DNA of 64,000 bases from Olleya sp. Bg11-27. Its GTDB lineage: Bacteria; Bacteroidota; Bacteroidia; Flavobacteriales; Flavobacteriaceae. Position 1 is the stretch's first letter, and each line of letters opens with the position of its first letter. A model generated the notes under the pieces. The model was not told where the DNA came from. It saw only the letters and a program-made list of their open reading frames with translations, and made no database searches. A program made the position numbers and the translations under genes. Of the stretch, positions 1 to 64,000 are shown one piece after another. The stretch lies in assembly GCF_002831645.1 (NCBI RefSeq), contig NZ_CP025117.1, forward strand, positions 4,231,001 to 4,295,000, written 5' to 3'.

Positions 1-650
1 GAAATACTATTCCGCCAGAATACCAATCGTTCTTTACAGATACTGATCTATTACATTCTCATAGAGGTTATGATTTAGGCGCTTTAGATGTCTTCCAATA
101 TCTAAAGCCAATAGCAGACTATACTAATTACAGCACAACAAGTAGGTTACTAATCGAATTAAACAGATCATTAGGTCACAAAAATTTATATTCAGAATTC
201 ACAAAAGACTTACCCAATATTAAAAAGCACAAAATAGTTGCAAACTACTATGCAAATTACAGAACAGAAGTTATAGATTATATTGACACTAACATCAAAA
301 ATAATGAAAGTATAATACATGTATCCATTCATTCATTTACACCGCAATTACACTCTGTTGTTCGACATTGTGACATCGGTTTACTCTTTGATTCTAGAAA
401 GTCTAATGAAAAGCAATTTGCTATCGCTTTAAAAAACAACATTAAAAATATAGACCCAAATTATCATGTCCGGTTTAACTATCCTTATTTAGGTAAAGCT
501 GATGGGTTTACAACAGCATTAAGGACACAATTCCCTAATAACTATATTGGGATTGAAATTGAAATAAACCAATCTTTTTGTGTCGACAATAAAATGCCCG
601 ATGCTATTAAGACTGTTCTAAAAGAAAGCATACTTAAATCTAAGGCATAA
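1..650 (+). CDS. N-formylglutamate amidohydrolase family protein (3' part)
   Basis: The 5' end lies outside the window. The reading frame starts at base 3 and runs to TAA at 648-650, about 215 codons. The visible part carries the HSHRGYDLGA, SRLLIELNRS, HVSIHSFTP and GIEIEINQ blocks that resemble the N-formylglutamate amidohydrolase (FGase) fold, a zinc-dependent amidase/peptidase-like hydrolase. In characterised members it removes a formyl group from N-formylglutamate at the end of histidine breakdown. Many bacterial members have no proven substrate, and no hut genes are in view, so the substrate is unknown. It converges on the next gene, with a shared hairpin between them. Confidence 0.65.
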   Translation, partial: NTIPPEYQSFFTDTDLLHSHRGYDLGALDVFQYLKPIADYTNYSTTSRLLIELNRSLGHKNLYSEFTKDLPNIKKHKIVANYYANYRTEVIDYIDTNIKNNESIIHVSIHSFTPQLHSVVRHCDIGLLFDSRKSNEKQFAIALKNNIKNIDPNYHVRFNYPYLGKADGFTTALRTQFPNNYIGIEIEINQSFCVDNKMPDAIKTVLKESILKSKA

Positions 651-652
651 AA

Positions 653-681
653 AAACCGTTACATCACTGTAACGGGTTTTT
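653..681. terminator. Bidirectional intrinsic terminator
   Basis: An 8-bp perfect stem, CCGTTACA at 656-663 and TGTAACGG at 668-675, has a 4-nt loop and is flanked by A-rich and T-rich arms. It sits between two convergent genes and can end transcription from both sides. Confidence 0.8.
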
Positions 682-698
682 ATATAAATAATTAGTGA

Positions 699-3530
699 TT
701 ATTTTCTCACTACTACCTTTTTAGTAAAGCTTCTTGTTTCAGAAGTCATTCTTAAAATGTAAAGTCCACCAGCTAATTGATTTGTTTGAATCCTATTAGT
801 ATTGTTAGATAAACGACCAGCTAAGACTTGCTTACCATTTACGTCCATCATAGCGTAAGTTAAAACTTCACCTTGTAGTAAAGTAATGTTTACGTTTAAC
901 TGGTCTACTACAGGATTTGGGTATAGCTTAATATCAGACTCTAAAATAGCCGATGTTTTAGTTTCAGCTGTTACTGCAACTCTATCTGTAGACCCTGTCA
1001 TTATAACCGTTAACGGTACTCCTGCCTCATTTATATCTGCACAAATTTCATTGTTCGCAATTAAATCTAAAATATTAAAAACCGTAGTATTACCTAAAGA
1101 GATATCGCTTAAATTAAAAGTTGCGGGGTTGTAGGCTATTGTATGAACTTTATAAAATCCACCTACCTCAGGCATACTGATAGTTGTTGAACTACTCACT
1201 TTTTCAATGATTAAATCATTCCCTTTAGTCAATACTGTTCCTAATTGATAACCTAGTGGTAAAATAGCATCATTATTTGTAATTACATTTACAGATACAG
1301 TCACACCTGGAGAAACAATTACAAGACCTGTCGACAATACCCCTGTACCTGCATAAACAGCTTCACATTCTAAAACATCAACTAAAGTAAAGTTAACCGT
1401 TTGTACATCACATAAAGTTCCGGTACTAGTGTCTCCAGAAAACAATTCAGCTTGAATTTGGAAGTTTCCTAATCCTAAACTCCAAGCAGCACCTTCTAAA
1501 GGATACACATTTTCAACAAAAACAAGGGACGCATTAGTATCTAAATTTGTAGCAGTTAATCTAACGCTTTCAGAACCACCTTCCGTAATTGCACTTACAT
1601 AAAAATCTGTTGGTAAATCTGAAACATTGTATTCACCTCCGTCAGCAACAGTTATGTTATCTGTTCCATTAGAAAAAGCAAACTCACTAATAGCGCCACA
1701 AGGAACTTCACAGTTAATAGTAAATGTTACACAAAGGTTACCACATTCGATTCCATTTGTATTGTTCTCTAAATAAATATTAGAACAGATATTAAATGTA
1801 CCACAACCATGAGGCCATACGGCATTAGTAGCCCCTGGGTATGTAAAAGGCACAACGTTTTCTGTTTTAGTAAACACCTCTCCTGTTTCTGTATTAGTTA
1901 AAGTGAAAAATGCACTTTCTAAAGGTCCTGATGTTATTAAGTTAATATTAAAATCAGTTGGAAGATTATTAAGGTCATAACTTCCTCCATCTACAATTGA
2001 CACAGCAGCATCAGAAAAGTTAGAAAATTCAAATCCTTCTATTTCTCCACATACAGTATCATTAATTGTAAAATAGATAACAGCCTCATCGCAAGCATCA
2101 CCTTGACAATAGTTAGTCGCAAATATTTTACCTGTAATTTCAAAATCACCAACACCATAACTCCAAGCAGCGTTTCCTCCTGGCGCAGTATAAGGCAAGT
2201 AGTTTTCACCCACATTAAAAGTCTGACCTGTTGTTAAATTCTTAACTTTTAAACTCGCACTTTCTGATTCTCCATTAACTAATAAATCAACATAAAAATC
2301 ATTTGGCAAACTGTTTAACTCATAAACAGCATTGTTAGTGATAGCAACAGCATCCGTTCCATTTGAAAACTCATACCCTGAAATGTCTCCACAAGGAGCC
2401 TCACAGTTAATAGTAAATGTTATACAAGTACTATCACATGCTTCTCCATTTGCATTGTTCTCTAAATAAACATTAGAACAGATTTTAAATGTACCACACC
2501 CATGTGCCCACACAACGTTAGTAGCCCCTGGATAAGTATAAGGTACTACATTTTCTGTTCTATTAAAGACTTCTCCTGTTTCTGTATTGGTTAAAGTAAA
2601 ACGTGCACTTTCAACAGGACCTGATGTTAACAAATTAATATTGAAATTAGATGGAAGCGTATTTAGATCGTAACTTGCTCCATCTACAATTGAAACCGCA
2701 GTATCAGAAAAATTAGAAAACTCAAATCCTTCAATTTCTCCACACACCGTATCATTAATTGTAAAATAGACCACTTCTTGATCACAAGCATCTCCTTGGC
2801 AGTAGTTAGTAGCAAATATTTTGCTTATAATTTTAAAATTACCTGTTCCATAACTCCATGCAGCATTTCCTCCTGGGGCAGTATAAGGCAAGTAGTTTTC
2901 ACGTATAGTAAAAGTTTGACCTGTCGTTAAGTTCTTTACTTTTAAACTAGCACTTTCTGACTGTCCGTTTACTAATAAATCTAGATAAAAATTATTTGGC
3001 AAACTATTTAATTCATAAACAGCATTGTTTGTGATAGCAACAGTTTCAGACCCATTAGAGAATTCGTACCCTGCAATATCTCCACAAGGATCATCACATG
3101 TAATAGTAAAACGAATAGTTTCGCTATCACAGTATGAACCACATCCTCTATATTTATATATTTTAGATTTTATTTCAAAATTACCGCATCCTAGATTCCA
3201 CGCACCGTTTCCTCCTGGAAAAGTATAAGGTAATCGATTTTCGTTAATACTGTAACGCTGTCCCGTATCTAAGTTTTTTACATAAAACTTTGCACTTCTA
3301 GAATAACCGTTAACTTGTAAATCAACATAAAAATCACTAGGAAGGTCTCCTATATAATACGATTGGTTATTAGTGATTCTTGTTGTTGAATTTCCATTAG
3401 AAAATTCAAAACCTGAAATAGAACCACATCTAGTATCTTCTAAAGCAAAGGTTTGAACTGAAAAAGCAAAGGCGATCACAGTAAATAGCGCTCTAAAATT
3501 TAGAGTCTTAATAAGTAGTTTTTTACACAT
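699..3530 (-). CDS. Secreted six-repeat protein with T9SS sorting domain
   Basis: Large secreted protein. The start is placed at the ATG at 3528-3530, which gives MCKKLLIKTL and a hydrophobic signal peptide ending near SVQTFA; the open frame extends 17 codons further upstream without a better signal. Six repeats of 112-117 residues follow, each opening with CGxIxGxEFSN and rich in paired cysteines. A spacer domain and a type A type IX secretion sorting domain come last (LYPNPVVDQLN ... GGLYILRM ... KKVVVRK). Such cargo is exported by the T9SS and cleaved by PorU; both PorU and PorV are encoded later in this window. Repeats 2+3 and 4+5 are nearly identical. An adhesive or surface role is inferred; no catalytic domain is seen. 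Confidence 0.85.
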   Translation of the reverse strand: MCKKLLIKTLNFRALFTVIAFAFSVQTFALEDTRCGSISGFEFSNGNSTTRITNNQSYYIGDLPSDFYVDLQVNGYSRSAKFYVKNLDTGQRYSINENRLPYTFPGGNGAWNLGCGNFEIKSKIYKYRGCGSYCDSETIRFTITCDDPCGDIAGYEFSNGSETVAITNNAVYELNSLPNNFYLDLLVNGQSESASLKVKNLTTGQTFTIRENYLPYTAPGGNAAWSYGTGNFKIISKIFATNYCQGDACDQEVVYFTINDTVCGEIEGFEFSNFSDTAVSIVDGASYDLNTLPSNFNINLLTSGPVESARFTLTNTETGEVFNRTENVVPYTYPGATNVVWAHGCGTFKICSNVYLENNANGEACDSTCITFTINCEAPCGDISGYEFSNGTDAVAITNNAVYELNSLPNDFYVDLLVNGESESASLKVKNLTTGQTFNVGENYLPYTAPGGNAAWSYGVGDFEITGKIFATNYCQGDACDEAVIYFTINDTVCGEIEGFEFSNFSDAAVSIVDGGSYDLNNLPTDFNINLITSGPLESAFFTLTNTETGEVFTKTENVVPFTYPGATNAVWPHGCGTFNICSNIYLENNTNGIECGNLCVTFTINCEVPCGAISEFAFSNGTDNITVADGGEYNVSDLPTDFYVSAITEGGSESVRLTATNLDTNASLVFVENVYPLEGAAWSLGLGNFQIQAELFSGDTSTGTLCDVQTVNFTLVDVLECEAVYAGTGVLSTGLVIVSPGVTVSVNVITNNDAILPLGYQLGTVLTKGNDLIIEKVSSSTTISMPEVGGFYKVHTIAYNPATFNLSDISLGNTTVFNILDLIANNEICADINEAGVPLTVIMTGSTDRVAVTAETKTSAILESDIKLYPNPVVDQLNVNITLLQGEVLTYAMMDVNGKQVLAGRLSNNTNRIQTNQLAGGLYILRMTSETRSFTKKVVVRK
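1710..3095 (-). repeat. Tandem 693-bp duplication inside the T9SS cargo gene
   Basis: Two adjacent 693-bp blocks (2403-3095 and 1710-2402) each encode a pair of repeats, 114 plus 117 residues. The blocks are of equal length and very close in protein and DNA sequence, whereas the outer repeats 1 and 6 are much more diverged. This points to a recent in-frame duplication of a two-repeat unit. Confidence 0.85.
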
Positions 3531-3697
3531 AATGTAGGGTTTAGAATTAATTACATTTACACACGCAAATCTAAATAACAAAGTTTTCCTACAATAATAT
3601 AATGGCCAAACAGCTCGAATAGTCTTTTAAAAGTTAAAAGGATTGATAGTTCGGATAAAAAGCATTATCTGATTTTTTAACAAAAAAAAACGTAGAT

Positions 3698-4279
3698 TTA
3701 AAATAATAGTTTAATGTTAGCGTAAGATCTATCTAAAGCCTCGCTAACCTCTTGTTCAGCAAGCCATTTAACCTCCGTTATCCCCTCATTTAATTGCGGA
3801 TACAACTTCCCTTCAAAAGAAGAGTGCATCTTAAACCAATGGGTTATTTTAAGTTTAGCCTTACCATTTCTTTTAAAAACATGGTATGTTATTGGCAACG
3901 GATTAATGATTTTAAGCTTAGACACCCCGGTTTCCTCCGAGACTTCACGAATTGCCGTTTCTTCTATAGTTTCCTTTTTTTCAGCCTTCCCTTTTGGTAG
4001 GTCCCACTTATCATTTCTATAAATAAATAAGATCTCTCCTTTATCATTATATACTTTCCCTCCACCAGCAATAACGTTGGGTAACTTTTTCTTAAATGAT
4101 TTTAGTAATTTATCTTCATTATGTCCAATTAATCGAACAGACTTAATCGATTTTTTAGATAACGTTTGAAGTACGAATTCTATATCGGCATCTTTAAGCA
4201 AGAAGTTTTTAAAATCTGTTTCCTTTTCAACCTTTGTAGTAAGGTATATCGGTTTATCGTTAACAAAAATACGTTGCAT
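3698..4279 (-). CDS. NUDIX hydrolase
   Basis: 193-residue protein with a full Nudix box at about residues 97-119: G97, E103, then REVSEETGV at 111-119, fitting GX5EX7REUXEEXGU. Nudix enzymes hydrolyse nucleoside diphosphates linked to another moiety; the substrate cannot be told from sequence. About 70 residues precede the Nudix domain and look like a small family-specific extension. It is transcribed away from pyrE, with a shared 120-bp upstream region. The ATG at 4277-4279 gives MQRIFVNDKP, a plausible soluble N-terminus. Confidence 0.85.
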   Translation of the reverse strand: MQRIFVNDKPIYLTTKVEKETDFKNFLLKDADIEFVLQTLSKKSIKSVRLIGHNEDKLLKSFKKKLPNVIAGGGKVYNDKGEILFIYRNDKWDLPKGKAEKKETIEETAIREVSEETGVSKLKIINPLPITYHVFKRNGKAKLKITHWFKMHSSFEGKLYPQLNEGITEVKWLAEQEVSEALDRSYANIKLLF

Positions 4280-4387
4280 AGAATATCAAGACTAGTTTTA
4301 GTTACGTAAAAATATTAAAATTAATGACATTGTCACTTTCTCTTTATTTATTTTAAATTTAATTTTAAGTAAAATTAAATAAAACTG

Positions 4388-4395
4388 TATTTTTG
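4388..4395 (+). promoter_or_regulatory. Minus-7 box for pyrE
   Basis: TATTTTTG matches the Bacteroidota minus-7 consensus TAnnTTTG and ends only 4 bases before the pyrE ATG at 4400. Initiation 5-7 bases downstream would give a leaderless or nearly leaderless mRNA. No clear TTG minus-33 box is visible at the usual distance. Confidence 0.5.
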
Positions 4396-4399
4396 CGCT

Positions 4400-5044
4400 A
4401 TGATTTTCAACAAACAAACCGCAAGGCAGACCGCCAAAGTTTTATTACAAATTAACGCTATTAAGCTTCAACCTAATGATCCGTTTACTTGGGCATCGGG
4501 ATGGAAATCGCCAATTTATTGCGATAACCGCGTCATATTATCATATCCTCCAGTAAGAAATTACATCAGAGAAGAGATGAGTAAATTTATAGAAAAGCAT
4601 TATGGAAAACCTGATGTTATTGCAGGTGTCGCTACCGGAGCCATTGGTATAGGTATGCTAGTTGCAGAATATTTAGGCCTACCTTTTATATATGTACGCC
4701 CTGAGGCAAAAGGTCATGGTAGAAAAAACCAAATTGAAGGCCATATCGAAAGTGGACAAAATGTAGTGGTTGTTGAAGACCTAATTAGCACAGGAAAAAG
4801 TAGCCTTAATGCTGTAAAAGCTTTAAAAGAAGCTAATGTTAATGTCAAAGGCATGATTGCCATTTTTTCTTATGGTTTTGAAGTCGCTAAAAACAACTTC
4901 GAAAACGAAGACATAACATTACATACGTTGAGTAACTATGAAAACCTACTTACCGAAGCCGCATCAAGCAACTATATTTCTGAAAAAGAAATAACAACCT
5001 TAAGTCTTTGGAACGCTAATCCAAGTGTTTGGAACGCTAATTGA
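4400..5044 (+). CDS. pyrE: Orotate phosphoribosyltransferase
   Basis: 214 residues, the usual size for PyrE. It transfers phosphoribose from PRPP to orotate to form OMP in pyrimidine synthesis. The PRPP-binding loop is clear (VVVVEDLISTGKSS, near residue 120), as is the N-terminal block FTWASGWKSPIYCDNR. The last codons hold a 21-bp tandem duplication (about 5000-5041) that makes the C-terminus read LSLWNAN-PSVWNAN, an apparent 7-residue extension. The gene is followed after 67 bp by a small SRPBCC gene on the same strand. Confidence 0.97.
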   Translation: MIFNKQTARQTAKVLLQINAIKLQPNDPFTWASGWKSPIYCDNRVILSYPPVRNYIREEMSKFIEKHYGKPDVIAGVATGAIGIGMLVAEYLGLPFIYVRPEAKGHGRKNQIEGHIESGQNVVVVEDLISTGKSSLNAVKALKEANVNVKGMIAIFSYGFEVAKNNFENEDITLHTLSNYENLLTEAASSNYISEKEITTLSLWNANPSVWNAN

Positions 5045-5111
5045 TATTAAAATATGTGTTGTGCCTTTTTAACACAATTCAATATTAACCAAATTTAAAG
5101 TATACAAAATA

Positions 5112-5519
5112 ATGAAATTACAAAGCCCAAAAGCAATCCTAGATAAATCTGCCGAAACTACATTTAACTTTTTAAGTGATGTTAAAAATTTTGAAAGCTT
5201 AATGCCTGAAAACATCAGTAAATTTGAAGTATTAGGTGAAGACAAGTTTTTATTTGCACTAAAAGGAATGCCAGAAATAGTTTTAAAAAAGAAAGAATTA
5301 ACACCAAACAATAAAATAGTTTTAGGTGCTGCTGGCGGAAAACTTGATTTTTCTTTAACTGCGGATATTACAGAAATTGAAGCAAGCAAAACGGAAGTAC
5401 AATTAACTTTTGAAGGTCAGTTCAATGCTATGATGGCTATGATGATCAAAGGTCCTATCAATAAGTTTATCGAAACTTTAGCGACAAACATGCCTAAAGC
5501 GATTAGTACAATAGCTTAA
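5112..5519 (+). CDS. SRPBCC-fold protein
   Basis: 135-residue soluble protein with the pattern of a START/SRPBCC ligand-binding fold: an N-terminal helix region (SAETTFNFLSDVKNFESLMP) followed by beta strands and a long C-terminal helix. The ligand is unknown. It lies downstream of pyrE and its 3' end overlaps the convergent birA gene by 17 bp. Confidence 0.7.
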   Translation: MKLQSPKAILDKSAETTFNFLSDVKNFESLMPENISKFEVLGEDKFLFALKGMPEIVLKKKELTPNNKIVLGAAGGKLDFSLTADITEIEASKTEVQLTFEGQFNAMMAMMIKGPINKFIETLATNMPKAISTIA

Positions 5520-6228
5520 TTGTTTTTAAGTCAAAGGTTTCTAAAATTTGGTCCTCAACCATTACTTTTAACAAACCTTCGTTAGAAACACCTTTTATAA
5601 TACCAGAAAACAAACCTTCAGCTTTTTCAAATGTTGAAGGTTTTTCTTTTCTAAACAAATATGATTCATAAATTTCCTTAATAGCGGAAGACTCCTTTTC
5701 AACAAAAGCTAACTCCGTCTTTATTTGATCTAGTATAATTTGTAGTACTTCATCTAAATTATAATGTACACCAGTTATACTTTTTAAAGAGCTTGCTTGT
5801 GGTAAATTATCAAACTTCACCTGATTAACATTCAATCCAATACCAATTATAGAAGATTCTATTCTGTTTTGTTTTATGACATTTTCAATCAAAACACCAC
5901 AAACCTTCTTATTTGCTGACAAAATGTCGTTAGGCCATTTTATACTTAATTTAGGGATATTTAAGCGCTCTAAAGCTTTTACAATAGCTAAAGAAATTGC
6001 CATACTAATTTTAAATTGGTCCTCAAACCGTATAACACCAAACTGCTTATACACACTACAAGTAAGGTTTTGGGACGGTTGAGATTGCCAAGACGTCCCC
6101 ATTTGACCACGTCCTTGCGTCTGATCACTAGTCACTACTGTAGTAAAATCTTTGACCGGAGTTTCTAAACTTAGATTGCGAAGAAACCTATTTGTAGAAT
6201 CGGTGGCATTAAGTTTGATTATACGCAT
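5503..6228 (-). CDS. birA: Biotin--[acetyl-CoA-carboxylase] ligase
   Basis: 241-residue biotin protein ligase. It activates biotin with ATP and attaches it to biotin carboxyl carrier proteins. Visible motifs are GRGQMGTSW (biotinyl-AMP loop), SIKWPNDI and CGVLIEN of the catalytic core. There is no N-terminal winged-helix domain, so this is the short monofunctional type and not a repressor. It is transcribed divergently from rsfS, 95 bp apart. Confidence 0.95.
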   Translation of the reverse strand: MRIIKLNATDSTNRFLRNLSLETPVKDFTTVVTSDQTQGRGQMGTSWQSQPSQNLTCSVYKQFGVIRFEDQFKISMAISLAIVKALERLNIPKLSIKWPNDILSANKKVCGVLIENVIKQNRIESSIIGIGLNVNQVKFDNLPQASSLKSITGVHYNLDEVLQIILDQIKTELAFVEKESSAIKEIYESYLFRKEKPSTFEKAEGLFSGIIKGVSNEGLLKVMVEDQILETFDLKTIKLLY

Positions 6229-6295
6229 ATTTAATATTTATCTTCGTATTATAAAATCTTATGATTTTTTTAGAGTATAAAGAACTTAAAAATAA

Positions 6296-6303
6296 TAACT
6301 TTG
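6296..6303 (+). promoter_or_regulatory. Minus-7 box for rsfS-ftsH
   Basis: TAACTTTG fits TAnnTTTG and lies 20 bases upstream of the rsfS start codon. A minus-33 TTG at 17-20 bases is not evident. Confidence 0.5.
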
Positions 6304-6323
6304 CACAAATTTAAATATAATTA

Positions 6324-6695
6324 ATGTCGAAAGAACAACCAAACATAGATGCCCTTATTTCAACAATTGTTGAAGGTATTGAGGATGTAAAAGGAAAAGA
6401 AATAAATATTCTTGATTTAAGAGAAATTGAAAATACTGTTTGTGACTACTTTGTAATTTGCGAAGGGACTTCAAACACACAAGTTAGCGCTATTGTAGGC
6501 GCAATCCAGAAAAAAGTTAGTAAAGCACTTAAGGACAAACCTTGGCATATTGAAGGAGAAGACAATGCGGAATGGGTACTTATGGACTATGTAAACGTCG
6601 TTGTACACGTTTTCCAGAAGCAAATAAGAGAATATTACGACATCGAAAGTCTTTGGGGTGACGCAAAAGTGACCGTTATCGAAACAAACTATTAA
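6324..6695 (+). CDS. rsfS: Ribosome silencing factor
   Basis: 123 residues, normal for RsfS (Iojap/YbeB family). It binds ribosomal protein L14 and blocks joining of the subunits when nutrients are short. Family signatures are VCDYFVICEGTSNTQVSAI and WVLMDYVNVVVHVF. ftsH begins 9 bases after its stop, so the two are very likely co-transcribed. Confidence 0.95.
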   Translation: MSKEQPNIDALISTIVEGIEDVKGKEINILDLREIENTVCDYFVICEGTSNTQVSAIVGAIQKKVSKALKDKPWHIEGEDNAEWVLMDYVNVVVHVFQKQIREYYDIESLWGDAKVTVIETNY

Positions 6696-6704
6696 ACACA
6701 TTAC

Positions 6705-8672
6705 ATGGCAGATAAAAACAAAAAAGTAGCCCCTAAAAAGCCTAAATTCAATATGTATTGGATTTATGGCGCTTTTATCGTTGTTATAATAGCACTTAAT
6801 TTTTTTACTAGTAGTTCTGAAAGTGCAATTAAAACCTCACCCTCTCAATTTTTTGATTATTTAAGAGATGGCGATGTTGAAAAAGTTGATATTATTAATG
6901 AAACGACAGCTAAGGTTTATTTAACCGCAGAAGCAGAAGCTAAAGAGGTTCATAAAAAATCTAAACCAACGTCTATTTTTCCAACAACGACTAAACTTCC
7001 AAATTATTCATTTCAATTTGGTGATTTAGCTTTGTTTCAAGAATCAATAAAAGAGATTAATAACGACCTAGGTAAAGAAAAAGCTGCAAAGGTTACATTT
7101 ACGATAGAGAGTAATACCTTTATGGAAATCCTTATCAGTTTCCTTCCTTTTATTCTGTTAATTGGTGTTTGGATTTTCATTATGCGTCGCATGTCCTCTG
7201 GAGGAGGTGGCGGAGCTGGTGGACAGATTTTTAATATCGGAAAATCAAAGGCTAAACTTTTTGACGAAAACTCTGAAGTAAAAACAACTTTTAAAGATGT
7301 TGCAGGATTAGAAGGGGCAAAAGAAGAAGTTCAAGAAATTGTAGACTTCCTAAAAAACCCAGAAAAATACACCAATTTAGGTGGTAAAATCCCAAAAGGA
7401 GCCCTTTTAGTAGGACCTCCAGGAACAGGTAAAACATTATTAGCCAAAGCAGTTGCAGGGGAGGCAAAAGTCCCTTTCTTCTCGCTATCAGGTTCTGATT
7501 TTGTAGAAATGTTTGTAGGTGTAGGAGCCTCTCGTGTAAGAGACCTATTTAAGCAAGCTAAAGAAAAATCTCCAGCCATTATTTTTATTGATGAGATTGA
7601 CGCCATTGGTAGAGCTAGAGGAAAAAACGCCATGTCAGGAAGTAATGATGAGCGTGAAAATACATTAAACCAATTACTAACAGAAATGGATGGTTTTGGT
7701 ACAAACACTAATGTTATTGTTTTAGCTGCAACCAATAGAGCCGATATTTTGGATGGTGCACTAATGCGTGCTGGTCGTTTTGACAGACAGATACATGTTG
7801 ACTTACCAAATTTAACAGAACGTAAAGATATTTTTGAAGTACACCTTAAGCCCTTGAAAAAAGCAGAAGGTTTAGATGTAGAATTTTTATCTAAACAAAC
7901 CCCAGGTTTTTCTGGTGCAGATATCGCCAATTTATGTAATGAAGCTGCTTTAATAGCTGCACGACATGATAAAAAAGCAGTTGAAAAACAAGACTTTTTA
8001 GATGCTGTAGACCGTATTGTTGGAGGATTAGAAAAACGTAGTAACTTATTTTCTGTTGAAGAGAAAAAGACTATTGCCTATCACGAAGCTGGACACGCTA
8101 CTGTTAGTTGGTTCTTAGAACATGCTGATCCATTAGTAAAAGTAACGATTGTACCAAGAGGACGTAGCTTAGGAGCTGCATGGTACTTACCACAAGAAGC
8201 GTTTATCACTAGAACAAGTAAGTTTTTAGACGAAATCTGTGTAACAATGGGTGGACGTGCAGCAGAAAAGATAATCTTTAACGAGATTTCTACAGGCGCA
8301 TTAAGTGATTTAGAAAATGTAACCAAAAAAGCAAAAGCTATGGTTATGATTTATGGTCTAAACGAAAAAGTAGGTAACATTACTTATTATGACCCTGCTG
8401 GAGAAAGTGGTTTTGTTAAACCATATAGTGAAAAAACATCAGAACTTATTGACAATGAAATAAAGAATATCGTTGAAACAGAATTCCAACGTGCTCTAGA
8501 TTTATTAGAGTCTAAGAAAGATGTTTTAAAGAAGTTAGCAGAACGACTAATCGAAAGAGAAGTTATATTTAAAGATGATTTAGAAGAAATCTTAGGTAAA
8601 CGCCCGTTTGCTGAAGTTGACAGAAAGCCATCTGAAAAGATACAAATCGAAAACAAAAAAGAGGACGAGTAA
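6705..8672 (+). CDS. ftsH: ATP-dependent zinc metalloprotease
   Basis: 655-residue membrane-anchored AAA+ protease that degrades unassembled or regulatory membrane proteins. A first membrane helix lies at about residues 17-34 and a second at about 140-160, with a periplasmic segment between. The AAA domain has Walker A GPPGTGKT from residue 237, IIFIDEIDAIG as Walker B, and a SRH region. The zinc site HEAGH begins at residue 460. The glycine-rich stretch after the second helix is the usual flexible linker. A strong hairpin follows the gene. Confidence 0.98.
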   Translation: MADKNKKVAPKKPKFNMYWIYGAFIVVIIALNFFTSSSESAIKTSPSQFFDYLRDGDVEKVDIINETTAKVYLTAEAEAKEVHKKSKPTSIFPTTTKLPNYSFQFGDLALFQESIKEINNDLGKEKAAKVTFTIESNTFMEILISFLPFILLIGVWIFIMRRMSSGGGGGAGGQIFNIGKSKAKLFDENSEVKTTFKDVAGLEGAKEEVQEIVDFLKNPEKYTNLGGKIPKGALLVGPPGTGKTLLAKAVAGEAKVPFFSLSGSDFVEMFVGVGASRVRDLFKQAKEKSPAIIFIDEIDAIGRARGKNAMSGSNDERENTLNQLLTEMDGFGTNTNVIVLAATNRADILDGALMRAGRFDRQIHVDLPNLTERKDIFEVHLKPLKKAEGLDVEFLSKQTPGFSGADIANLCNEAALIAARHDKKAVEKQDFLDAVDRIVGGLEKRSNLFSVEEKKTIAYHEAGHATVSWFLEHADPLVKVTIVPRGRSLGAAWYLPQEAFITRTSKFLDEICVTMGGRAAEKIIFNEISTGALSDLENVTKKAKAMVMIYGLNEKVGNITYYDPAGESGFVKPYSEKTSELIDNEIKNIVETEFQRALDLLESKKDVLKKLAERLIEREVIFKDDLEEILGKRPFAEVDRKPSEKIQIENKKEDE

Positions 8673-8696
8673 ATCTTCTTTTATTATTATATTCTT

Positions 8697-8736
8697 AAAA
8701 ATCTTAGATTATCGCACTAGATAGTCTAAGATTTTT
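8697..8736 (+). terminator. Terminator after ftsH
   Basis: A long stem pairs AAAAATCTTAGA (8697-8708) with TCTAAGATTTTT (8725-8736). It is extended inward by TATC (8710-8713) and GATA (8720-8723) and followed by a T-run. It separates ftsH from the lipid operon. Confidence 0.8.
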
Positions 8737-8744
8737 TATATTTG
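8737..8744 (+). promoter_or_regulatory. Minus-7 box for the LUD-cdsA-psd operon
   Basis: TATATTTG, a perfect TAnnTTTG match, directly follows the ftsH terminator and lies 39 bases before the next start codon. No good minus-33 box is seen. Confidence 0.45.
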
Positions 8745-8783
8745 ATTATCCCAAATTAGAAATTTGATTTTAGCGATATATAA

Positions 8784-9392
8784 ATGAGTCTATTTAGAAA
8801 ATTTTTCAGTTCTAAATCTCAAAAAGAAAAAGAGGTATTAAAGTCTGACGAAAGAGGCAGGTACATGCCTACCCAAGAAATACCTATCGATGAAAGTTTT
8901 ACCATAAATTTCAAAAAAAATGGTGGTAAATTCTTGTATTGTGATTCATTGGACGAAGTGTATGACAACCTGAATAATATCATCCTTGAAAACAACTGGG
9001 AAGAGACGTCTGCATTTTTCTATGATACTAATTTAAAAGAGAAATTCAAATCCTCTCAACTTAAGGTAAGCACGACTTTATCAGAATGCACCTATTTTAT
9101 AACAACTTGTGAAAATTTAATTGCTAACGATGGCTCGTTATTAGTCTGTTCCAATCAATTAGCGGAGAAGAAGCTTAACGAATTCCCTAATAATGTAATC
9201 GTTTTTGCCACTACAAGTCAAATTGTTTCTAATATAGGCGAAGGACTAAGAGAAATCAAACACAAAAACACCAGTAGGATACCTACAAACATCACCACAA
9301 TCAAACATTTTAAATTACAAGAGGAAAAAGATTTTTTATCTTACGGAAGCAGTGCAAAAAACCTATATTTGTTGCTTTTAGAAGACCTTTAG
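8784..9392 (+). CDS. LUD-domain protein
   Basis: 202-residue protein related to the LUD (LutC/YkgG) family. LutC-type proteins take part in lactate oxidation together with the iron-sulfur proteins LutA and LutB, which are absent here. The function in this setting is therefore unknown. The C-terminal part (FITTCENLIANDGSLLVCS, VIVFATTSQIVSNIGEGL) is the recognisable LUD core. cdsA starts 4 bases after its stop, which places it first in a probable operon with cdsA, psd and an acyl-CoA-binding protein. Confidence 0.75.
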   Translation: MSLFRKFFSSKSQKEKEVLKSDERGRYMPTQEIPIDESFTINFKKNGGKFLYCDSLDEVYDNLNNIILENNWEETSAFFYDTNLKEKFKSSQLKVSTTLSECTYFITTCENLIANDGSLLVCSNQLAEKKLNEFPNNVIVFATTSQIVSNIGEGLREIKHKNTSRIPTNITTIKHFKLQEEKDFLSYGSSAKNLYLLLLEDL

Positions 9393-9396
9393 TTTT

Positions 9397-10221
9397 ATGA
9401 ACGAAACCCTTACCAGAGCACTTTCAGGATTCTTATACGTAAGTTTACTAATAGCCTCACTATTAAATCAACACGCTTTTATTGTGTTATTTTTCGTGTT
9501 CGGGTTTATCTGTTTAATGGAGTTTTGTAAACTAATCCAACTTAAAAGTATTGTTCCCTATATTATTTTTATAGCCCTTTATTTTATTTTTGGATACTGG
9601 CAACTAGTATTAAAGTCCGACAAAGGATTAGATGAGGCCACACAAATACTGCAAGTCATCACCCTTTTTGTTCAACTACTACTAATAAAAGATTTATTTT
9701 CCGAAAAAACAATTCCTTTATTTAGCTCTAAACGCTACATAATAACCACCTTTTATTTATCAAGTGGCTTTGTCTTTTTAGTATTAATAGCGAATCACAA
9801 TGAAACTTTTACACCAGTATATGTTCTAGGATCATTTATATTAGTTTGGGTAAATGACACTTTCGCCTACTTAGTTGGTAAAAATTTTGGTAAACAAAAA
9901 TTATTCCCAAGTATATCTCCTAAAAAAACAGTGGAAGGCTTTTTAGGTGGTTTATTTTTTGCGTGTATTGCCAGCTATTTTATTTATATCTTTACAGACC
10001 AAACACTAACTTTTACGCATTGGTTAATTTTAAGCGTTATAATAAGTGTTTTTGGCACACTTGGAGATTTAATCGAGTCCAAGTTTAAACGCCAAGCAAA
10101 AGTTAAAGATAGTGGTGTAATTATGCCAGGTCATGGTGGTTTAATGGATCGCTTTGACAGCATGATTTTTGCTGCTCCTTTTATTTATTTATTTCTAAGA
10201 ATGTTAAATTATGTTTCATAA
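9397..10221 (+). CDS. cdsA: Phosphatidate cytidylyltransferase
   Basis: 274-residue polytopic membrane enzyme. It makes CDP-diacylglycerol from phosphatidate and CTP, the branch point for phosphatidylserine and phosphatidylglycerol. The family signature is at the C-terminus (GDLIESKFKRQAKVKDSG followed by MPGHGGLMDRFDS). Several hydrophobic helices fill the N-terminal two thirds. It overlaps psd by 11 bp, indicating translational coupling. Confidence 0.96.
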   Translation: MNETLTRALSGFLYVSLLIASLLNQHAFIVLFFVFGFICLMEFCKLIQLKSIVPYIIFIALYFIFGYWQLVLKSDKGLDEATQILQVITLFVQLLLIKDLFSEKTIPLFSSKRYIITTFYLSSGFVFLVLIANHNETFTPVYVLGSFILVWVNDTFAYLVGKNFGKQKLFPSISPKKTVEGFLGGLFFACIASYFIYIFTDQTLTFTHWLILSVIISVFGTLGDLIESKFKRQAKVKDSGVIMPGHGGLMDRFDSMIFAAPFIYLFLRMLNYVS

Positions 10222-10861
10222 AGAAGGTTTTAAAATAATTGCAATCACCTTTTTATTGGTGGGTATTCTAGCAGTAGTCGTAGATAAATTTGTATCCCTT
10301 CAATGGTTACAGTATTTATTATTTTTTACACTATTTGTTTTTCTATTTCTTATACTTCAATTTTTCAGAAACCCAAAAAGAATAACGTCTCTAAATGACA
10401 ATACAGTGGTCTCCCCTGTCGATGGTAAAGTTGTTGTTATTGAAGAAGTTTTTGAACCTGAATATTTTAAAGAAAAGCGCCTACAAGTCAGCGTATTTAT
10501 GTCTCCTATTAATGTTCACGTCACCCGTTATCCAATTGGAGGGCAAGTGGCTTACAGCAAATATCATCCAGGAAAATATTTAGTTGCTTGGCATCCAAAA
10601 GCGAGTACAGAAAATGAACGTACCACAGTTGTTGTAGACAACCCCTCTTACGGTAAAGTATTATACAGACAAATTGCCGGAGCTTTAGCTAAACGTATTG
10701 TCAATTATGCCAAAGAAGGAGACGCTGCAATACAAGGTACAGACTCGGGTTTTATTAAGTTTGGGTCAAGAGTAGATTTATTTTTACCTTTGGATACTAA
10801 TATCAAGGTCACTTTAAATCAAAAAGTTAAAGGAGGCGAAAGTATTATCGCCGAAATATAA
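10211..10861 (+). CDS. psd: Phosphatidylserine decarboxylase
   Basis: 216-residue short-form (archaeal/Bacteroidota type) decarboxylase that converts phosphatidylserine to phosphatidylethanolamine. A hydrophobic hairpin at about residues 10-50 anchors it. The self-cleavage site that generates the pyruvoyl group is the Gly-Ser in IKFGSRVDLFLP near the C-terminus, and INVHVTRYP is the conserved HVxR-type block. It overlaps the cdsA end and is followed after 4 bp by the acyl-CoA-binding protein gene. Confidence 0.95.
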   Translation: MFHKEGFKIIAITFLLVGILAVVVDKFVSLQWLQYLLFFTLFVFLFLILQFFRNPKRITSLNDNTVVSPVDGKVVVIEEVFEPEYFKEKRLQVSVFMSPINVHVTRYPIGGQVAYSKYHPGKYLVAWHPKASTENERTTVVVDNPSYGKVLYRQIAGALAKRIVNYAKEGDAAIQGTDSGFIKFGSRVDLFLPLDTNIKVTLNQKVKGGESIIAEI

Positions 10862-10865
10862 ACTT

Positions 10866-11132
10866 ATGACTACCGAAGAGTTAAATACAATTTTTGAAGA
10901 TGCTGTAGAGCGTATAAACGCGCATACCGAACCTTTTCCTGCAGACTTCCTGCTTCGGTTATATGCATACTACAAAAAAGCAACAAACAACTACGAAAGC
11001 CCAAGCAGTAAAAAGCGTATTATAAATGCTTTTAAAGCGAATGCATTGTTTCAAATTAAAGACATTACAACAGACCAAGCTAAAGAAACTTACATAGAAT
11101 TGGTCGACAATTACTTTTTATATAGAAAATAG
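10866..11132 (+). CDS. Acyl-CoA-binding protein
   Basis: 88 residues, the standard ACBP size. The helix 2-3 region LRLYAYYKKAT and the later YIELVDNY segment match the acyl-CoA-binding fold that carries long-chain acyl-CoA esters. As the last gene of the cdsA-psd run it fits a role in acyl-chain supply to phospholipids, which is inferred from context. Confidence 0.8.
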   Translation: MTTEELNTIFEDAVERINAHTEPFPADFLLRLYAYYKKATNNYESPSSKKRIINAFKANALFQIKDITTDQAKETYIELVDNYFLYRK

Positions 11133-11300
11133 ATAGCTTAACTTTTTAAGCTAACAATCACTTCAAATGTATTAATTGGTCTTTTCCATAACAAAGTATA
11201 TTCACTATTTCAAATACTCCTAACATTTTAAGATGACATTACATATATGAGCTTATTCTGGCCATGCTATAGTAAATAGTCGTAATATTATCTCTAAATA

Positions 11301-11342
11301 AATAATGCCCCACCTAAACTTAGTTTAAGTGGGGCATTATTA
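11301..11342. terminator. Bidirectional terminator
   Basis: AATAATGCCCCAC pairs with GTGGGGCATTATT-like sequence (arms at about 11301-11313 and 11329-11342), extended by TAAAC/GTTTA around a short loop. It lies between convergent genes. The rest of 11133-11391 holds no other recognisable element. Confidence 0.85.
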
Positions 11343-11391
11343 TTTTAACGTAATGTCATTAAAATTAAAACAACTATACTGTCTATTATAA

Positions 11392-13047
11392 TTAGTGTTC
11401 TAAAACAAACTCTAAAGGAGACCCTGTTGCTCCATTTGGAAAACTTATTCCTAATAATGCAGACATTGTTGGTGCTATATCCGGAATAGTAGTGTGTTGC
11501 AATGTACTTCCGGTTTTGATACCTTTTCCAAAAAACAATAATGGCACATGCGTGTCATAATTTAAAGCTGATCCATGTGTAGATCCTGTTTTGCTGTAAC
11601 TAATCACTGCTGGATCCAATACAAATAAAACATCCCCAGAGCGCTTTTGATTAAAGCCCATTTGAAGTAAGCTTTCCACGCCATTTGAAAACTCGGCACT
11701 AGTCATACTTGTTGCTGTATAAGCTTTATATACTTTTGGGTATTCAATAATAATATTAACAAGTTCTTGTTGTACATCTATTAAGTTTAAACCATAACTT
11801 TTAATCGCTTCACGATCCAAAAACACTTGATTATTACTTATGTTCTTAATTAGATTTTCGCCACTATAATTAAATACAACAGACTCGTTTAACATTGTTT
11901 TAAACGCATCCGTATCAAAATATCCTGCTGGTACTTTTACAGACTCCAAATAAGAGGGCACTTCAACAGCTCCATGATCTGAAGATAAAAATAGTGTATA
12001 GTTTCCTTTCCCTACTTTTGTATCCAAAGCATTTAATAAACGTTCAATATCCTTATCTAATCTAATGTATGTGTCTTCAACTTCTTTACTATTCACCCCA
12101 AAATTATGTCCTACATAATCTGTACTAGAAAAACTAACCGTTAAAACATCGGTAATATTATCTTGACCTAACTGTTCACCGTCTAATGCTGCGATTGCAA
12201 AGTCTGCAACAAGACTATTTCCATAAGGTGTTGCTTTTATAATATCATACCCTCTATTAGTTTGACTTAATGCTTTTAGATCATAAGGAAACGTTGCTGT
12301 CTTTTTTCCTTTAAAACCACCTTCAAAAGCATTTAAATCACTCCCGCTTTCAGTGTACGTATTAATGTTATATAATGTATTCCATTCCTTTAAATAACTT
12401 TCCGCTTTAGCTGTCTTATTAAATGCTTGCACCCAATTTGGTAATGTCTCTAAATAATAAGTACTAGAAATAAAATGTCCTTCATCTGCCCCATGAAACC
12501 AATACGCCGCATTTGCCGTATGTCCAGCTGGTAAAATAGCCCCTCTATCTTTTACAGAAATCCCAATCGTCTTTCCTCGCATTTGCGTGAATAATCTATT
12601 CTCATCAGCAAAAGAAGTCGTTTTTAATCTATGTGGTGACATTTGACCTGCTTTATTAGTTGTCCCTACGGACTGTACTGTCGTATCCCCTGCACAATAC
12701 ACATAACTATCAGAAACTTTATCGTACCAGTTATTAGATATTATACCATGCATTTTAGGTGTTGTTCCTGAAAATATAGAAGCGTGGCCCGGACCTGTAT
12801 ACGTCGGCACATAATTAAAGTGATTGTTTTTACAATTAAAACCTTGATTCATTAATCGCTTAAAACCACCGTCTCCATATTTACTATAAAATCGTGTCAA
12901 ATAATCGTACCTCATCTGGTCTACAACAATACCAATGACTAATTTTGGCTGTTCATTAATTGCGTTAACATTAGATTTAATGATGTTTTTTTGTGACTGG
13001 CAACTTAGCAAGAAACAAATAACAAATACTGATACTATGGCTCTCAT
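11392..13047 (-). CDS. PafA-type alkaline phosphatase family lipoprotein
   Basis: The start is placed at the ATG at 13045-13047, giving MRAIVSVFVICFLLSC, a lipoprotein signal with its Cys at residue 16; the frame is open 9 codons further upstream. The mature part is an alkaline phosphatase superfamily enzyme of the PafA kind: metal ligands in VVDQMRYDYL, the threonine nucleophile context PTYTGPGHASIFSGT, and SSDHGA further on. Such enzymes hydrolyse phosphate monoesters in the periplasm or at the surface. A TATTTTTG box lies on the same strand at 13072-13079. It is transcribed divergently from the ABC transporter genes. Confidence 0.85.
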   Translation of the reverse strand: MRAIVSVFVICFLLSCQSQKNIIKSNVNAINEQPKLVIGIVVDQMRYDYLTRFYSKYGDGGFKRLMNQGFNCKNNHFNYVPTYTGPGHASIFSGTTPKMHGIISNNWYDKVSDSYVYCAGDTTVQSVGTTNKAGQMSPHRLKTTSFADENRLFTQMRGKTIGISVKDRGAILPAGHTANAAYWFHGADEGHFISSTYYLETLPNWVQAFNKTAKAESYLKEWNTLYNINTYTESGSDLNAFEGGFKGKKTATFPYDLKALSQTNRGYDIIKATPYGNSLVADFAIAALDGEQLGQDNITDVLTVSFSSTDYVGHNFGVNSKEVEDTYIRLDKDIERLLNALDTKVGKGNYTLFLSSDHGAVEVPSYLESVKVPAGYFDTDAFKTMLNESVVFNYSGENLIKNISNNQVFLDREAIKSYGLNLIDVQQELVNIIIEYPKVYKAYTATSMTSAEFSNGVESLLQMGFNQKRSGDVLFVLDPAVISYSKTGSTHGSALNYDTHVPLLFFGKGIKTGSTLQHTTIPDIAPTMSALLGISFPNGATGSPLEFVLEH

Positions 13048-13157
13048 TTTGGATATTTTAATTTTGAACCACAAAAATACAGATTTTAAAACATCTAATT
13101 TGAAATTAAGGTCAAATACCTACTAGAATTTTATATTTTAGCAGTAACAAATAAAGC

Positions 13158-13898
13158 ATGAATTACCTACACTATATTGGGACTTACTTTTTAATGGTTA
13201 TCGAGATGTTTCGGAAGCCGACAAAGTGGTCTGTAATGAAAAAATTAATACTAAAAGATGTTGACGATTTAATTATCGGTTCCATTGGTATTGTCGCTTT
13301 TATCTCCTTTTTTGTTGGAGGCGTGGTTACCATTCAAACCGCATTAAATATTGACAGTCCATTAATTCCAAAAAACATCGTTGGGTTTGCAACTAGACAA
13401 TCCATTATTCTAGAATTCGCCCCCACTTTTATGTCGATAATTATGGCAGGAAAAGTAGGTTCATTTATCACTTCTAGTATTGGGACCATGCGTGTTACAG
13501 AACAAATTGATGCCTTAGAAGTTATGGGGATTAACAGTTTAAACTACTTAGTGTTTCCTAAGTTTATAGCTTTAACACTATACCCTTTTGTTATCTCAAT
13601 CTCTATGTTTTTAGGGATTGTTGGGGGATTAGCAGCCTGTGTTTATGGTGGCTATGCAACAATGCCGGATTACATCGAAGGAATACAATTAGACTTTAAG
13701 CCGTTTCACATGGCTTATGCCTTTATAAAAACACTAATCTTCGCTTTTATTTTAGCGACGGTTCCTTCTTATCATGGGTATTACATGAAAGGTGGTGCTT
13801 TGGAGGTTGGAAAAGCTAGTACAACCTCATTTGTTTGGACTAGTGTCATGATTATTCTTGTAAACTATATATTAACTCAACTCCTATTAAGTCAATGA
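13158..13898 (+). CDS. MlaE-family ABC transporter permease
   Basis: 246-residue membrane protein of the MlaE/YrbE permease family, part of MCE-type lipid transporters between inner and outer membranes. Typical features are the N-terminal amphipathic stretch, the EFAPTFMSIIMAGKVGSFITSSIGTMRV-type core split around residues 95-125, and five or so hydrophobic helices. It overlaps the ATPase gene by 4 bp (ATGA). The substrate-binding MlaD-type gene is not adjacent. Confidence 0.92.
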   Translation: MNYLHYIGTYFLMVIEMFRKPTKWSVMKKLILKDVDDLIIGSIGIVAFISFFVGGVVTIQTALNIDSPLIPKNIVGFATRQSIILEFAPTFMSIIMAGKVGSFITSSIGTMRVTEQIDALEVMGINSLNYLVFPKFIALTLYPFVISISMFLGIVGGLAACVYGGYATMPDYIEGIQLDFKPFHMAYAFIKTLIFAFILATVPSYHGYYMKGGALEVGKASTTSFVWTSVMIILVNYILTQLLLSQ

Positions 13899-14662
13899 TT
13901 GAAGTAAAAAATTTACACAAATCTTTTGGAGACGCTCATATTTTAAAAGGAGTTACAACCACTTTTGAAAAAGGAAAAACCAACCTTATCATTGGACAAA
14001 GTGGTTCTGGTAAAACGGTCTTTATAAAATGCCTACTCGGTTTATTTGATTACGAAGAAGGTAGCATTGCTTATGATGGTAAAATATTTTCACAATTAAG
14101 CGAAGACCAAAAAAGAGAACTTCGAGCAGACATTGGAATGGTTTTTCAAGGTAGTGCGTTGTTTGATTCGATGACTATTGCCGAAAACGTAATGTTTCCA
14201 TTGCAAATGTTTACGAAACAGAGTAAAAGCGAAATGGAAGATCGTGTTAACTTTGTTTTAAATAGAGTTAATCTTGGAGACGCACATCATAAAAAACCAA
14301 GTGAAGCGTCTGGAGGAATGCAAAAACGTGTTGCAATTGCACGCGCCATTGTAAACAAACCTAAATACTTGTTTTGTGACGAACCCAATTCTGGTTTAGA
14401 TCCAAAAACCTCAATTGTTATAGATAATTTAATTAAAGAGATTACTGAGGAGTATCAGATTACAACCGTTATCAATTCGCATGACATGAACTCTGTAATG
14501 CAAATTGGAGAGAAAATTGTTTTTCTTAAAAATGGTTTAAAAGAATGGGAAGGTTCTCGTTATGATATTTTTAAAACAGATAACGAAGCAGTCACTGATT
14601 TTGTATACTCTTCTGAACTATTCAAAAAAGTACGTCAAATGTACTTAGAAGAACGCGGTTAA
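13895..14662 (+). CDS. ABC transporter ATP-binding protein (MlaF-type)
   Basis: 255-residue ATPase partner of the preceding permease. Walker A is GQSGSGKT near residue 35, the signature loop is ASGGMQKR, Walker B is YLFCDEPNSGLD, and the switch histidine lies in NSHDM. Together the two genes form the inner-membrane core of a lipid-trafficking MCE-type transporter. Confidence 0.95.
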   Translation: MIEVKNLHKSFGDAHILKGVTTTFEKGKTNLIIGQSGSGKTVFIKCLLGLFDYEEGSIAYDGKIFSQLSEDQKRELRADIGMVFQGSALFDSMTIAENVMFPLQMFTKQSKSEMEDRVNFVLNRVNLGDAHHKKPSEASGGMQKRVAIARAIVNKPKYLFCDEPNSGLDPKTSIVIDNLIKEITEEYQITTVINSHDMNSVMQIGEKIVFLKNGLKEWEGSRYDIFKTDNEAVTDFVYSSELFKKVRQMYLEERG

Positions 14663-14749
14663 CAGACCGTATTAAATCTTAACCTTAACGACATTATTAT
14701 ATTACTCAGCGAAATCAACGACTGACTAATTTATTGTATAATAATTTGA

Positions 14750-14933
14750 GATGCTTCGTTTTGCTTCTGAATGATTCTACAATTAGCTTTAATGCCTGTA
14801 TCTCTTCATTTGAACAAAACAAACGGGGAGTTATTCACCTAAATACTCTAAAATTAAACAGTATTGTAATTCGGAAGGTCTATTGAAGCATCTATAATTT
14901 AAGACTTAAAGATGCTTCGCTTTACTCTGAATG
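14750..14933. repeat. Degenerate REP-like intergenic repeats
   Basis: The 325-bp gap 14663-14987 has no gene. It holds two related direct repeats, GATGCTTCGTTTTGCTTCTG (14750 on) and GATGCTTCGCTTTACTCTG (14911 on). The inverted partner GAAGCATC at 14885-14892 faces GATGCTTC at 14911-14918. This looks like degraded dispersed palindromic repeat DNA. Confidence 0.5.
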
Positions 14934-14987
14934 TCATAAACATCAGATACTATAACACATATAGCACTTCTTACAAAAACTTAAGAG

Positions 14988-16466
14988 TTACTTTATCTGC
15001 CTAACGACTAAGGTATCTAATTTTAGTTTTAATTTTAACCAACGGTATAGTTTATCTTTTTCTTTAGACACTTGTTTTGCATCCACTAAACTATCATTCC
15101 ATTTTACCTGAAATACGGCAAGAGTATCAATGCTTTTAAAGTTAGAATTTACCACACTAGCATAAGATAATGATTTGATATTTTCGTAATTGATATTCAC
15201 CTCTTTCGTTAATTCTTCAAAAGGAACATACCCACGTTCTAGTTTGGACAATGCTCTTACTTTATCTTCTAAAAACGTGATTTTTTGTTGCTGGCTCATT
15301 AAGTCTAACGAGTCTCTTGTGCGCAACTCTTCCATATATTCTAGATTATTAATCTGTCTGTTTTTACTCTGATTAATTAATAATTTAGACTCTTTTAAAT
15401 ACGTATATTCTTGTAACCTGTTTTCTAAGAAGTGTTTCATATCATCCGAAATCACATCTGTACCAAAAGTAGTCAGCTCTATATTAGACTCACCAGTAGG
15501 CGAGTAATTAGGTGTCGCATATTTTTGAATATAACTGGCGTTTGGCAATGACTTAAGCTCAATACTAATAAAATCTTTAGCATCCACTTTAAATTGACTT
15601 TCTCTAAGGACACTTAAAAATGTAAACATTGCAGGCACCATTACGATAATTGCTATTAAAGAGGCTATTCTCGCTGTGCGTTTACGTTTTGCAGAATTAG
15701 CATATTTAAGCATTGGAAAACGCAATATTTTTAGGACTACAAACGTCGCTAATGCAATAAATATCGTATTAATGGTAAACAAATACATGGCTTGACCAAA
15801 GTAAGTCCAATTACCCTTTGCTAACCCGTAACCTGCCGTACATAGTGGCGGCATTAATGCTGTCGCAATAGCAACTCCAAAAATAACAGATGCTATCGTT
15901 CCTTTTTTTGTACGTGCAATAATTAAAGCTAATCCCCCAAAAAAAGCAATTAGTACATCACGTATATCTGGTTGCACACGACCTAAAAGCTCTGACGTAT
16001 CCTCACTTAAAGGAAAAAATCTAAAGAACAGAAAGGCTGTTAATAAACTAAGCACAATCATAATCGCTAAGTTGATTAACGAGCGTTTAAGTGTGTCAAT
16101 ATCATTAATAGCAATAGATAATCCAACACCAAGAATTGGCCCCATTAATGGAGATATTAACATGGCTCCAATCACAACCGCAGTACTATTCGCATTTAAA
16201 CCAATGGAAGCCACAAATATAGAGCATATTAAAATCCATGCAGTTGCTCCTTTAAAAGGAATATCAGCTTTTATGGCTTCAATAGTCGCATCTCTATCTG
16301 TATCTTCTCTAAAATCAAGCAGCTCTTGCATAAAGGTTTTGATACTTTTAAATAACCCTTTCGCATCTTTTTTAACTGCTTCTTTTTTTTGATCTACTGC
16401 TTCTTTTTGCTTCTCTTCATCAGAGAAATCAAATTTATTTTCTTTAGGCACCTTATTCTCTTCCAT
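14988..16466 (-). CDS. DUF389 membrane protein
   Basis: 492-residue integral membrane protein. The DUF389 core is clear (IGLNANSTAVVIGAMLISPL, MGPILGVGLSIAINDID, with several further helices). A basic and acidic N-terminal cytoplasmic tail of about 75 residues and a C-terminal domain with coiled-coil tendency flank it. Members are of unknown or debated transport function. It is the last gene of a reverse-strand run after manC (9-bp gap). Confidence 0.88.
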   Translation of the reverse strand: MEENKVPKENKFDFSDEEKQKEAVDQKKEAVKKDAKGLFKSIKTFMQELLDFREDTDRDATIEAIKADIPFKGATAWILICSIFVASIGLNANSTAVVIGAMLISPLMGPILGVGLSIAINDIDTLKRSLINLAIMIVLSLLTAFLFFRFFPLSEDTSELLGRVQPDIRDVLIAFFGGLALIIARTKKGTIASVIFGVAIATALMPPLCTAGYGLAKGNWTYFGQAMYLFTINTIFIALATFVVLKILRFPMLKYANSAKRKRTARIASLIAIIVMVPAMFTFLSVLRESQFKVDAKDFISIELKSLPNASYIQKYATPNYSPTGESNIELTTFGTDVISDDMKHFLENRLQEYTYLKESKLLINQSKNRQINNLEYMEELRTRDSLDLMSQQQKITFLEDKVRALSKLERGYVPFEELTKEVNINYENIKSLSYASVVNSNFKSIDTLAVFQVKWNDSLVDAKQVSKEKDKLYRWLKLKLKLDTLVVRQIK

Positions 16467-16475
16467 AGTTAAATA

Positions 16476-17558
16476 CTATCCGTAATGCTCTCCATACTTG
16501 TCTTTTACTTCCTGGAGTACTTTTTTAATATCTTGTTCTTTTGACTTCGGAAAGATAAGTAAAACTTCATCTTTATCCACAATAATATAATCATTCAATC
16601 CATCGACTACCACTACCTTGTCGGCTTTGGTACGGATCATATTTCCTGATGCATCTTCCGTTAATGTTTTAGCATTAACCACTGCATTATTATTTTCGTC
16701 TTTATCTAATTTATCATATAAACTTCCCCACGTCCCCAAATCATTCCAATCAAAAGTTGCTGGTATTACATGGACATTGGTCGAAGATTCCATAATCGCG
16801 TAATCTACAGAGATGTTTTCCGCTTTAGCGTAATTCTCTTTAATAAAATCGTCTTCAAACTCTGTATTGTATGTTGGTATTCCCGCTTTGAATAATTCGA
16901 ATAATTCCGGTTGCTTATTTTGAAAGGCTTTTATCACACTAGTTGCACTCCACATAAAAATCCCCGCGTTCCATAAAAAATTACCTTTAGCAATAAATTG
17001 CTTTGCTGTATTATAATCAGGTTTTTCTCTAAACTGAATAACATCACTGATATTATCTTCTGAAGCCGCTCCACACTCGATATAACCATATCCCGTATTT
17101 GGGAAGGTTGGTGTCACTCCTAAAGTCATTAAGGCATCATTACGCTCACAATATTTAAAGGCTTGTGTTACATTTTTAGTAAAGGCCGCTTCATCTTCAA
17201 TCCAATGATCACTTGGAGCAACAATCATGACCGCTTCAGGATTGTCTTTTTGGATTTTTAAGCTTGCATACAAAATACAAGGTGCTGTATTGCGCATTGC
17301 TGGCTCTAAAACAACTTGACGTTGATTAACTTCCGGAAGTTGCTCTAGTACTAAATCGTTATATTTTTCGTTAGTAAGAATGAAAATATTTTCTTTAGGA
17401 ATTAGATTACTTAATCTGCTAAATGTTTTTTGAATTAGCGTATCTCCAGTCCCCAACATATCGTGGAATTGTTTTGGGAACTCCTCTGTACTAACAGGCC
17501 AAAAGCGAGAACCTACTCCTCCTGCCATTAAAATAGCGTAATAATTTTTATTTTGCAT
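16476..17558 (-). CDS. manC: Mannose-1-phosphate guanylyltransferase
   Basis: 360-residue GDP-mannose pyrophosphorylase that makes GDP-mannose from mannose-1-phosphate and GTP for glycan synthesis. The nucleotide-binding signature is AGGVGSRFWPVSTEEFPKQF at the N-terminus; FREKPD and FLWNAGIFMW are the substrate region. It has only the guanylyltransferase part and no fused isomerase domain. It follows the SprT-like gene after 16 bp. Confidence 0.95.
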   Translation of the reverse strand: MQNKNYYAILMAGGVGSRFWPVSTEEFPKQFHDMLGTGDTLIQKTFSRLSNLIPKENIFILTNEKYNDLVLEQLPEVNQRQVVLEPAMRNTAPCILYASLKIQKDNPEAVMIVAPSDHWIEDEAAFTKNVTQAFKYCERNDALMTLGVTPTFPNTGYGYIECGAASEDNISDVIQFREKPDYNTAKQFIAKGNFLWNAGIFMWSATSVIKAFQNKQPELFELFKAGIPTYNTEFEDDFIKENYAKAENISVDYAIMESSTNVHVIPATFDWNDLGTWGSLYDKLDKDENNNAVVNAKTLTEDASGNMIRTKADKVVVVDGLNDYIIVDKDEVLLIFPKSKEQDIKKVLQEVKDKYGEHYG

Positions 17559-17574
17559 ATCCTTCGTATTTGTA

Positions 17575-18186
17575 TTAAGCCTTTACTTCATCATTAATTA
17601 TATCTACCTCAGCATTGGCGTTAAACAGGTAAATCCTACCGGTTTTCACCTCAACACATTCGTGACGTGTGCGTCGTTTTGCTCCCTTTTTAAACACACG
17701 GTTATTATGTGTTTTAAAAGTTTGATGTAAAGGTACTTCAAATATAAAGCTTTTATTATTTGGAGCGTCCAATAGCTTTAAAGCTAAGGCGAGTTGTACA
17801 TCTGTATCGCTAGATGCTCTTGGGTTTATAAAATGCTTTGCTAAAGCAGGTAAAATGGTCTTTGGAAACACTTCTGGGTTTATAAATGGCAACATTAAGT
17901 GTTGAAAGGTACGCTTCCACTCTATTCCATGTGGTTTTATATTACGACCAAATTTAGAAAACGCTTCTAAATGTGCAATCTCATGTATTAATGTAATCAA
18001 AAAACGATATTTATTCAAACTTCCATTAACCGTTATTTGATGTTTACCATTGGGCAACCTGCGATAATCACCATGCCGTGTTTTACGTTCCTTTTTAATT
18101 AAAACAATTAAATTATCGTGTTCTAACAGTTGTAAAACCTGAGATACTGATGCTTCTGGAATATAATGAGAAATGGTGTATTGCAT
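17575..18186 (-). CDS. SprT-like zinc metallopeptidase domain protein
   Basis: The start is set at the ATG at 18184-18186 (MQYTISHYIPEASV); 23 extra codons upstream look like untranslated leader. The zinc site HEIAHLEAF, with a later histidine in PHGIEWKRTF, marks a SprT-like domain. Bacterial members have no firm function; the eukaryotic relative Spartan cleaves DNA-protein crosslinks. It is the first gene of the run with manC and DUF389, divergent from the next + strand gene. Confidence 0.85.
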   Translation of the reverse strand: MQYTISHYIPEASVSQVLQLLEHDNLIVLIKKERKTRHGDYRRLPNGKHQITVNGSLNKYRFLITLIHEIAHLEAFSKFGRNIKPHGIEWKRTFQHLMLPFINPEVFPKTILPALAKHFINPRASSDTDVQLALALKLLDAPNNKSFIFEVPLHQTFKTHNNRVFKKGAKRRTRHECVEVKTGRIYLFNANAEVDIINDEVKA

Positions 18187-18407
18187 TGGCAACAAAAATA
18201 AGATTTTACAAAGATTATACATCCTTGTAAGAGTAGATTTTTTATATAAAAACAATTAAGTTTGTTTTCAATCTGTTTTCCGTTAAAAAAACACCATTAA
18301 AATACTAAAATAAAACATTTAGATTTTAAAAGTTTAAGCATTTTTATACAAATCTATACTTTTGACTTCCTGATTAAACAATCATAAACTGACCAACAAA
18401 ATTAATT

Positions 18408-19715
18408 ATGACCAGACTAATTTTTATTTCACTTATATTATTTTCTACTATCTCATTAAGCCAAAACAGAAGAGGCAGTCTTAAAATAAATAATACAACC
18501 AAAAAGCAAGACGCTGTTTTTAAAGAACTAAAAGACAATAATGACTCTAATAAGTTAATGTACGTTGCTTTTCAAAAAAATCTTATGGAAACATTAACTA
18601 AAGAACACCTCGATATTCTTCGTAACAGTACTATTAATGACACTTTAGTTATCTCTTTAGATCTAACACTTAACAAAAAAGGAATAATAACAAATCAGTA
18701 CCTAAAAGATTCGGGGAATAACACCCTTTTTACTGACACGGAGGTCACTGTTAAGAACTTGACATCATCCAAATTTTATATTGATAAAACAATCAAGAAA
18801 AACAGATCTTATTTCTATATTAACTACGATTTATTGTTTACTTGGACTGACAAAAACAAATTAAACCTTTCACCTATTCCATTTGAAACCAAATACACTA
18901 TTCCTAGACAATATATCATTAAAAACAATCCTAAAAGAATCAATTTAGTATTCAAGGAATGTACTGACACACAAGATGTAAAACTCTGTTTTTATAACAC
19001 CATACAAGAGGCTATATTTTTACAATTACAAAATGTAAATAAAGCTATTTTATTACACGATGCTAATGATAATATTTTATCCGTTTTTATAAACATATAT
19101 GCTAACAAGGAAGATTTACTATTAAAAGACATATCCTTCCCGAATAACATTACATCCGACAAAATAATCCAAGATTACAATAGCCTTTTTAAAGATAAAA
19201 CACTTGCTCACTTAAGCAAAATCATGCCTAATAATCTAAATTATTACAGCTCTGAGTTTAATGTCTTTTTCAAACTAGACACATTAGAGGATGGCACTTT
19301 AAAAATCGACAAGCTTCCTTTTGATTACACTCAAAAATTCTACAGAAATAAAACTGGAACAACAAGAAAAAACACACCTCCTATCCATCCTAATTGTGTT
19401 AATTTGGATAACAATACTGCACAATTAAATTGTTTAGACAACACACTAAAACGACTAATTAACAGACAATTTAGGGTGCCTGAAAATGACAATTCAAATA
19501 GTTCTAATATGGATGAGCGTTTTATCTTAAAGCTATTTGTCAACAAAGAAGGTATTATAGATGTCCTTTCTGCTTATGGAGAAAAGAAGATAGAAAATCT
19601 AGAACAAGTTATTAGTATCATTCAAGGCATTCCTAAAATGACGCCAGCAAAGGACCAAAAAGGTAATCCTGCTATAAGTTTTTTAAGACTCCCTTTTAGA
19701 TTGGTATATGACTAA
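18408..19715 (+). CDS. Secreted protein with TonB-C-like C-terminus
   Basis: 435 residues with signal peptide MTRLIFISLILFSTISLSQ. The central part is not recognised. The last 70 residues (FVNKEGIIDVLSAYGEKKIE ... MTPAKDQKGNPAISFLRLPF) resemble the C-terminal domain of TonB-like proteins, but without an N-terminal membrane anchor or proline-rich region. It is therefore not a classical energy transducer. A TACTTTTG minus-7 box lies at 18357-18364. Function unknown. Confidence 0.75.
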   Translation: MTRLIFISLILFSTISLSQNRRGSLKINNTTKKQDAVFKELKDNNDSNKLMYVAFQKNLMETLTKEHLDILRNSTINDTLVISLDLTLNKKGIITNQYLKDSGNNTLFTDTEVTVKNLTSSKFYIDKTIKKNRSYFYINYDLLFTWTDKNKLNLSPIPFETKYTIPRQYIIKNNPKRINLVFKECTDTQDVKLCFYNTIQEAIFLQLQNVNKAILLHDANDNILSVFINIYANKEDLLLKDISFPNNITSDKIIQDYNSLFKDKTLAHLSKIMPNNLNYYSSEFNVFFKLDTLEDGTLKIDKLPFDYTQKFYRNKTGTTRKNTPPIHPNCVNLDNNTAQLNCLDNTLKRLINRQFRVPENDNSNSSNMDERFILKLFVNKEGIIDVLSAYGEKKIENLEQVISIIQGIPKMTPAKDQKGNPAISFLRLPFRLVYD

Positions 19716-19812
19716 CAAACACTATAGGCAATTAACAATCCTTTAATAGTATTGTCTTTTGTTACTTTGTATCTTTAATCATAACGTCTTTATTATTTAC
19801 AACACCCTTTTT

Positions 19813-20325
19813 ATGACAGCAAACACAGGATTAACAGTCGATTTCGGAAAGAACAAATCAGGAGATGATTGGCGTATTGTTAATGATGGTGTCATGGGAG
19901 GATTATCACAATCCATCACGACTTTATCAGAAAACAGTATTCTCTTTAAAGGCGAAATCAGTCTAGAGAACAATGGTGGATTTGCAAGTATACGCACCTT
20001 AATTACTGCAGGCGAATTAACCCGTTGTAAAACAGTTAGTATCCGCTATAAAAGTAACCGTACAGATCGCACGTTTGGGGTGTCCTTAAAAAATAGTCAA
20101 CAGTATTATATCCCCTATTACAAATCTTTGTTTACGCCAAACACAACAGATTGGACAGTTTTAACACTTAACTTATCTGACTTTAAACATTACCGTATTG
20201 GTGAAATTATTGGAGACCAAATGCCAACAAAAGCTTTAGATGACATTTTTAATATAGCGATAATTATTAGTGATAAAAAGGCAGGTGCTTTTGATATTGA
20301 AATTGATTATATAACGTTTGAGTAA
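19813..20325 (+). CDS. CIA30-family protein
   Basis: The start is placed at the ATG at 19813 (MTANTGLTVDFG); an upstream in-frame ATG at 19759 would add 18 hydrophobic residues. The domain resembles complex I intermediate-associated protein 30 (WRIVNDGVMGGLSQS, later FKHYRIGE), a galactose-binding-like beta-sandwich. In bacteria these proteins are uncharacterised. An AraC regulator gene begins 50 bp downstream on the same strand. Confidence 0.8.
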   Translation: MTANTGLTVDFGKNKSGDDWRIVNDGVMGGLSQSITTLSENSILFKGEISLENNGGFASIRTLITAGELTRCKTVSIRYKSNRTDRTFGVSLKNSQQYYIPYYKSLFTPNTTDWTVLTLNLSDFKHYRIGEIIGDQMPTKALDDIFNIAIIISDKKAGAFDIEIDYITFE

Positions 20326-20375
20326 GCCATCTTTTTAAAACTAACATCTTATCTTCTAATTCTAAAACAACATCA

Positions 20376-21215
20376 ATGGCAATAGAAAACATACCTGAAA
20401 TCTACATAAAGGATAGCACAAAAAACTCAGATTTATTCGTGTATGATTTTAAAATGAGTAATGATGTTGTAAAAAGTAAGGTTAATTTAGGGATGAATAT
20501 GTTTAGCTTTTTACAAGTAGGCAAAAAACAGGTTCACTTTTCAGGTAATACGGTTGCAGTAAACAAAGATCAATCTTTACTCTTAAAAAAAGGAAATTGG
20601 CTTTGGACAGAATTACTAGACACAGAAACTATTTACTATTGTAAACTCTTCTTCTTTTCTGAACAAAAACTCACTGATTTTTTAAGCAAATATACCAACA
20701 ATGTCAAACCTTACAAAGAAGAAGTCCCCTATTTTGTTATTGAAAATGACGATTACATTGCTGCTTTTATAAGCTCTCTATCTTCAAAAGCATTCGAAAA
20801 AAACAATTACAGCTCTGCTCTATTATCTTTAAAGTTTGACGAAATAATGTTATACCTACTTGATAAATATGGGAATCCATTTGAGTACTATTTACATGCT
20901 TTGATTTCAAAAGAAATATCCCCTTTTAACAGCACAATAGAAAGCCATATTAATTCCAATCTTAAAGTTGAAGAAATTGCTTTTTTATGCAATATGAGTT
21001 TATCGACTTTTAAACGCCATTTTATTGCAGCTTACAATAGCCCTCCGGGACAATGGTTTCAAGATAAACGTCTTCAAAAAGCAAAAGTATTATTACAGGA
21101 AGGTCATCTAAAACCTTCCGATATTTACTTAGATATTGGATACAACAATCTATCAAATTTCAGTACTGCCTTTAAAAACAAGTTTGGAATCAATCCAACA
21201 GAAATCTCTAATTAA
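20376..21215 (+). CDS. AraC-family transcriptional regulator
   Basis: 279 residues. The last 100 form the double helix-turn-helix of AraC/XylS regulators (AFLCNMSLSTFKRHF, then DIYLDIGYNNLSNFSTAFK and FGINPTE). The N-terminal 170 residues are a cupin-like sensing domain with no clear ligand. It overlaps the convergent symporter gene by 4 bp. A candidate target is the aldehyde dehydrogenase 1.7 kb downstream, whose leader carries an inverted repeat; this link is inference. Confidence 0.92.
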   Translation: MAIENIPEIYIKDSTKNSDLFVYDFKMSNDVVKSKVNLGMNMFSFLQVGKKQVHFSGNTVAVNKDQSLLLKKGNWLWTELLDTETIYYCKLFFFSEQKLTDFLSKYTNNVKPYKEEVPYFVIENDDYIAAFISSLSSKAFEKNNYSSALLSLKFDEIMLYLLDKYGNPFEYYLHALISKEISPFNSTIESHINSNLKVEEIAFLCNMSLSTFKRHFIAAYNSPPGQWFQDKRLQKAKVLLQEGHLKPSDIYLDIGYNNLSNFSTAFKNKFGINPTEISN

Positions 21216-22387
21216 GCACGCGCCTCTCCTTTTGTTACTTCATTAACAACCAGAGCTATGGCACCATCCCCTGTAACATTACAAGCAGTACCAAAACTAT
21301 CCATTGCAATATATAAAGCGATCATTAACCCTAACATTTCTTCAGAAAAACCTAACATTGATTGTAGGATACCCACAGCTGCCATTATAGCGCCTCCAGG
21401 CACTCCTGGTGCTGCAATCATAGCTATTCCTAACACAAAAATAAATCCTGCAAAGAGTGTAAAATTAAAAGGCATGCCTTGCAAAACCATTAATGCCATA
21501 GCACAAGCAGTAATTTTCATAATACTTCCTGAAAGATGAATGGTAGCACATAATGGAATAACAAAGCCTGCTATTTTTTCAGAAACCCCATTCTTTAATG
21601 CTTGTTCTAAGGTTACAGGAATCGTAGCTGCTGAAGACTGAGTCCCTAATGCGGTAAAATAAGCAGGCATCATCGTTGCTAACAACTTTAAAGGATTCTT
21701 TTTTGTAAGAATACCTGCAATAGTATATTGAAGTAATAACAATAGAATATGTAAGGCAAAAATGACTCCAATAATACTTATAAATATAGAAAGGATTGAG
21801 AATACCTTTCCACTAAAAGACATACTTGCAAATATCCCTAAAATAAACAGAGGTAATAAAGGTACAATCACGTTTTCTATTAATTGCATTATAATTTTTT
21901 GAAAATCTTTTACCACTAATTTCAAACTAGATTGTTCCTGCGAGGCAAGTCCTAAACCAATTACAAATGCTAAGACTAAAGCTGTCATGACATCTAATGC
22001 TGGCGGAATATTAATACTAAAATAAGGTAATAATTCAAGACCTGAATCAGTAATCTGAGTTGCTTCATTGACATGAGACTCTAAAAGCATTGGAAAGATA
22101 TTAGAAGCTGTAAAATAGGTCATAAAGCCAGAAAACAAGGTAGACCCATAAGCAATACCGGCCGTTAGCAATAACAGCTTACCGGCACCTTTGCCTAAGT
22201 CGGAAATGGCAGGCATTATCAAGCCCATTATTATTAACGGAATAGCAAAATTTAAAAATTGCCCAAAAAAAGCATTAAAAGTTGCAAACACACGGTTTAT
22301 AGATTCCGGGAGATAATGTCCAAAAACAATACCTAATACTATGGCTAGAAAAACTTTAAATAATAAGTTTGAAAATATGCGCTTCAT
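21212..22387 (-). CDS. Dicarboxylate/amino acid:cation symporter (DAACS)
   Basis: The start is set at the ATG at 22385-22387 (MKRIFSNLLFKVFLAIVLGI); the frame extends 7 codons upstream. It is a polytopic SLC1/GltP-type symporter of about 391 residues that takes up acidic amino acids or C4-dicarboxylates with protons or sodium. Signatures include TALGTQSSAATIPVTLEQA (serine-rich re-entrant loop) and MDSFGTACNVTGDGA. The exact substrate is not decidable. Confidence 0.92.
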   Translation of the reverse strand: MKRIFSNLLFKVFLAIVLGIVFGHYLPESINRVFATFNAFFGQFLNFAIPLIIMGLIMPAISDLGKGAGKLLLLTAGIAYGSTLFSGFMTYFTASNIFPMLLESHVNEATQITDSGLELLPYFSINIPPALDVMTALVLAFVIGLGLASQEQSSLKLVVKDFQKIIMQLIENVIVPLLPLFILGIFASMSFSGKVFSILSIFISIIGVIFALHILLLLLQYTIAGILTKKNPLKLLATMMPAYFTALGTQSSAATIPVTLEQALKNGVSEKIAGFVIPLCATIHLSGSIMKITACAMALMVLQGMPFNFTLFAGFIFVLGIAMIAAPGVPGGAIMAAVGILQSMLGFSEEMLGLMIALYIAMDSFGTACNVTGDGAIALVVNEVTKGEARA

Positions 22388-22807
22388 AAGATCTACTAAT
22401 TGGTACAAAAAATAATAGTTTTTTTATACGTTATTTTTAAGCTCGCTAATATACAACCAATCGCAGGATTGAACATTTAATAAGTTATTTATTTAAATTT
22501 TATACGTCCATAGCTTCGCTTTATAAAATAAGATTTAACGCAGATAATATTATTGCCACAAACCCTTTATTAGATCATCAATTTATGACTCTTAACACCT
22601 ATAAAAGGCCAAACTACTTTTATAGGTACTTCAAAACCCCACAATCAGTCCATAAAACTCTAAAACAAAAAACACATAAACAGTAACAACCACAAAGTCA
22701 ACACGCTACAATCTACACTTAATTTATTTAATAAGAAGCACAAAATATTGACCTATTTTCATAAGTTAATGAACCATTTCAATAAATAAAGAACAAACAA
22801 CCAAACT

Positions 22808-22847
22808 TACATTTGCACTATACTTACAAACATTAGTTTTTTGTAAG
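22808..22847 (+). promoter_or_regulatory. Minus-7 box and 8-bp inverted-repeat operator for aldehyde dehydrogenase
   Basis: TACATTTG at 22808-22815 matches TAnnTTTG. Just downstream is a perfect inverted repeat, CTTACAAA (22823-22830) and TTTGTAAG (22840-22847), with 9 bases between. It covers the likely start of transcription, which suits a repressor site. The remainder of 22388-22807 is AT-rich with no gene or strong element visible. Confidence 0.5.
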
Positions 22848-22880
22848 ATTCAATTAAATAATAATTTAAAACATATAATT

Positions 22881-24383
22881 ATGGCAAATGTAACAAAGCC
22901 TGTATTTAAAGAAAAATACGGGAATTTTATTGGAGGTAAATTCGTTGCTCCTGTTAACGGTCAATATTTTGATAACGTCTCCCCTGTAGATGGTAAAGTA
23001 TTCACGCAAGCAGCACGTTCTTCTCAAGAAGATATAGATCTTGCTTTAGATGCCGCACATGACGCGTTTCCTGCCTGGAGTACATCTTCAGCAACAGAGC
23101 GTAGTAATATGCTATTAAAAATCGCTCAAGTTATGGAGGATAACTTCGAGTACTTAGCAACTTTAGAAACCATTGATAACGGTAAACCAATTAGAGAGTC
23201 CCGCGCAGCAGACATCCCTTACTGTATCGATCACTTCCGTTATTTTGCTGGAGTTATCCGCGCAGACGAAGGTAGTATTTCAGAACATGACAAAGACACC
23301 GTTAGTATTGTATTACATGAGCCCGTAGGTGTTGTTGGCGAAATTATCCCTTGGAACTTCCCAATGTTAATGCTAGCTTGGAAAATTGCTCCAGCATTAG
23401 CTGCAGGTTGTACTGCTGTTGTTAAACCCGCAGAACAAACACCTACAAGTGTTATTATGCTAATGGAACTTATTGGTGACATTTTACCTGCAGGTGTATT
23501 AAACATTGTAACTGGTTTTGGTGCAGAAGCTGGTGCAGCTTTAGCAACCTCAAAACGTATTGCAAAATTATCGTTTACTGGCTCTACTGAGACTGGACGA
23601 AAAGTATTACACAATGCAGCAGAAAATATTATTCCTGTAACAATGGAATTAGGTGGTAAATCTCCAAACGTATTTTTCCCATCTGTAGCTGCTCATGATG
23701 ATGACTTTTTTAGCAAAGCTATTGAAGGAGCGTTAATGTTTTCTTTAAATCAAGGTGAAATTTGTACAGCTCCATCTCGAATTTTAGTACACGAAGATAT
23801 TGCAGATCTATTTATCGAAAAAATGAAAGTGCGCTTAAAAGCAATCAAAACAGGAAACCCATTAGATCCTGAAACAATGATTGGATCTCAAGTCTCTAAA
23901 CCACAATACGATAAAATCCTTGATTATATCAAAATAGGAAAAGATGAAGGTGCAGAAGTCGTTGCTGGTGGGAGCGCTGGTAATTATGACGGTGAGCTTT
24001 CTGAAGGTTATTATATACAACCTACCGTTTTAAAAGGACATAATAAGATGCGTATTTTCCAAGAAGAAATTTTTGGGCCAGTTGTAGCATTAACAACATT
24101 CAGCTCTACTGAAGAAGCTATTGCAATTGCAAACGACACACCTTATGGCTTAGGTGCTGGGGTTTGGTCTCGTGATGCTCACGAATTATACCAAGTACCA
24201 CGTGCGATACAAGCAGGTAGAGTCTGGGTCAATCAATACCATACCTACCCTGCTCATGCTCCTTTTGGAGGCGTTAAGGAGTCTGGTTTTGGTCGTGAAA
24301 ACCATAAAATGGCTTTAGATCATTACCGTGTTGTAAAAAACATGTTAATCTCTTACGACAAGAAACCGATGGGCTTCTTTTAA
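22881..24383 (+). CDS. Aldehyde dehydrogenase (NAD-dependent, ExaC/AcoD-like)
   Basis: 500 residues, normal length. It oxidises aldehydes to acids. Catalytic Cys295 (GEICTAPSR), general base Glu256 (MELGGKSPN) and the cofactor loop FTGSTETGR are all present. The N-terminal sequence resembles the acetaldehyde-type ALDHs found next to AraC regulators in other bacteria. It has its own promoter region and is followed by two hairpins, so it is probably monocistronic. Confidence 0.93.
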
Positions 24384-24411
24384 TAAAGACCTAATTATTT
24401 ATATTTTACCT

Positions 24412-24437
24412 AAAACCTCAGAGACCTCTGAGGTTTT
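24412..24437 (+). terminator. Terminator after aldehyde dehydrogenase
   Basis: Perfect 12-bp arms AAAACCTCAGAG and CTCTGAGGTTTT are separated by 2 bases and followed by a T-rich tail. Confidence 0.75.
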
Positions 24438-24493
24438 ATTTTTCTTTTACAAGAAGATTGCGACGTCACACTTCTATGTAATGACAATCATAT

Positions 24494-24528
24494 AAAAAAC
24501 CGCTTTCAAGTAATTGAAAGCGGTTTTT
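24494..24528. terminator. Bidirectional terminator, GCTTTCAA type
   Basis: AAAAACCGCTTTCAA pairs with TTGAAAGCGGTTTTT around a GTAA loop. It lies between the convergent aldehyde dehydrogenase and beta-barrel genes. The stem core is shared with hairpins at 34914 and 40126. Confidence 0.85.
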
Positions 24529-24554
24529 TACGTGTTCTATTTTTTGTCTACAAT

Positions 24555-25148
24555 CTAAAATCCAAATCCTACAGAAAACTGCCATACTCTATTTTTAGGA
24601 GAGCCATCATCATAAATATCTCCTAATCCCAGATGGTAGCGCACCCCTAACGTCACGTTAGACTCTGTTTTAAAACCCACTCCAAAATTAACACCATAAT
24701 CAAAATTGTTTGGCTCAAACTCTTGAGACGTGTCAAACAAATTAAAATTACTATCATATGTTTCTTTATGAGAAATAGCATAACCTATTTGTGGCCCAGC
24801 TTCTAAATAAAACGTCCTTACTGGATACAGTTTTAAAGACAACGGTAGATTTATATAATTTAATTTTTGTGTAAATGTCCCACCATCAGTTTCAATTTGA
24901 TACCCTTGTTGAGAATACAAAGCTTCTATTTGTATAGACGCAAAATCTGTAATATAAGATTCGCCATAAACACCAACATGAAATCCACTACGTTGCCCTG
25001 TTTCTGTATCGCCGTCATATTGTACAGCTGCTAAATTATATCCCGCTTTAATACCTCCGTTAGATTTGCTTTTAATTGTTTGTTCTTGTCCGTTTACTGA
25101 AAATAGAGCACCAAAAAATAGGGCCATTAATATATATTGCTTTTTCAT
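24555..25148 (-). CDS. Outer-membrane beta-barrel protein
   Basis: 197 residues with signal peptide MKKQYILMALFFGALFSVNGQ. Alternating strands, GGIKAGYNLAAVQYDG near the start and terminal aromatic WQFSVGFGF mark a small PorT/OmpW-like outer-membrane barrel. It is the last gene of the reverse-strand arm of the ECF sigma cluster, 43 bp after the metzincin-like gene, and is probably co-transcribed with it. Confidence 0.8.
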   Translation of the reverse strand: MKKQYILMALFFGALFSVNGQEQTIKSKSNGGIKAGYNLAAVQYDGDTETGQRSGFHVGVYGESYITDFASIQIEALYSQQGYQIETDGGTFTQKLNYINLPLSLKLYPVRTFYLEAGPQIGYAISHKETYDSNFNLFDTSQEFEPNNFDYGVNFGVGFKTESNVTLGVRYHLGLGDIYDDGSPKNRVWQFSVGFGF

Positions 25149-25191
25149 AAGTAATTGTTTTTAAGTAAAAAAAATGTAATGTATGCCTTAG

Positions 25192-25956
25192 TTATTTCCC
25201 GCCATTTGCCTGCAGATCTGCAATACATTGTGCATCTAATTGTGGTATCGCACCACCAGAGATCATGCCCATAGCACCGCCACCTGTTTCGGCCTGCCAG
25301 TACATTAAGCAACTATCAACATCACAATGTTTTGGATGGTCTGCATCTTCATGACTAGATTGCAACGCACTTCCTAAGTTTGTCAATCCTAATATATGTC
25401 CAAACTCGTGTGTGATTACCGTAGATTCTAATATTGGTGTTGTATTTGTAAAAGTTCCGGAGGTTAACTCCTCAATCGTTTCTTGATAAATCACAAAAGA
25501 GGTATTGCGATAAGCGGTACCAAGTACGACACCTGTATCGGTATTATTTCCCGACTCACCATCTGCAAAAAAGGCCCAAACTGCAATTTGATTATTGTTG
25601 TTATATAAGGTTCTATTATCGTCTTCAATAGCGGCTATTTCTTCATTAGAATAAGGAGATTGTCCTGGAGATGGGATTGCTCGTTTTTGTACCGTAATTC
25701 CGTCTGGCTTATGTGTTCTAGCCTCTAAAAAAGCAACAAAATTATTTACTGCTGTTTCTGAAGGTTCAAAGCCTTCAACATAAACAAGCTCTACAACCAA
25801 GCTAGAAAAGGTTGTATCAGACAACAAATCGTTTGCAGACACTCCCACAGATAATTGGTTTGCCATCTCAGTAGTATTAGAATTCGATGGCGTATCGTCA
25901 TTACTACATGATAACAATACAAATAACACTATACTTAAAACGCTTATCTTTTTCAT
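25192..25956 (-). CDS. Metzincin-like metallopeptidase lipoprotein
   Basis: The start is set at the ATG at 25954-25956, giving MKKISVLSIVLFVLLSC with lipobox Cys17; 25 codons upstream are open but lack a signal. The zinc site is HEFGHILGLTN, where the usual third histidine is Asn. Some 20 residues later comes HPKHCDVDSCLMYW, resembling the H-C-x4-C-x-M run of archaemetzincins but displaced by an insertion. The third ligand may be one of these later histidines. It is a predicted surface or periplasmic protease, between the repeat lipoprotein and the barrel gene. Confidence 0.78.
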   Translation of the reverse strand: MKKISVLSIVLFVLLSCSNDDTPSNSNTTEMANQLSVGVSANDLLSDTTFSSLVVELVYVEGFEPSETAVNNFVAFLEARTHKPDGITVQKRAIPSPGQSPYSNEEIAAIEDDNRTLYNNNNQIAVWAFFADGESGNNTDTGVVLGTAYRNTSFVIYQETIEELTSGTFTNTTPILESTVITHEFGHILGLTNLGSALQSSHEDADHPKHCDVDSCLMYWQAETGGGAMGMISGGAIPQLDAQCIADLQANGGK

Positions 25957-26045
25957 ATTTATCCTTTTGTTTTTTAACGGTACTGCTACACGATTAAGTA
26001 TAGCAGCACTGTTAAAAGTAATAATAACCACTTAACTTAACGACT

Positions 26046-27104
26046 TTATATTTGGGTTAACACTAAAGTTAACGCTGCATTTGTTGTGCTTTGTAAAGAA
26101 ATTGAAGTACTACTAAAACTAGTCACTGCCCAGTTCTGGTTTAATAAATTAAAAGCTAAGTTTCCTGTAAACGATAAGTTTAAAAAGACTTCTGTCTCAG
26201 AGGTTACTTGGTAAGTCCCTAATACATCTTGTACTGTTGTACTTACTACATTGTCCGCAACTACTGATAAATCGTTAGCAAAATCTAAAGTAAACTCTGC
26301 AAAATCTATAGCTGTATCCACTCCTGCGTCAATAACAGATTCTACTTGAAAAACACCATCTACTAAAATAAGTTCTAATTCATCTGCTGCATTTTGTGCT
26401 TGCTCCTCTAGTCCTTCAATACCAAGACAATCTGTAATGGCAGCCTGTAATTCGGCATCACTATTAAAAGCTAAAGATTGTGTACTATCACCTTCAACAG
26501 TTGCTGTAATTGGGTAATTAATTGCAAATAATTGATCATTACCAAAGTCATTCATATACGTATATAATTGTTGCTCAGTATCGACAACAACACTACCGGT
26601 TTGTTCTAAACCTAAACTATACGTTAAAATAGTGATAGGAAAATCAAACGTTACACATGCTATTGCAGATTCGCCTGCTGCCTCTAAATCCTCACAAACT
26701 GCAAGAATTTCGTCATAATCGGATTGGCTAGCAATAACCACCTCTGTATAGTTACTTAGTGTTACAGCAAATGGAAACTGTAATACAACAGAATCGTCAT
26801 CCGTATTAAACTGCCCTAAAATATCGATAACCTGTTGGTAATCCGATTGGCTTATAATTGACACTTGCACACCATTAACTGTAGCCACAACAGGTAATAC
26901 TACAGAAGAGCAAGACGTATCATCTAAAAAGTCGTCAAAAGACCCATCATATGCAGAAGCACGTTCTAGATTTTTTGCTGTTTCAGAATTAGCTGAATTT
27001 GTATTTGGGTTATTTCCGTTTTCGTTATCAATTTCATCTTGACAAGATGTAAACGTTAATAATGACGTTAAAAATAATGCTGTAAATAATTTAAGATTTT
27101 TCAT
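26046..27104 (-). CDS. Repeat lipoprotein of the ECF sigma cluster
   Basis: 352 residues with lipoprotein signal MKNLKLFTALFLTSLLTFTSC (Cys21). The middle has about three degenerate repeats of 70-80 residues, each with a YP/FPhxVxL strand (LQFPFAVTL, FDFPITIL, INYPITATV) and a S-x-x-(D/E)-hydrophobic motif such as SQSDYQQVI and SQSDYDEIL, several ending in a Cys. No known catalytic motif. The likely promoter is the ECF-type element at 27188-27216, 84 bases upstream. An exposed ligand-binding or protease-substrate role is possible but not shown. Confidence 0.8.
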   Translation of the reverse strand: MKNLKLFTALFLTSLLTFTSCQDEIDNENGNNPNTNSANSETAKNLERASAYDGSFDDFLDDTSCSSVVLPVVATVNGVQVSIISQSDYQQVIDILGQFNTDDDSVVLQFPFAVTLSNYTEVVIASQSDYDEILAVCEDLEAAGESAIACVTFDFPITILTYSLGLEQTGSVVVDTEQQLYTYMNDFGNDQLFAINYPITATVEGDSTQSLAFNSDAELQAAITDCLGIEGLEEQAQNAADELELILVDGVFQVESVIDAGVDTAIDFAEFTLDFANDLSVVADNVVSTTVQDVLGTYQVTSETEVFLNLSFTGNLAFNLLNQNWAVTSFSSTSISLQSTTNAALTLVLTQI

Positions 27105-27187
27105 AATTTAAAAGTTTGTAAAGTTAATTCTTCTTTTGTTGAATTGTAAATTTCTTTTTGAGAGCCTTTTTATTGCCTGTCTATAAG

Positions 27188-27216
27188 TAAGACAACTGGG
27201 TTATTTTTTACCCTAC
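27188..27216 (-). promoter_or_regulatory. ECF sigma promoter copy A
   Basis: Read on the minus strand it is GTAGGGTAAA (27216-27207), 11 bases, TTGTCTTA (27195-27188). It is identical in both boxes and spacing to the copies at 27354 and 27956. It faces the repeat lipoprotein gene. The minus-10 GTC and 15-base GGGTA-to-GTC distance are typical of ECF promoters. Confidence 0.75.
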
Positions 27217-27326
27217 CCTAAAATGTTAAATAATTGATTTATAATATAAATTGAAGCTACACAGCTTGATAATAGTATGATCAATAAAAAAGTTTCTACT
27301 ATTGTGATTAATTTTTCGGTTTCCAT
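27213..27326 (-). CDS. Small single-span membrane peptide (37 aa)
   Basis: ATG at 27324-27326 to TAG at 27213-27215. The peptide begins METEKLITIVETFLL and continues IILLSSCVASIYIINQL to a C-terminal Gly. It has a short acidic/basic head and one hydrophobic helix at about residues 6-29, with a Cys at 22. A purine-rich AAAAGATAAGAA stretch precedes the ATG. It starts 28 bases after the minus-10 of promoter copy B, and its stop codon overlaps the minus-35 box of copy A. The position makes real expression likely; the function is unknown. It could act on the FecR/sigma pair or the receptor. Confidence 0.55.
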   Translation of the reverse strand: METEKLITIVETFLLIILLSSCVASIYIINQLFNILG

Positions 27327-27353
27327 TTCTTATCTTTTGGATTAATACGACCT

Positions 27354-27382
27354 TAAGACAACACAAAATAATTTTACCCTAC
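27354..27382 (-). promoter_or_regulatory. ECF sigma promoter copy B
   Basis: On the minus strand: GTAGGGTAAA (27382-27373), 11 bases, TTGTCTTA (27361-27354), extended by AG. It lies directly upstream of the 37-residue ORF and between the divergent arms of the sigma cluster. Confidence 0.75.
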
Positions 27383-27435
27383 TTTTACAAAAAAATAATT
27401 CCCAAAAAAGAGTATTGAATCGCTTAACCTAATTT

Positions 27436-27951
27436 ATGATTGACAGTAAAAATAACCTTTGCGAAGAGCATTACTTCAGTAATTTTTATTTAGAGCACCT
27501 CCAGTCGGCAAGTAACTTTGCCTATTACAAATGCGGAGACAATGCTAAATCTTTAGATTTAGTACAGGATGCTTTTTCTAAAATATGGGAAAATTGTTCT
27601 AAAATAGAGTTCACAAAAGCAAAGACGTATCTGTTTACCTCTATTAATAATATGTTTTTAAATACCATCAAACATAATAAGGTGGTTATGGATTACGCCA
27701 AAGCAGCACCTTATATAGATCAAGACAATCAAAGTCCAGAATACTTATTAGAAGAAGAAGAATTTAAAGTGAAGCTACAAAATGCTATTGCTTTATTGAC
27801 GGATGGACAGCGTGAAGTGTTTTTATTAAATAGAATTGAAGGCAAAAAGTATCGTGAAATTGCTGTACTATTAGACCTCTCTCAAAAAGCGGTTGAAAAA
27901 CGAATGTCTGCTGCCTTAAAAACATTAAAGCAACACATAGAAAACATTTAA
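27436..27951 (+). CDS. ECF RNA polymerase sigma-70 factor
   Basis: 171 residues, normal for the FecI-like ECF group of Bacteroidota. Region 2 is visible (SLDLVQDAFSKIWENC) and region 4 ends with the helix-turn-helix YREIAVLLDLSQKAVEKRM. It directs polymerase to its own target promoters and is held inactive by the FecR-type protein encoded 52 bp downstream. The promoter-like motif sits just after its stop codon, so sigma can boost fecR and the receptor more than itself. Confidence 0.95.
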   Translation: MIDSKNNLCEEHYFSNFYLEHLQSASNFAYYKCGDNAKSLDLVQDAFSKIWENCSKIEFTKAKTYLFTSINNMFLNTIKHNKVVMDYAKAAPYIDQDNQSPEYLLEEEEFKVKLQNAIALLTDGQREVFLLNRIEGKKYREIAVLLDLSQKAVEKRMSAALKTLKQHIENI

Positions 27952-27955
27952 TAAA

Positions 27956-27984
27956 GTAGGGTAAACGAGTATTTAATTGTCTTA
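27956..27984 (+). promoter_or_regulatory. ECF sigma promoter copy C
   Basis: GTAGGGTAAA (27956-27965), 11 bases, TTGTCTTA (27977-27984), extended by AG. It starts 5 bases after the sigma stop codon and ends 19 bases before the fecR ATG, so the leader would be very short. Confidence 0.75.
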
Positions 27985-28003
27985 AGATTGAAGGATTTAT
28001 AAA

Positions 28004-28915
28004 ATGAAAGAAGAAAACAACATATTAAAATGGTTTAATAATGACTTGTCTAAACAGGAGCTTGACGATTTAAAACAATCCGAGGACTTTAAAACTTTAG
28101 AAAAAATCAAGCATTATAGTGCACAAATGCAAGCTCCAAAAGTGGATGCACAACACGCATTAGAGGCTTTTAAAAACAGAAAACTAACTAAAACAGAACC
28201 CAAAGTCATTCCGTTGCACTTTAAAACCTTTTTTAAAGTTGCTGCTATGGTTATTGTTTTATTAGGCGTATCCTACTTTGCCTTTTTTAATAACACGACC
28301 AATTTTACCACACAAATTGCAGAGACAGAAACGTTACAGTTACCAGATCAATCCGAAGTAATATTAAACGCAAAGTCTAGTTTATCTTATAATAAAAAAA
28401 ATTGGGATGATCATCGCGATTTAACTTTAGACGGAGAAGCCTTTTTCAAGGTTAGTAAAGGTCAAAAATTTACTGTGACCACAGACGCCGGAATTGTTCA
28501 AGTGTTAGGAACACAATTTAACGTCAAAGAGCGTGACCATTATTTTGAAGTCATTTGTTACGAAGGTTTAGTTAGTGTCACCCATAATAATAAAACTGTA
28601 AAATTATCAAAAGGCAAAGGCTTTAAGGTGGTTAATGGTGTTATCCAATTAATAGACAACGATACTACCACAACGCCATCATGGTTGCAGGCCGAAAGTA
28701 GTTTTAACAAAATAGCATTACAAGAGGTCATTGCAGAGCTAGAGCGTCAATACCACGTGACTATCAAGGCACCTGCTATTGATATCAAACAATTATTTAC
28801 CGGTACGTTTACACACAACAACCTAAATACCGCTTTACAATCCATTACAATCCCTCTTAAAATAAGTTTTAAAATTGAAGGAAAAACAGTCACATTTTAT
28901 AAATATGAAGGGTAA
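28004..28915 (+). CDS. FecR-type anti-sigma factor
   Basis: 303 residues: a cytoplasmic N-terminal sigma-binding segment, one membrane helix at about residues 78-97 (FFKVAAMVIVLLGVSYFAFF), a periplasmic FecR domain (LPDQSEVILNAKSSLSY, GEAFFKV, VLGTQFNV) and a C-terminal DUF4974-like part (LQEVIAELERQYHV). It relays signals from the outer-membrane receptor to the sigma factor. Its end overlaps the receptor gene by 11 bp. Confidence 0.95.
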   Translation: MKEENNILKWFNNDLSKQELDDLKQSEDFKTLEKIKHYSAQMQAPKVDAQHALEAFKNRKLTKTEPKVIPLHFKTFFKVAAMVIVLLGVSYFAFFNNTTNFTTQIAETETLQLPDQSEVILNAKSSLSYNKKNWDDHRDLTLDGEAFFKVSKGQKFTVTTDAGIVQVLGTQFNVKERDHYFEVICYEGLVSVTHNNKTVKLSKGKGFKVVNGVIQLIDNDTTTTPSWLQAESSFNKIALQEVIAELERQYHVTIKAPAIDIKQLFTGTFTHNNLNTALQSITIPLKISFKIEGKTVTFYKYEG

Positions 28916-31442
28916 TTTCTGGCTAACCTGTTTTTGTTTAGTATTGGTTACTGTTAGTTTTGGTCAGACAGACAAACTGCCACTTGCAGACTACATTAAA
29001 ACGCTTCAATCAGAATTTAATGTCAAGTTCTCTTACGCGGTGGAGGATGTTGCTAATATTATAATTATAAAACCAGATACCGTATTAAATCTAGACGACA
29101 CGCTGGATTATTTAAACGCCAATACACTTTTAAATTTCAAGACTATTGACCAACGTTACATTACGGTTTCGGTATTAGAAAAAACAATTTCTATTTGCGG
29201 TACGGTATATTCTGCAACAGCAAACCAAAGTCTATTAGGTGCTTCTGTAATTATAAAAGGGACCACCAAAGGGACGACTACAAACTATAATGGTCAATTT
29301 CAGTTTAGTGATCTGCCATTAAATGCTACGCTTTCAATTTCTTACTTAGGGTTTGAATCCCAAGATGTGCTTGCTAAATATTTTTTCTCCGACAGTGAGC
29401 CCTGCAAACCAGTACGTCTAATTGAAAATAACGAAATGCTTAACGAGGTACTAATCACCAAGTATCTAACCACGGGTTTACAAAAGCTAATGGACGGAAG
29501 TCTGTTATTAAACACGGACCAATTTGGTATTTTACCAGGATTGATAGCGCCTGATATTTTACAATCCATACAAGCCCTTCCGGGAATAGAAAGTGTTAAT
29601 GAAAGCATTGCCAATATTAATGTAAGAGGAGGTACTAACGACCAAAACCTTATGCTTTGGGATGGTATTAAAATGTACCATTCGGGTCACTTTTTTGGAT
29701 TAATATCCGCTTACAATCCCAACTTAACCAATACAGTTGTGGTTACTAAAAACGGAACAAGCAGCCAATATAGCGATGGTGTATCTAGTACCATTAATAT
29801 GTTTACAAAAGACGAGCTTTCGCATACCATCTCCGGAGGTGCTGGTATAAACTTAATAAGCGCAGATGCTTTTTTAGAATTACCGATTACCAAAAAACTA
29901 GAGTTACACCTTTCCGGAAGACGGTCTATCACAGATGTATTTACCACACCGACTTACGATAATTATTTTGAAAGAAGTTTTCAGGATAGTGATATTAATA
30001 CCAACGCTAGTATTACAAATAGTAACACCCAATCCGATTTTGTGTTTTATGACTATTCTGCAAAAGTATTATTCGATTTAAATAAAAACCACAAGTTTAG
30101 AGCGAATGTTATTGGTATTAATAACACTTTAGATTATGCCGAAAGTATTACTGATAGCGAAAATACAACCACATCAAAAACTAGTAACCTCTCACAAAAC
30201 AATTTAGGTTACGGCGGAAATTGGCAAGCACAATGGACCGATAAATTCAGCACTATTGTGGCAGGAAGTTACTCGCAATACAATGTAGATGCTTCAGATT
30301 TACGTGTCCAAACGGATCAACGTTTAACACAAGCTAACGAGGTTTTAGAAACTGGAGTCCAGTTAAAAACTCAGTGGGCAATCACTAGCAATCTATCCTT
30401 TTTAAATGGATACCAGTTTGACGAAATCGGTATTCTAAACGAAACCACAGTTACAGCACCGTCTTATGATCGTACTAAAAAAGACGTATTACTTAATCAC
30501 GCCTTATTTTCTGAAGTCGAATACAATAAAAACAACACCTATTTCAGGATCGGTGTCCGTGCCAATTACTTTCAAAAGTTTAACCAGTTATTAATTGAAC
30601 CTCGCTTAAATATCAGACAAAAACTAAATAACCAATTCGCTTTAAAATTGGAAGGCGAATTTAAAAATCAGTCTGCCACACAAATAGTCGATTTTCAAGA
30701 TGATTTTTTAGGCGTGGAAAATAGACGTTGGATTTTAGCGGATAATGATGCCATACCAATCTCTAAAAGCAAACAAGCCTCTTTTGGTGTCGATTTTAAA
30801 CAGCATAATTTTAGTATTGATGTGACTAGTTTTTACAAAGTCGTTAACGGTATTACCGCCAGAAACCAAGGCTTCTATAACAACTTTCAATACCTCAACG
30901 CAACGGGTAATTACACTGCTAAAGGTCTCGAGTTTCTAGCCAATAAAACGGCGGATAATTTCAGTACTTGGCTAAGTTACACGTATAGTATTAACGATTA
31001 CGAGTTTGAAAGTTTTACGCCTTCCGTATTCCCAAACAATGTTGATATCCGACACTCCGTATCCTTGGCATTTAACTACACAGTATTAGATAACTTACAA
31101 CTTTCCCTTGGTGGGATTTGGCGTTCTGGTCAACCATACACTAAACCTTTGGAAGATAACCAAACCGTTAAAATCAACAACAATTACTATGTTAATTATG
31201 ACCAGCCCAATAGCAATAACGTCTCTCCTTTTTTTAGGATGGACACCTCAGCTAGTTACGATATCAACCTATCCGAGCAAACTAAATTGACTTTAAGAGC
31301 AGGTGTTAGAAATCTAACGAATCAAAACAATATAATCAATCGGTATTTTGAAGTCGATCCAGAAGACACTAACCAAACGATTGAAATCAACAACAAATCT
31401 TTAGGATTAACCCCAAACGTTAGTTTGCGTGTTAGTTTTTAA
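28905..31442 (+). CDS. TonB-dependent receptor with STN-like signalling domain
   Basis: The start is set at the ATG at 28905 (MKGNFWLTCFCLVLVTVSFGQ, a signal peptide); the frame opens 10 codons earlier inside fecR. Order: an STN-like N-terminal domain (YIKTLQSEFNVKFSYAV), a carboxypeptidase-like beta-sandwich (ISICGTVYSATANQSLLGAS), a plug (VNVRGG-type INVRGGTNDQNLMLWDGI) and a 22-strand-type barrel ending LRVSF. No SusD partner gene is adjacent, so a ligand other than a SusCD glycan is likely. The last 56 coding bases are part of a 61-bp sequence copied downstream. Confidence 0.93.
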   Translation: MKGNFWLTCFCLVLVTVSFGQTDKLPLADYIKTLQSEFNVKFSYAVEDVANIIIIKPDTVLNLDDTLDYLNANTLLNFKTIDQRYITVSVLEKTISICGTVYSATANQSLLGASVIIKGTTKGTTTNYNGQFQFSDLPLNATLSISYLGFESQDVLAKYFFSDSEPCKPVRLIENNEMLNEVLITKYLTTGLQKLMDGSLLLNTDQFGILPGLIAPDILQSIQALPGIESVNESIANINVRGGTNDQNLMLWDGIKMYHSGHFFGLISAYNPNLTNTVVVTKNGTSSQYSDGVSSTINMFTKDELSHTISGGAGINLISADAFLELPITKKLELHLSGRRSITDVFTTPTYDNYFERSFQDSDINTNASITNSNTQSDFVFYDYSAKVLFDLNKNHKFRANVIGINNTLDYAESITDSENTTTSKTSNLSQNNLGYGGNWQAQWTDKFSTIVAGSYSQYNVDASDLRVQTDQRLTQANEVLETGVQLKTQWAITSNLSFLNGYQFDEIGILNETTVTAPSYDRTKKDVLLNHALFSEVEYNKNNTYFRIGVRANYFQKFNQLLIEPRLNIRQKLNNQFALKLEGEFKNQSATQIVDFQDDFLGVENRRWILADNDAIPISKSKQASFGVDFKQHNFSIDVTSFYKVVNGITARNQGFYNNFQYLNATGNYTAKGLEFLANKTADNFSTWLSYTYSINDYEFESFTPSVFPNNVDIRHSVSLAFNYTVLDNLQLSLGGIWRSGQPYTKPLEDNQTVKINNNYYVNYDQPNSNNVSPFFRMDTSASYDINLSEQTKLTLRAGVRNLTNQNNIINRYFEVDPEDTNQTIEINNKSLGLTPNVSLRVSF

Positions 31443-31446
31443 TGGG
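31386..31446 (+). repeat. 61-bp direct repeat, copy 1 (3' end of the receptor gene)
   Basis: A perfect 61-bp match to 32414-32474. This copy covers the last 18 receptor codons, the stop and a few bases beyond. Confidence 0.95.
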
Positions 31447-31551
31447 GCTTTCTAAATCATTCCATTTTGTTAGACAGATCGTACTTTTAAGTTAAATAGT
31501 CTTAAGTTTGTTAACCGAATGATTTTTAATATTCTACAAAAAATAAATAGT

Positions 31552-32334
31552 ATGCAAAAAAAAGTATTCACCCTTTTAGTTTTAGTGTTAATTACAAGTA
31601 TCGGATATGCTCAATCTGATAAAATTGTAATAAAAACAGACCACTTAAAAGAAGCTAATTATCTAAAAGCTGATGACTTTTTTCTTACTCATTATCTATA
31701 TATTGATTTATTTTTAAGAGAAAACTTATTTCCAGAAGCAACTACTGAAGAGGTCTCTTCCATTATACAAGCGTTAAAAAAATATATTTCAATAGAAAAC
31801 AAATTAGACATTGAAATTGAAAAACCGGGCAAAACAAATTATTTAATTCGCTTTGCCATCTTAAAAAAAGATGATGACACAACGCTTTTAATTGCTTTCA
31901 CAAACTGGAATGCACAAAACAAAATCTTCGAAAAAGAAATAAAGATAGAAAACGATTCCTACACAAGATGGTATTTTCTAAATGGAGACAAAATGACCTA
32001 TAGAAAAGACCTATCTAATCAGAGCGATTATTCAAGTATTATAAAAATTGACTTAGCAAATGCTTATCTACTTGACGAACTGACGGAGAATGATAATAAA
32101 ATAAAAGATACAATTGCTGAGGTTTTAGCAGAAAAGGACTTGAGTGTTTCAGACAATATAATGGCTAATTTAATTCTATTAAAATATCATATCTTACAAA
32201 GAGACAACGAGAATATCGTTGCACAAACCGAGTATTTGAATACCTTATTTGAAATCAATAAAACAGACACAACTATTAAAGGTTCAAAAATGGCATTTGA
32301 GGCTACAAAATTTCAAATAGACTTAATGAAGTAA
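31552..32334 (+). CDS. Hypothetical secreted protein
   Basis: The start is set at the ATG at 31552, giving MQKKVFTLLVLVLITSIGYAQ, a clear signal peptide; 11 codons upstream are open. The mature part of about 240 residues is mixed alpha/beta and rich in Lys, Asp and Glu, without a family I recognise. The gene lies exactly between the two 61-bp repeats, so it was probably acquired or moved into place behind the receptor gene. Confidence 0.7.
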   Translation: MQKKVFTLLVLVLITSIGYAQSDKIVIKTDHLKEANYLKADDFFLTHYLYIDLFLRENLFPEATTEEVSSIIQALKKYISIENKLDIEIEKPGKTNYLIRFAILKKDDDTTLLIAFTNWNAQNKIFEKEIKIENDSYTRWYFLNGDKMTYRKDLSNQSDYSSIIKIDLANAYLLDELTENDNKIKDTIAEVLAEKDLSVSDNIMANLILLKYHILQRDNENIVAQTEYLNTLFEINKTDTTIKGSKMAFEATKFQIDLMK

Positions 32335-32413
32335 ACTATGACACCTCTAACAATCTGGATAAATATTACCCCCTGATAGATTAACGATATATCAAATATC
32401 CTTCTCTATAATC

Positions 32414-32474
32414 ATCAACAACAAATCTTTAGGATTAACCCCAAACGTTAGTTTGCGTGTTAGTTTTTAATGGG
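32414..32474 (+). repeat. 61-bp direct repeat, copy 2 (orphan receptor 3' end)
   Basis: Identical to 31386-31446, but without the rest of the receptor gene. It would encode INNKSLGLTPNVSLRVSF and stop if in frame, and lies in non-coding DNA after the orphan gene. Confidence 0.95.
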
Positions 32475-32551
32475 TTACCTTTCTACATAGCAAACGGTTA
32501 TAACAATAATCCCGTAAACTTACAGACTAATAATCCATATGCCTTTTTAAG

Positions 32552-33481
32552 ATGAATAAAATCCTAACACTACTCCTCTTTCTTTTAACAGTAACGTCTT
32601 GTAAAAATAACAACCCCCAGGAAACGCCAACCACAGCTGAAACTCCGGATTATATAGAACTTATAGAAACAGATTACCAACTGTATAAACCAACACAAAA
32701 AGCAAAAGCGGTACTAGTGCTTTTTGGAGGATTCCCTGAAACAGCAGAAGACATAAAAAGAGAATTTAAAATTCTTGACCTTGCCAAACAAAATAATATT
32801 GCTGTTATTTTTTCTAACTACAACAAAAAATTATGGTTAGAAACGCAAGAAAAACACCAATTAGCCGCACAATTACAAAAAATTATAGCCGATAACCAAT
32901 TACCAACAGATGCCATTTATATTGGTGGATTTTCTAGCGGTGGCGTAGTAAGCCTGTTATTAAGTGATTTTATAATCGGTTTAAAACAGTATTATATTGA
33001 TCCAAAAGGCGTGTTTATTGTAGATTCTCCAATAGATTTAGCAGCTTTATATACCTCATCAGAAAAAAATGTAAAACGTACAGATCCTAATATTTCCAAT
33101 GAAGAAAGCCAATGGATATTAAACACATTAACAGATGCTTTTGGTCATCCAGACCAACACCTTGAAAACTACCAGAAACATGCCGTTTACACGTCTAGAA
33201 GTAATTACACCAATAACCTAAAACGTTTAAAAAACACCAAAATCAGACTCTATACTGAGCCAGATACACTTTGGTGGAAAACCAACCATAAGGCAAATTA
33301 CGACCAACTAAATGCTTATTACATTAAAAAGCTATCCCAAAATTTAGAAGCACAACAATTTAAACATGTCGAATATATTCCGACTACTAATAAAGGCTAC
33401 CGATCAAACGGAGACAGACACCCACATAGCTGGTCGATTATTGATACAGACGATTTGATTGCTTGGATTTTAAAGGACTAA
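32552..33481 (+). CDS. Alpha/beta-hydrolase-like lipoprotein
   Basis: 309 residues with lipoprotein signal MNKILTLLLFLLTVTSC (Cys17). A GFSSG nucleophile elbow at residues 126-130 puts the candidate catalytic serine at 128, after a VLVLFGGFPE oxyanion strand near residue 54. A late histidine in RHPHSW could complete the triad. It is a probable esterase or peptidase-like hydrolase of the cell envelope; the substrate is unknown. Before the orphan gene arrived it was probably next to the receptor gene. Confidence 0.78.
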   Translation: MNKILTLLLFLLTVTSCKNNNPQETPTTAETPDYIELIETDYQLYKPTQKAKAVLVLFGGFPETAEDIKREFKILDLAKQNNIAVIFSNYNKKLWLETQEKHQLAAQLQKIIADNQLPTDAIYIGGFSSGGVVSLLLSDFIIGLKQYYIDPKGVFIVDSPIDLAALYTSSEKNVKRTDPNISNEESQWILNTLTDAFGHPDQHLENYQKHAVYTSRSNYTNNLKRLKNTKIRLYTEPDTLWWKTNHKANYDQLNAYYIKKLSQNLEAQQFKHVEYIPTTNKGYRSNGDRHPHSWSIIDTDDLIAWILKD

Positions 33482-33585
33482 CCACCCCGCAATCACCTTC
33501 AAATCCAACACAAAAATCAAGACCAATCCTACATTAAAACTAACCTAAAATAGACCAACTACAATAATTAAAAAAAAGTTGATTA

Positions 33586-33630
33586 TTTGACTTACATCAA
33601 ATAATTTGATCGAATACAACTTTAATTTTG
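33586..33630 (+). promoter_or_regulatory. Candidate Crp/Fnr-type site and promoter for ribB
   Basis: TTTGACTTACATCAAA (33586-33601) has symmetric TTTGA and TCAAA half-sites 6 bases apart, like Crp/Fnr boxes. The minus-7 box TAATTTTG is at 33623-33630. With a start near 33637 the site is centred about 43 bases upstream, a class II-like position. A second palindrome, ATCAAATAATTTGAT (33596-33610), overlaps it. Confidence 0.5.
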
Positions 33631-33657
33631 CATTTAAATTAATACTAAAAATTTAAA

Positions 33658-34320
33658 ATGGCACTTACAGAATTAAAGACACTAGAAAGCGTTGACACCA
33701 CAAGTCAAGAACGTGTAGAAAACGCACTAAAACATATTCAAAATGGTCACGGCGTTATTTTAACTGATGATAAAGACAGAGAAAATGAAGGCGACTTGAT
33801 ATTCTCTGCGCACCATATGACTAACACTAATATGGCACTCATGATTAGAAAATGTAGCGGTATCGTTTGCCTGTGCTTAACTAATAAAAAAGCCGACTTA
33901 CTGGAACTGCCCTATATGGTAAAAGAAAACACTAGTAGTTTTCAAACCCCTTTCACTATTTCTATTGAAGCAAAAAAAGGAGTCACCACAGGAGTATCGG
34001 CCAGTGACCGACTAAAAACCATCCAAGAAGCATGTTATGATAATGCCACAAGCGACGACTTAGCAAGACCTGGTCATATCTTTCCTTTACGAGCCCGTGA
34101 CAATGGTGTGCTTGAAAGAAAAGGCCATACTGAAGGCAGCGTAGACTTAATGAAACTAGCAGGTTTAAAACCAGAAGCCGTGTTGTGTGAATTAATGAAC
34201 GACGACGGAACAATGGCCAAAACCGATACAATTATAGCATTTGCCAAGGCCCATAATTTGATTGTCTTATCAATACAAGATATTATCCATTATCGTAAAT
34301 TTGTGAGAGACTACAACTAA
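33658..34320 (+). CDS. ribB: 3,4-dihydroxy-2-butanone-4-phosphate synthase
   Basis: 220 residues, a stand-alone RibB. It makes the four-carbon precursor of riboflavin from ribulose 5-phosphate. The metal and substrate site [12 protein letters not shown], the [10 protein letters not shown] block and GHTEGSVDL are all present; no GTP cyclohydrolase II domain is fused. The Crp/Fnr gene starts on the base after its stop, so the two form a tight bicistron. Confidence 0.95.
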
Positions 34321-34896
34321 ATGACAAACTACACAGCACTCACTAATTTTATAAAGAAGACTATTACTATTGACGCTAAAGATTTAAAAGTCGTGTTATC
34401 TTATTTTAAATTGATTAAAAAAAGTAAACATGACATTTTACTATCTAATGGAAAAAACAGTCAGGTTAGCTATTTTGTAAAAAAAGGGTGTTTAAGACTC
34501 TTTTACATAGACGAAGAAGGCAAAGACATTACGCGTTATATTGCTTTCGAGAATCAATTTGCAACAGAATTGGTTAGTTTTATATCAAACGAACCCGCAC
34601 AAGAAACCATTCAAGTGATTGAAAACAGCGAATTACTATACATCACACATGATGATTTTAGGCATTTAATGAAAACAATACCCAAATGGAAAGAGTTTTA
34701 CACCCTCTATCTAGAAAAAGCATACGTTAATAATTCAAAACGATTAATTTCATTTACCACGTTAGACGCAGCAGAAAGGTATAAGCAGCTATTTAAAATA
34801 AACCCAAATATTGTCAAACGCTTACCAAACAAAATAGTGGCGTCTTATATTAATATATCACAAGAAACCCTAAGCAGAATAAAATCTAAAATCTGA
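34321..34896 (+). CDS. Crp/Fnr-family transcriptional regulator
   Basis: 191 residues. The N-terminal cyclic-nucleotide-binding-like beta-roll (ILLSNGKNSQVSYFVKKGCLRLFY) and the long C-helix are followed by a short helix-turn-helix (LPNKIVASYINISQETLSRI). No cysteine cluster for an iron-sulfur centre is seen, so an oxygen-sensing Fnr mode is not supported. It may regulate its own operon through the palindrome upstream of ribB. Confidence 0.9.
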   Translation: MTNYTALTNFIKKTITIDAKDLKVVLSYFKLIKKSKHDILLSNGKNSQVSYFVKKGCLRLFYIDEEGKDITRYIAFENQFATELVSFISNEPAQETIQVIENSELLYITHDDFRHLMKTIPKWKEFYTLYLEKAYVNNSKRLISFTTLDAAERYKQLFKINPNIVKRLPNKIVASYINISQETLSRIKSKI

Positions 34897-34906
34897 TTTT
34901 AAACTT

Positions 34907-34940
34907 AAAAAATGCTTTCAAATCATTGAAAGCGTTTTTT
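34907..34940 (+). terminator. Terminator, GCTTTCAA type
   Basis: GCTTTCAA (34914-34921) and TTGAAAGC (34926-34933) form a stem with a 4-base loop, an A-run before and a T-run after. It ends the ribB-Crp/Fnr unit. Confidence 0.85.
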
Positions 34941-35098
34941 AATATAGGTACATCTAGGGTTTGGACACCTCTAAATTATAATACGTTTAATAATTTTAAG
35001 ATTTTAATTGTAGGCGCTATTACAGCTTTATTCTAAATACAACTCAACTTTAAATTATTTTAAATCACTAATTACCAGTGGTTTTTACAAAACAAATC

Positions 35099-35114
35099 TA
35101 CGTAGTTCTACGTA
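35099..35114. promoter_or_regulatory. 16-bp palindrome TACGTAGTTCTACGTA, copy 1
   Basis: A perfect palindrome with a 2-base centre, 70 bases upstream of the nucleotidyltransferase-like gene. The same 16 bases occur at 38941. It looks like a dimeric regulator site. Confidence 0.5.
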
Positions 35115-35183
35115 TAGGTTTTTAAGATAAGTATTACTAAGTTTACGTACTTAAAACTTTGAAACAATTTATATAATTAGAGA

Positions 35184-35774
35184 ATGAACAAAGAAAAATT
35201 AATCTCTAAAATAACTTCGAATTCTGAGATAGATATTTATTACGAATATTTACTTGGACAAGAAGTATGGTATTTTCAAACCAATGGAGAAGATTTTAGC
35301 TCTGTTTATGACTCTTTTAAAAAATTCATTTCAAGAAAACTAAACATTCCTTTTAACAATGTATCGATTGTGGGCAGTGCTAAAACAAGGTTCAGCTTTT
35401 CACCATCAAAAAACTTATCAGAATTTCACGAAAAGTCCGATTTTGATTTAATTATTGTTTCGAGAAATCTTTTTTATGATATATGGACTGCCTACAGAGA
35501 AGTTACCCAAGGACAATACCTTGATGGCTACACCAACAAATGCGGTAATATCTTTAGTGGTTTCGTAAGTATTAAAGATGATGACAAAACATATGGGAAT
35601 CATACCCTTGAAAATTGGCAAAAAAAAGTTCTTTCATTTAAAGCAGAACTTCAATTAACATTTAACATACAACACGATATCAATTATAGAATCTATTCTG
35701 ATTGGGAATCAGTAGAAGAATATCACCTAAAAGGAATTACAAAATTAAAAAACATCATCAATGAAATTAATTGA
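35184..35774 (+). CDS. Nucleotidyltransferase-like protein paired with DUF262
   Basis: 196 residues. The block IVGSAKTRFS at about residue 62 and KSDFDLIIVS at about 87 follow the GS...DxD layout of the polymerase-beta nucleotidyltransferase fold, with a longer loop between the two parts than in minimal NTases. The rest is not recognised. Its last 14 bases overlap the DUF262 gene, indicating a functional pair. The target of any nucleotide transfer is unknown. Confidence 0.6.
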   Translation: MNKEKLISKITSNSEIDIYYEYLLGQEVWYFQTNGEDFSSVYDSFKKFISRKLNIPFNNVSIVGSAKTRFSFSPSKNLSEFHEKSDFDLIIVSRNLFYDIWTAYREVTQGQYLDGYTNKCGNIFSGFVSIKDDDKTYGNHTLENWQKKVLSFKAELQLTFNIQHDINYRIYSDWESVEEYHLKGITKLKNIINEIN

Positions 35775-36843
35775 ACAAATAGATATTCAGCCTCAAACAG
35801 CAAAATGGCTTTATGATTTAAGCCAAAAAGGACTATTAGAGGTTGATAACTCTTTTCAAAGAAATTATGTTTGGACAGAAAAAAACCAAATTCAATTAAT
35901 CGAATCAATATTGATTGGTTATCCCATTCCTGAAATATATTTATGGAATACTGGAACTGATGAAAACACTGGAGATACTAAATACTCCATTATTGACGGA
36001 CAACAAAGATGTGGAGCTGTTTTTCAATATATAGCTAATACATTTAAATTAAAAACAACAAGTTTAGACGAAAATAACCCTAAAAAAACTACAATTAAAG
36101 ATAGGTTTTTTAAAGATCTAGAAGCTAATGAGAAAAAGGCAATTTGGTCATACGTTTTCTCTGTTAGAATAGTACGAAATCAAGTAGAAAGAATTTCTAT
36201 TGTAAATATGTTCCTTCGATTGAATAGTAATAATATGACATTAAATCCTCAAGAATTGAGAAATGCTGAATTCGAAGGGGAGTTTATGCTTTTGTCATCT
36301 AAATTAGCCGAACTTGATTTTTGGGAAGAGAATAAACTTTTTGGAATTGCAGATCGAAGAAGAATGAGAGATGTATCCTTTGTGAGTACTCTATTAGTTT
36401 TTCTAAAAAAAGGAATTGAAGAAGATATAGGAAATTCTAATTTGAATCAAATCTACGATTTATACAATGATGATTATACTAATAAAGAAACTGATACAGA
36501 TAAATTCACAGTAATTCTGGATGAAATAAACAGGATAATAGAAGGGAATATTGAGCGAATTAAAATACTAAAAAGACAAGTTCATTTTTACACTTTGTTC
36601 ACAGTAGTATTTGATATACTGAATAGTCAAAAAAACTTAACTGAAATACAAATTTCAAACTACAGAAACTTTATAGATAACTACGATAACGAGGACCTTT
36701 TATCACAATATTACCCAGAATTGATGGTAGATATTTATGCTTACAAATCATTAGTAAAAGAAGGTACAAGACAGAAATCGAATAGATTTAACAGGCATCT
36801 TCATTTAAAGAAAATAATGAATAAAAAACTAAGCACTGAATAG
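35761..36843 (+). CDS. DUF262 (ParB/Srx-like) protein
   Basis: 360 residues. The N-terminal DUF262 domain is clear: SFQRNYVWTEKNQIQLIESI, IPEIYLWN, then the characteristic YSIIDGQQRC. DUF262 is the GmrS-type half of type IV GmrSD restriction enzymes and occurs in several defence proteins. The nuclease-linked DUF1524 domain is absent; the C-terminal half is helical and unassigned. With the overlapping nucleotidyltransferase-like gene this may be a two-gene defence module. Confidence 0.82.
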   Translation: MKLIEQIDIQPQTAKWLYDLSQKGLLEVDNSFQRNYVWTEKNQIQLIESILIGYPIPEIYLWNTGTDENTGDTKYSIIDGQQRCGAVFQYIANTFKLKTTSLDENNPKKTTIKDRFFKDLEANEKKAIWSYVFSVRIVRNQVERISIVNMFLRLNSNNMTLNPQELRNAEFEGEFMLLSSKLAELDFWEENKLFGIADRRRMRDVSFVSTLLVFLKKGIEEDIGNSNLNQIYDLYNDDYTNKETDTDKFTVILDEINRIIEGNIERIKILKRQVHFYTLFTVVFDILNSQKNLTEIQISNYRNFIDNYDNEDLLSQYYPELMVDIYAYKSLVKEGTRQKSNRFNRHLHLKKIMNKKLSTE

Positions 36844-36855
36844 GTTTCGGTGCTT
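36831..36855 (+). terminator. Possible terminator after the DUF262 gene
   Basis: AAGCACTGAA (36831-36840) pairs with TTCGGTGCTT (36846-36855), one G-U pair, overlapping the stop codon. The T-run afterwards is weak. The rest of 36856-37080 shows nothing clear. Confidence 0.4.
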
Positions 36856-37080
36856 AATCAAAACTTTTAACAAGTCCAACAAATAGTCTTACTTTGCTTT
36901 AAAATGATTTTTTTTCGCCAAGTGCTTAAGAGAAAAGGCAATTACCCTATAATAATACCCATATATAAAACGTTCAACGAAACCTCATATTCAATCCAAT
37001 TTACTAAATAAAACAATTAGGCATTATTTTAGTCATCCCAAAATAACATATCTTTAGGGCGATCTATAACTTATACCATA

Positions 37081-37878
37081 ATGCAAAAAACAATACTCTC
37101 TTTTTCTATTTTAGTAGTCTTACTTTTCGCTATAACCAGTTGTAAACACACAGAAGACAAAGACGATGCAGACAATAAAATAAAAAATGAAGTTTTAGTT
37201 TTAGGTACAATCCATGGAGGCCATCTTACCGATAGTGTTTACACGACAGCTTATTTAAACAAATTAATCACCAAAATAAATCCAGATTTTATACTCACTG
37301 AGATTCCTCCAAATCTTTTTAAAACAGCTATGGACGGGTTTAAAAGAGACGATAGTATTTCGGAACCTCGCACGATGCGTTTCCCTGAATATGTCGATGT
37401 TATATTTCCATTATCAAAAACCATGGGGTTCGAAATTATTCCAACAGCTGGATGGACAAAATCTATGGCTACAGCGCGTGGCGAAAAACTAAGAGCCATT
37501 AGACAAGATACTTCTAGAATAAAGGATTGGGCCCAATATGTAAAAGGGAACAACCTTTCGGATTCAATATATCAAGCTAGTGGTAAAGTCAATGATCCCT
37601 ATTTTATACATACTAACACTTATGACAGTATTCAAGATATAGCATTACAACCTTATAATAAATTGTTTAATGACGAGCTTGGTCTTGGTGGTTGGGAAAA
37701 TATTAATATTGCTCATTATTGGAATATTGAAAAGGCATTAGAAAAATACCGCTATCAAGGAAAACGAATACTAATTACGTATGGTGCCGGACATAAAGGC
37801 TGGTTTTTAAGAGAATTACGCAAACGTGATGATATTGAATTATTAGAGATGGCACCCTTTTTAGATGCTATCCAATAA
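37081..37878 (+). CDS. TraB/EreA-like (DUF5694-type) lipoprotein
   Basis: 265 residues with lipoprotein signal MQKTILSFSILVVLLFAITSC (Cys21). VLVLGTIHGGH near residue 41 and the C-terminal ILITYGAGHKGWF supply the two histidine-containing GxxH/GxGH motifs of the TraB/EreA/Tiki fold; INPDFILTEIPP lies in between. Relatives include hydrolases and uncharacterised proteins. The exact activity is unknown. It is flanked by intergenic regions on both sides. Confidence 0.65.
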   Translation: MQKTILSFSILVVLLFAITSCKHTEDKDDADNKIKNEVLVLGTIHGGHLTDSVYTTAYLNKLITKINPDFILTEIPPNLFKTAMDGFKRDDSISEPRTMRFPEYVDVIFPLSKTMGFEIIPTAGWTKSMATARGEKLRAIRQDTSRIKDWAQYVKGNNLSDSIYQASGKVNDPYFIHTNTYDSIQDIALQPYNKLFNDELGLGGWENINIAHYWNIEKALEKYRYQGKRILITYGAGHKGWFLRELRKRDDIELLEMAPFLDAIQ

Positions 37879-37977
37879 TGTATGACATAAAACCGCTTTG
37901 CTTTTCTAAAAAAGGAATACGACTGTTCTTGTAGTTTCAGATCGTTAGCTTGGCTATGGCTATTAACTATTTTACTT

Positions 37978-38834
37978 CTAAATAGTTCTCGATACAATTT
38001 GCTCATGCTTCACAAACCACTCGAACTGACGGGATGTGCTGACTCCGGTGTGTGTGTGTGTGTGTGTTGCAGACGCTAATCTACTTAAGTATCCCATAGT
38101 CTTTATTTAAACCACATGAGTGCTCACGCATCGTCAGTTCGAGTGTTTATTTTTGAAGTGATAACGTAAAAGATAAATGTATCGAGAACATCATCTTTTT
38201 GTCAAAATCGCTTCACGTTTTAAGTACACGTTCCGACTTACTCAAATGAATAACTACATCTTATTAACCTCTAAATAGTTCTCGATACAATTTGCTCATG
38301 CTTCACAAACCACTCGAACTGACGAGATGTGCTGACTCTGGTATGTATGTGTGTTGTGCTGCTGACTCTAATCTATTTGAGTATCCCATAGTCTTTATTT
38401 AAACCACATGAGTGCTCACGCATCGTCAGTTCGAGTGTTTATTTTTGAAGTGATAACGTAAAAGATAAATGTATCGAGAACCTTATTTTTTTTTTTAAAT
38501 CGCTTTACGTTTAAAGTAAACGCTCCGACTTACTCAAATGAATAACTACATCTTATTAACTTCTAAATAGTTCTCGATACAATTTGCTCATGCTTCACAA
38601 ATCACTCGAACTGACGGGATGTGCTGACTCTGGTGTGTGTGTGTGTGTGTGTGTGTGTGTTGCAGACGCTAATCTACTTAAGTATCCCATAGTCTTTATT
38701 TAAACCACATGAGTGCTCACGCATCGTCAGTTCGAGTGTTTATTTTTGAAGTGATAACGTAAAAGATAAATGTATCGAGAACCTTATTTTTTTTAAATCA
38801 CTTTATGTTTAAGGTACACGCTCCGACTTACTAA
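37978..38834. repeat. Three tandem 292-293 bp non-coding repeat units
   Basis: Units begin with CTAAATAG at 37978, 38271 and 38563. Each has nested inverted arms: GTTCTCGATACA with TGTATCGAGAAC outside, and CACTCGAACTGACG with CGTCAGTTCGAGTG inside. In unit 1 these are 37985-37996/38178-38189 and 38018-38031/38132-38145. The loop contains a GT microsatellite: (GT)10 in unit 1, a broken one in unit 2, (GT)14 at 38633-38660 in unit 3. No ORF is seen. Similar sequences are dispersed repeats in Flavobacteriaceae as far as I recall. The 37879-37977 flank shows nothing. Confidence 0.9.
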
Positions 38835-38940
38835 TGTAAAAACTATCACTCTTTAGCTAAAGTGTACTTCTTCACACAACCATACCTCAAAGCAAAAAAA
38901 CACCAATTAAACTCTAACAAACAGATAGTTACATGAAATA

Positions 38941-38956
38941 TACGTAGTTCTACGTA
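38941..38956. promoter_or_regulatory. 16-bp palindrome TACGTAGTTCTACGTA, copy 2
   Basis: Identical to 35099-35114. It lies 115 bases upstream of the chosen start of the coiled-coil gene. A TAACTTAG sequence at 38979-38986 could be a weak minus-7 box. Confidence 0.5.
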
Positions 38957-39071
38957 TTGTTTTTTTGCTAAAATGCTAGTAACTTAGTTGCTAGATAGAC
39001 GAAAATATTTTATTGCTTTTTATCAGATGAACATTACCATACATTTTAACCAACTAAACAACCACAATATC

Positions 39072-39947
39072 ATGAAAACAATTAAAAAGTTATTTATTCC
39101 AACATTACTTCTATTTTCATTTTTGTCTTTTTCACAAACTAAAGAAGACTTTGATAAATTAAAAAATGAAATAACTGAACAAAGTATTGCTTTGGACTTG
39201 AAACAAAAAAAATCAGAAAAAGCAACTGCTTTTTTGGTGGAACTAAAAAATAGTGATCCAAAAAACAGTTTAATTAAACAAAAAACAGAAGAAGTAGAAA
39301 AACTCAAAATGGAGGTTTTAAAAATTAAATCTAATCTTTATGAACTAAATCTTAAAAAAGAAAAATTACAACTATCCTTAATATCTTCAACAAGTTCTGA
39401 AAATGTTGCAAACCTCCACAGCCTTTCTAAGGAAATTGAATCTAAGTATCAAGTTCATTTATTAAATGAATTTGCAAAGAAAAAATTTAAAAACACAAAA
39501 ACAACTTACAAAGCAACTATTCTAAATACAAATTTCTCAATTCCAATAGCGAGATTCAATTTCTCGAAAAACGATAGCCTAAATAAAGGGAACATACAAT
39601 TATTTAATTCCATAGGAGCTGGATTTGGTGTGAGTTGGGGAAGTATGACTGACTACAGAGATGAAAATGGAGAATTAGAAAATAGCGATTTCGCAAACAC
39701 CTTTTCAATTCACGCTGGAGTTTTATTTTCCGCAGGTAATAACAACAATGTATTTGCTCCCGTAATATCAATTGGAATTCTTGATTTCCAATTAGGCCTA
39801 GGTTACGAATTAGGTAATATTGATGTCAATCAAAAAAGAAGTTTTGTTACAATAGGTTATGCAATCCCACTATATAAACTCGTTAAAGGCAAATATTGGT
39901 TTGTGAAGAAAAGTGGGATTATAAATGAGGTTAAATTTGACAACTAA
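39072..39947 (+). CDS. Hypothetical coiled-coil / outer-membrane-like protein
   Basis: The start is set at the ATG at 39072, giving signal peptide MKTIKKLFIPTLLLFSFLSFSQ; 28 codons upstream are open. Residues 23-115 are Lys/Glu-rich with heptad patterns, a probable coiled coil. The C-terminal half has amphipathic beta strands (FGVSWGSMTD, FSIHAGVLFSAG, FQLGLGYELG, FVTIGYAIPL), like a small barrel. No family recognised. Confidence 0.7.
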   Translation: MKTIKKLFIPTLLLFSFLSFSQTKEDFDKLKNEITEQSIALDLKQKKSEKATAFLVELKNSDPKNSLIKQKTEEVEKLKMEVLKIKSNLYELNLKKEKLQLSLISSTSSENVANLHSLSKEIESKYQVHLLNEFAKKKFKNTKTTYKATILNTNFSIPIARFNFSKNDSLNKGNIQLFNSIGAGFGVSWGSMTDYRDENGELENSDFANTFSIHAGVLFSAGNNNNVFAPVISIGILDFQLGLGYELGNIDVNQKRSFVTIGYAIPLYKLVKGKYWFVKKSGIINEVKFDN

Positions 39948-40118
39948 AAAATGTGAGACAATAATGCAGACCAAGTAATTGCTAACAAGATTATTTATGT
40001 GCTTTTGATAATTTGTTAAATTTAAAAAAAGCCTTATGTTCATCTAGAAAATCATCATTTATTCGCTATTACATTTTTCACACATATGTATTCAGTAAAA
40101 AATCATATTTAATTACAA

Positions 40119-40156
40119 AAAAAAAACGCTTTCAAATAATTGAAAGCGTTTTTTTA
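40119..40156. terminator. Bidirectional terminator, GCTTTCAA type
   Basis: ACGCTTTCAA (40126-40135), loop ATAA, TTGAAAGCGT (40140-40149), with A- and T-runs outside. It ends argS on the minus strand and anything arriving from the left. Confidence 0.85.
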
Positions 40157-40174
40157 TATACTAAAATTTTAAAC

Positions 40175-41959
40175 CTACATACGTTCTGGCACTGCAACAC
40201 CTAATAAGCTAAAAGCATTCTTTATAGTATTTGCAACTGCTTGAGATAACTGTACTCTAAATATAATTTCGTTCTCAGTATCTGCCCCAAGTATAGACAC
40301 GTTTTGATAAAAGCTATTAAAGGCTTTTACCAGATCGTAAGTATAATTAGCAATTAATGCTGGACTATGATTAGTCGCTGCTTGCTGGATAACCTCCGGA
40401 AATAATTGCAACTGCTTGATTAACTCACGTTCCTTATCTTCTAACGTTACTTGATCCGCGCTTAACGTTGCCGTAGCGTCTACTCCTGCTTTACGCAAGA
40501 TCGATTGGATTCTAGCATACGTATACTGTATAAAAGGCCCTGTATTACCCTGAAAATCGATTGAGTCCTTTGGATCAAACAAAATACGTTTTTTAGGATC
40601 TACTTTTAAAATGTAATATTTTAAAGCCCCTAAACCAATCGTTTTATATAAATCTGTTTTTTCTTGTTCTGTATAGCCTTCTAATTTTCCTAAATCTTCA
40701 GATATGGTTTGTGCGGTGTCTGCCATTTCGACAATTAAATCGTCAGCATCTACAACAGTCCCTTCTCTACTTTTCATTTTTCCTGATGGTAAATCCACCA
40801 TTCCATAACTTAAATGAAATAGATTTTTAGCCCAATCAAATCCTAACTTTTTAATAATTAAAAACAGCACTTGAAAATGGTATTCTTGCTCATTACCCAC
40901 CGTGTAAACCATGCCGCCAACATCCGGATAATCTTTAACACGTTGGATAGCGGTTCCTATATCTTGCGTCATGTACACTGCTGTTCCGTCCGAACGTAGT
41001 ACAATTTTTTCGTCTAAACCATCGGCAGTTAAATCGCACCAAACCGATCCATCTTCTTTTTTAAAGAATACACCTGATTTTAAACCTTCGGCAACAAACT
41101 CTTTACCTAAAAGGTAGGTCTGACTTTCGTAATACAAATTATCAAAATCAACCCCTAGGTTATTATAAGTTTCTTCAAACCCTTTATAAACCCAACCGTT
41201 CATGGTTTCCCATAATGTCACAACGTCTTTATCTCCTGCTTCCCATTTTTGAAGCATGTGTTGTGCGGCAACTAAAATTGGCGCTTCTTTTTTGGCCTCA
41301 TCTTCGGTTTTACCCTCCGCCATTAAAGCCGCAATTTCCTTTTTATATTCTTGATCAAATTTAACGTAGTAATTACCAACTAATTTGTCACCTTTTAATC
41401 CTGTAGATTCAGGAGTTTCGGCATTTCCAAAACGTTGCCAAGCCAACATACTTTTACAAATATGTATCCCTCTATCGTTTATAATCTGTGTTTTATATAC
41501 TTTTTTACCCGACGCTTTAATTATTTCAGCCACACTGTACCCTAATAAATTGTTTCGGATGTGTCCAAGGTGTAATGGTTTGTTTGTGTTTGGCGAAGAA
41601 TACTCTACCATAACGGCCTTATTTTCCGCGGAAGCGTCAACAAAACCAAACGTCTCTTGATCCTTAATACTATTAAAATAGTTTACAAAATAAGACGCCT
41701 GAATCTCTAGATTTAAAAACCCTTTAACCACATTAAACCCTTCAACTTCGGTCACATTTTCTAACAAATAATTACCAATAGCCTCTCCTATTTGCACAGG
41801 ATTACCTTTAACCACTCGTAGCATTGGAAAAACCACCACAGTAATATCTCCAGCAAACTCTTTACGTGTTGCTTGAAACTCTACCGCTGGTAAATCTGCG
41901 CTATAAATTGACTTTACGGCTTGTTTAACGTGTTGCTCTAAGGTATTTTGAAGACTCAT
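40175..41959 (-). CDS. argS: Arginyl-tRNA synthetase
   Basis: The start is set at the ATG at 41957-41959 (MSLQNTLEQHVKQAV), 11 codons inside the open frame. About 594 residues, class I synthetase that charges tRNA-Arg. The ATP site is HLGHIRNN within SPNTNKPLHLGH; GKMKSREG is the KMSK-type loop; the N-terminal Add1 and C-terminal DALR anticodon-binding domains are present. Confidence 0.97.
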   Translation of the reverse strand: MSLQNTLEQHVKQAVKSIYSADLPAVEFQATRKEFAGDITVVVFPMLRVVKGNPVQIGEAIGNYLLENVTEVEGFNVVKGFLNLEIQASYFVNYFNSIKDQETFGFVDASAENKAVMVEYSSPNTNKPLHLGHIRNNLLGYSVAEIIKASGKKVYKTQIINDRGIHICKSMLAWQRFGNAETPESTGLKGDKLVGNYYVKFDQEYKKEIAALMAEGKTEDEAKKEAPILVAAQHMLQKWEAGDKDVVTLWETMNGWVYKGFEETYNNLGVDFDNLYYESQTYLLGKEFVAEGLKSGVFFKKEDGSVWCDLTADGLDEKIVLRSDGTAVYMTQDIGTAIQRVKDYPDVGGMVYTVGNEQEYHFQVLFLIIKKLGFDWAKNLFHLSYGMVDLPSGKMKSREGTVVDADDLIVEMADTAQTISEDLGKLEGYTEQEKTDLYKTIGLGALKYYILKVDPKKRILFDPKDSIDFQGNTGPFIQYTYARIQSILRKAGVDATATLSADQVTLEDKERELIKQLQLFPEVIQQAATNHSPALIANYTYDLVKAFNSFYQNVSILGADTENEIIFRVQLSQAVANTIKNAFSLLGVAVPERM

Positions 41960-42090
41960 TTGTTGTATTTTTTGAAAGCGCAAATATAGCATTTATTGCG
42001 TGAAAACGATAGATTTAATCCTGCTTATTAGTCCCAGTTATAATAACTTAAAAATAAAACTGTCGCTTTTAAAGCAGTAAATAAAACGAG

Positions 42091-42134
42091 TGATTTACGT
42101 CAAAAAACTAAAACCTACCGTTAGTCTAATTTAT
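42091..42134 (+). promoter_or_regulatory. Candidate Crp/Fnr-type site upstream of the histidine kinase
   Basis: TGATTTACGTCA (42091-42102) has the same symmetric layout as the core of the ribB site (TGACTTACATCA). A TAATTTAT sequence follows at 42127-42134, at nearly the same distance. If used, the leader would be about 170 bases. The remaining 41960-42310 gap holds no gene. Confidence 0.35.
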
Positions 42135-42310
42135 AGGTAGTACCGCTTAAAAATTATGTAATCAGCATTTTAATAGCCAAATTTAGCACTAGAAGAGAAA
42201 TCCCTTAACATCTTTTCTGCAAAATTACTAACTATTATAAGTCACTGTAATGAGTTAAAACAATTTGCTTTTTGCACTTTTTTTTACGATTTACGATGCT
42301 ACCCCCTTAA

Positions 42311-44344
42311 ATGAAGCGACTGATTGTGCTTTTTTGCCTACTGAATTTTGCGTTTAGTTTTTCACAGGATGAAGAATTAGAGCGCTTAACTATTCAGTTA
42401 GCCTATCAAGACCCCGGTACTTCCAAAGTAAAGACTTCCGTTAGTATTATTAAACTACTATTTGAGTCTAAAAAATATAGTAAAGCTTTAAAATTTGTAC
42501 ATCAAAGCGAAAAGCTAGCTAAAGATCTAGGGTACAAAAAAGGCTTAGCAGAAATCCTTTATTTTAAAGCTAAAATAAATAACAAAGAAGGTTACCCAAC
42601 TAAAGCTGTCTTGGATTTTAAAGCCGCCAAACGAATCTTCCAATTGATTAATGATACTATTGCTATCGCTAAAACGAATAGCAATATTGGTATTTTAGAA
42701 ATTAAGAATGGTAATTATCAGGCTGGTATGACTTATGCCCTGTCTGCAATACCAGAATTGGAAAAACGTGATTTGTATAGCCAATTATCTCTGAACTACG
42801 AAAGCCTTGCCCATGCTTATGAAACGTCTGGAGAATTAGAAAAAGCGATTACTTTTAATCTAAAAAAACTAGAAGTAGATAACAAAGACAATAATATTGA
42901 AGGACTAATCAGCACTAACAAGTCATTAGGAACTCTTTACACTCAAAAAGAAGACCATAAACAGGCCATTAGTTACTTTGAAAGTGCTTTAGGCTACGCC
43001 AACTCTAATGACGAGCAATTAAGAGCACAAATTTTACCGCATTTAGGACATGCTTACCTAAAAGACAAGGACTACAGCACGTGTACTAGATATTTAGCCG
43101 AGTCTATTAATTTGAATCGCCGTTTTGATAATAAATCAGAAATTTTAATGGCCCTAAATAGTTTAGGCGAGGTCAATCTGATACAAAACAGACTAAATAC
43201 AGCTGAAGCACAATTATTGGAAGCTGTCAATTTAAGCCGAATCATAAAAAACGATGAGCAATTACTACGTAATTATAAGCTCATGAAAATATTGGATTCT
43301 ACAAACGGTAAGTTTGATACTGCTTTTGTTTGGCAAAGTAAATACTATAGCCTTAAAGAAAAAATAGAGGCTAAAAACAAGCCTGTACAACTTGAGACCA
43401 TTATAGACACAACCTCTAATACTGATGCTTTATTATTTTCCATCAAAACAAATGACAGCGTTATTAGTAAAAAGAAATACGATAAATTCAAATTGATTTT
43501 TTATGCACTACTGGCTGCTTTTGCTGTTGTACTAACCTTTTTTGTCTTGTTTTACTTAAAGCGAAATAATAGCGCTAAGTACACAAAAGCACTAGAAGAG
43601 AAAAACAAAAAAATAGAATTACAAAACGAAGCTATTTTAGAACAAAGTAAGCATTTAGAGAATATTAATAGAGTTAAGGACAAATTGTTTTCCATTGTAT
43701 CACATGACCTAAAAGACTCGTTAACCTCAACAAAGGGATTTATCGATTTATTAAAAGAAGGGCAGTTAACACAAGACGAGTTTCATAGTTTATTACCAGA
43801 ACTAAGCGAAAGTGCAAATAATGCGTCTTTACTATTGTTTAACTTATTAAACTGGTCTAAATCTCAAATGCAATCGTTAGATCCAAAGCCAACACTATTT
43901 AATATACAAGCGGTTTTTGCTGACAAGGTTAAACTTATAGATCAAAAACTAGACTCCAAAGGCGTTAGTCTAATCGATAACACAAGTCGTGATTTTGTGT
44001 ATGCAGATCAAAGCATGATTGAAATTGTTATACAAAACCTACTTGCTAATGCTGTCAAATTTTGTAATAGAGGCGATAGCATTACCATGTCAAATCAAAT
44101 TAGTAATGGTAATGTACTGCTAAGCATCTCCGATACAGGTGTTGGAATAGACAAAGCTAATCAAGCTAAGTTATTTGGAAACAACACGTTTACAACGCGT
44201 GGTACTAATAAAGAAAAAGGGACCGGCTTAGGACTGACTATTTGCAGAGAATTAGTGACACTAAATAAGGGCACTATTTGGGTAGAAAGCGAACTAAATA
44301 TAGGGAGTACTTTTTATGTAGAACTCCCTAGAAATAAAATCTAA
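42311..44344 (+). CDS. TPR-containing sensor histidine kinase
   Basis: 677 residues: signal peptide (MKRLIVLFCLLNFAFSFSQ), a periplasmic TPR array to about residue 345, one membrane helix at about 394-417, a coiled coil, then HisKA with His465 (SHDLKDSL) and an HATPase domain (NLLANAVKF, DTGVGID, GTGLGLTICRE). The periplasmic TPR sensor is common in Bacteroidota. No response-regulator gene is adjacent, so its partner is elsewhere. Confidence 0.93.
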   Translation: MKRLIVLFCLLNFAFSFSQDEELERLTIQLAYQDPGTSKVKTSVSIIKLLFESKKYSKALKFVHQSEKLAKDLGYKKGLAEILYFKAKINNKEGYPTKAVLDFKAAKRIFQLINDTIAIAKTNSNIGILEIKNGNYQAGMTYALSAIPELEKRDLYSQLSLNYESLAHAYETSGELEKAITFNLKKLEVDNKDNNIEGLISTNKSLGTLYTQKEDHKQAISYFESALGYANSNDEQLRAQILPHLGHAYLKDKDYSTCTRYLAESINLNRRFDNKSEILMALNSLGEVNLIQNRLNTAEAQLLEAVNLSRIIKNDEQLLRNYKLMKILDSTNGKFDTAFVWQSKYYSLKEKIEAKNKPVQLETIIDTTSNTDALLFSIKTNDSVISKKKYDKFKLIFYALLAAFAVVLTFFVLFYLKRNNSAKYTKALEEKNKKIELQNEAILEQSKHLENINRVKDKLFSIVSHDLKDSLTSTKGFIDLLKEGQLTQDEFHSLLPELSESANNASLLLFNLLNWSKSQMQSLDPKPTLFNIQAVFADKVKLIDQKLDSKGVSLIDNTSRDFVYADQSMIEIVIQNLLANAVKFCNRGDSITMSNQISNGNVLLSISDTGVGIDKANQAKLFGNNTFTTRGTNKEKGTGLGLTICRELVTLNKGTIWVESELNIGSTFYVELPRNKI

Positions 44345-44363
44345 ACTGACGATAAAATTAATC

Positions 44364-45296
44364 TTACACCTTTGGTAGAAAAACCTCAGCCATCATACAG
44401 CGTGCACTTCCACCACCACAAGTCTCAATAGTCTCTAAACTACTTGACAAGATTGGACAATGCGCTTCAATATCTGCTTTTTGAGCCGGTGTTAAACTAT
44501 CATGAGCCGCTTGACTCATTACTAAATACAAGGCCTCATCTTTTCCTCTTAACTGTAACATATTACCTGCAAATTGATTCATTTGCTCTTCTGTAATAGT
44601 AATGACTTTTTTACCTGTGTCTTTTAAATGAGACAACACATTTTTACGTTCCTTTTTATCATCAATCGTGTCTAAACAAATAACCGCAAACGTTTCTGCC
44701 AAACACATCATGACATTAGTATGATAAATTGGTAAACGCTTATCTTCTACCGTTTGATTGGCAGTAAAAACAACTGGTGTATATTCAAAATCCTCACAGA
44801 ATTCTATAAATAAATCTTCGTCAGCTCTTGGTGATAATGCACAATACGCAATACTATTAGCTCTATCTAATAATAAACTACCTGTACCTTCCAAAAACAC
44901 ACCCTCTTCTTCAGCCGACGTGTAATCTGTAATATTGTTAATTTTATAACCTTCTTTTTCTAATCTAATAAAAATAGCTTCACGTCTTTCTTTTCTTCTG
45001 TTTTCTGCAAACATCGGATACATAGCAACATCGCCATTTTGATGAAAACTAACCCAGTTATTTGGAAAAATAGAATCCGGTGTATCTACAGATATATCAT
45101 CATTTTCTACAATAACAGTAACACCAACAGCTCTTAGTTTTTCTACAAACGCATCAAATTCTTCTTGTGCTTTTGTATTAATTTCTGCATTTTTAATATT
45201 AATATCTTCTTGAAAATAATTATTAACCGCAGTTTGCTCGTTCATCCTGAAATTTACAGGACGGATCATCAATATGGTGTTTGTTGTTTGCTTCAT
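44364..45296 (-). CDS. ctlX: Citrulline utilization hydrolase CtlX (arginine deiminase-related)
   Basis: 310 residues of the amidinotransferase/arginine deiminase fold. MIRPVNFRMNEQTAVNNYFQ opens it; YHTNVMMCLAET holds the catalytic-His region and CGGGSARCMMAEVF the terminal catalytic Cys. Family members hydrolyse citrulline or related guanidino/ureido compounds. The assignment to CtlX is by overall resemblance. Convergent with the histidine kinase. Confidence 0.75.
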   Translation of the reverse strand: MKQTTNTILMIRPVNFRMNEQTAVNNYFQEDINIKNAEINTKAQEEFDAFVEKLRAVGVTVIVENDDISVDTPDSIFPNNWVSFHQNGDVAMYPMFAENRRKERREAIFIRLEKEGYKINNITDYTSAEEEGVFLEGTGSLLLDRANSIAYCALSPRADEDLFIEFCEDFEYTPVVFTANQTVEDKRLPIYHTNVMMCLAETFAVICLDTIDDKKERKNVLSHLKDTGKKVITITEEQMNQFAGNMLQLRGKDEALYLVMSQAAHDSLTPAQKADIEAHCPILSSSLETIETCGGGSARCMMAEVFLPKV

Positions 45297-45382
45297 TGTC
45301 TTGATTTTTCACAAAAGTAAATTAATTTAAAATGACTTTCATTTAAAAAAATAAGTAAATTGAAATCTGAAATCAAAGGCAT

Positions 45383-45877
45383 ATGGAATTTGTACAGCAC
45401 TATTTACAAAGTGAACGCTTACTAGGGTTAAGTGCAGGAATTATTGGACTATTATCTATGGCAACTGGCGCTATATTTTACATTAGTAAACCCCAATTCA
45501 AAATATTTGCGATAACACTGCTTATATTAGGATTAATAGAAGCTAGTGTTTTTATAACTGGTTATTTTAGTGTGAATAACCAAGCTAATGTTACACGTAA
45601 GATAGAGCGCTTTCAAGAGGATACTATTACTTATTTAAAAGCTGATAAAATTGTCGTTGACAAAAACTTGAACTCCTTTTTTATGCTAAAATTAATTTAT
45701 GGAATCGTATTTATAGCTTTAGCTATTGTCCTTTCTAAACTGAATTTAAAACCGATCTATTTTGGTGTTTTCACCGCACTAATGATCCACTTAGCAGTAG
45801 CCATTGTGATTGATACTTTTGGAGAGCGTTATACTAAAGCATACAAAGCTAGCATAGAGCAGGCATTACAATTATAG
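45383..45877 (+). CDS. Four-helix membrane protein, unknown
   Basis: 164 residues with four hydrophobic segments at about 13-33, 40-60, 103-122 and 125-146, and a charged central loop (RKIERFQEDTITYLKADK). It resembles small DoxX-like or uncharacterised flavobacterial membrane proteins but has no motif that names it. Divergent from ctlX and convergent with the thioredoxin-like gene. Confidence 0.7.
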   Translation: MEFVQHYLQSERLLGLSAGIIGLLSMATGAIFYISKPQFKIFAITLLILGLIEASVFITGYFSVNNQANVTRKIERFQEDTITYLKADKIVVDKNLNSFFMLKLIYGIVFIALAIVLSKLNLKPIYFGVFTALMIHLAVAIVIDTFGERYTKAYKASIEQALQL

Positions 45878-45900
45878 GCACATTACAAAAGTGTATACAA

Positions 45901-46461
45901 TTAACCTTTTTTCCATTTAATACCACATCCCATACTTGGTTGTTGTGCTGCTAACGGTTGCGCATTATCTAAAACAGCCTCCATGGCTTTAATTAAATCT
46001 GCACCAGTCACTGGTATACCATTCCCTGGTCTAGACGTGTCTAATCGACCATGATAGGTCGCTTTTAATTGGCTATCAAAAAGATAAAAATCAGGAGTAC
46101 AAGCAGCATCATAAGCTTTAGCCACATCTTGAGTTACATCATACAAATAAGGGAAAGGATAGTTTAAATCCTTGGCTAATTGTTTCATATTATCAGGACC
46201 ATCTTGTGGGTAATTTCCCACATCATTACTACTTATCGCAATAAAGTTGATTCCTTTTTGTTGATATCTATTTGCTAACCCAACCAACATCGCATTAATA
46301 TGAATGACAAAAGGACAATGATTACATATAAACATAATTACAGTCCCTTTTTCTCCTTTTAGGGCATTTAGACTCCGTTTTTCTTGAGTTATAGTATCAA
46401 ATAATAAAAATTCAGGTGCTGTAATTCCTAAAGTGAACGGGTTTGAAGATGTTAAAGCCAT
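45901..46461 (-). CDS. Thioredoxin-like (AhpC/TSA-type) protein
   Basis: 186 residues. The active-site-like motif is FICNHCPFV near residue 45, in place of the usual CxxC of thioredoxins, followed by FIAISSNDVGNYPQD and the cis-Pro region. The C-terminus carries a further cysteine (MGCGIKWKKG). No signal peptide, so it is probably cytoplasmic. Such proteins act in thiol redox control; the partner is unknown. Confidence 0.85.
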   Translation of the reverse strand: MALTSSNPFTLGITAPEFLLFDTITQEKRSLNALKGEKGTVIMFICNHCPFVIHINAMLVGLANRYQQKGINFIAISSNDVGNYPQDGPDNMKQLAKDLNYPFPYLYDVTQDVAKAYDAACTPDFYLFDSQLKATYHGRLDTSRPGNGIPVTGADLIKAMEAVLDNAQPLAAQQPSMGCGIKWKKG

Positions 46462-46577
46462 AGATAAATGTTAAAAAGATGAATTAAAGCTAGTTATATG
46501 TTTGGATTATACCAAAAAAAGTGGTTTCTTGCCAGAACCCTAAAAGAACTTCTAAACAAACAACCTACTAATTAACA

Positions 46578-47006
46578 ATGAGATACGCTACTATTCTCCT
46601 GTTTGCACTGTGTTTAAGCACGTTAAATGCACAACAAAACGACGACAAAAATACAAATCCTATCGATTACTTACAAGTAACACGATACGGACTTAACTCC
46701 GAAGCTCTTACTATTGAAAACAATATAGATTCTGACAAAGAATTTATACAAATCAATTATAATCAAGCAAGTAGTACGAGTAAAAATTTCAAGTGTTTAC
46801 AACCTAAAAAAAACGCTGTCTTATTTTTCTATGGTATAAATCCAAGCACTAACACAAGTGACATGTACTTTAAGTTAACGGCTAACATAAAGAAAATCTA
46901 CAAGATAAAAGACAACAAACAATTGATACAGGTCATTAAAGTCTTTGAATACAATATTTTTCCTGAAAATCGTTTTATAATTACTGAAGCTTATGCTGCT
47001 CTGTAA
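46578..47006 (+). CDS. Hypothetical secreted protein
   Basis: 142 residues with signal peptide MRYATILLFALCLSTLNAQQ. The mature part is small and beta-rich, with no recognised domain. A strong hairpin follows the gene. Confidence 0.65.
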   Translation: MRYATILLFALCLSTLNAQQNDDKNTNPIDYLQVTRYGLNSEALTIENNIDSDKEFIQINYNQASSTSKNFKCLQPKKNAVLFFYGINPSTNTSDMYFKLTANIKKIYKIKDNKQLIQVIKVFEYNIFPENRFIITEAYAAL

Positions 47007-47033
47007 CGCAAATAAGTTAAAATAACTATCATA

Positions 47034-47069
47034 AAAAAAGCAGCTGATGTATTAATCAGCTGCTTTTTT
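47034..47069. terminator. Bidirectional terminator
   Basis: AAAAAAGCAGCTGAT (47034-47048) pairs perfectly with ATCAGCTGCTTTTTT (47055-47069) around a 6-base loop, between convergent genes. Confidence 0.9.
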
Positions 47070-47071
47070 AT

Positions 47072-47758
47072 TTATGGGGTAGAACTAGAGACTTGCAGTA
47101 GTTTACCATTATACAATTGTTGTCCTGTTAAAGCAAAATTGGCCATATAATCTGCCATTTGTTTTGCTGTATTCGGCGCTTCATAACCAGGAAAAGCTTC
47201 CTCTAACATTTCTGTTTGTACAGCTCCTAGTGCCAGCACATTAAATGAAGGTCCAGTGACCTTGTATTCTTCCGCTAAAAGCTCTGTAAGCGTTATTACA
47301 GCTCCTTTACTAGAACTATAAGCAGACAGTCCAGCAAACTTCATACTACCCTGTACACCACCCATTGAACTAACCGTGACAACGTGACCGTCTTTGTTCA
47401 TAAACGGAATAACTGTTCGTGTCATCTCTGCAACTCCAAAAACATTAGTACGATACACCTTTTCAAAGGCTTCCATCGTTGTCTCTGCAAAAGGTTGGTT
47501 TAATAGCGTTCCTGCATTATTAATTAAGACATCAACATGTTTCCACTCGTCTTTAATAAAAGCCGCTACTTTTTTATAATCGTCTTGATTTCCTAAATCA
47601 AAAGAAAAGGACGTTATGTTATCAAAATGAAGATTGTTTACGGGTTGTGCATTTCTAGACAAGGCTAATACATTATGTCCTTGATTAGCAAAAATATGCA
47701 CTAACTCGAAACCAATACCTCGACTAGTACCTGTTATAATTATATTTTTAGCTTTCAT
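47072..47758 (-). CDS. SDR-family oxidoreductase
   Basis: 228 residues, classical short-chain dehydrogenase. The NAD(P)-binding TGTSRGIG, NNAG (residue ~82) and the catalytic SSMGG and YSSSK residues are all present. The substrate is unknown. Its start codon abuts the stop of the M28 peptidase gene, so the two share a transcript. Confidence 0.93.
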   Translation of the reverse strand: MKAKNIIITGTSRGIGFELVHIFANQGHNVLALSRNAQPVNNLHFDNITSFSFDLGNQDDYKKVAAFIKDEWKHVDVLINNAGTLLNQPFAETTMEAFEKVYRTNVFGVAEMTRTVIPFMNKDGHVVTVSSMGGVQGSMKFAGLSAYSSSKGAVITLTELLAEEYKVTGPSFNVLALGAVQTEMLEEAFPGYEAPNTAKQMADYMANFALTGQQLYNGKLLQVSSSTP

Positions 47759-48712
47759 TTAATTTAATTTGATTTCTTGTGTTTCTGCATTTGCCATTTT
47801 CTCAATAACAGGCGCTAATGTATTTATAAGAGACGTCATAAAAGGATAATCTAACTGATCCACCTCATCATTGACATGGTGATAAAAATCAAAATTAGTT
47901 AAATCGCAAGACGACACTGTATGACTCGGCACATTAAAGGCTTCATAAAAAGCATAATTATCCGAACGTTTAAACAAGCTATACTTTGCTGCAACATCAG
48001 AAAATCCTACAAATTTTTCTCCTGCATAAGTATTCATCACTTCCGCAAGATTGGATTTATCATAACCGGTTATAAATGCTTGGTAGTCTCTATCTTTAAA
48101 TGATACACCAATCATCTCTAAATTAATCATGGTATACAAATTAAGATCTGCCTCTTTTAAACGTTTTGCTAAATGTTTGGAACCAATTAACCCTTTTTCT
48201 TCAGCGGAAAAAGTGACAAACAGCAAACTTCTTTTATTACTTTTTTTAGCACCAAAGTATTTTGCCATAGCTAAGACTCCACTTGTTCCTGCAGCATTAT
48301 CGTTTGCACCATTAGCAATACTATCATTTTCTACGGTAGTAATTTGTCCAATATGATCGTAATGTGCACCGATAACAATAAATTCGTTTTTTAAATCTGC
48401 ATCGGTACCTTCCAAATATCCCACAACATTAAAAGCGTCTAAATCCCCTACTTTAAAATCGTCACGATACGTCTCAAAATAAGGTTTGACTCCATAAGAC
48501 TTTAGTTTAGTCTCCACGAAAGTAGCCGCATCGGCAATACCTTGGCTTCCTACGTCTCTACCTTTTAAATCGTCAGAAGCTAAATAAGATACAATCGCTT
48601 TAACTTCTTGCGTGGTTACTGTATACTCTTCTGTTTTTAAAGACTCACTGACTTTAGTCTTACAAGACACTAAAACAGTAAAAACAGATACTAATAAAAT
48701 TATTTTTTTCAT
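47759..48712 (-). CDS. M28-family peptidase lipoprotein
   Basis: The start is set at the ATG at 48710-48712, giving MKKIILLVSVFTVLVSC with lipobox Cys17; 14 codons upstream are open. The zinc ligands of an M28 aminopeptidase are seen in GAHYDHIG, ANDNAAGTSG and SAEEKGLIGS. About 317 residues. An envelope exopeptidase; the SDR gene follows directly. Confidence 0.93.
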   Translation of the reverse strand: MKKIILLVSVFTVLVSCKTKVSESLKTEEYTVTTQEVKAIVSYLASDDLKGRDVGSQGIADAATFVETKLKSYGVKPYFETYRDDFKVGDLDAFNVVGYLEGTDADLKNEFIVIGAHYDHIGQITTVENDSIANGANDNAAGTSGVLAMAKYFGAKKSNKRSLLFVTFSAEEKGLIGSKHLAKRLKEADLNLYTMINLEMIGVSFKDRDYQAFITGYDKSNLAEVMNTYAGEKFVGFSDVAAKYSLFKRSDNYAFYEAFNVPSHTVSSCDLTNFDFYHHVNDEVDQLDYPFMTSLINTLAPVIEKMANAETQEIKLN

Positions 48713-48739
48713 TTGAATGGATTTGAGTTTAAAGATAAA

Positions 48740-48774
48740 AAAATCCCAAATCAATTATATTGAAATGGGATTTT
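48740..48774 (-). terminator. Terminator after pdhC
   Basis: AAAATCCCA (48740-48748) pairs with TGGGATTTT (48766-48774), with an inner TCAAT/ATTGA stem. It lies downstream of pdhC on the minus strand. Confidence 0.75.
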
Positions 48775-48806
48775 ATATGATTTTTAATTCCGCTAAAGCG
48801 AAACTA

Positions 48807-50432
48807 TTAGACTAACATAGTCACTGGATTTTCAATATATCCTTTTAATGTTTGAAGGAATTGTGATCCTGTTGCTCCATCCACAGTTCTGTGGTCACAA
48901 GCTAAGGTTAACTTCATTGTGTTACCTGCAACAACCTGACCATTTTTAACTACTGGCTTTGCTACAATAGCACCAACAGATAATATAGCCGAGTTAGGTT
49001 GATTTATAATAGATGTAAAGCTTTCGATACCAAACATTCCTAAGTTAGAAATAGTAAAAGTACTACCTTCCATCTCGTCTAAAGATAATTTTTTCTTTCT
49101 AGCACGTCCTGCAAAATCTCTGACTGCTGCACCAATTTGAGGTAAAGACTGCTCATTAGCAAATTTTACAACTGGTACTAGTAATCCATCTTCTACAGCT
49201 ACTGCTACACCAACATGTACATGGTTATTTAATCTCATTTTATCATCAAACCACTGTGAGTTAACTTGCGGATGTTGACGTAATGCTAAAGCACAAGCTT
49301 TAACAATCATATCGTTAAATGAAATTTTAGTATCTGGAATAGAGTTATACTGCGCTCTAAATGCCATAGCATTATCCATATCAAACTCCACATTTAAGTA
49401 GTAATGAGGTGCTGTAAACTTAGACTTAGCTAAGTTTTTAGCAATTGCTTTACGCATTTGCGAGTTAGGTTTCTCATCAAAATCTTCTTGTCCTGAAGCT
49501 ACAAATTTAGCCACTGGCGCAGAAGATTGTGCTACTGCTGCAGCTGGAGTAAAGTTTTCAATATCGCGTTTTACAATACGTCCGTTTTCTCCCGATCCCT
49601 TAACCTGAGCTAAATCAATTCCTTTTTCTTCAGCCATTTTTTTAGCTAAAGGCGATACAAATATACGTCCTGTTGCTGCATTTGTATTTTGTACTGGAGG
49701 TGCTGAAACTGTTTTAGTCTCTTGCTTTGGTGTTTCCGTTTTAACTGCTGTTGTTTTTGGAGCCTCTTCTGTTTTAGCAGAATCATTTCCTGAAGCTTTA
49801 AAGCTTTTGGCAATACCTGAAACCTCTGTTCCTGCAGGGCCAATAATAGCTAATAAAGCATCAACCTTAGCAGAATCACCTTCTCCTAATCCAATATATA
49901 ATAACGTACCAGACTGGAACGATTCAAATTCCATAGTCGCTTTATCTGTTTCGATTTCAGCTAAAATATCGCCTTCCTCTACTACATCTCCTACTTTTTT
50001 CAACCAAGTAGCAACGGTACCTTCTTCCATGGTATCACTTAACCTTGGCATAGTAACAACGACTACACCTTCTGGAAGTGTTTCAGACCCTGAAGTTGCT
50101 TCATCAGTATTTGACGCCTCTTCTTCTTTCTCTTCAACAGCAGCTTCCGCTTGTTTATCCTCAGCACCACTTAATAATGCAGAAACATCTTCACCTTCTT
50201 CACCAATTATAGCTAAAAGTTGATCGACTTTAGTTGTTTCTCCTTCTTGAACGCCGATATATAATAAAGTACCTTCGTAAAAAGATTCAAACTCCATTGT
50301 TGCTTTATCAGTTTCGATTTCTGCAAGAATATCGCCTTCTTCAATTTTATCTCCTACTTTTTTTAACCAAGCAGCGACAGTCCCTTCTTCCATGGTGTCA
50401 CTTAAACGTGGCATATTTATAATTTCTGCCAT
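48807..50432 (-). CDS. pdhC: Pyruvate dehydrogenase E2, dihydrolipoamide acetyltransferase
   Basis: 541 residues with two lipoyl domains (ETDKATMEFES, lipoyl lysines at about 43 and 164), Ala/Glu-rich linkers, a peripheral subunit-binding domain (SPLAKKMAEEKGIDLAQVKG) and the catalytic domain with CDHRTVDGATG. It moves acetyl groups from E1 to CoA. It follows pdhA after 3 bp; E1-beta and E3 are not in the window. Confidence 0.96.
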   Translation of the reverse strand: MAEIINMPRLSDTMEEGTVAAWLKKVGDKIEEGDILAEIETDKATMEFESFYEGTLLYIGVQEGETTKVDQLLAIIGEEGEDVSALLSGAEDKQAEAAVEEKEEEASNTDEATSGSETLPEGVVVVTMPRLSDTMEEGTVATWLKKVGDVVEEGDILAEIETDKATMEFESFQSGTLLYIGLGEGDSAKVDALLAIIGPAGTEVSGIAKSFKASGNDSAKTEEAPKTTAVKTETPKQETKTVSAPPVQNTNAATGRIFVSPLAKKMAEEKGIDLAQVKGSGENGRIVKRDIENFTPAAAVAQSSAPVAKFVASGQEDFDEKPNSQMRKAIAKNLAKSKFTAPHYYLNVEFDMDNAMAFRAQYNSIPDTKISFNDMIVKACALALRQHPQVNSQWFDDKMRLNNHVHVGVAVAVEDGLLVPVVKFANEQSLPQIGAAVRDFAGRARKKKLSLDEMEGSTFTISNLGMFGIESFTSIINQPNSAILSVGAIVAKPVVKNGQVVAGNTMKLTLACDHRTVDGATGSQFLQTLKGYIENPVTMLV

Positions 50433-50435
50433 AGC

Positions 50436-51437
50436 TTATTTTATTTTGTGGTCTATAAATGGATAATCTTCTTGATCGTAAACAACATCGTACATCACAT
50501 TTTTATCTGGATATGGCGATTCGTCTGCAAATTTCTCACACTCAGCAACTAACTCTTTCACACGCTTGTCGATAACTTTAAGATCATCTTCTGTTGCGTA
50601 CTCTTCTGCAAGAATAATATCTTTTACTTGCGTAATAGGATCTAGTTTTTTGTATTCTTTAACTTCGTCTTTTGTTCTATAATGTTGTGCATCAGACATT
50701 GAATGTCCTCTGTAACGGTATGTTTTAACTTCTAAAAACGTTGGTCCATCACCACGACGTGCACGTTGAATTGCCTCATCAAATGCTTCAGCAACTTTAA
50801 TTGGATTCATCCCATCGACAGGTCCACAAGGCATTTCATAACCTAAACCTAGTTTCCAGATATCCGTATGGTTTGCTGTACGTGCTACAGACGTCCCCAT
50901 GGCGTATCCATTGTTCTCGCAAACAAAAACAACTGGTAACTTCCAAAGCATCGCTAAGTTAAACGTCTCATGTAAAGACCCTTGACGTGCTGCTCCATCA
51001 CCGAAACAACAGATAGTAACACCATCTACACCATGAAACTTATCTCCAAAAGCAATACCTGCTCCTAAAGGGATTTGACCTCCAACGATACCATGCCCTC
51101 CATAAAAACGGTGCTCTTTAGAAAATATATGCATAGAACCACCTAAACCTTGAGAGGTTCCTGTCGCTTTTCCAAATAATTCTGCCATAACACGTTTTGG
51201 ATCGACACCCATACCAATTGGCTGTACGTGATTACGATATGCGGTAATCATTTTATCCTTTGTTAAGTCCATTGCATGTAAAGCTCCTGCTAATACAGCT
51301 TCTTGACCATTATACAAATGAAGAAAACCTCTAACTTTTTGTTGAATGTAGACAGCTGCAAGCTTATCTTCAAACTTCCTCCAAAATAGCATGTCTTCAT
51401 ACCATTTTATATACGTTTCTTTTGTTACTTTTTGCAT
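50436..51437 (-). CDS. pdhA: Pyruvate dehydrogenase E1 component, alpha subunit
   Basis: 333 residues. It carries the thiamine diphosphate site GDGAARQGSLHET and CENNGYAMGT, and the phosphorylation-loop type YRYRGHSMSD. It forms the heterotetrameric E1 with a beta subunit encoded elsewhere. The gene directly precedes pdhC and lies downstream of cdd. Confidence 0.97.
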   Translation of the reverse strand: MQKVTKETYIKWYEDMLFWRKFEDKLAAVYIQQKVRGFLHLYNGQEAVLAGALHAMDLTKDKMITAYRNHVQPIGMGVDPKRVMAELFGKATGTSQGLGGSMHIFSKEHRFYGGHGIVGGQIPLGAGIAFGDKFHGVDGVTICCFGDGAARQGSLHETFNLAMLWKLPVVFVCENNGYAMGTSVARTANHTDIWKLGLGYEMPCGPVDGMNPIKVAEAFDEAIQRARRGDGPTFLEVKTYRYRGHSMSDAQHYRTKDEVKEYKKLDPITQVKDIILAEEYATEDDLKVIDKRVKELVAECEKFADESPYPDKNVMYDVVYDQEDYPFIDHKIK

Positions 51438-51537
51438 TGGTGATGTTTGGTTTTTTTTTAATCTAATAACAAAAGTAACACTTTAGTTATTAACGAAAAA
51501 ACTGAAAATAGTTATTTTTATTACGAAAACGATATAG

Positions 51538-52020
51538 TTACAGTGCTGATTTGTCAAAAAGTAATGGAAGTAAGTTTCCTAACGAATTTGAGCGCACGAC
51601 TTTACCTGTTTCTCCCATAAAATACAATTCTATTGGAGTGTCTTGTTTGACTTCGTATTCTGCAATAGCTTGACGACATGCTCCACAAGGTGGTATTGGC
51701 GTTAAAGTTGGATGCAATTGCGATCCCGCAATTATAGCCATTTTTACAAATTTTGCTTTTGGGAATTTTGCACCAGCATAATAAATAGCGGTACGTTCTG
51801 CACATAACCCTGATGGGTACGATGCATTTTCTTGATTACTACCAGTAATTACTTCTCCGTTATCTAATAACAACGCAGCGCCTACACTAAATTTGGAATA
51901 CGGCGCATAAGCCTTCTGTCTTGCTTCTGATGCTTGACTCATTAAAGCCTGAAGCGCTTCGGGCAATTCTTTTATATTGTCAAAGACTTGTAATGTGGTT
52001 TCTATTTTTACTTCCTTCAT
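51538..52020 (-). CDS. cdd: Cytidine deaminase
   Basis: 160 residues. The zinc and catalytic motifs CAERTA and PCGACRQ are present, as is YSKFSVGAAL near the N-terminus. It deaminates cytidine and deoxycytidine to uridine forms in pyrimidine salvage. It lies between porV and pdhA, an arrangement recalled from other flavobacteria. Confidence 0.96.
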   Translation of the reverse strand: MKEVKIETTLQVFDNIKELPEALQALMSQASEARQKAYAPYSKFSVGAALLLDNGEVITGSNQENASYPSGLCAERTAIYYAGAKFPKAKFVKMAIIAGSQLHPTLTPIPPCGACRQAIAEYEVKQDTPIELYFMGETGKVVRSNSLGNLLPLLFDKSAL

Positions 52021-52049
52021 AAATTAAATATACGTAACTATTTTAGACA

Positions 52050-52081
52050 AAAAAACTATTGCTTTCACAATAGTCTTTTTT
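52050..52081 (-). terminator. Terminator after porV
   Basis: ACTATTG (52055-52061) and CAATAGT (52068-52074) form a stem with A- and T-runs around it, between porV and cdd. Confidence 0.7.
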
Positions 52082-52102
52082 TTGATATTTAGTAATTCTA
52101 TT

Positions 52103-53302
52103 TTAATATTCTGTATAAGTTCCTGCTCCTAAATTAAAAGTTAAAGAAAAACGCAATGTACTTTCTAATGGGCTCTGTACTTGTGATGCAGAGAATAAAT
52201 AAGATAAATCTACATTTATAACATTGTATTTAAACCCAGCACCTAAAGCAAAAAACTTACGTGCTCCTTTTGTCTCGTGCTCATTAAAGTATCCTGCTCT
52301 AAAAGCAAAAGACTCCTGATAAGTATACTCGGCACCTAAAGCATAAGTAAATTCTTGTATCTCTTCTTTAAACCCACCCGGAGCATCTCCAAAAGATTGG
52401 AATACACCTGATAAAAATGGTACATCTGGATCTTGTCCTGACACAATATATGTTGGCTCATCAGCATCCTGAACACCATCCTCATCTGTATCATCAAAAC
52501 CTAAAAGTGGTGGTGTTGGTACTAATAATTTAGAAAACTCAGCAGTAACCCCTACTGTATTGTATTGGTCTAATATAAAGTCAAAACCTAAACCTAATCT
52601 AAGGTTCGTTGGTTGAAAATTTTCTTGACCTTCTTCGTCATACTTAAATTTAGGACCTAAGTTTTGAATGGCGAATCCACCTCTCCAACGACCATTAAAA
52701 TCGTTATAAGCTTCTTCTTCTCCTTGATAATACCCTGTAATATCTGCACCAAAACTACTGGCAGCTGTAGCATCTGTATCACCTGTTTGTAATTTTAAAT
52801 CAGATCTTAAATATCTTAATCCAACAGCCATACCAAATTGATCACTAAATCTTAAAGCATAAGAGACATCTAGTGTAAATTCATTTGGCTTTTGAATTAC
52901 TGGTGTAGAAAACTCATCTTGAACAAATTCAATTTCTCCTAAAGAAAAATATCTGAATCCAACTCCAAAAGCACTATTCTCGTCTATTCTATTAAAATAT
53001 GAAACCGACGCTAATCCTATATCGTTAACCAACTTACTTAAGTACGGCGTATAACTAAGTGTTATTCCTGACTTATTAGTATTAAACACATTTTTTGAAG
53101 CATTCCAAAACTGAGAATATCCATCTGGAGATGTTGCGACACCCATATCTCCTAAACCAGCAGCTCTAGCATCTGGAGCTATTAAAGCAAAAGGGATACC
53201 TGTAGTAATTACACGTGAATCATTAGGGTTTGTAATTGTCGTTTGCGATAGTCCTTTAAGCGATAAAAAGAAAGCTACAGCTATTAAAATTTTATTTTTC
53301 AT
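52103..53302 (-). CDS. porV: T9SS outer-membrane channel protein PorV
   Basis: 399 residues with signal peptide MKNKILIAVAFFLSLKGLSQ and an outer-membrane barrel. PorV (LptO) shuttles cargo from the translocon to the attachment complex with PorU. The N-terminal GIPFALIAPDARAAGLGD and QFWNASK blocks are diagnostic. It lies directly downstream of porU, 33 bp apart. Confidence 0.96.
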   Translation of the reverse strand: MKNKILIAVAFFLSLKGLSQTTITNPNDSRVITTGIPFALIAPDARAAGLGDMGVATSPDGYSQFWNASKNVFNTNKSGITLSYTPYLSKLVNDIGLASVSYFNRIDENSAFGVGFRYFSLGEIEFVQDEFSTPVIQKPNEFTLDVSYALRFSDQFGMAVGLRYLRSDLKLQTGDTDATAASSFGADITGYYQGEEEAYNDFNGRWRGGFAIQNLGPKFKYDEEGQENFQPTNLRLGLGFDFILDQYNTVGVTAEFSKLLVPTPPLLGFDDTDEDGVQDADEPTYIVSGQDPDVPFLSGVFQSFGDAPGGFKEEIQEFTYALGAEYTYQESFAFRAGYFNEHETKGARKFFALGAGFKYNVINVDLSYLFSASQVQSPLESTLRFSLTFNLGAGTYTEY

Positions 53303-53335
53303 GCATCAATTTTAGTTAACAAATATAATTTTTTA

Positions 53336-56300
53336 TTAGAGGATTACAAGTTTCTCTATTTTTTCTACTGATTTATTAGTGCTTTGTGAATGTACTTTTA
53401 ATTTGTAAATATACGTTCCTTTTCCTATTTTTTCTCCAAAATCATCACGACCATCCCATACAATATCTCTAGAAGTCGATTTTATAGATTTCCCACCAGC
53501 CAAAGCTGTTTGTCCATTTAGCGTTCTAACCAATTTTCCTGAAACCGTAAATATCTGAACAGAAATATCTAAGACCTCAGAACTATTATGACTAAACCAA
53601 AACTCCGTATAATTAACAAACGGATTAGGATAGTTTAGTACGTTATTAATAACTAAACTTTCATTTTCATTAAAAACAATAAATTGTATTTCGGCTGTAG
53701 CCGAATTATTATAAACATCCCAAGCTTTTAATGTCAGAGTGTGTAACCCTGGTTCTAAATTTCTAAAAGGGAAACTCAATGCTCCTTTTGTATAATCGTC
53801 TACCTCTGTCAGGTAATAATCATTAAGCACGTATGGATTAACTTCGTCTCCATCTAATAAAGCGACAATATCGTGTCCAATACCACTTGCTGTGTTAATA
53901 CCGTTTTCATCCTCAAAATTTGCTAATAACAAAGGGGACTCATTAGTTATACCTCCCGAAACAAATGCTTCGTCATTCATATACAACTGAATTGTTGGCC
54001 CAATATTGTCTTCGGCTGCATTAGGATTTATTCCTCCAATTTTTAAAACCTCTATACTTGCACCTGTCTTATCCTCCAGAGCGTTTTCTTGTGTTGCATA
54101 AAAACTAATTTTCCCTGTTCCTACCGGAATACCAATATCTTTAGGAACAATAAAATCAAACTCGAATTGACCATTCGTAACTGTTGCTTGTCCTCTAAAA
54201 ACGATAGCTCCTAAAGTCGTATAATTAAGTTTTATTAATCCACCAGAATTTGTTGTATTGTCATTCGCCAAAGTTTCTCGTGCAATCTCTTTATCATAAA
54301 TAGTCGTTGTCACAATACCATTATAACCATTAAGCACATTCCCATTAACATCCGTAATTTCTCCTGCTAGCTTCGCATACCCTAAAGCTTGAAGCACATC
54401 AGTCTCTTGAGTAATAGGCACATCATTTATCGTAGTTAATCTAATATTTGGTTCAGGAAAAGCCAACGTAAGTGCTGGATCCCCAATATAAAATGCTAAA
54501 CTTTTTTGAGCATCAGAAAAACTTGGATCATTTTTAGCCAATCGTAACGCCTCTGCAATCGTCGGATACTCATAATCAGAATACGTATCATTAATACTAT
54601 AAGAGAACAAATACTCTTTTAATATTTTATTAAAATCTTTTCCAACCTCTACAAAAATCTGCCTTGTCGTTGTTATTAGAGCAATAGAACCAGCGTCTTT
54701 ATTCCAATAAATCAATTCTCCTGCAGTCTCTCTAAGTGGGTTATCAAACCTAGTAAACTCACAAGTTACGGTAACAAATAAATTTAATTTACATACGTTA
54801 TTCAAGGCTGCTGCATCATCCTTTTGAAAAATACGTTCGTGAGCCAATCCGTCCTCTCCTCCATGACCAAAATAATTAACCATTAAAGCACCTTTTTCAA
54901 TCGCATTAGTCAACGCTTCTGTCACTCCTGGATAACGATCACCTCCCGCTGATGCTTGCTGTTCATATGCATCTGAATGAATCTTAGTCACATTTACAAA
55001 AGGTTTAAACAAAGTCACTTCATCAGCAATTTCATCTGTTGTTTGCTGTAGTGTTGCTTCCCAAGCTTCATCCACATCATCAGACACAACAATAAAATTA
55101 TTTCTCCAACTTCCTAAAGCGCCTTTTGAATAGTAAACTTCAATCTTATCTACCATTTGTTTAGCGCGCTGCGGAGAGTCTGCGATAATCCTACCCACTG
55201 CAATATCTAATTTATTAGCATTATTAAATTGATCCAAAACTCCTTCATCTAAATCTACGTATGCATAATAATCATCTGAAATAAAAGAACTGGATAAATT
55301 AAAACTACTATACGCATTCCAAGTTGGAAAGTTATAAGTATTAGAAGAGATACGTCCTTTATAATCAAAAGAGGAATCACCAAAAATACACAAATATTTT
55401 ACTCTATTTTCCGGAGCGCTAGCGTTATCATACACGTATTTAACAAAATTCCGAATTCCTGTGATGTCTGGGTTTCCTGAAGAAAACTCGGTATAAATAT
55501 CATCGACAACGACCACTTTAACATTTAAGTTTTTCTTATCTCTGTTAATTTGAGCAAGACGTTGGGCTTGTGCTAAATGGGACTGGGTTGTTAACATCAA
55601 ATAGTCGATATCCTGAAAACCACCTTGGTTATTTAAAAAAATAGTTCCTTTTAAGTTTTGATTATTTACAGTGCTATTCTGAGCTAAAACAGGTTCTAAA
55701 TAATGTTGAGAACTTACTGTAATAAACGTTTTTAAATCCCCCATGGATGCATTAAAACTTAAAGTGTTGTTCGCATCAATATTTGTAATACTACTGACAT
55801 CGTACAAATCACTAACATCCCACACCTCCTGTACTTGTGACGCATTAGACAATACATAATTAGCGATACCACTCCCTGAAGTAGCTTCGTTATTTCTAAA
55901 ATGAAATTGACTTCCGTTAAACGCAAGCGCTCTTGTAGCCTCAACTGAGATATAATCTAAATAAGCTTCTGCACTAGGATTACCTTGGTTGTCATAATCC
56001 AACGTCACACTAATATTATCGTCAACAACATTAGTTGTCTGATCAAAAGTACCTCCGGTGACATACACACCATTTGTTGTATTAGTTGCTGATAACGATA
56101 CTGAACCTAAAGCATTACTATTAACACTAACTAAAAAGCGACTGGCACTTGAAGATGTTGTTGCCGTAACCGCTTTAATCTTGACAGACTCTGAAGTGAC
56201 CAAATTAGGGAATTCAAAATCAAAAGATTGTGAGTTTTCTACACCAAATTGCTCGCCAAACCAACGCCTTCCAACAAAAATAATATTGCTTGCATCAATC

Positions 56301-57226
56301 TCATGAAACTGGTAATCTTGAAAGGCATCAATAGTTGTTGTTACACTACCCGAAGGTTGAGTAAAATTTTGAATACGTTTCCCTTGCCCTGAACTTATAT
56401 TAATATAGTATACTGTTTTATCGGTGTACGGATTTATATTAGTATTTATATAAGACACATTCACATCAGCAGAAGGCCCTTGTGCATAAAATAAGATATA
56501 ATCACTATCATTAAAAACACCATCATCTTCTCCGATAATTTTAATTGCATTCTCTGTTGGATCAAACGGAAAGTTTGCATCATTAGCAAAAGGCATCATT
56601 TGTCCACCATTACCAAATAACTTTATATTCCTTGGATCAAAATTATTAAGATTAATTCCCATCTGGTTTAAAAAAGATTTAGATATTTTATGAACTCCAG
56701 ATTTCTCTACCTCAAACTTATACCAATCACCATTAGTCAAAACCGAATTAGTGATCATTTGATTAGCTGAACGTCTATAATTAGAAGTAACATTCATATC
56801 ATAGCTTACATTAAAGGACACCACTTTTTTATAACTACTACCTTGTTTGATAATAGGACTCAATGATAAAACAGCATAATTAACATCCCGAGATGTTCCA
56901 TTTTTTAAAGACGCCGTTATATTTTCTGGAATAGAATTTAAGTCTAAATTTTTTAATTCAGATTTGGCAATTGGAAAATACACAACGTTTGACAACTCTA
57001 AAGAACTTTCATTAACAAAACCATTAACCTGCCATTGTTCAACAAAATGGATACCATTAGCCATATCAAAAGAAAAGTTTTTTTCAGGTGCAAAGGTCGG
57101 AACAACCACACTATAACTATCTGCCGAATATGTTTGAGGAGCACCCCACATTATTTTAATACTTTTCTCTTGAGAAAATAATGGTATACAATAAAAAGTA
57201 ACCAATAATAGTAATATCTTTTTCAT
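53336..57226 (-). CDS. porU: T9SS C-terminal signal peptidase PorU
   Basis: 1296 residues with signal peptide MKKILLLLVTFYCIPLFSQ. The gingipain-type cysteine peptidase domain has His788 (NYFGHGGEDG) and Cys822 (VTVTCEFTRF), 34 residues apart as in gingipains. A type IX sorting domain closes the protein (LNYPNPFVNYTEF ... IGKGTYIYKLKV). It cleaves the sorting signals of T9SS cargo at the cell surface. Divergent from gldJ. Confidence 0.97.
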   Translation of the reverse strand: MKKILLLLVTFYCIPLFSQEKSIKIMWGAPQTYSADSYSVVVPTFAPEKNFSFDMANGIHFVEQWQVNGFVNESSLELSNVVYFPIAKSELKNLDLNSIPENITASLKNGTSRDVNYAVLSLSPIIKQGSSYKKVVSFNVSYDMNVTSNYRRSANQMITNSVLTNGDWYKFEVEKSGVHKISKSFLNQMGINLNNFDPRNIKLFGNGGQMMPFANDANFPFDPTENAIKIIGEDDGVFNDSDYILFYAQGPSADVNVSYINTNINPYTDKTVYYINISSGQGKRIQNFTQPSGSVTTTIDAFQDYQFHEIDASNIIFVGRRWFGEQFGVENSQSFDFEFPNLVTSESVKIKAVTATTSSSASRFLVSVNSNALGSVSLSATNTTNGVYVTGGTFDQTTNVVDDNISVTLDYDNQGNPSAEAYLDYISVEATRALAFNGSQFHFRNNEATSGSGIANYVLSNASQVQEVWDVSDLYDVSSITNIDANNTLSFNASMGDLKTFITVSSQHYLEPVLAQNSTVNNQNLKGTIFLNNQGGFQDIDYLMLTTQSHLAQAQRLAQINRDKKNLNVKVVVVDDIYTEFSSGNPDITGIRNFVKYVYDNASAPENRVKYLCIFGDSSFDYKGRISSNTYNFPTWNAYSSFNLSSSFISDDYYAYVDLDEGVLDQFNNANKLDIAVGRIIADSPQRAKQMVDKIEVYYSKGALGSWRNNFIVVSDDVDEAWEATLQQTTDEIADEVTLFKPFVNVTKIHSDAYEQQASAGGDRYPGVTEALTNAIEKGALMVNYFGHGGEDGLAHERIFQKDDAAALNNVCKLNLFVTVTCEFTRFDNPLRETAGELIYWNKDAGSIALITTTRQIFVEVGKDFNKILKEYLFSYSINDTYSDYEYPTIAEALRLAKNDPSFSDAQKSLAFYIGDPALTLAFPEPNIRLTTINDVPITQETDVLQALGYAKLAGEITDVNGNVLNGYNGIVTTTIYDKEIARETLANDNTTNSGGLIKLNYTTLGAIVFRGQATVTNGQFEFDFIVPKDIGIPVGTGKISFYATQENALEDKTGASIEVLKIGGINPNAAEDNIGPTIQLYMNDEAFVSGGITNESPLLLANFEDENGINTASGIGHDIVALLDGDEVNPYVLNDYYLTEVDDYTKGALSFPFRNLEPGLHTLTLKAWDVYNNSATAEIQFIVFNENESLVINNVLNYPNPFVNYTEFWFSHNSSEVLDISVQIFTVSGKLVRTLNGQTALAGGKSIKSTSRDIVWDGRDDFGEKIGKGTYIYKLKVHSQSTNKSVEKIEKLVIL

Positions 57227-57499
57227 TGAAATAATAACGTCTAATTTTCATTGATATTATTTAATTCTTAATAATATCTTAAAACAATTCAAAATTACGA
57301 TAATATTATCAAAAAAAACACGTTATATTGTTCGAAACGCGCAACAAAACCCAAAAATAAAATCGTTGTAGCGTAAAAAAATGGGATAAAATGCAATTTA
57401 GTTTAGTCAAAAAAATGATTTTTAGTTGTTTTGTTATGTTTAATTCTTATATTGCGTCTCCAAAAAATAACATTATTTAGGTTACTTAAACGTATTAAT

Positions 57500-59176
57500 A
57501 TGAAAAAAATAATTGTATCAAGGCTATTATTAACTCTAGCAGTTTCGTTGACCTTGGTTGGTTGTAAAAGATCTGGTAGTGGCTCAAATACCTCTAGAGC
57601 AACGGGATGGGACATCAATTCTAAAGATGGAGGTTTTCAGTATAACACTAACTTTAAAGAGCAAGAAACTGCTCCTGGATTAGTTTTTGTTGAAGGAGGA
57701 ACTTTTACAATGGGACGTGTACAAGATGATGTTATGCATGATTGGAACAACAGTCCAAATCAACAACATGTTCAATCTTTTTACATGGATGAGACTGAAG
57801 TTACTAATAAAATGTACCTTGAGTATTTAGATTGGATTAAAAGAACTTACCCGCCAGAAGAAGAAAATTTCAGAGCAATATACCACGGTGTACTACCAGA
57901 TACTCTAGTTTGGAGAAACCGTTTAGGATACAACGAAGTTATGACGGAAAATTATTTACGTCATCCTGGCTATGGAGAATATCCTGTTGTTGGAGTTAGT
58001 TGGATGCAAGCAGTTGAATTCGCTAATTGGAGAACTGACCGTGTAAATGAATTCTATTTACAACAAGATGGTTACCTAAAAGAAGGTAGTCAATTAGAAG
58101 CTACTGCAGATTCCAATTTTAGTACTGACACGTATATTAATGCCCCAACGCAAACTTTTGGTGGTAATGAAGATATTTTAAAAGGTGGAAAATTAAAACC
58201 ACAAACTAATGCTGCTGGTGACGAGATTAATGTATACGCTTCTAGAGAAACTGGTTTACTTTCTCCTAAGTACAGACTACCGACAGAAGTTGAGTGGGAA
58301 TATGCAGCTTTAGGATTATCTGAAATCAGAAGTTATAACGTATATAGAGGTCGTAAGAAATACCCTTGGGACGGACAATACACACGTTCTGGTAAACGTA
58401 AAATAAAAGGAGATCAATTGGCTAACTTTAAGCAAGGAAAAGGAGATTACGGTGGAATAGCAGGATGGTCTGACGATGGTGCTGATATTACTGCACAAGT
58501 AAAATCTTACGACCCTAATGATTACGGTCTTTATGATATGGCTGGAAATGTTGCTGAATGGGTTGCTGATGTTTACAGACCTATTGTAGATGATGAGTTT
58601 AATGACTTTAACTACTACAGAGGTAACGTATATACAAAAAACGCTATCAATGATGATGGAACAGTAAAAATTGTTACTACTGACGAAATCGTATTTGACA
58701 CCTTACCAAACGGTAAAGTTATCCCTAGAGATTTACCCGGATCAATAGCAACACAACCTGTTGATGAAGAGGAAACTTACCTAAGAACAAACTTTGACAG
58801 AAGTGATAACCGTAACTTTAGAGATGGAGATACACAATCTTCTCGTTATTATGCTGACAGATTTGGAGATGATGAAGGTGATGTTACGCAAGACGCTTCA
58901 ACAAGAAAAATGTACAATGCTCCAAAGCATAACATAGAAACGGATTCTGCTGGTAACATGATCAGAGAATATGACAAATCTAACAAACGTACTTCATTAA
59001 TTAATGATGAAGTAAGAGTTTACAAAGGTGGATCATGGAAAGATAGAGAGTACTGGTTAGACCCGGCACAAAGAAGATACTACCCTCAAAACATGGCTAC
59101 AGATTACATTGGTTTTAGATGTGCAATGTCAAGAGTAGGATCTAAATCTAAAAATGTAAACAAATCAAAAAACTAA
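57500..59176 (+). CDS. gldJ: Gliding motility lipoprotein GldJ
   Basis: The start is set at the ATG at 57500, giving MKKIIVSRLLLTLAVSLTLVGC with lipobox Cys22; 23 codons upstream are open. The rest is an FGE-sulfatase-like (SUMF1) domain: FVEGGTFTMG, DETEVTNKMYLEYLDW, RLPTEVEWEYAA, YKGGSWKDREYW. GldJ is required for gliding and T9SS function and stabilises GldK. The gene pairs divergently with porU, as in F. johnsoniae. Confidence 0.97.
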   Translation: MKKIIVSRLLLTLAVSLTLVGCKRSGSGSNTSRATGWDINSKDGGFQYNTNFKEQETAPGLVFVEGGTFTMGRVQDDVMHDWNNSPNQQHVQSFYMDETEVTNKMYLEYLDWIKRTYPPEEENFRAIYHGVLPDTLVWRNRLGYNEVMTENYLRHPGYGEYPVVGVSWMQAVEFANWRTDRVNEFYLQQDGYLKEGSQLEATADSNFSTDTYINAPTQTFGGNEDILKGGKLKPQTNAAGDEINVYASRETGLLSPKYRLPTEVEWEYAALGLSEIRSYNVYRGRKKYPWDGQYTRSGKRKIKGDQLANFKQGKGDYGGIAGWSDDGADITAQVKSYDPNDYGLYDMAGNVAEWVADVYRPIVDDEFNDFNYYRGNVYTKNAINDDGTVKIVTTDEIVFDTLPNGKVIPRDLPGSIATQPVDEEETYLRTNFDRSDNRNFRDGDTQSSRYYADRFGDDEGDVTQDASTRKMYNAPKHNIETDSAGNMIREYDKSNKRTSLINDEVRVYKGGSWKDREYWLDPAQRRYYPQNMATDYIGFRCAMSRVGSKSKNVNKSKN

Positions 59177-59201
59177 ACTAATTTAATTAGTTAACATATT
59201 T

Positions 59202-59230
59202 AAAAGTCCTAACATTTGTTAGGACTTTTT
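59202..59230 (+). terminator. Terminator between gldJ and murF
   Basis: AAAAGTCCTAAC (59202-59213), loop ATTT, GTTAGGACTTTTT (59218-59230), ending 15 bases before the murF ATG. Confidence 0.85.
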
Positions 59231-59245
59231 TTATACTTTTATTTT

Positions 59246-60523
59246 ATGAAAATAGATGCTTTACATACACTTTTTCTAGATTGTAATGCTGTGAGTACAG
59301 ACACTAGAAAAGTCGATTACAACAATATGTTCTTTGCCTTGAGTGGAGATAACTTTAATGGAAACACTTTTGCAGAAGACGCTTTAAAAAAAGGCGCTAA
59401 ATATGCGATTATAGATGATGTAAATTTTAAAACATCAGATAATACTATTTTAGTGGAAAACACGCTTAAAACACTGCAACAACTAGCGAGATACCACAGA
59501 GAATACTTAGGTATTAAAATAATTTCATTAACAGGAAGCAATGGTAAGACGACTACCAAAGAATTAATAAACGCTGTACTCTCCCAAAAATATAATACGA
59601 CTGCCACTATTGGTAATTTTAATAACCACATTGGTGTACCACTAACCCTACTTTCTATGACTAAAGATACAGAAATCGGGATTGTGGAAATGGGTGCTAA
59701 TCATAAAAAAGAAATAGAATTTTTATGTCAAATTGCAAAGCCAGATTTTGGTTACATTACCAATTTTGGAAAAGCACATTTAGAAGGCTTTGGAAGCACA
59801 GCAGGTGTTATTGAAGGCAAGAGTGAATTATACACCTATTTAACGAGTAACAACAACTCTATTTTTATAAATGCTGATGACGCCATTCAATTTGAAAAAC
59901 TGAATAGTTATGTCAAAAAAATTGGCTTTAGCCAAAATAATTCAACCGACTTTAACATCAAATTAGTAGAAGCCAATCCTTTTGTATCCTTCACAACCGA
60001 AGACACCCTAATTAAGTCCAATTTAATAGGCGAATACAATTTCACAAATCTATGTGCTGCAACTAGCATCGGTAAATACTTTGATGTAGACTTGACAAAA
60101 ATCAAAGACGCTATTGAAGCCTATACTCCTACCAATAATCGTTCTCAAATAATAAATAAAGCTAGTAATACTATTATTCTAGATGCTTATAATGCGAACC
60201 CTTCAAGTATGGATGTTGCATTACAGAACTTTGGTAATCAAACCAACAAAAATAAAATAGCAATATTAGGTGACATGTTTGAATTGGGACCTTCCGCATC
60301 CAAGGAACATCAAACTATTGTAAACTTAACAAACACCTTAGATATTGATCACGTTATTCTGATAGGAGAAAACTTTTACAAGACACAAATAAACGGAAGT
60401 AAGACGAAACAATATAAATCCTTTGAAGATTTCAAAACCAACTACACGTCCATAAAAGATTGCTTTGTATTAATAAAAGGGTCCAGAGGAATGGCCTTAG
60501 AAAGAATCTTAGACTTGTTATAA
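59246..60523 (+). CDS. murF: UDP-N-acetylmuramoyl-tripeptide--D-alanyl-D-alanine ligase
   Basis: The start is set at the ATG at 59246 (MKIDALHTLFLDC); 10 codons before it lie in the gldJ terminator. 425 residues. The ATP loop GSNGKTTTKE and the MGANHKKEIEFL block mark a Mur ligase, and the N-terminal STDTRKVDYNNMFFAL fits MurF rather than MurC/D/E. It adds D-Ala-D-Ala to the peptidoglycan precursor. Confidence 0.95.
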   Translation: MKIDALHTLFLDCNAVSTDTRKVDYNNMFFALSGDNFNGNTFAEDALKKGAKYAIIDDVNFKTSDNTILVENTLKTLQQLARYHREYLGIKIISLTGSNGKTTTKELINAVLSQKYNTTATIGNFNNHIGVPLTLLSMTKDTEIGIVEMGANHKKEIEFLCQIAKPDFGYITNFGKAHLEGFGSTAGVIEGKSELYTYLTSNNNSIFINADDAIQFEKLNSYVKKIGFSQNNSTDFNIKLVEANPFVSFTTEDTLIKSNLIGEYNFTNLCAATSIGKYFDVDLTKIKDAIEAYTPTNNRSQIINKASNTIILDAYNANPSSMDVALQNFGNQTNKNKIAILGDMFELGPSASKEHQTIVNLTNTLDIDHVILIGENFYKTQINGSKTKQYKSFEDFKTNYTSIKDCFVLIKGSRGMALERILDLL

Positions 60524-60525
60524 AT

Positions 60526-60559
60526 AAAAAAATCCGAAACATAAGTTTCGGATTTTTTT
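60526..60559. terminator. Bidirectional terminator, copy 1
   Basis: AAAAAAATCCGAAAC (60526-60540), loop ATAA, GTTTCGGATTTTTTT (60545-60559), between murF and tRNA-Val copy 1. Copy 2 at 60852 differs by a compensating pair in the stem. Confidence 0.9.
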
Positions 60560-60560
60560 G

Positions 60561-60635
60561 TGGGCGACAAGGGATTCGAACCCCTGACCCCTTGGGTGTA
60601 AACCAAGTGCTCTGAACCAACTGAGCTAGTCGCCC
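60561..60635 (-). tRNA. tRNA-Val (anticodon UAC), copy 1
   Basis: 75 bases on the minus strand: GGGCGAC acceptor arm with GTCGCCC and an A discriminator, D-arm with GCTCAG...GAGC, anticodon stem CTTGG/CCAAG with loop TTTACAC (anticodon TAC), and T-arm with GGTTCGAATCC. CCA is not encoded. Confidence 0.97.
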
Positions 60636-60650
60636 TAATTATTAGGAGTG

Positions 60651-60681
60651 CAAATATACATTACATTTAAATTAAAAACAA
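60651..60681 (-). promoter_or_regulatory. Promoter of tRNA-Val copy 1
   Basis: On the minus strand TTG (60681-60679), 20 bases, TATATTTG (60658-60651), 15 bases before the mature tRNA. This is a good match to the Bacteroidota consensus. Confidence 0.75.
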
Positions 60682-60851
60682 CACTTAATTATAATAATTT
60701 TAAAACAATTACCTATACCATTTGATTTACAACACATTACTGCTTATAAAAAAACAAAAAAAAATTAAAAGAAAATGTAACTTCGACTTATTAATAAAAA
60801 AAGTAAGCATTACTCTATAAATAATAGCCAAGCAGTTTAACTTTATGGCAT

Positions 60852-60885
60852 AAAAAAATCCAAAACATATGTTTTGGATTTTTTT
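60852..60885. terminator. Bidirectional terminator, copy 2
   Basis: AAAAAAATCCAAAAC (60852-60866), loop ATAT, GTTTTGGATTTTTTT (60871-60885), downstream of tRNA-Val copy 2 on the minus strand. The remaining 60682-60851 gap is AT-rich with nothing else seen. Confidence 0.88.
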
Positions 60886-60886
60886 G

Positions 60887-60961
60887 TGGGCGACAAGGGA
60901 TTCGAACCCCTGACCCCTTGGGTGTAAACCAAGTGCTCTGAACCAACTGAGCTAGTCGCCC
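60887..60961 (-). tRNA. tRNA-Val (anticodon UAC), copy 2
   Basis: Identical in sequence to copy 1, 326 bp away, with the same 3' hairpin type and the same promoter core. The two genes arose by duplication of a unit that included promoter and terminator. Confidence 0.97.
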
Positions 60962-60976
60962 TAATTATTAGGAGTG

Positions 60977-61005
60977 CAAATATACATTAGTTTTTGTCAT
61001 CTCAA
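60977..61005 (-). promoter_or_regulatory. Promoter of tRNA-Val copy 2
   Basis: On the minus strand TTG (61005-61003), 18 bases, TATATTTG (60984-60977). The core and leader are the same as copy 1; the sequence further upstream differs. Confidence 0.72.
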
Positions 61006-61129
61006 AACCTTTTATTGAAAAAAATTTACTTTTTTTTCAATAAATAAATTAACTCTTTAATTTATAGTGATTAACACATCACTAAATTATAAATATTTTA
61101 ATATTTTTGAATCAAAATAAGCTCCAAAC

Positions 61130-62836
61130 TTGAACTACATATCATTAATAGACGAACTAGGTATAGATATTAATACACTAACCACATTAGATGACGCTAA
61201 AATCATTAGACTTCAAAAACAACTTAAAGCCAAAGCTGTTTTAGATAACAAAAGCAATCTAGGTGAATTAGCCACTATAATTGATGAGCTTAAAAATGAC
61301 AATATTCGACAACATCATATCTTTATTGAAAAGCACAAATGGATAAAGCAAATAATTAGCGGCGATTATAGTAACACCCCTCAAAACTCTACCTCCATTT
61401 ATCATGAAGCTATTGCGGACCCTGAGGGTTTAAAACACTTTTTGTCGCCATATTTAAAAGAACACTTAAAACCTTTTTTATCTGAAACACTTAGTAAAGG
61501 GAAATATATATTATTACTTAATGTGGTTAAAAGCAATGTTCTATTTACTGAAGAAATCGAACAGATTATTATTAACCTATTTAGCTCAAAATTAAATTAC
61601 GCTAAAGTATATATTGAAACTGGTAAATTAAAAGACAAATATCACCCTCTTGGCTATATAACTAATAGAAATTTTATAACGTGTTTAAGCCAATATCCTA
61701 ACTCATTTTACGACGAGGTTAACGAATTGAATTCGGTTATTATAGACACCTATAATTCAAAAAGAAAGCATCTTAGTGATGACATCTTTATTTTTTCAGC
61801 TAAAACAATGGTTGCTTTTGGAGAATTAGACATTTCTAATTACATGCTAAAAGATGTTTTAATATCTAATGCAGCAATTGCCCAACCTTACGCTTTTAAT
61901 TCTTCAAAAAAATCAAAATCAAAATCTGGATCAAGTGTTGGTATTTGGAGTGTTATTGTCTTTCTAATTTTAATTGTTAGAATTACAACTAAAGTGTTTA
62001 ATAATGATAACAACACTCATAATTCGTTAAATCAATATGAACGTATTAATCTGCAAAATATGAAATCTGATCAAGAAAGACTTTTAGAAGCTATTGGAGA
62101 AATACAAGAGAACAAAAAAAACAATACCCACATCTACAAAATCAAAGAAACGTCCTACGGAGAAACAGAAGTTGAAGAAACCATTTTAGAACCAACTGAT
62201 ACTAATCCAAACAATGTTAACCATAGCATTACGCTCCCAGATTATAATTCCAAATACAAAGCTAAAGACCACACCCGTTTTATATACAGTTTAAAATTAA
62301 AAACTGAGCGTTATGTATCTTATGAAGGCGGATATAATGGAACCGATTTGAACGCCTTTACAAACCCATACCCAAAGACTTTTAACCTATTAGAATCTGA
62401 TCCTTCTAAAAACAACACTACTTTTAGTTTACTAAAAAACAAGAGTAATAAAGACTTAATTGTATTTAAATTGACAGGAGGTATTGACGAATCTATTTTT
62501 ATACCTAAAGATAAAAACAGGTATTTAAATATAAAAGAGGGGGATTCTGTTTTATTTTATACAGGACAGTATTTCTTACCAACTCGTTTTTCCCATTTCA
62601 CCTATACTCCTGGACTCTCTAAATTATATGTCATTACTACGTTAAATGACACTGATTCTAATGAAATTAATATTTTACCATACACCGTAAAGATTGAATT
62701 CAATAAAAATTTCAGTACTAATAAAACAACATTAGATACAACCATAATAGATCATATCGAAACAAATAAAATACATTTCAATCCCTTAAACATTGATAGT
62801 ATTTATACAAAATGGTACCGAAAAAAGTACAACTAA
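61130..62836 (+). CDS. Hypothetical membrane protein with TTG start
   Basis: 568 residues. The only suitable start is TTG at 61130: an in-frame stop lies 12 bases upstream and no early ATG follows. Residues 1-255 are a soluble, helical domain without recognised motifs. A Ser/Lys-rich linker and one membrane helix at about 272-287 (GIWSVIVFLILIVRI) follow, then a coiled coil and a beta-rich C-terminal domain of about 200 residues. It ends 3 bp from the convergent Hsp70-like gene. Function unknown; a link with the chaperone gene is possible. Confidence 0.65.
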   Translation: MNYISLIDELGIDINTLTTLDDAKIIRLQKQLKAKAVLDNKSNLGELATIIDELKNDNIRQHHIFIEKHKWIKQIISGDYSNTPQNSTSIYHEAIADPEGLKHFLSPYLKEHLKPFLSETLSKGKYILLLNVVKSNVLFTEEIEQIIINLFSSKLNYAKVYIETGKLKDKYHPLGYITNRNFITCLSQYPNSFYDEVNELNSVIIDTYNSKRKHLSDDIFIFSAKTMVAFGELDISNYMLKDVLISNAAIAQPYAFNSSKKSKSKSGSSVGIWSVIVFLILIVRITTKVFNNDNNTHNSLNQYERINLQNMKSDQERLLEAIGEIQENKKNNTHIYKIKETSYGETEVEETILEPTDTNPNNVNHSITLPDYNSKYKAKDHTRFIYSLKLKTERYVSYEGGYNGTDLNAFTNPYPKTFNLLESDPSKNNTTFSLLKNKSNKDLIVFKLTGGIDESIFIPKDKNRYLNIKEGDSVLFYTGQYFLPTRFSHFTYTPGLSKLYVITTLNDTDSNEINILPYTVKIEFNKNFSTNKTTLDTTIIDHIETNKIHFNPLNIDSIYTKWYRKKYN

Positions 62837-62839
62837 CGT

Positions 62840-64000
62840 TTATCTTAAACCTGTTTTACTATCATCTTTAAACGTTTTCTGCTTGGTTTTTTCACTATCT
62901 GGTAATAAAGCTGACAATGCATAGACAATATGTTTAATAGACTTATAATCGTTGCGTTCTAAGGCTTCATCTCCGTCCTTGATAAGTTTTTTTGCTTTCC
63001 TTGTATCCTTAAATTCTGAACTATATTTTATAGCTAAATAATAACCAATAAAATTCTCGTCACTGGACTGTATTATCGAATTATAAAACATATCCAATTC
63101 CTTTATTTTAGCTCTAATCAAATATTTATCACCCGAATTAATAACTTCTTTTTCGTTGGTAATTATTTTAAGATATTTAGGTCTATACGATTGGTTTTCT
63201 TCCTTATTGACCTCCCATTCGACACTTTCTTTAGAGTTGTTATATTCCTCAATCTCTAAAGCAATCACCTTATTTCTTGTTAAGGAATCAAACTCCTGTA
63301 TAAGCTTTCGTTTAATGTCATCTAATTGATATTTTTTATCGGACACATCGTCCTCATCAATTAAGGTTGTTTCAATCTGGATTTCAATCAAACCAATTCG
63401 TAATTGTTCTAATTTACTAGAATACTCAAAATTTTCGTAAGCGACTTGCTCTTTAATTAAATGTTCAACATCAGACAGTACAGCATTAATTTCCATATTA
63501 ATTTTACCAATACTTATTGTACGTTCTGACTCACTAAACACATTTTTAAATTCTTGATCACAAGCTTGTAAATACACATTAATTTTCAAATCTCTAGATT
63601 CTGTAATCTCCAATTCAATCTCTATATCTGTACCTTTAATTAAGTCCTCTTCCAGGTCTTTACCCGTAAACTCAATATACCCAATACTTAAACCAGAACT
63701 AGGCAACCCTTTAGATTGACCTTCCACAATATTAATAATCAAATTGGCATCAGATCCTTTAAGTATCGATTTAGATGCCGTTTTATAAATTTTCTTCTTT
63801 AAAGGTAAAATACTTCCTTTTCTAAAAATTTGTTCTAAACGTGTTGCAGAAGCCTCAATATCGTCAATTTCCATACAAATATCAATAGGCAATGGTTGTC
63901 CTAAAACATTATAACTTCCTTGATTAATTGCGACTGTATTTATTGACTTTAAAGGATTTAAATCCGTGTCTAAAACCTGAATTTTAAATCTATTTAATTG
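62840..64000 (-). CDS. Hsp70-family chaperone, C-terminal part (5' end outside window)
   Basis: An open frame from the right edge to TAA at 62840-62842, at least 386 codons; the frame is open through all 36 codons before an internal TTG at 63892, so that is not the real start. GQPLPIDICMEIDD, SILPLKKKIYKTASKSI, IIKGS-type LKGSDANLIINIVEG, IGYIEFTGKDL and LIKGTDIEIEL resemble the substrate-binding domain of Hsp70/DnaK-like proteins. The ATPase domain would lie to the right. The helical C-terminus fits the lid. It is an atypical Hsp70, not DnaK itself. Confidence 0.62.
   Translation of the reverse strand, partial: QLNRFKIQVLDTDLNPLKSINTVAINQGSYNVLGQPLPIDICMEIDDIEASATRLEQIFRKGSILPLKKKIYKTASKSILKGSDANLIINIVEGQSKGLPSSGLSIGYIEFTGKDLEEDLIKGTDIEIELEITESRDLKINVYLQACDQEFKNVFSESERTISIGKINMEINAVLSDVEHLIKEQVAYENFEYSSKLEQLRIGLIEIQIETTLIDEDDVSDKKYQLDDIKRKLIQEFDSLTRNKVIALEIEEYNNSKESVEWEVNKEENQSYRPKYLKIITNEKEVINSGDKYLIRAKIKELDMFYNSIIQSSDENFIGYYLAIKYSSEFKDTRKAKKLIKDGDEALERNDYKSIKHIVYALSALLPDSEKTKQKTFKDDSKTGLR

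Follow-up and report, generated by a model that had tools for sequence, protein, structure and literature searches.

Three identical bipartite sites as putative promoters of an ECF sigma/FecR/TonB-dependent receptor module conserved in Flavobacteriaceae

In the FecI/FecR/FecA system of Escherichia coli, a sigma factor, a FecR regulator and a receptor form one signaling set; the sigma gene is not autoregulated, and fecIR is co-transcribed by sigma-70, outside the FecI regulon (passages of PMC9249621). Iron-uptake sigma factors are described as activating neither their own gene nor that of the anti-sigma factor, with HasI of the Serratia marcescens haem-uptake system HasI/HasS/HasR as the contrast, because it induces its anti-sigma gene, hasS, and the receptor, but not itself (PMC9249621). 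The ECF/anti-sigma systems of Bacteroides polysaccharide loci combine a membrane-spanning anti-sigma factor with signaling through a TonB-dependent porin, and prediction of ECF promoters has been called a challenging task (passages of PMC3878776). The early hallmark of such promoters was AAC in the -35 box and CGT in the -10 box, rules that later ECF definitions dropped (passages of PMC8103513). Within the Flavobacteriaceae, an ECF-type promoter motif, SM6, has been described in Flavobacterium psychrophilum; CGT is its defining -10 box, and the motif is linked to genes of type IX secretion (passages of PMC9723704).

The module described here lies in a stretch of 64,000 nucleotides (the window; C1:4231001-4295000) of the 4.31-Mb genome of Olleya sp. 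Bg11-27 and is a variant of known FecR-type surface signaling, new in form. Its ECF sigma factor (171 aa; 27436..27951, plus strand) consists of sigma regions 2 and 4 only, with Pfam Sigma70_r2 at residues 18-81 and r4_2 at 113-164; the best NCBIfam model is TIGR02985, at 115 bits under its cut-off of 126. As in FecI/FecR/FecA-type signaling, the sigma gene is adjoined by a gene for a FecR-type sigma regulator with a membrane segment (303 aa; 28004..28915, plus strand; Pfam FecR and FecR_C, PF04773 and PF16344), the single hydrophobic segment being at about residues 75-95 as read by eye from the translation. The TonB-dependent receptor follows (28905..31442, plus strand, with its ATG read from the sequence), and has Pfam CarbopepD_reg_2, plug and barrel domains. 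As a candidate N-terminal signaling domain it has a FecR_C-like stretch, residues 25-89 matching the FecR_C model weakly (19.4 bits where the cut-off is 24.4; E 0.0011), and no STN match was listed at E 0.1 in the Pfam scan.

The divergent arm of the module, on the minus strand, encodes a 352-aa lipoprotein with a C-terminal lipocalin-like domain (26046..27104), a zinc metalloprotease lipoprotein of metzincin type (25192..25956; HEFGHILGLTN, fitting HExxHxxGxx, plus a Met-turn) and an outer-membrane beta-barrel protein (24555..25148; Pfam OMP_b-brl_2) that has a homologue in 71 of the 80 best loci introduced below. The protease and barrel genes both probably belong to the lipoprotein operon. 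A SusC/SusD polysaccharide locus was considered and rejected: a membrane-spanning regulator and a TonB-dependent receptor are shared with the Bacteroides systems, but no SusD family was found among the eight cluster proteins scanned with Pfam, and the receptor scores 63 bits against a SusC/RagA model whose cut-off is 368.

The first-pass annotation of this DNA had proposed three identical promoters, placed ahead of fecR and the receptor gene, a small ORF and the lipoprotein gene. All three copies of GTAGGGTAAA-N11-TTGTCTTA are exact, at the coordinates and on the strands it gave, and their placement was borne out. P3 (27956..27984, plus strand) is the putative promoter of fecR and the receptor gene and ends 19 nt before the fecR ATG (28004); P1 (27354..27382, minus strand), assigned to a 37-aa membrane protein, ends 27 nt before the ATG of that 37-codon ORF (27326); and P2 (27188..27216, minus strand), assigned to the lipoprotein operon, ends 83 nt before the lipoprotein ATG (27104). 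P1 and P2 share one orientation and are 166 bp apart, and the -35 box of P2 overlaps the TAG stop codon of the small ORF, a feature that the annotation had missed. It had also reported no further copies in the window, and none besides the three was found when up to 3 mismatches were allowed; dinucleotide shuffles of the window, 100 in number, gave a mean of 0.10 matches at that threshold, with a maximum of 2, so that none reached 3. A genome-wide search, set beforehand as a test of whether the motif is common at random positions, showed that it is not: the whole 4.31-Mb genome holds only P1, P2 and P3 at up to 2 mismatches (reversed control, 1), and the 4 additional matches at 3 mismatches are at chance level (reversed control, 10).

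The proposed fit to ECF promoters held in part. Orientation and placement of the sites at their genes are conserved, as described below, but the -35 box, GTAGGGTAAA, is without the textbook AAC, and the -10 box, TTGTCTTA, holds GTC and not CGT. The latter also sets the sites apart from SM6, and GGGTA does not occur in those portions of the main text of PMC9723704 that were consulted. The same source gives TAnnTTTG as the sigma-A -7 element of the family. Three stretches of the window were scanned for it (the gap between sigma and fecR, the divergent region and the plus strand ahead of sigma), and none contains such a box; the sigma gene's own promoter was therefore not found.

Conservation of the sites was assessed at loci selected by the sigma protein. 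Within the genus, 7 of the 10 Olleya genomes searched (our own included) have a close sigma orthologue, at 81-100% identity, and all 7 loci carry three sites, of which 20 of 21 are exact and one has a single mismatch. The main sample comprised the best 80 loci by sigma alignment A1, picked on sigma protein similarity and not on the motif, and including Olleya, Lacinutrix, Algibacter, Tamlana, Winogradskyella and many Flavobacterium. A site lies ahead of fecR in 80/80 of these. In 79 it has at most 3 mismatches and lies no more than 120 nt past the end of sigma (exact in 26, one mismatch in 36, two in 16 and three in 1); in the one remaining locus, L127, an exact site lies farther from sigma, at 226 nt, and precedes fecR by 18 nt. 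The divergent gene is likewise preceded by a site at up to 3 mismatches in all 78 loci with enough flanking sequence (44 exact, 16 with one, 14 with two, 4 with three). On the strand that would drive sigma itself, by contrast, none of the 78 has a site at up to 4 mismatches, the best candidate having at least 5 in every case. Permuted motifs were matched at up to 3 mismatches in 9 of 3,200 trials on the fecR side and 2 of 3,120 on the divergent side, rising to 31/3,200 and 67/3,120 at up to 4. A set of 24 loci outside the genus (L081-L104), fetched by sigma similarity and sharing some of its genomes with the best 80 loci, gave a fecR-side site at up to 3 mismatches in 23; L104 has none, and its best candidate is weaker. 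Comparing intergenic regions in relatives, as the annotation had suggested, shows sites preceding the same genes in the best 80 loci.

The fecR sites of the best 80 loci have an invariant TAGGG and TGTC, a variable spacer and a preference for A or G just before the -10 box. They end 16-23 nt from the fecR ATG in 79 of the 80 loci, which leaves too little room for another promoter there; in the remaining one the gap is 3 nt, perhaps from a misplaced start codon. A family-wide search found some match at up to 2 mismatches in at least 124 of 299 Flavobacteriaceae-level genomes, partly by chance, and a sister version, GTAGGGTAAA-N11-(T/C)TGTTTTA, is frequent among the matches listed.

Conservation alone cannot name the protein that binds the sites. 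The comparative data nevertheless support strongly, though indirectly, both the promoter nature of the sites and their assignment to the adjacent sigma factor, as the annotation had it. We consider it highly likely that P1, P2 and P3 are -35/-10 promoters for the ECF sigma factor whose gene lies between them, and that they represent most or all of its regulon.

The ORF downstream of P1 (27213..27326, minus strand) is conserved and would encode a single-helix membrane protein, METEKLITIVETFLLIILLSSCVASIYIINQLFNILG. The frame stays open for 37 codons both in the window and in all 6 other genus loci with a sigma orthologue. Across the seven Olleya loci, substitutions at the three codon positions number 200/64/269, and the median dN/dS is 0.18 (19 of 21 pairs). 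The shifted frames give 0.39 (+1) and 1.59 (+2), and because the +1 frame is also below 1, this test is supportive rather than absolute. Where tandem sites lie 145-180 bp apart in the best 80 loci, 15 of the 17 intervening segments hold a hydrophobic ORF of 26-45 aa, against about 0.06% expected from base shuffles; none of the 26 single-site loci has one at the equivalent place. The two exceptions, L127 and L130 (both Confluentibacter), keep the tandem sites with no open hydrophobic ORF between them. On this codon-level evidence the small ORF is under purifying selection, and we read it as encoding a real single-helix membrane protein that may act on FecR or on FecR cleavage. The principal alternative is that the ORF is a mere transcribed leader and P1 a second promoter of the lipoprotein operon. 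P1 and P2 are co-oriented, transcripts from P1 would enter the lipoprotein gene, and the low +1-frame ratio and the two segments lacking the ORF fit this as well; given the few second-position changes, the median dN/dS and the frequency of the ORF between tandem sites, we regard a mere leader as unlikely and retain the coding interpretation. In the third sigma clade (L049 and L050, minus strand upstream of sigma), what follows the divergent site is another small ORF, about 63 aa long, whose product looks soluble.

Paralogous sigma factors were examined at the window's locus and at 56 further loci obtained by whole-genome searches (57 in all), using a box search in one fixed register of 21 bp from start to start. 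Paired sites, one on the fecR side and one on the divergent side, each scoring at least 14 of 18, were found in 56 of the 57, with a consensus set drawn from those same loci; the exception is L112, where the divergent side has no site reaching 14. Shuffled regions reached 14 in 4/171 and 8/171 cases, and on both sides together in 0/171. The two sites of a locus resemble each other (16.1 of 18) more than sites of different loci do (13.7), a difference reached in 0 of 10,000 permutations. Clades whose helix reads SQK have GGGTAAA in 25/30 loci and TGTC in 29/30; STK clades have GGA or GGT with TGTT in 9/9; TTK or TSK clades have TCAGGAATTT with TTGTTATA in 2/2; and SVK clades have a mixed -35 tail, with TGTT in 12/14. 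Paralogous sigma clades carry their own site versions at a common 21-bp register. The link from residue to base is confounded by ancestry: the sigma tree holds only two changes of site class and one or two independent pairs, so that clade-specific pairing is supported and a residue code is not.

These data bear on the possibility that P1-P3, as ECF promoters, answer mainly to a different ECF sigma factor of the cell, or to several. In the Olleya genome the sigma query finds 7 matches, this sigma counted, and an overlap of ECF regulons is regarded as possible in F. psychrophilum (passages of PMC9723704). Loci chosen by this sigma factor nevertheless have the sites, and a separate site version belongs to the module of the closest paralogue, a locus of the same layout (G000:C1:3991582-3992220; L040) with two exact copies; we judge service mainly by other sigma factors to be quite improbable. 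The paralogue's site version also has a near match 30 kb from its module (G000:C1:3961212-3961241, minus strand), where a reversed control gives one too; the 175-codon ORF that it precedes is possibly a third target of the paralogue, or the match is chance. Very improbable, too, is that the boxes serve as an operator, bound by an activator or repressor, and not as a core promoter: transcription factors also fit bipartite conserved sites of fixed spacing, but the space before the fecR ATG has no place for a separate promoter, the sigma-fecR gap has no TAnnTTTG box, the boxes are not palindromic and face the gene in the sites counted, the site version tracks the sigma clade, and sigma is the sole DNA-binding protein widely shared among the nine window genes queried.

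Recognition by the adjacent sigma factor would imply the following circuit. The TonB-dependent receptor would sense a signal and pass it to FecR, upon which sigma would be released or activated. RNA polymerase carrying sigma would then start fecR and the receptor gene from P3, the gene for the 37-aa single-helix membrane protein from P1, and the genes for the lipocalin-like lipoprotein, the metzincin-type protease and the outer-membrane barrel from P2. Sigma would be supplied from another promoter, and FecR could also be produced by read-through from sigma. Induction of regulator and sensor would provide a built-in brake; as the sigma gene is without a site, the loop would have this brake but no direct self-amplification. 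We infer sigma binding, the transcription starts, the operon structure, the direction of FecR action and the feedback; the sequences of the sites, their conservation and placement, their movement with genes and their clade-specific versions are observed.

The wiring so predicted appears to resemble HasI/HasS rather than FecI/FecR. With FecI/FecR/FecA the module shares the sigma/FecR/receptor set and a sigma gene that would not be autoregulated, whereas fecR here has its own sigma-type site, unlike fecIR of E. coli; judged by sites, not transcripts, the anti-sigma gene falls within the regulon of its sigma factor. As in HasI/HasS/HasR, an ECF sigma factor, a FecR-type regulator and a TonB-dependent receptor occur together, and the sites predict induction of the regulator and receptor genes but not of sigma. 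Serratia marcescens and Olleya belong to different phyla, and the promoter sequence and the cargo of the two systems differ. The HasI arrangement is a deviation in PMC9249621, whereas here it is suggested by the fecR-side site in all of the best 80 loci, and the account of HasI in section 22 of that paper describes no lipoprotein/protease operon or small membrane protein of the kind present here.

Where genes have been inserted or duplicated, the sites have moved along with them. Four loci (L131, L132, L134 and L138) have the lipoprotein in two copies with a site before each; in L138, a site pair with a small hydrophobic ORF between precedes the outer copy, and in L178 an exact site belongs to the barrel gene alone. 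Relatives including L127, L128 and L132 have a further putative target, an exported His/Cys/Tyr-rich protein. It is about 150 aa long, contains Tyr-rich stretches and, in 14 of 16 copies, the motif HCxxHCHH, has no Pfam match above cut-off and is possibly metal-binding. A site with up to 2 mismatches lies 28-52 nt upstream of its gene in 16/16 copies found by a protein pattern, which was derived from site-led copies, so that the 16 are not an independent sample; in all, 19 loci have a site before an ORF of this kind. The search of the Olleya genome itself returned no copy, an empty answer that is weak evidence. Separately, the lipoprotein mRNA leader of relatives has a short hairpin near the start (e.g., L196:5235-5301, minus strand), with a mean fold over 71 distinct leaders of -4.4 kcal/mol against -1.7 kcal/mol after shuffling (mean z -2.0, compared with +0.45 for a control stretch); the window's own leader folds weakly (-2.4).

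Paired sites in 56 of the 57 loci, found from the sigma-fecR gap and the divergent gene, mean that such regulons are readable from sequence. They also reveal what looks like feedback through the anti-sigma factor, shared by many genera, and a small membrane protein whose gene, at just 37 codons, is easy to overlook. As a tentative wider picture, the Flavobacteriaceae may hold insulated sigma/FecR modules in which recognition helix and promoters were re-tuned jointly within each sigma clade, at one fixed register, with fecR but not sigma self-controlled, and to which several genera added a separately promoted membrane protein of 30-42 aa that might tune FecR signaling or intramembrane cleavage. 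The cargo, made up of a lipocalin-like lipoprotein at the surface, a metzincin protease and the His/Cys/Tyr-rich, possibly metal-binding protein of relatives, would then point to the sensing of a metal or a metal carrier.
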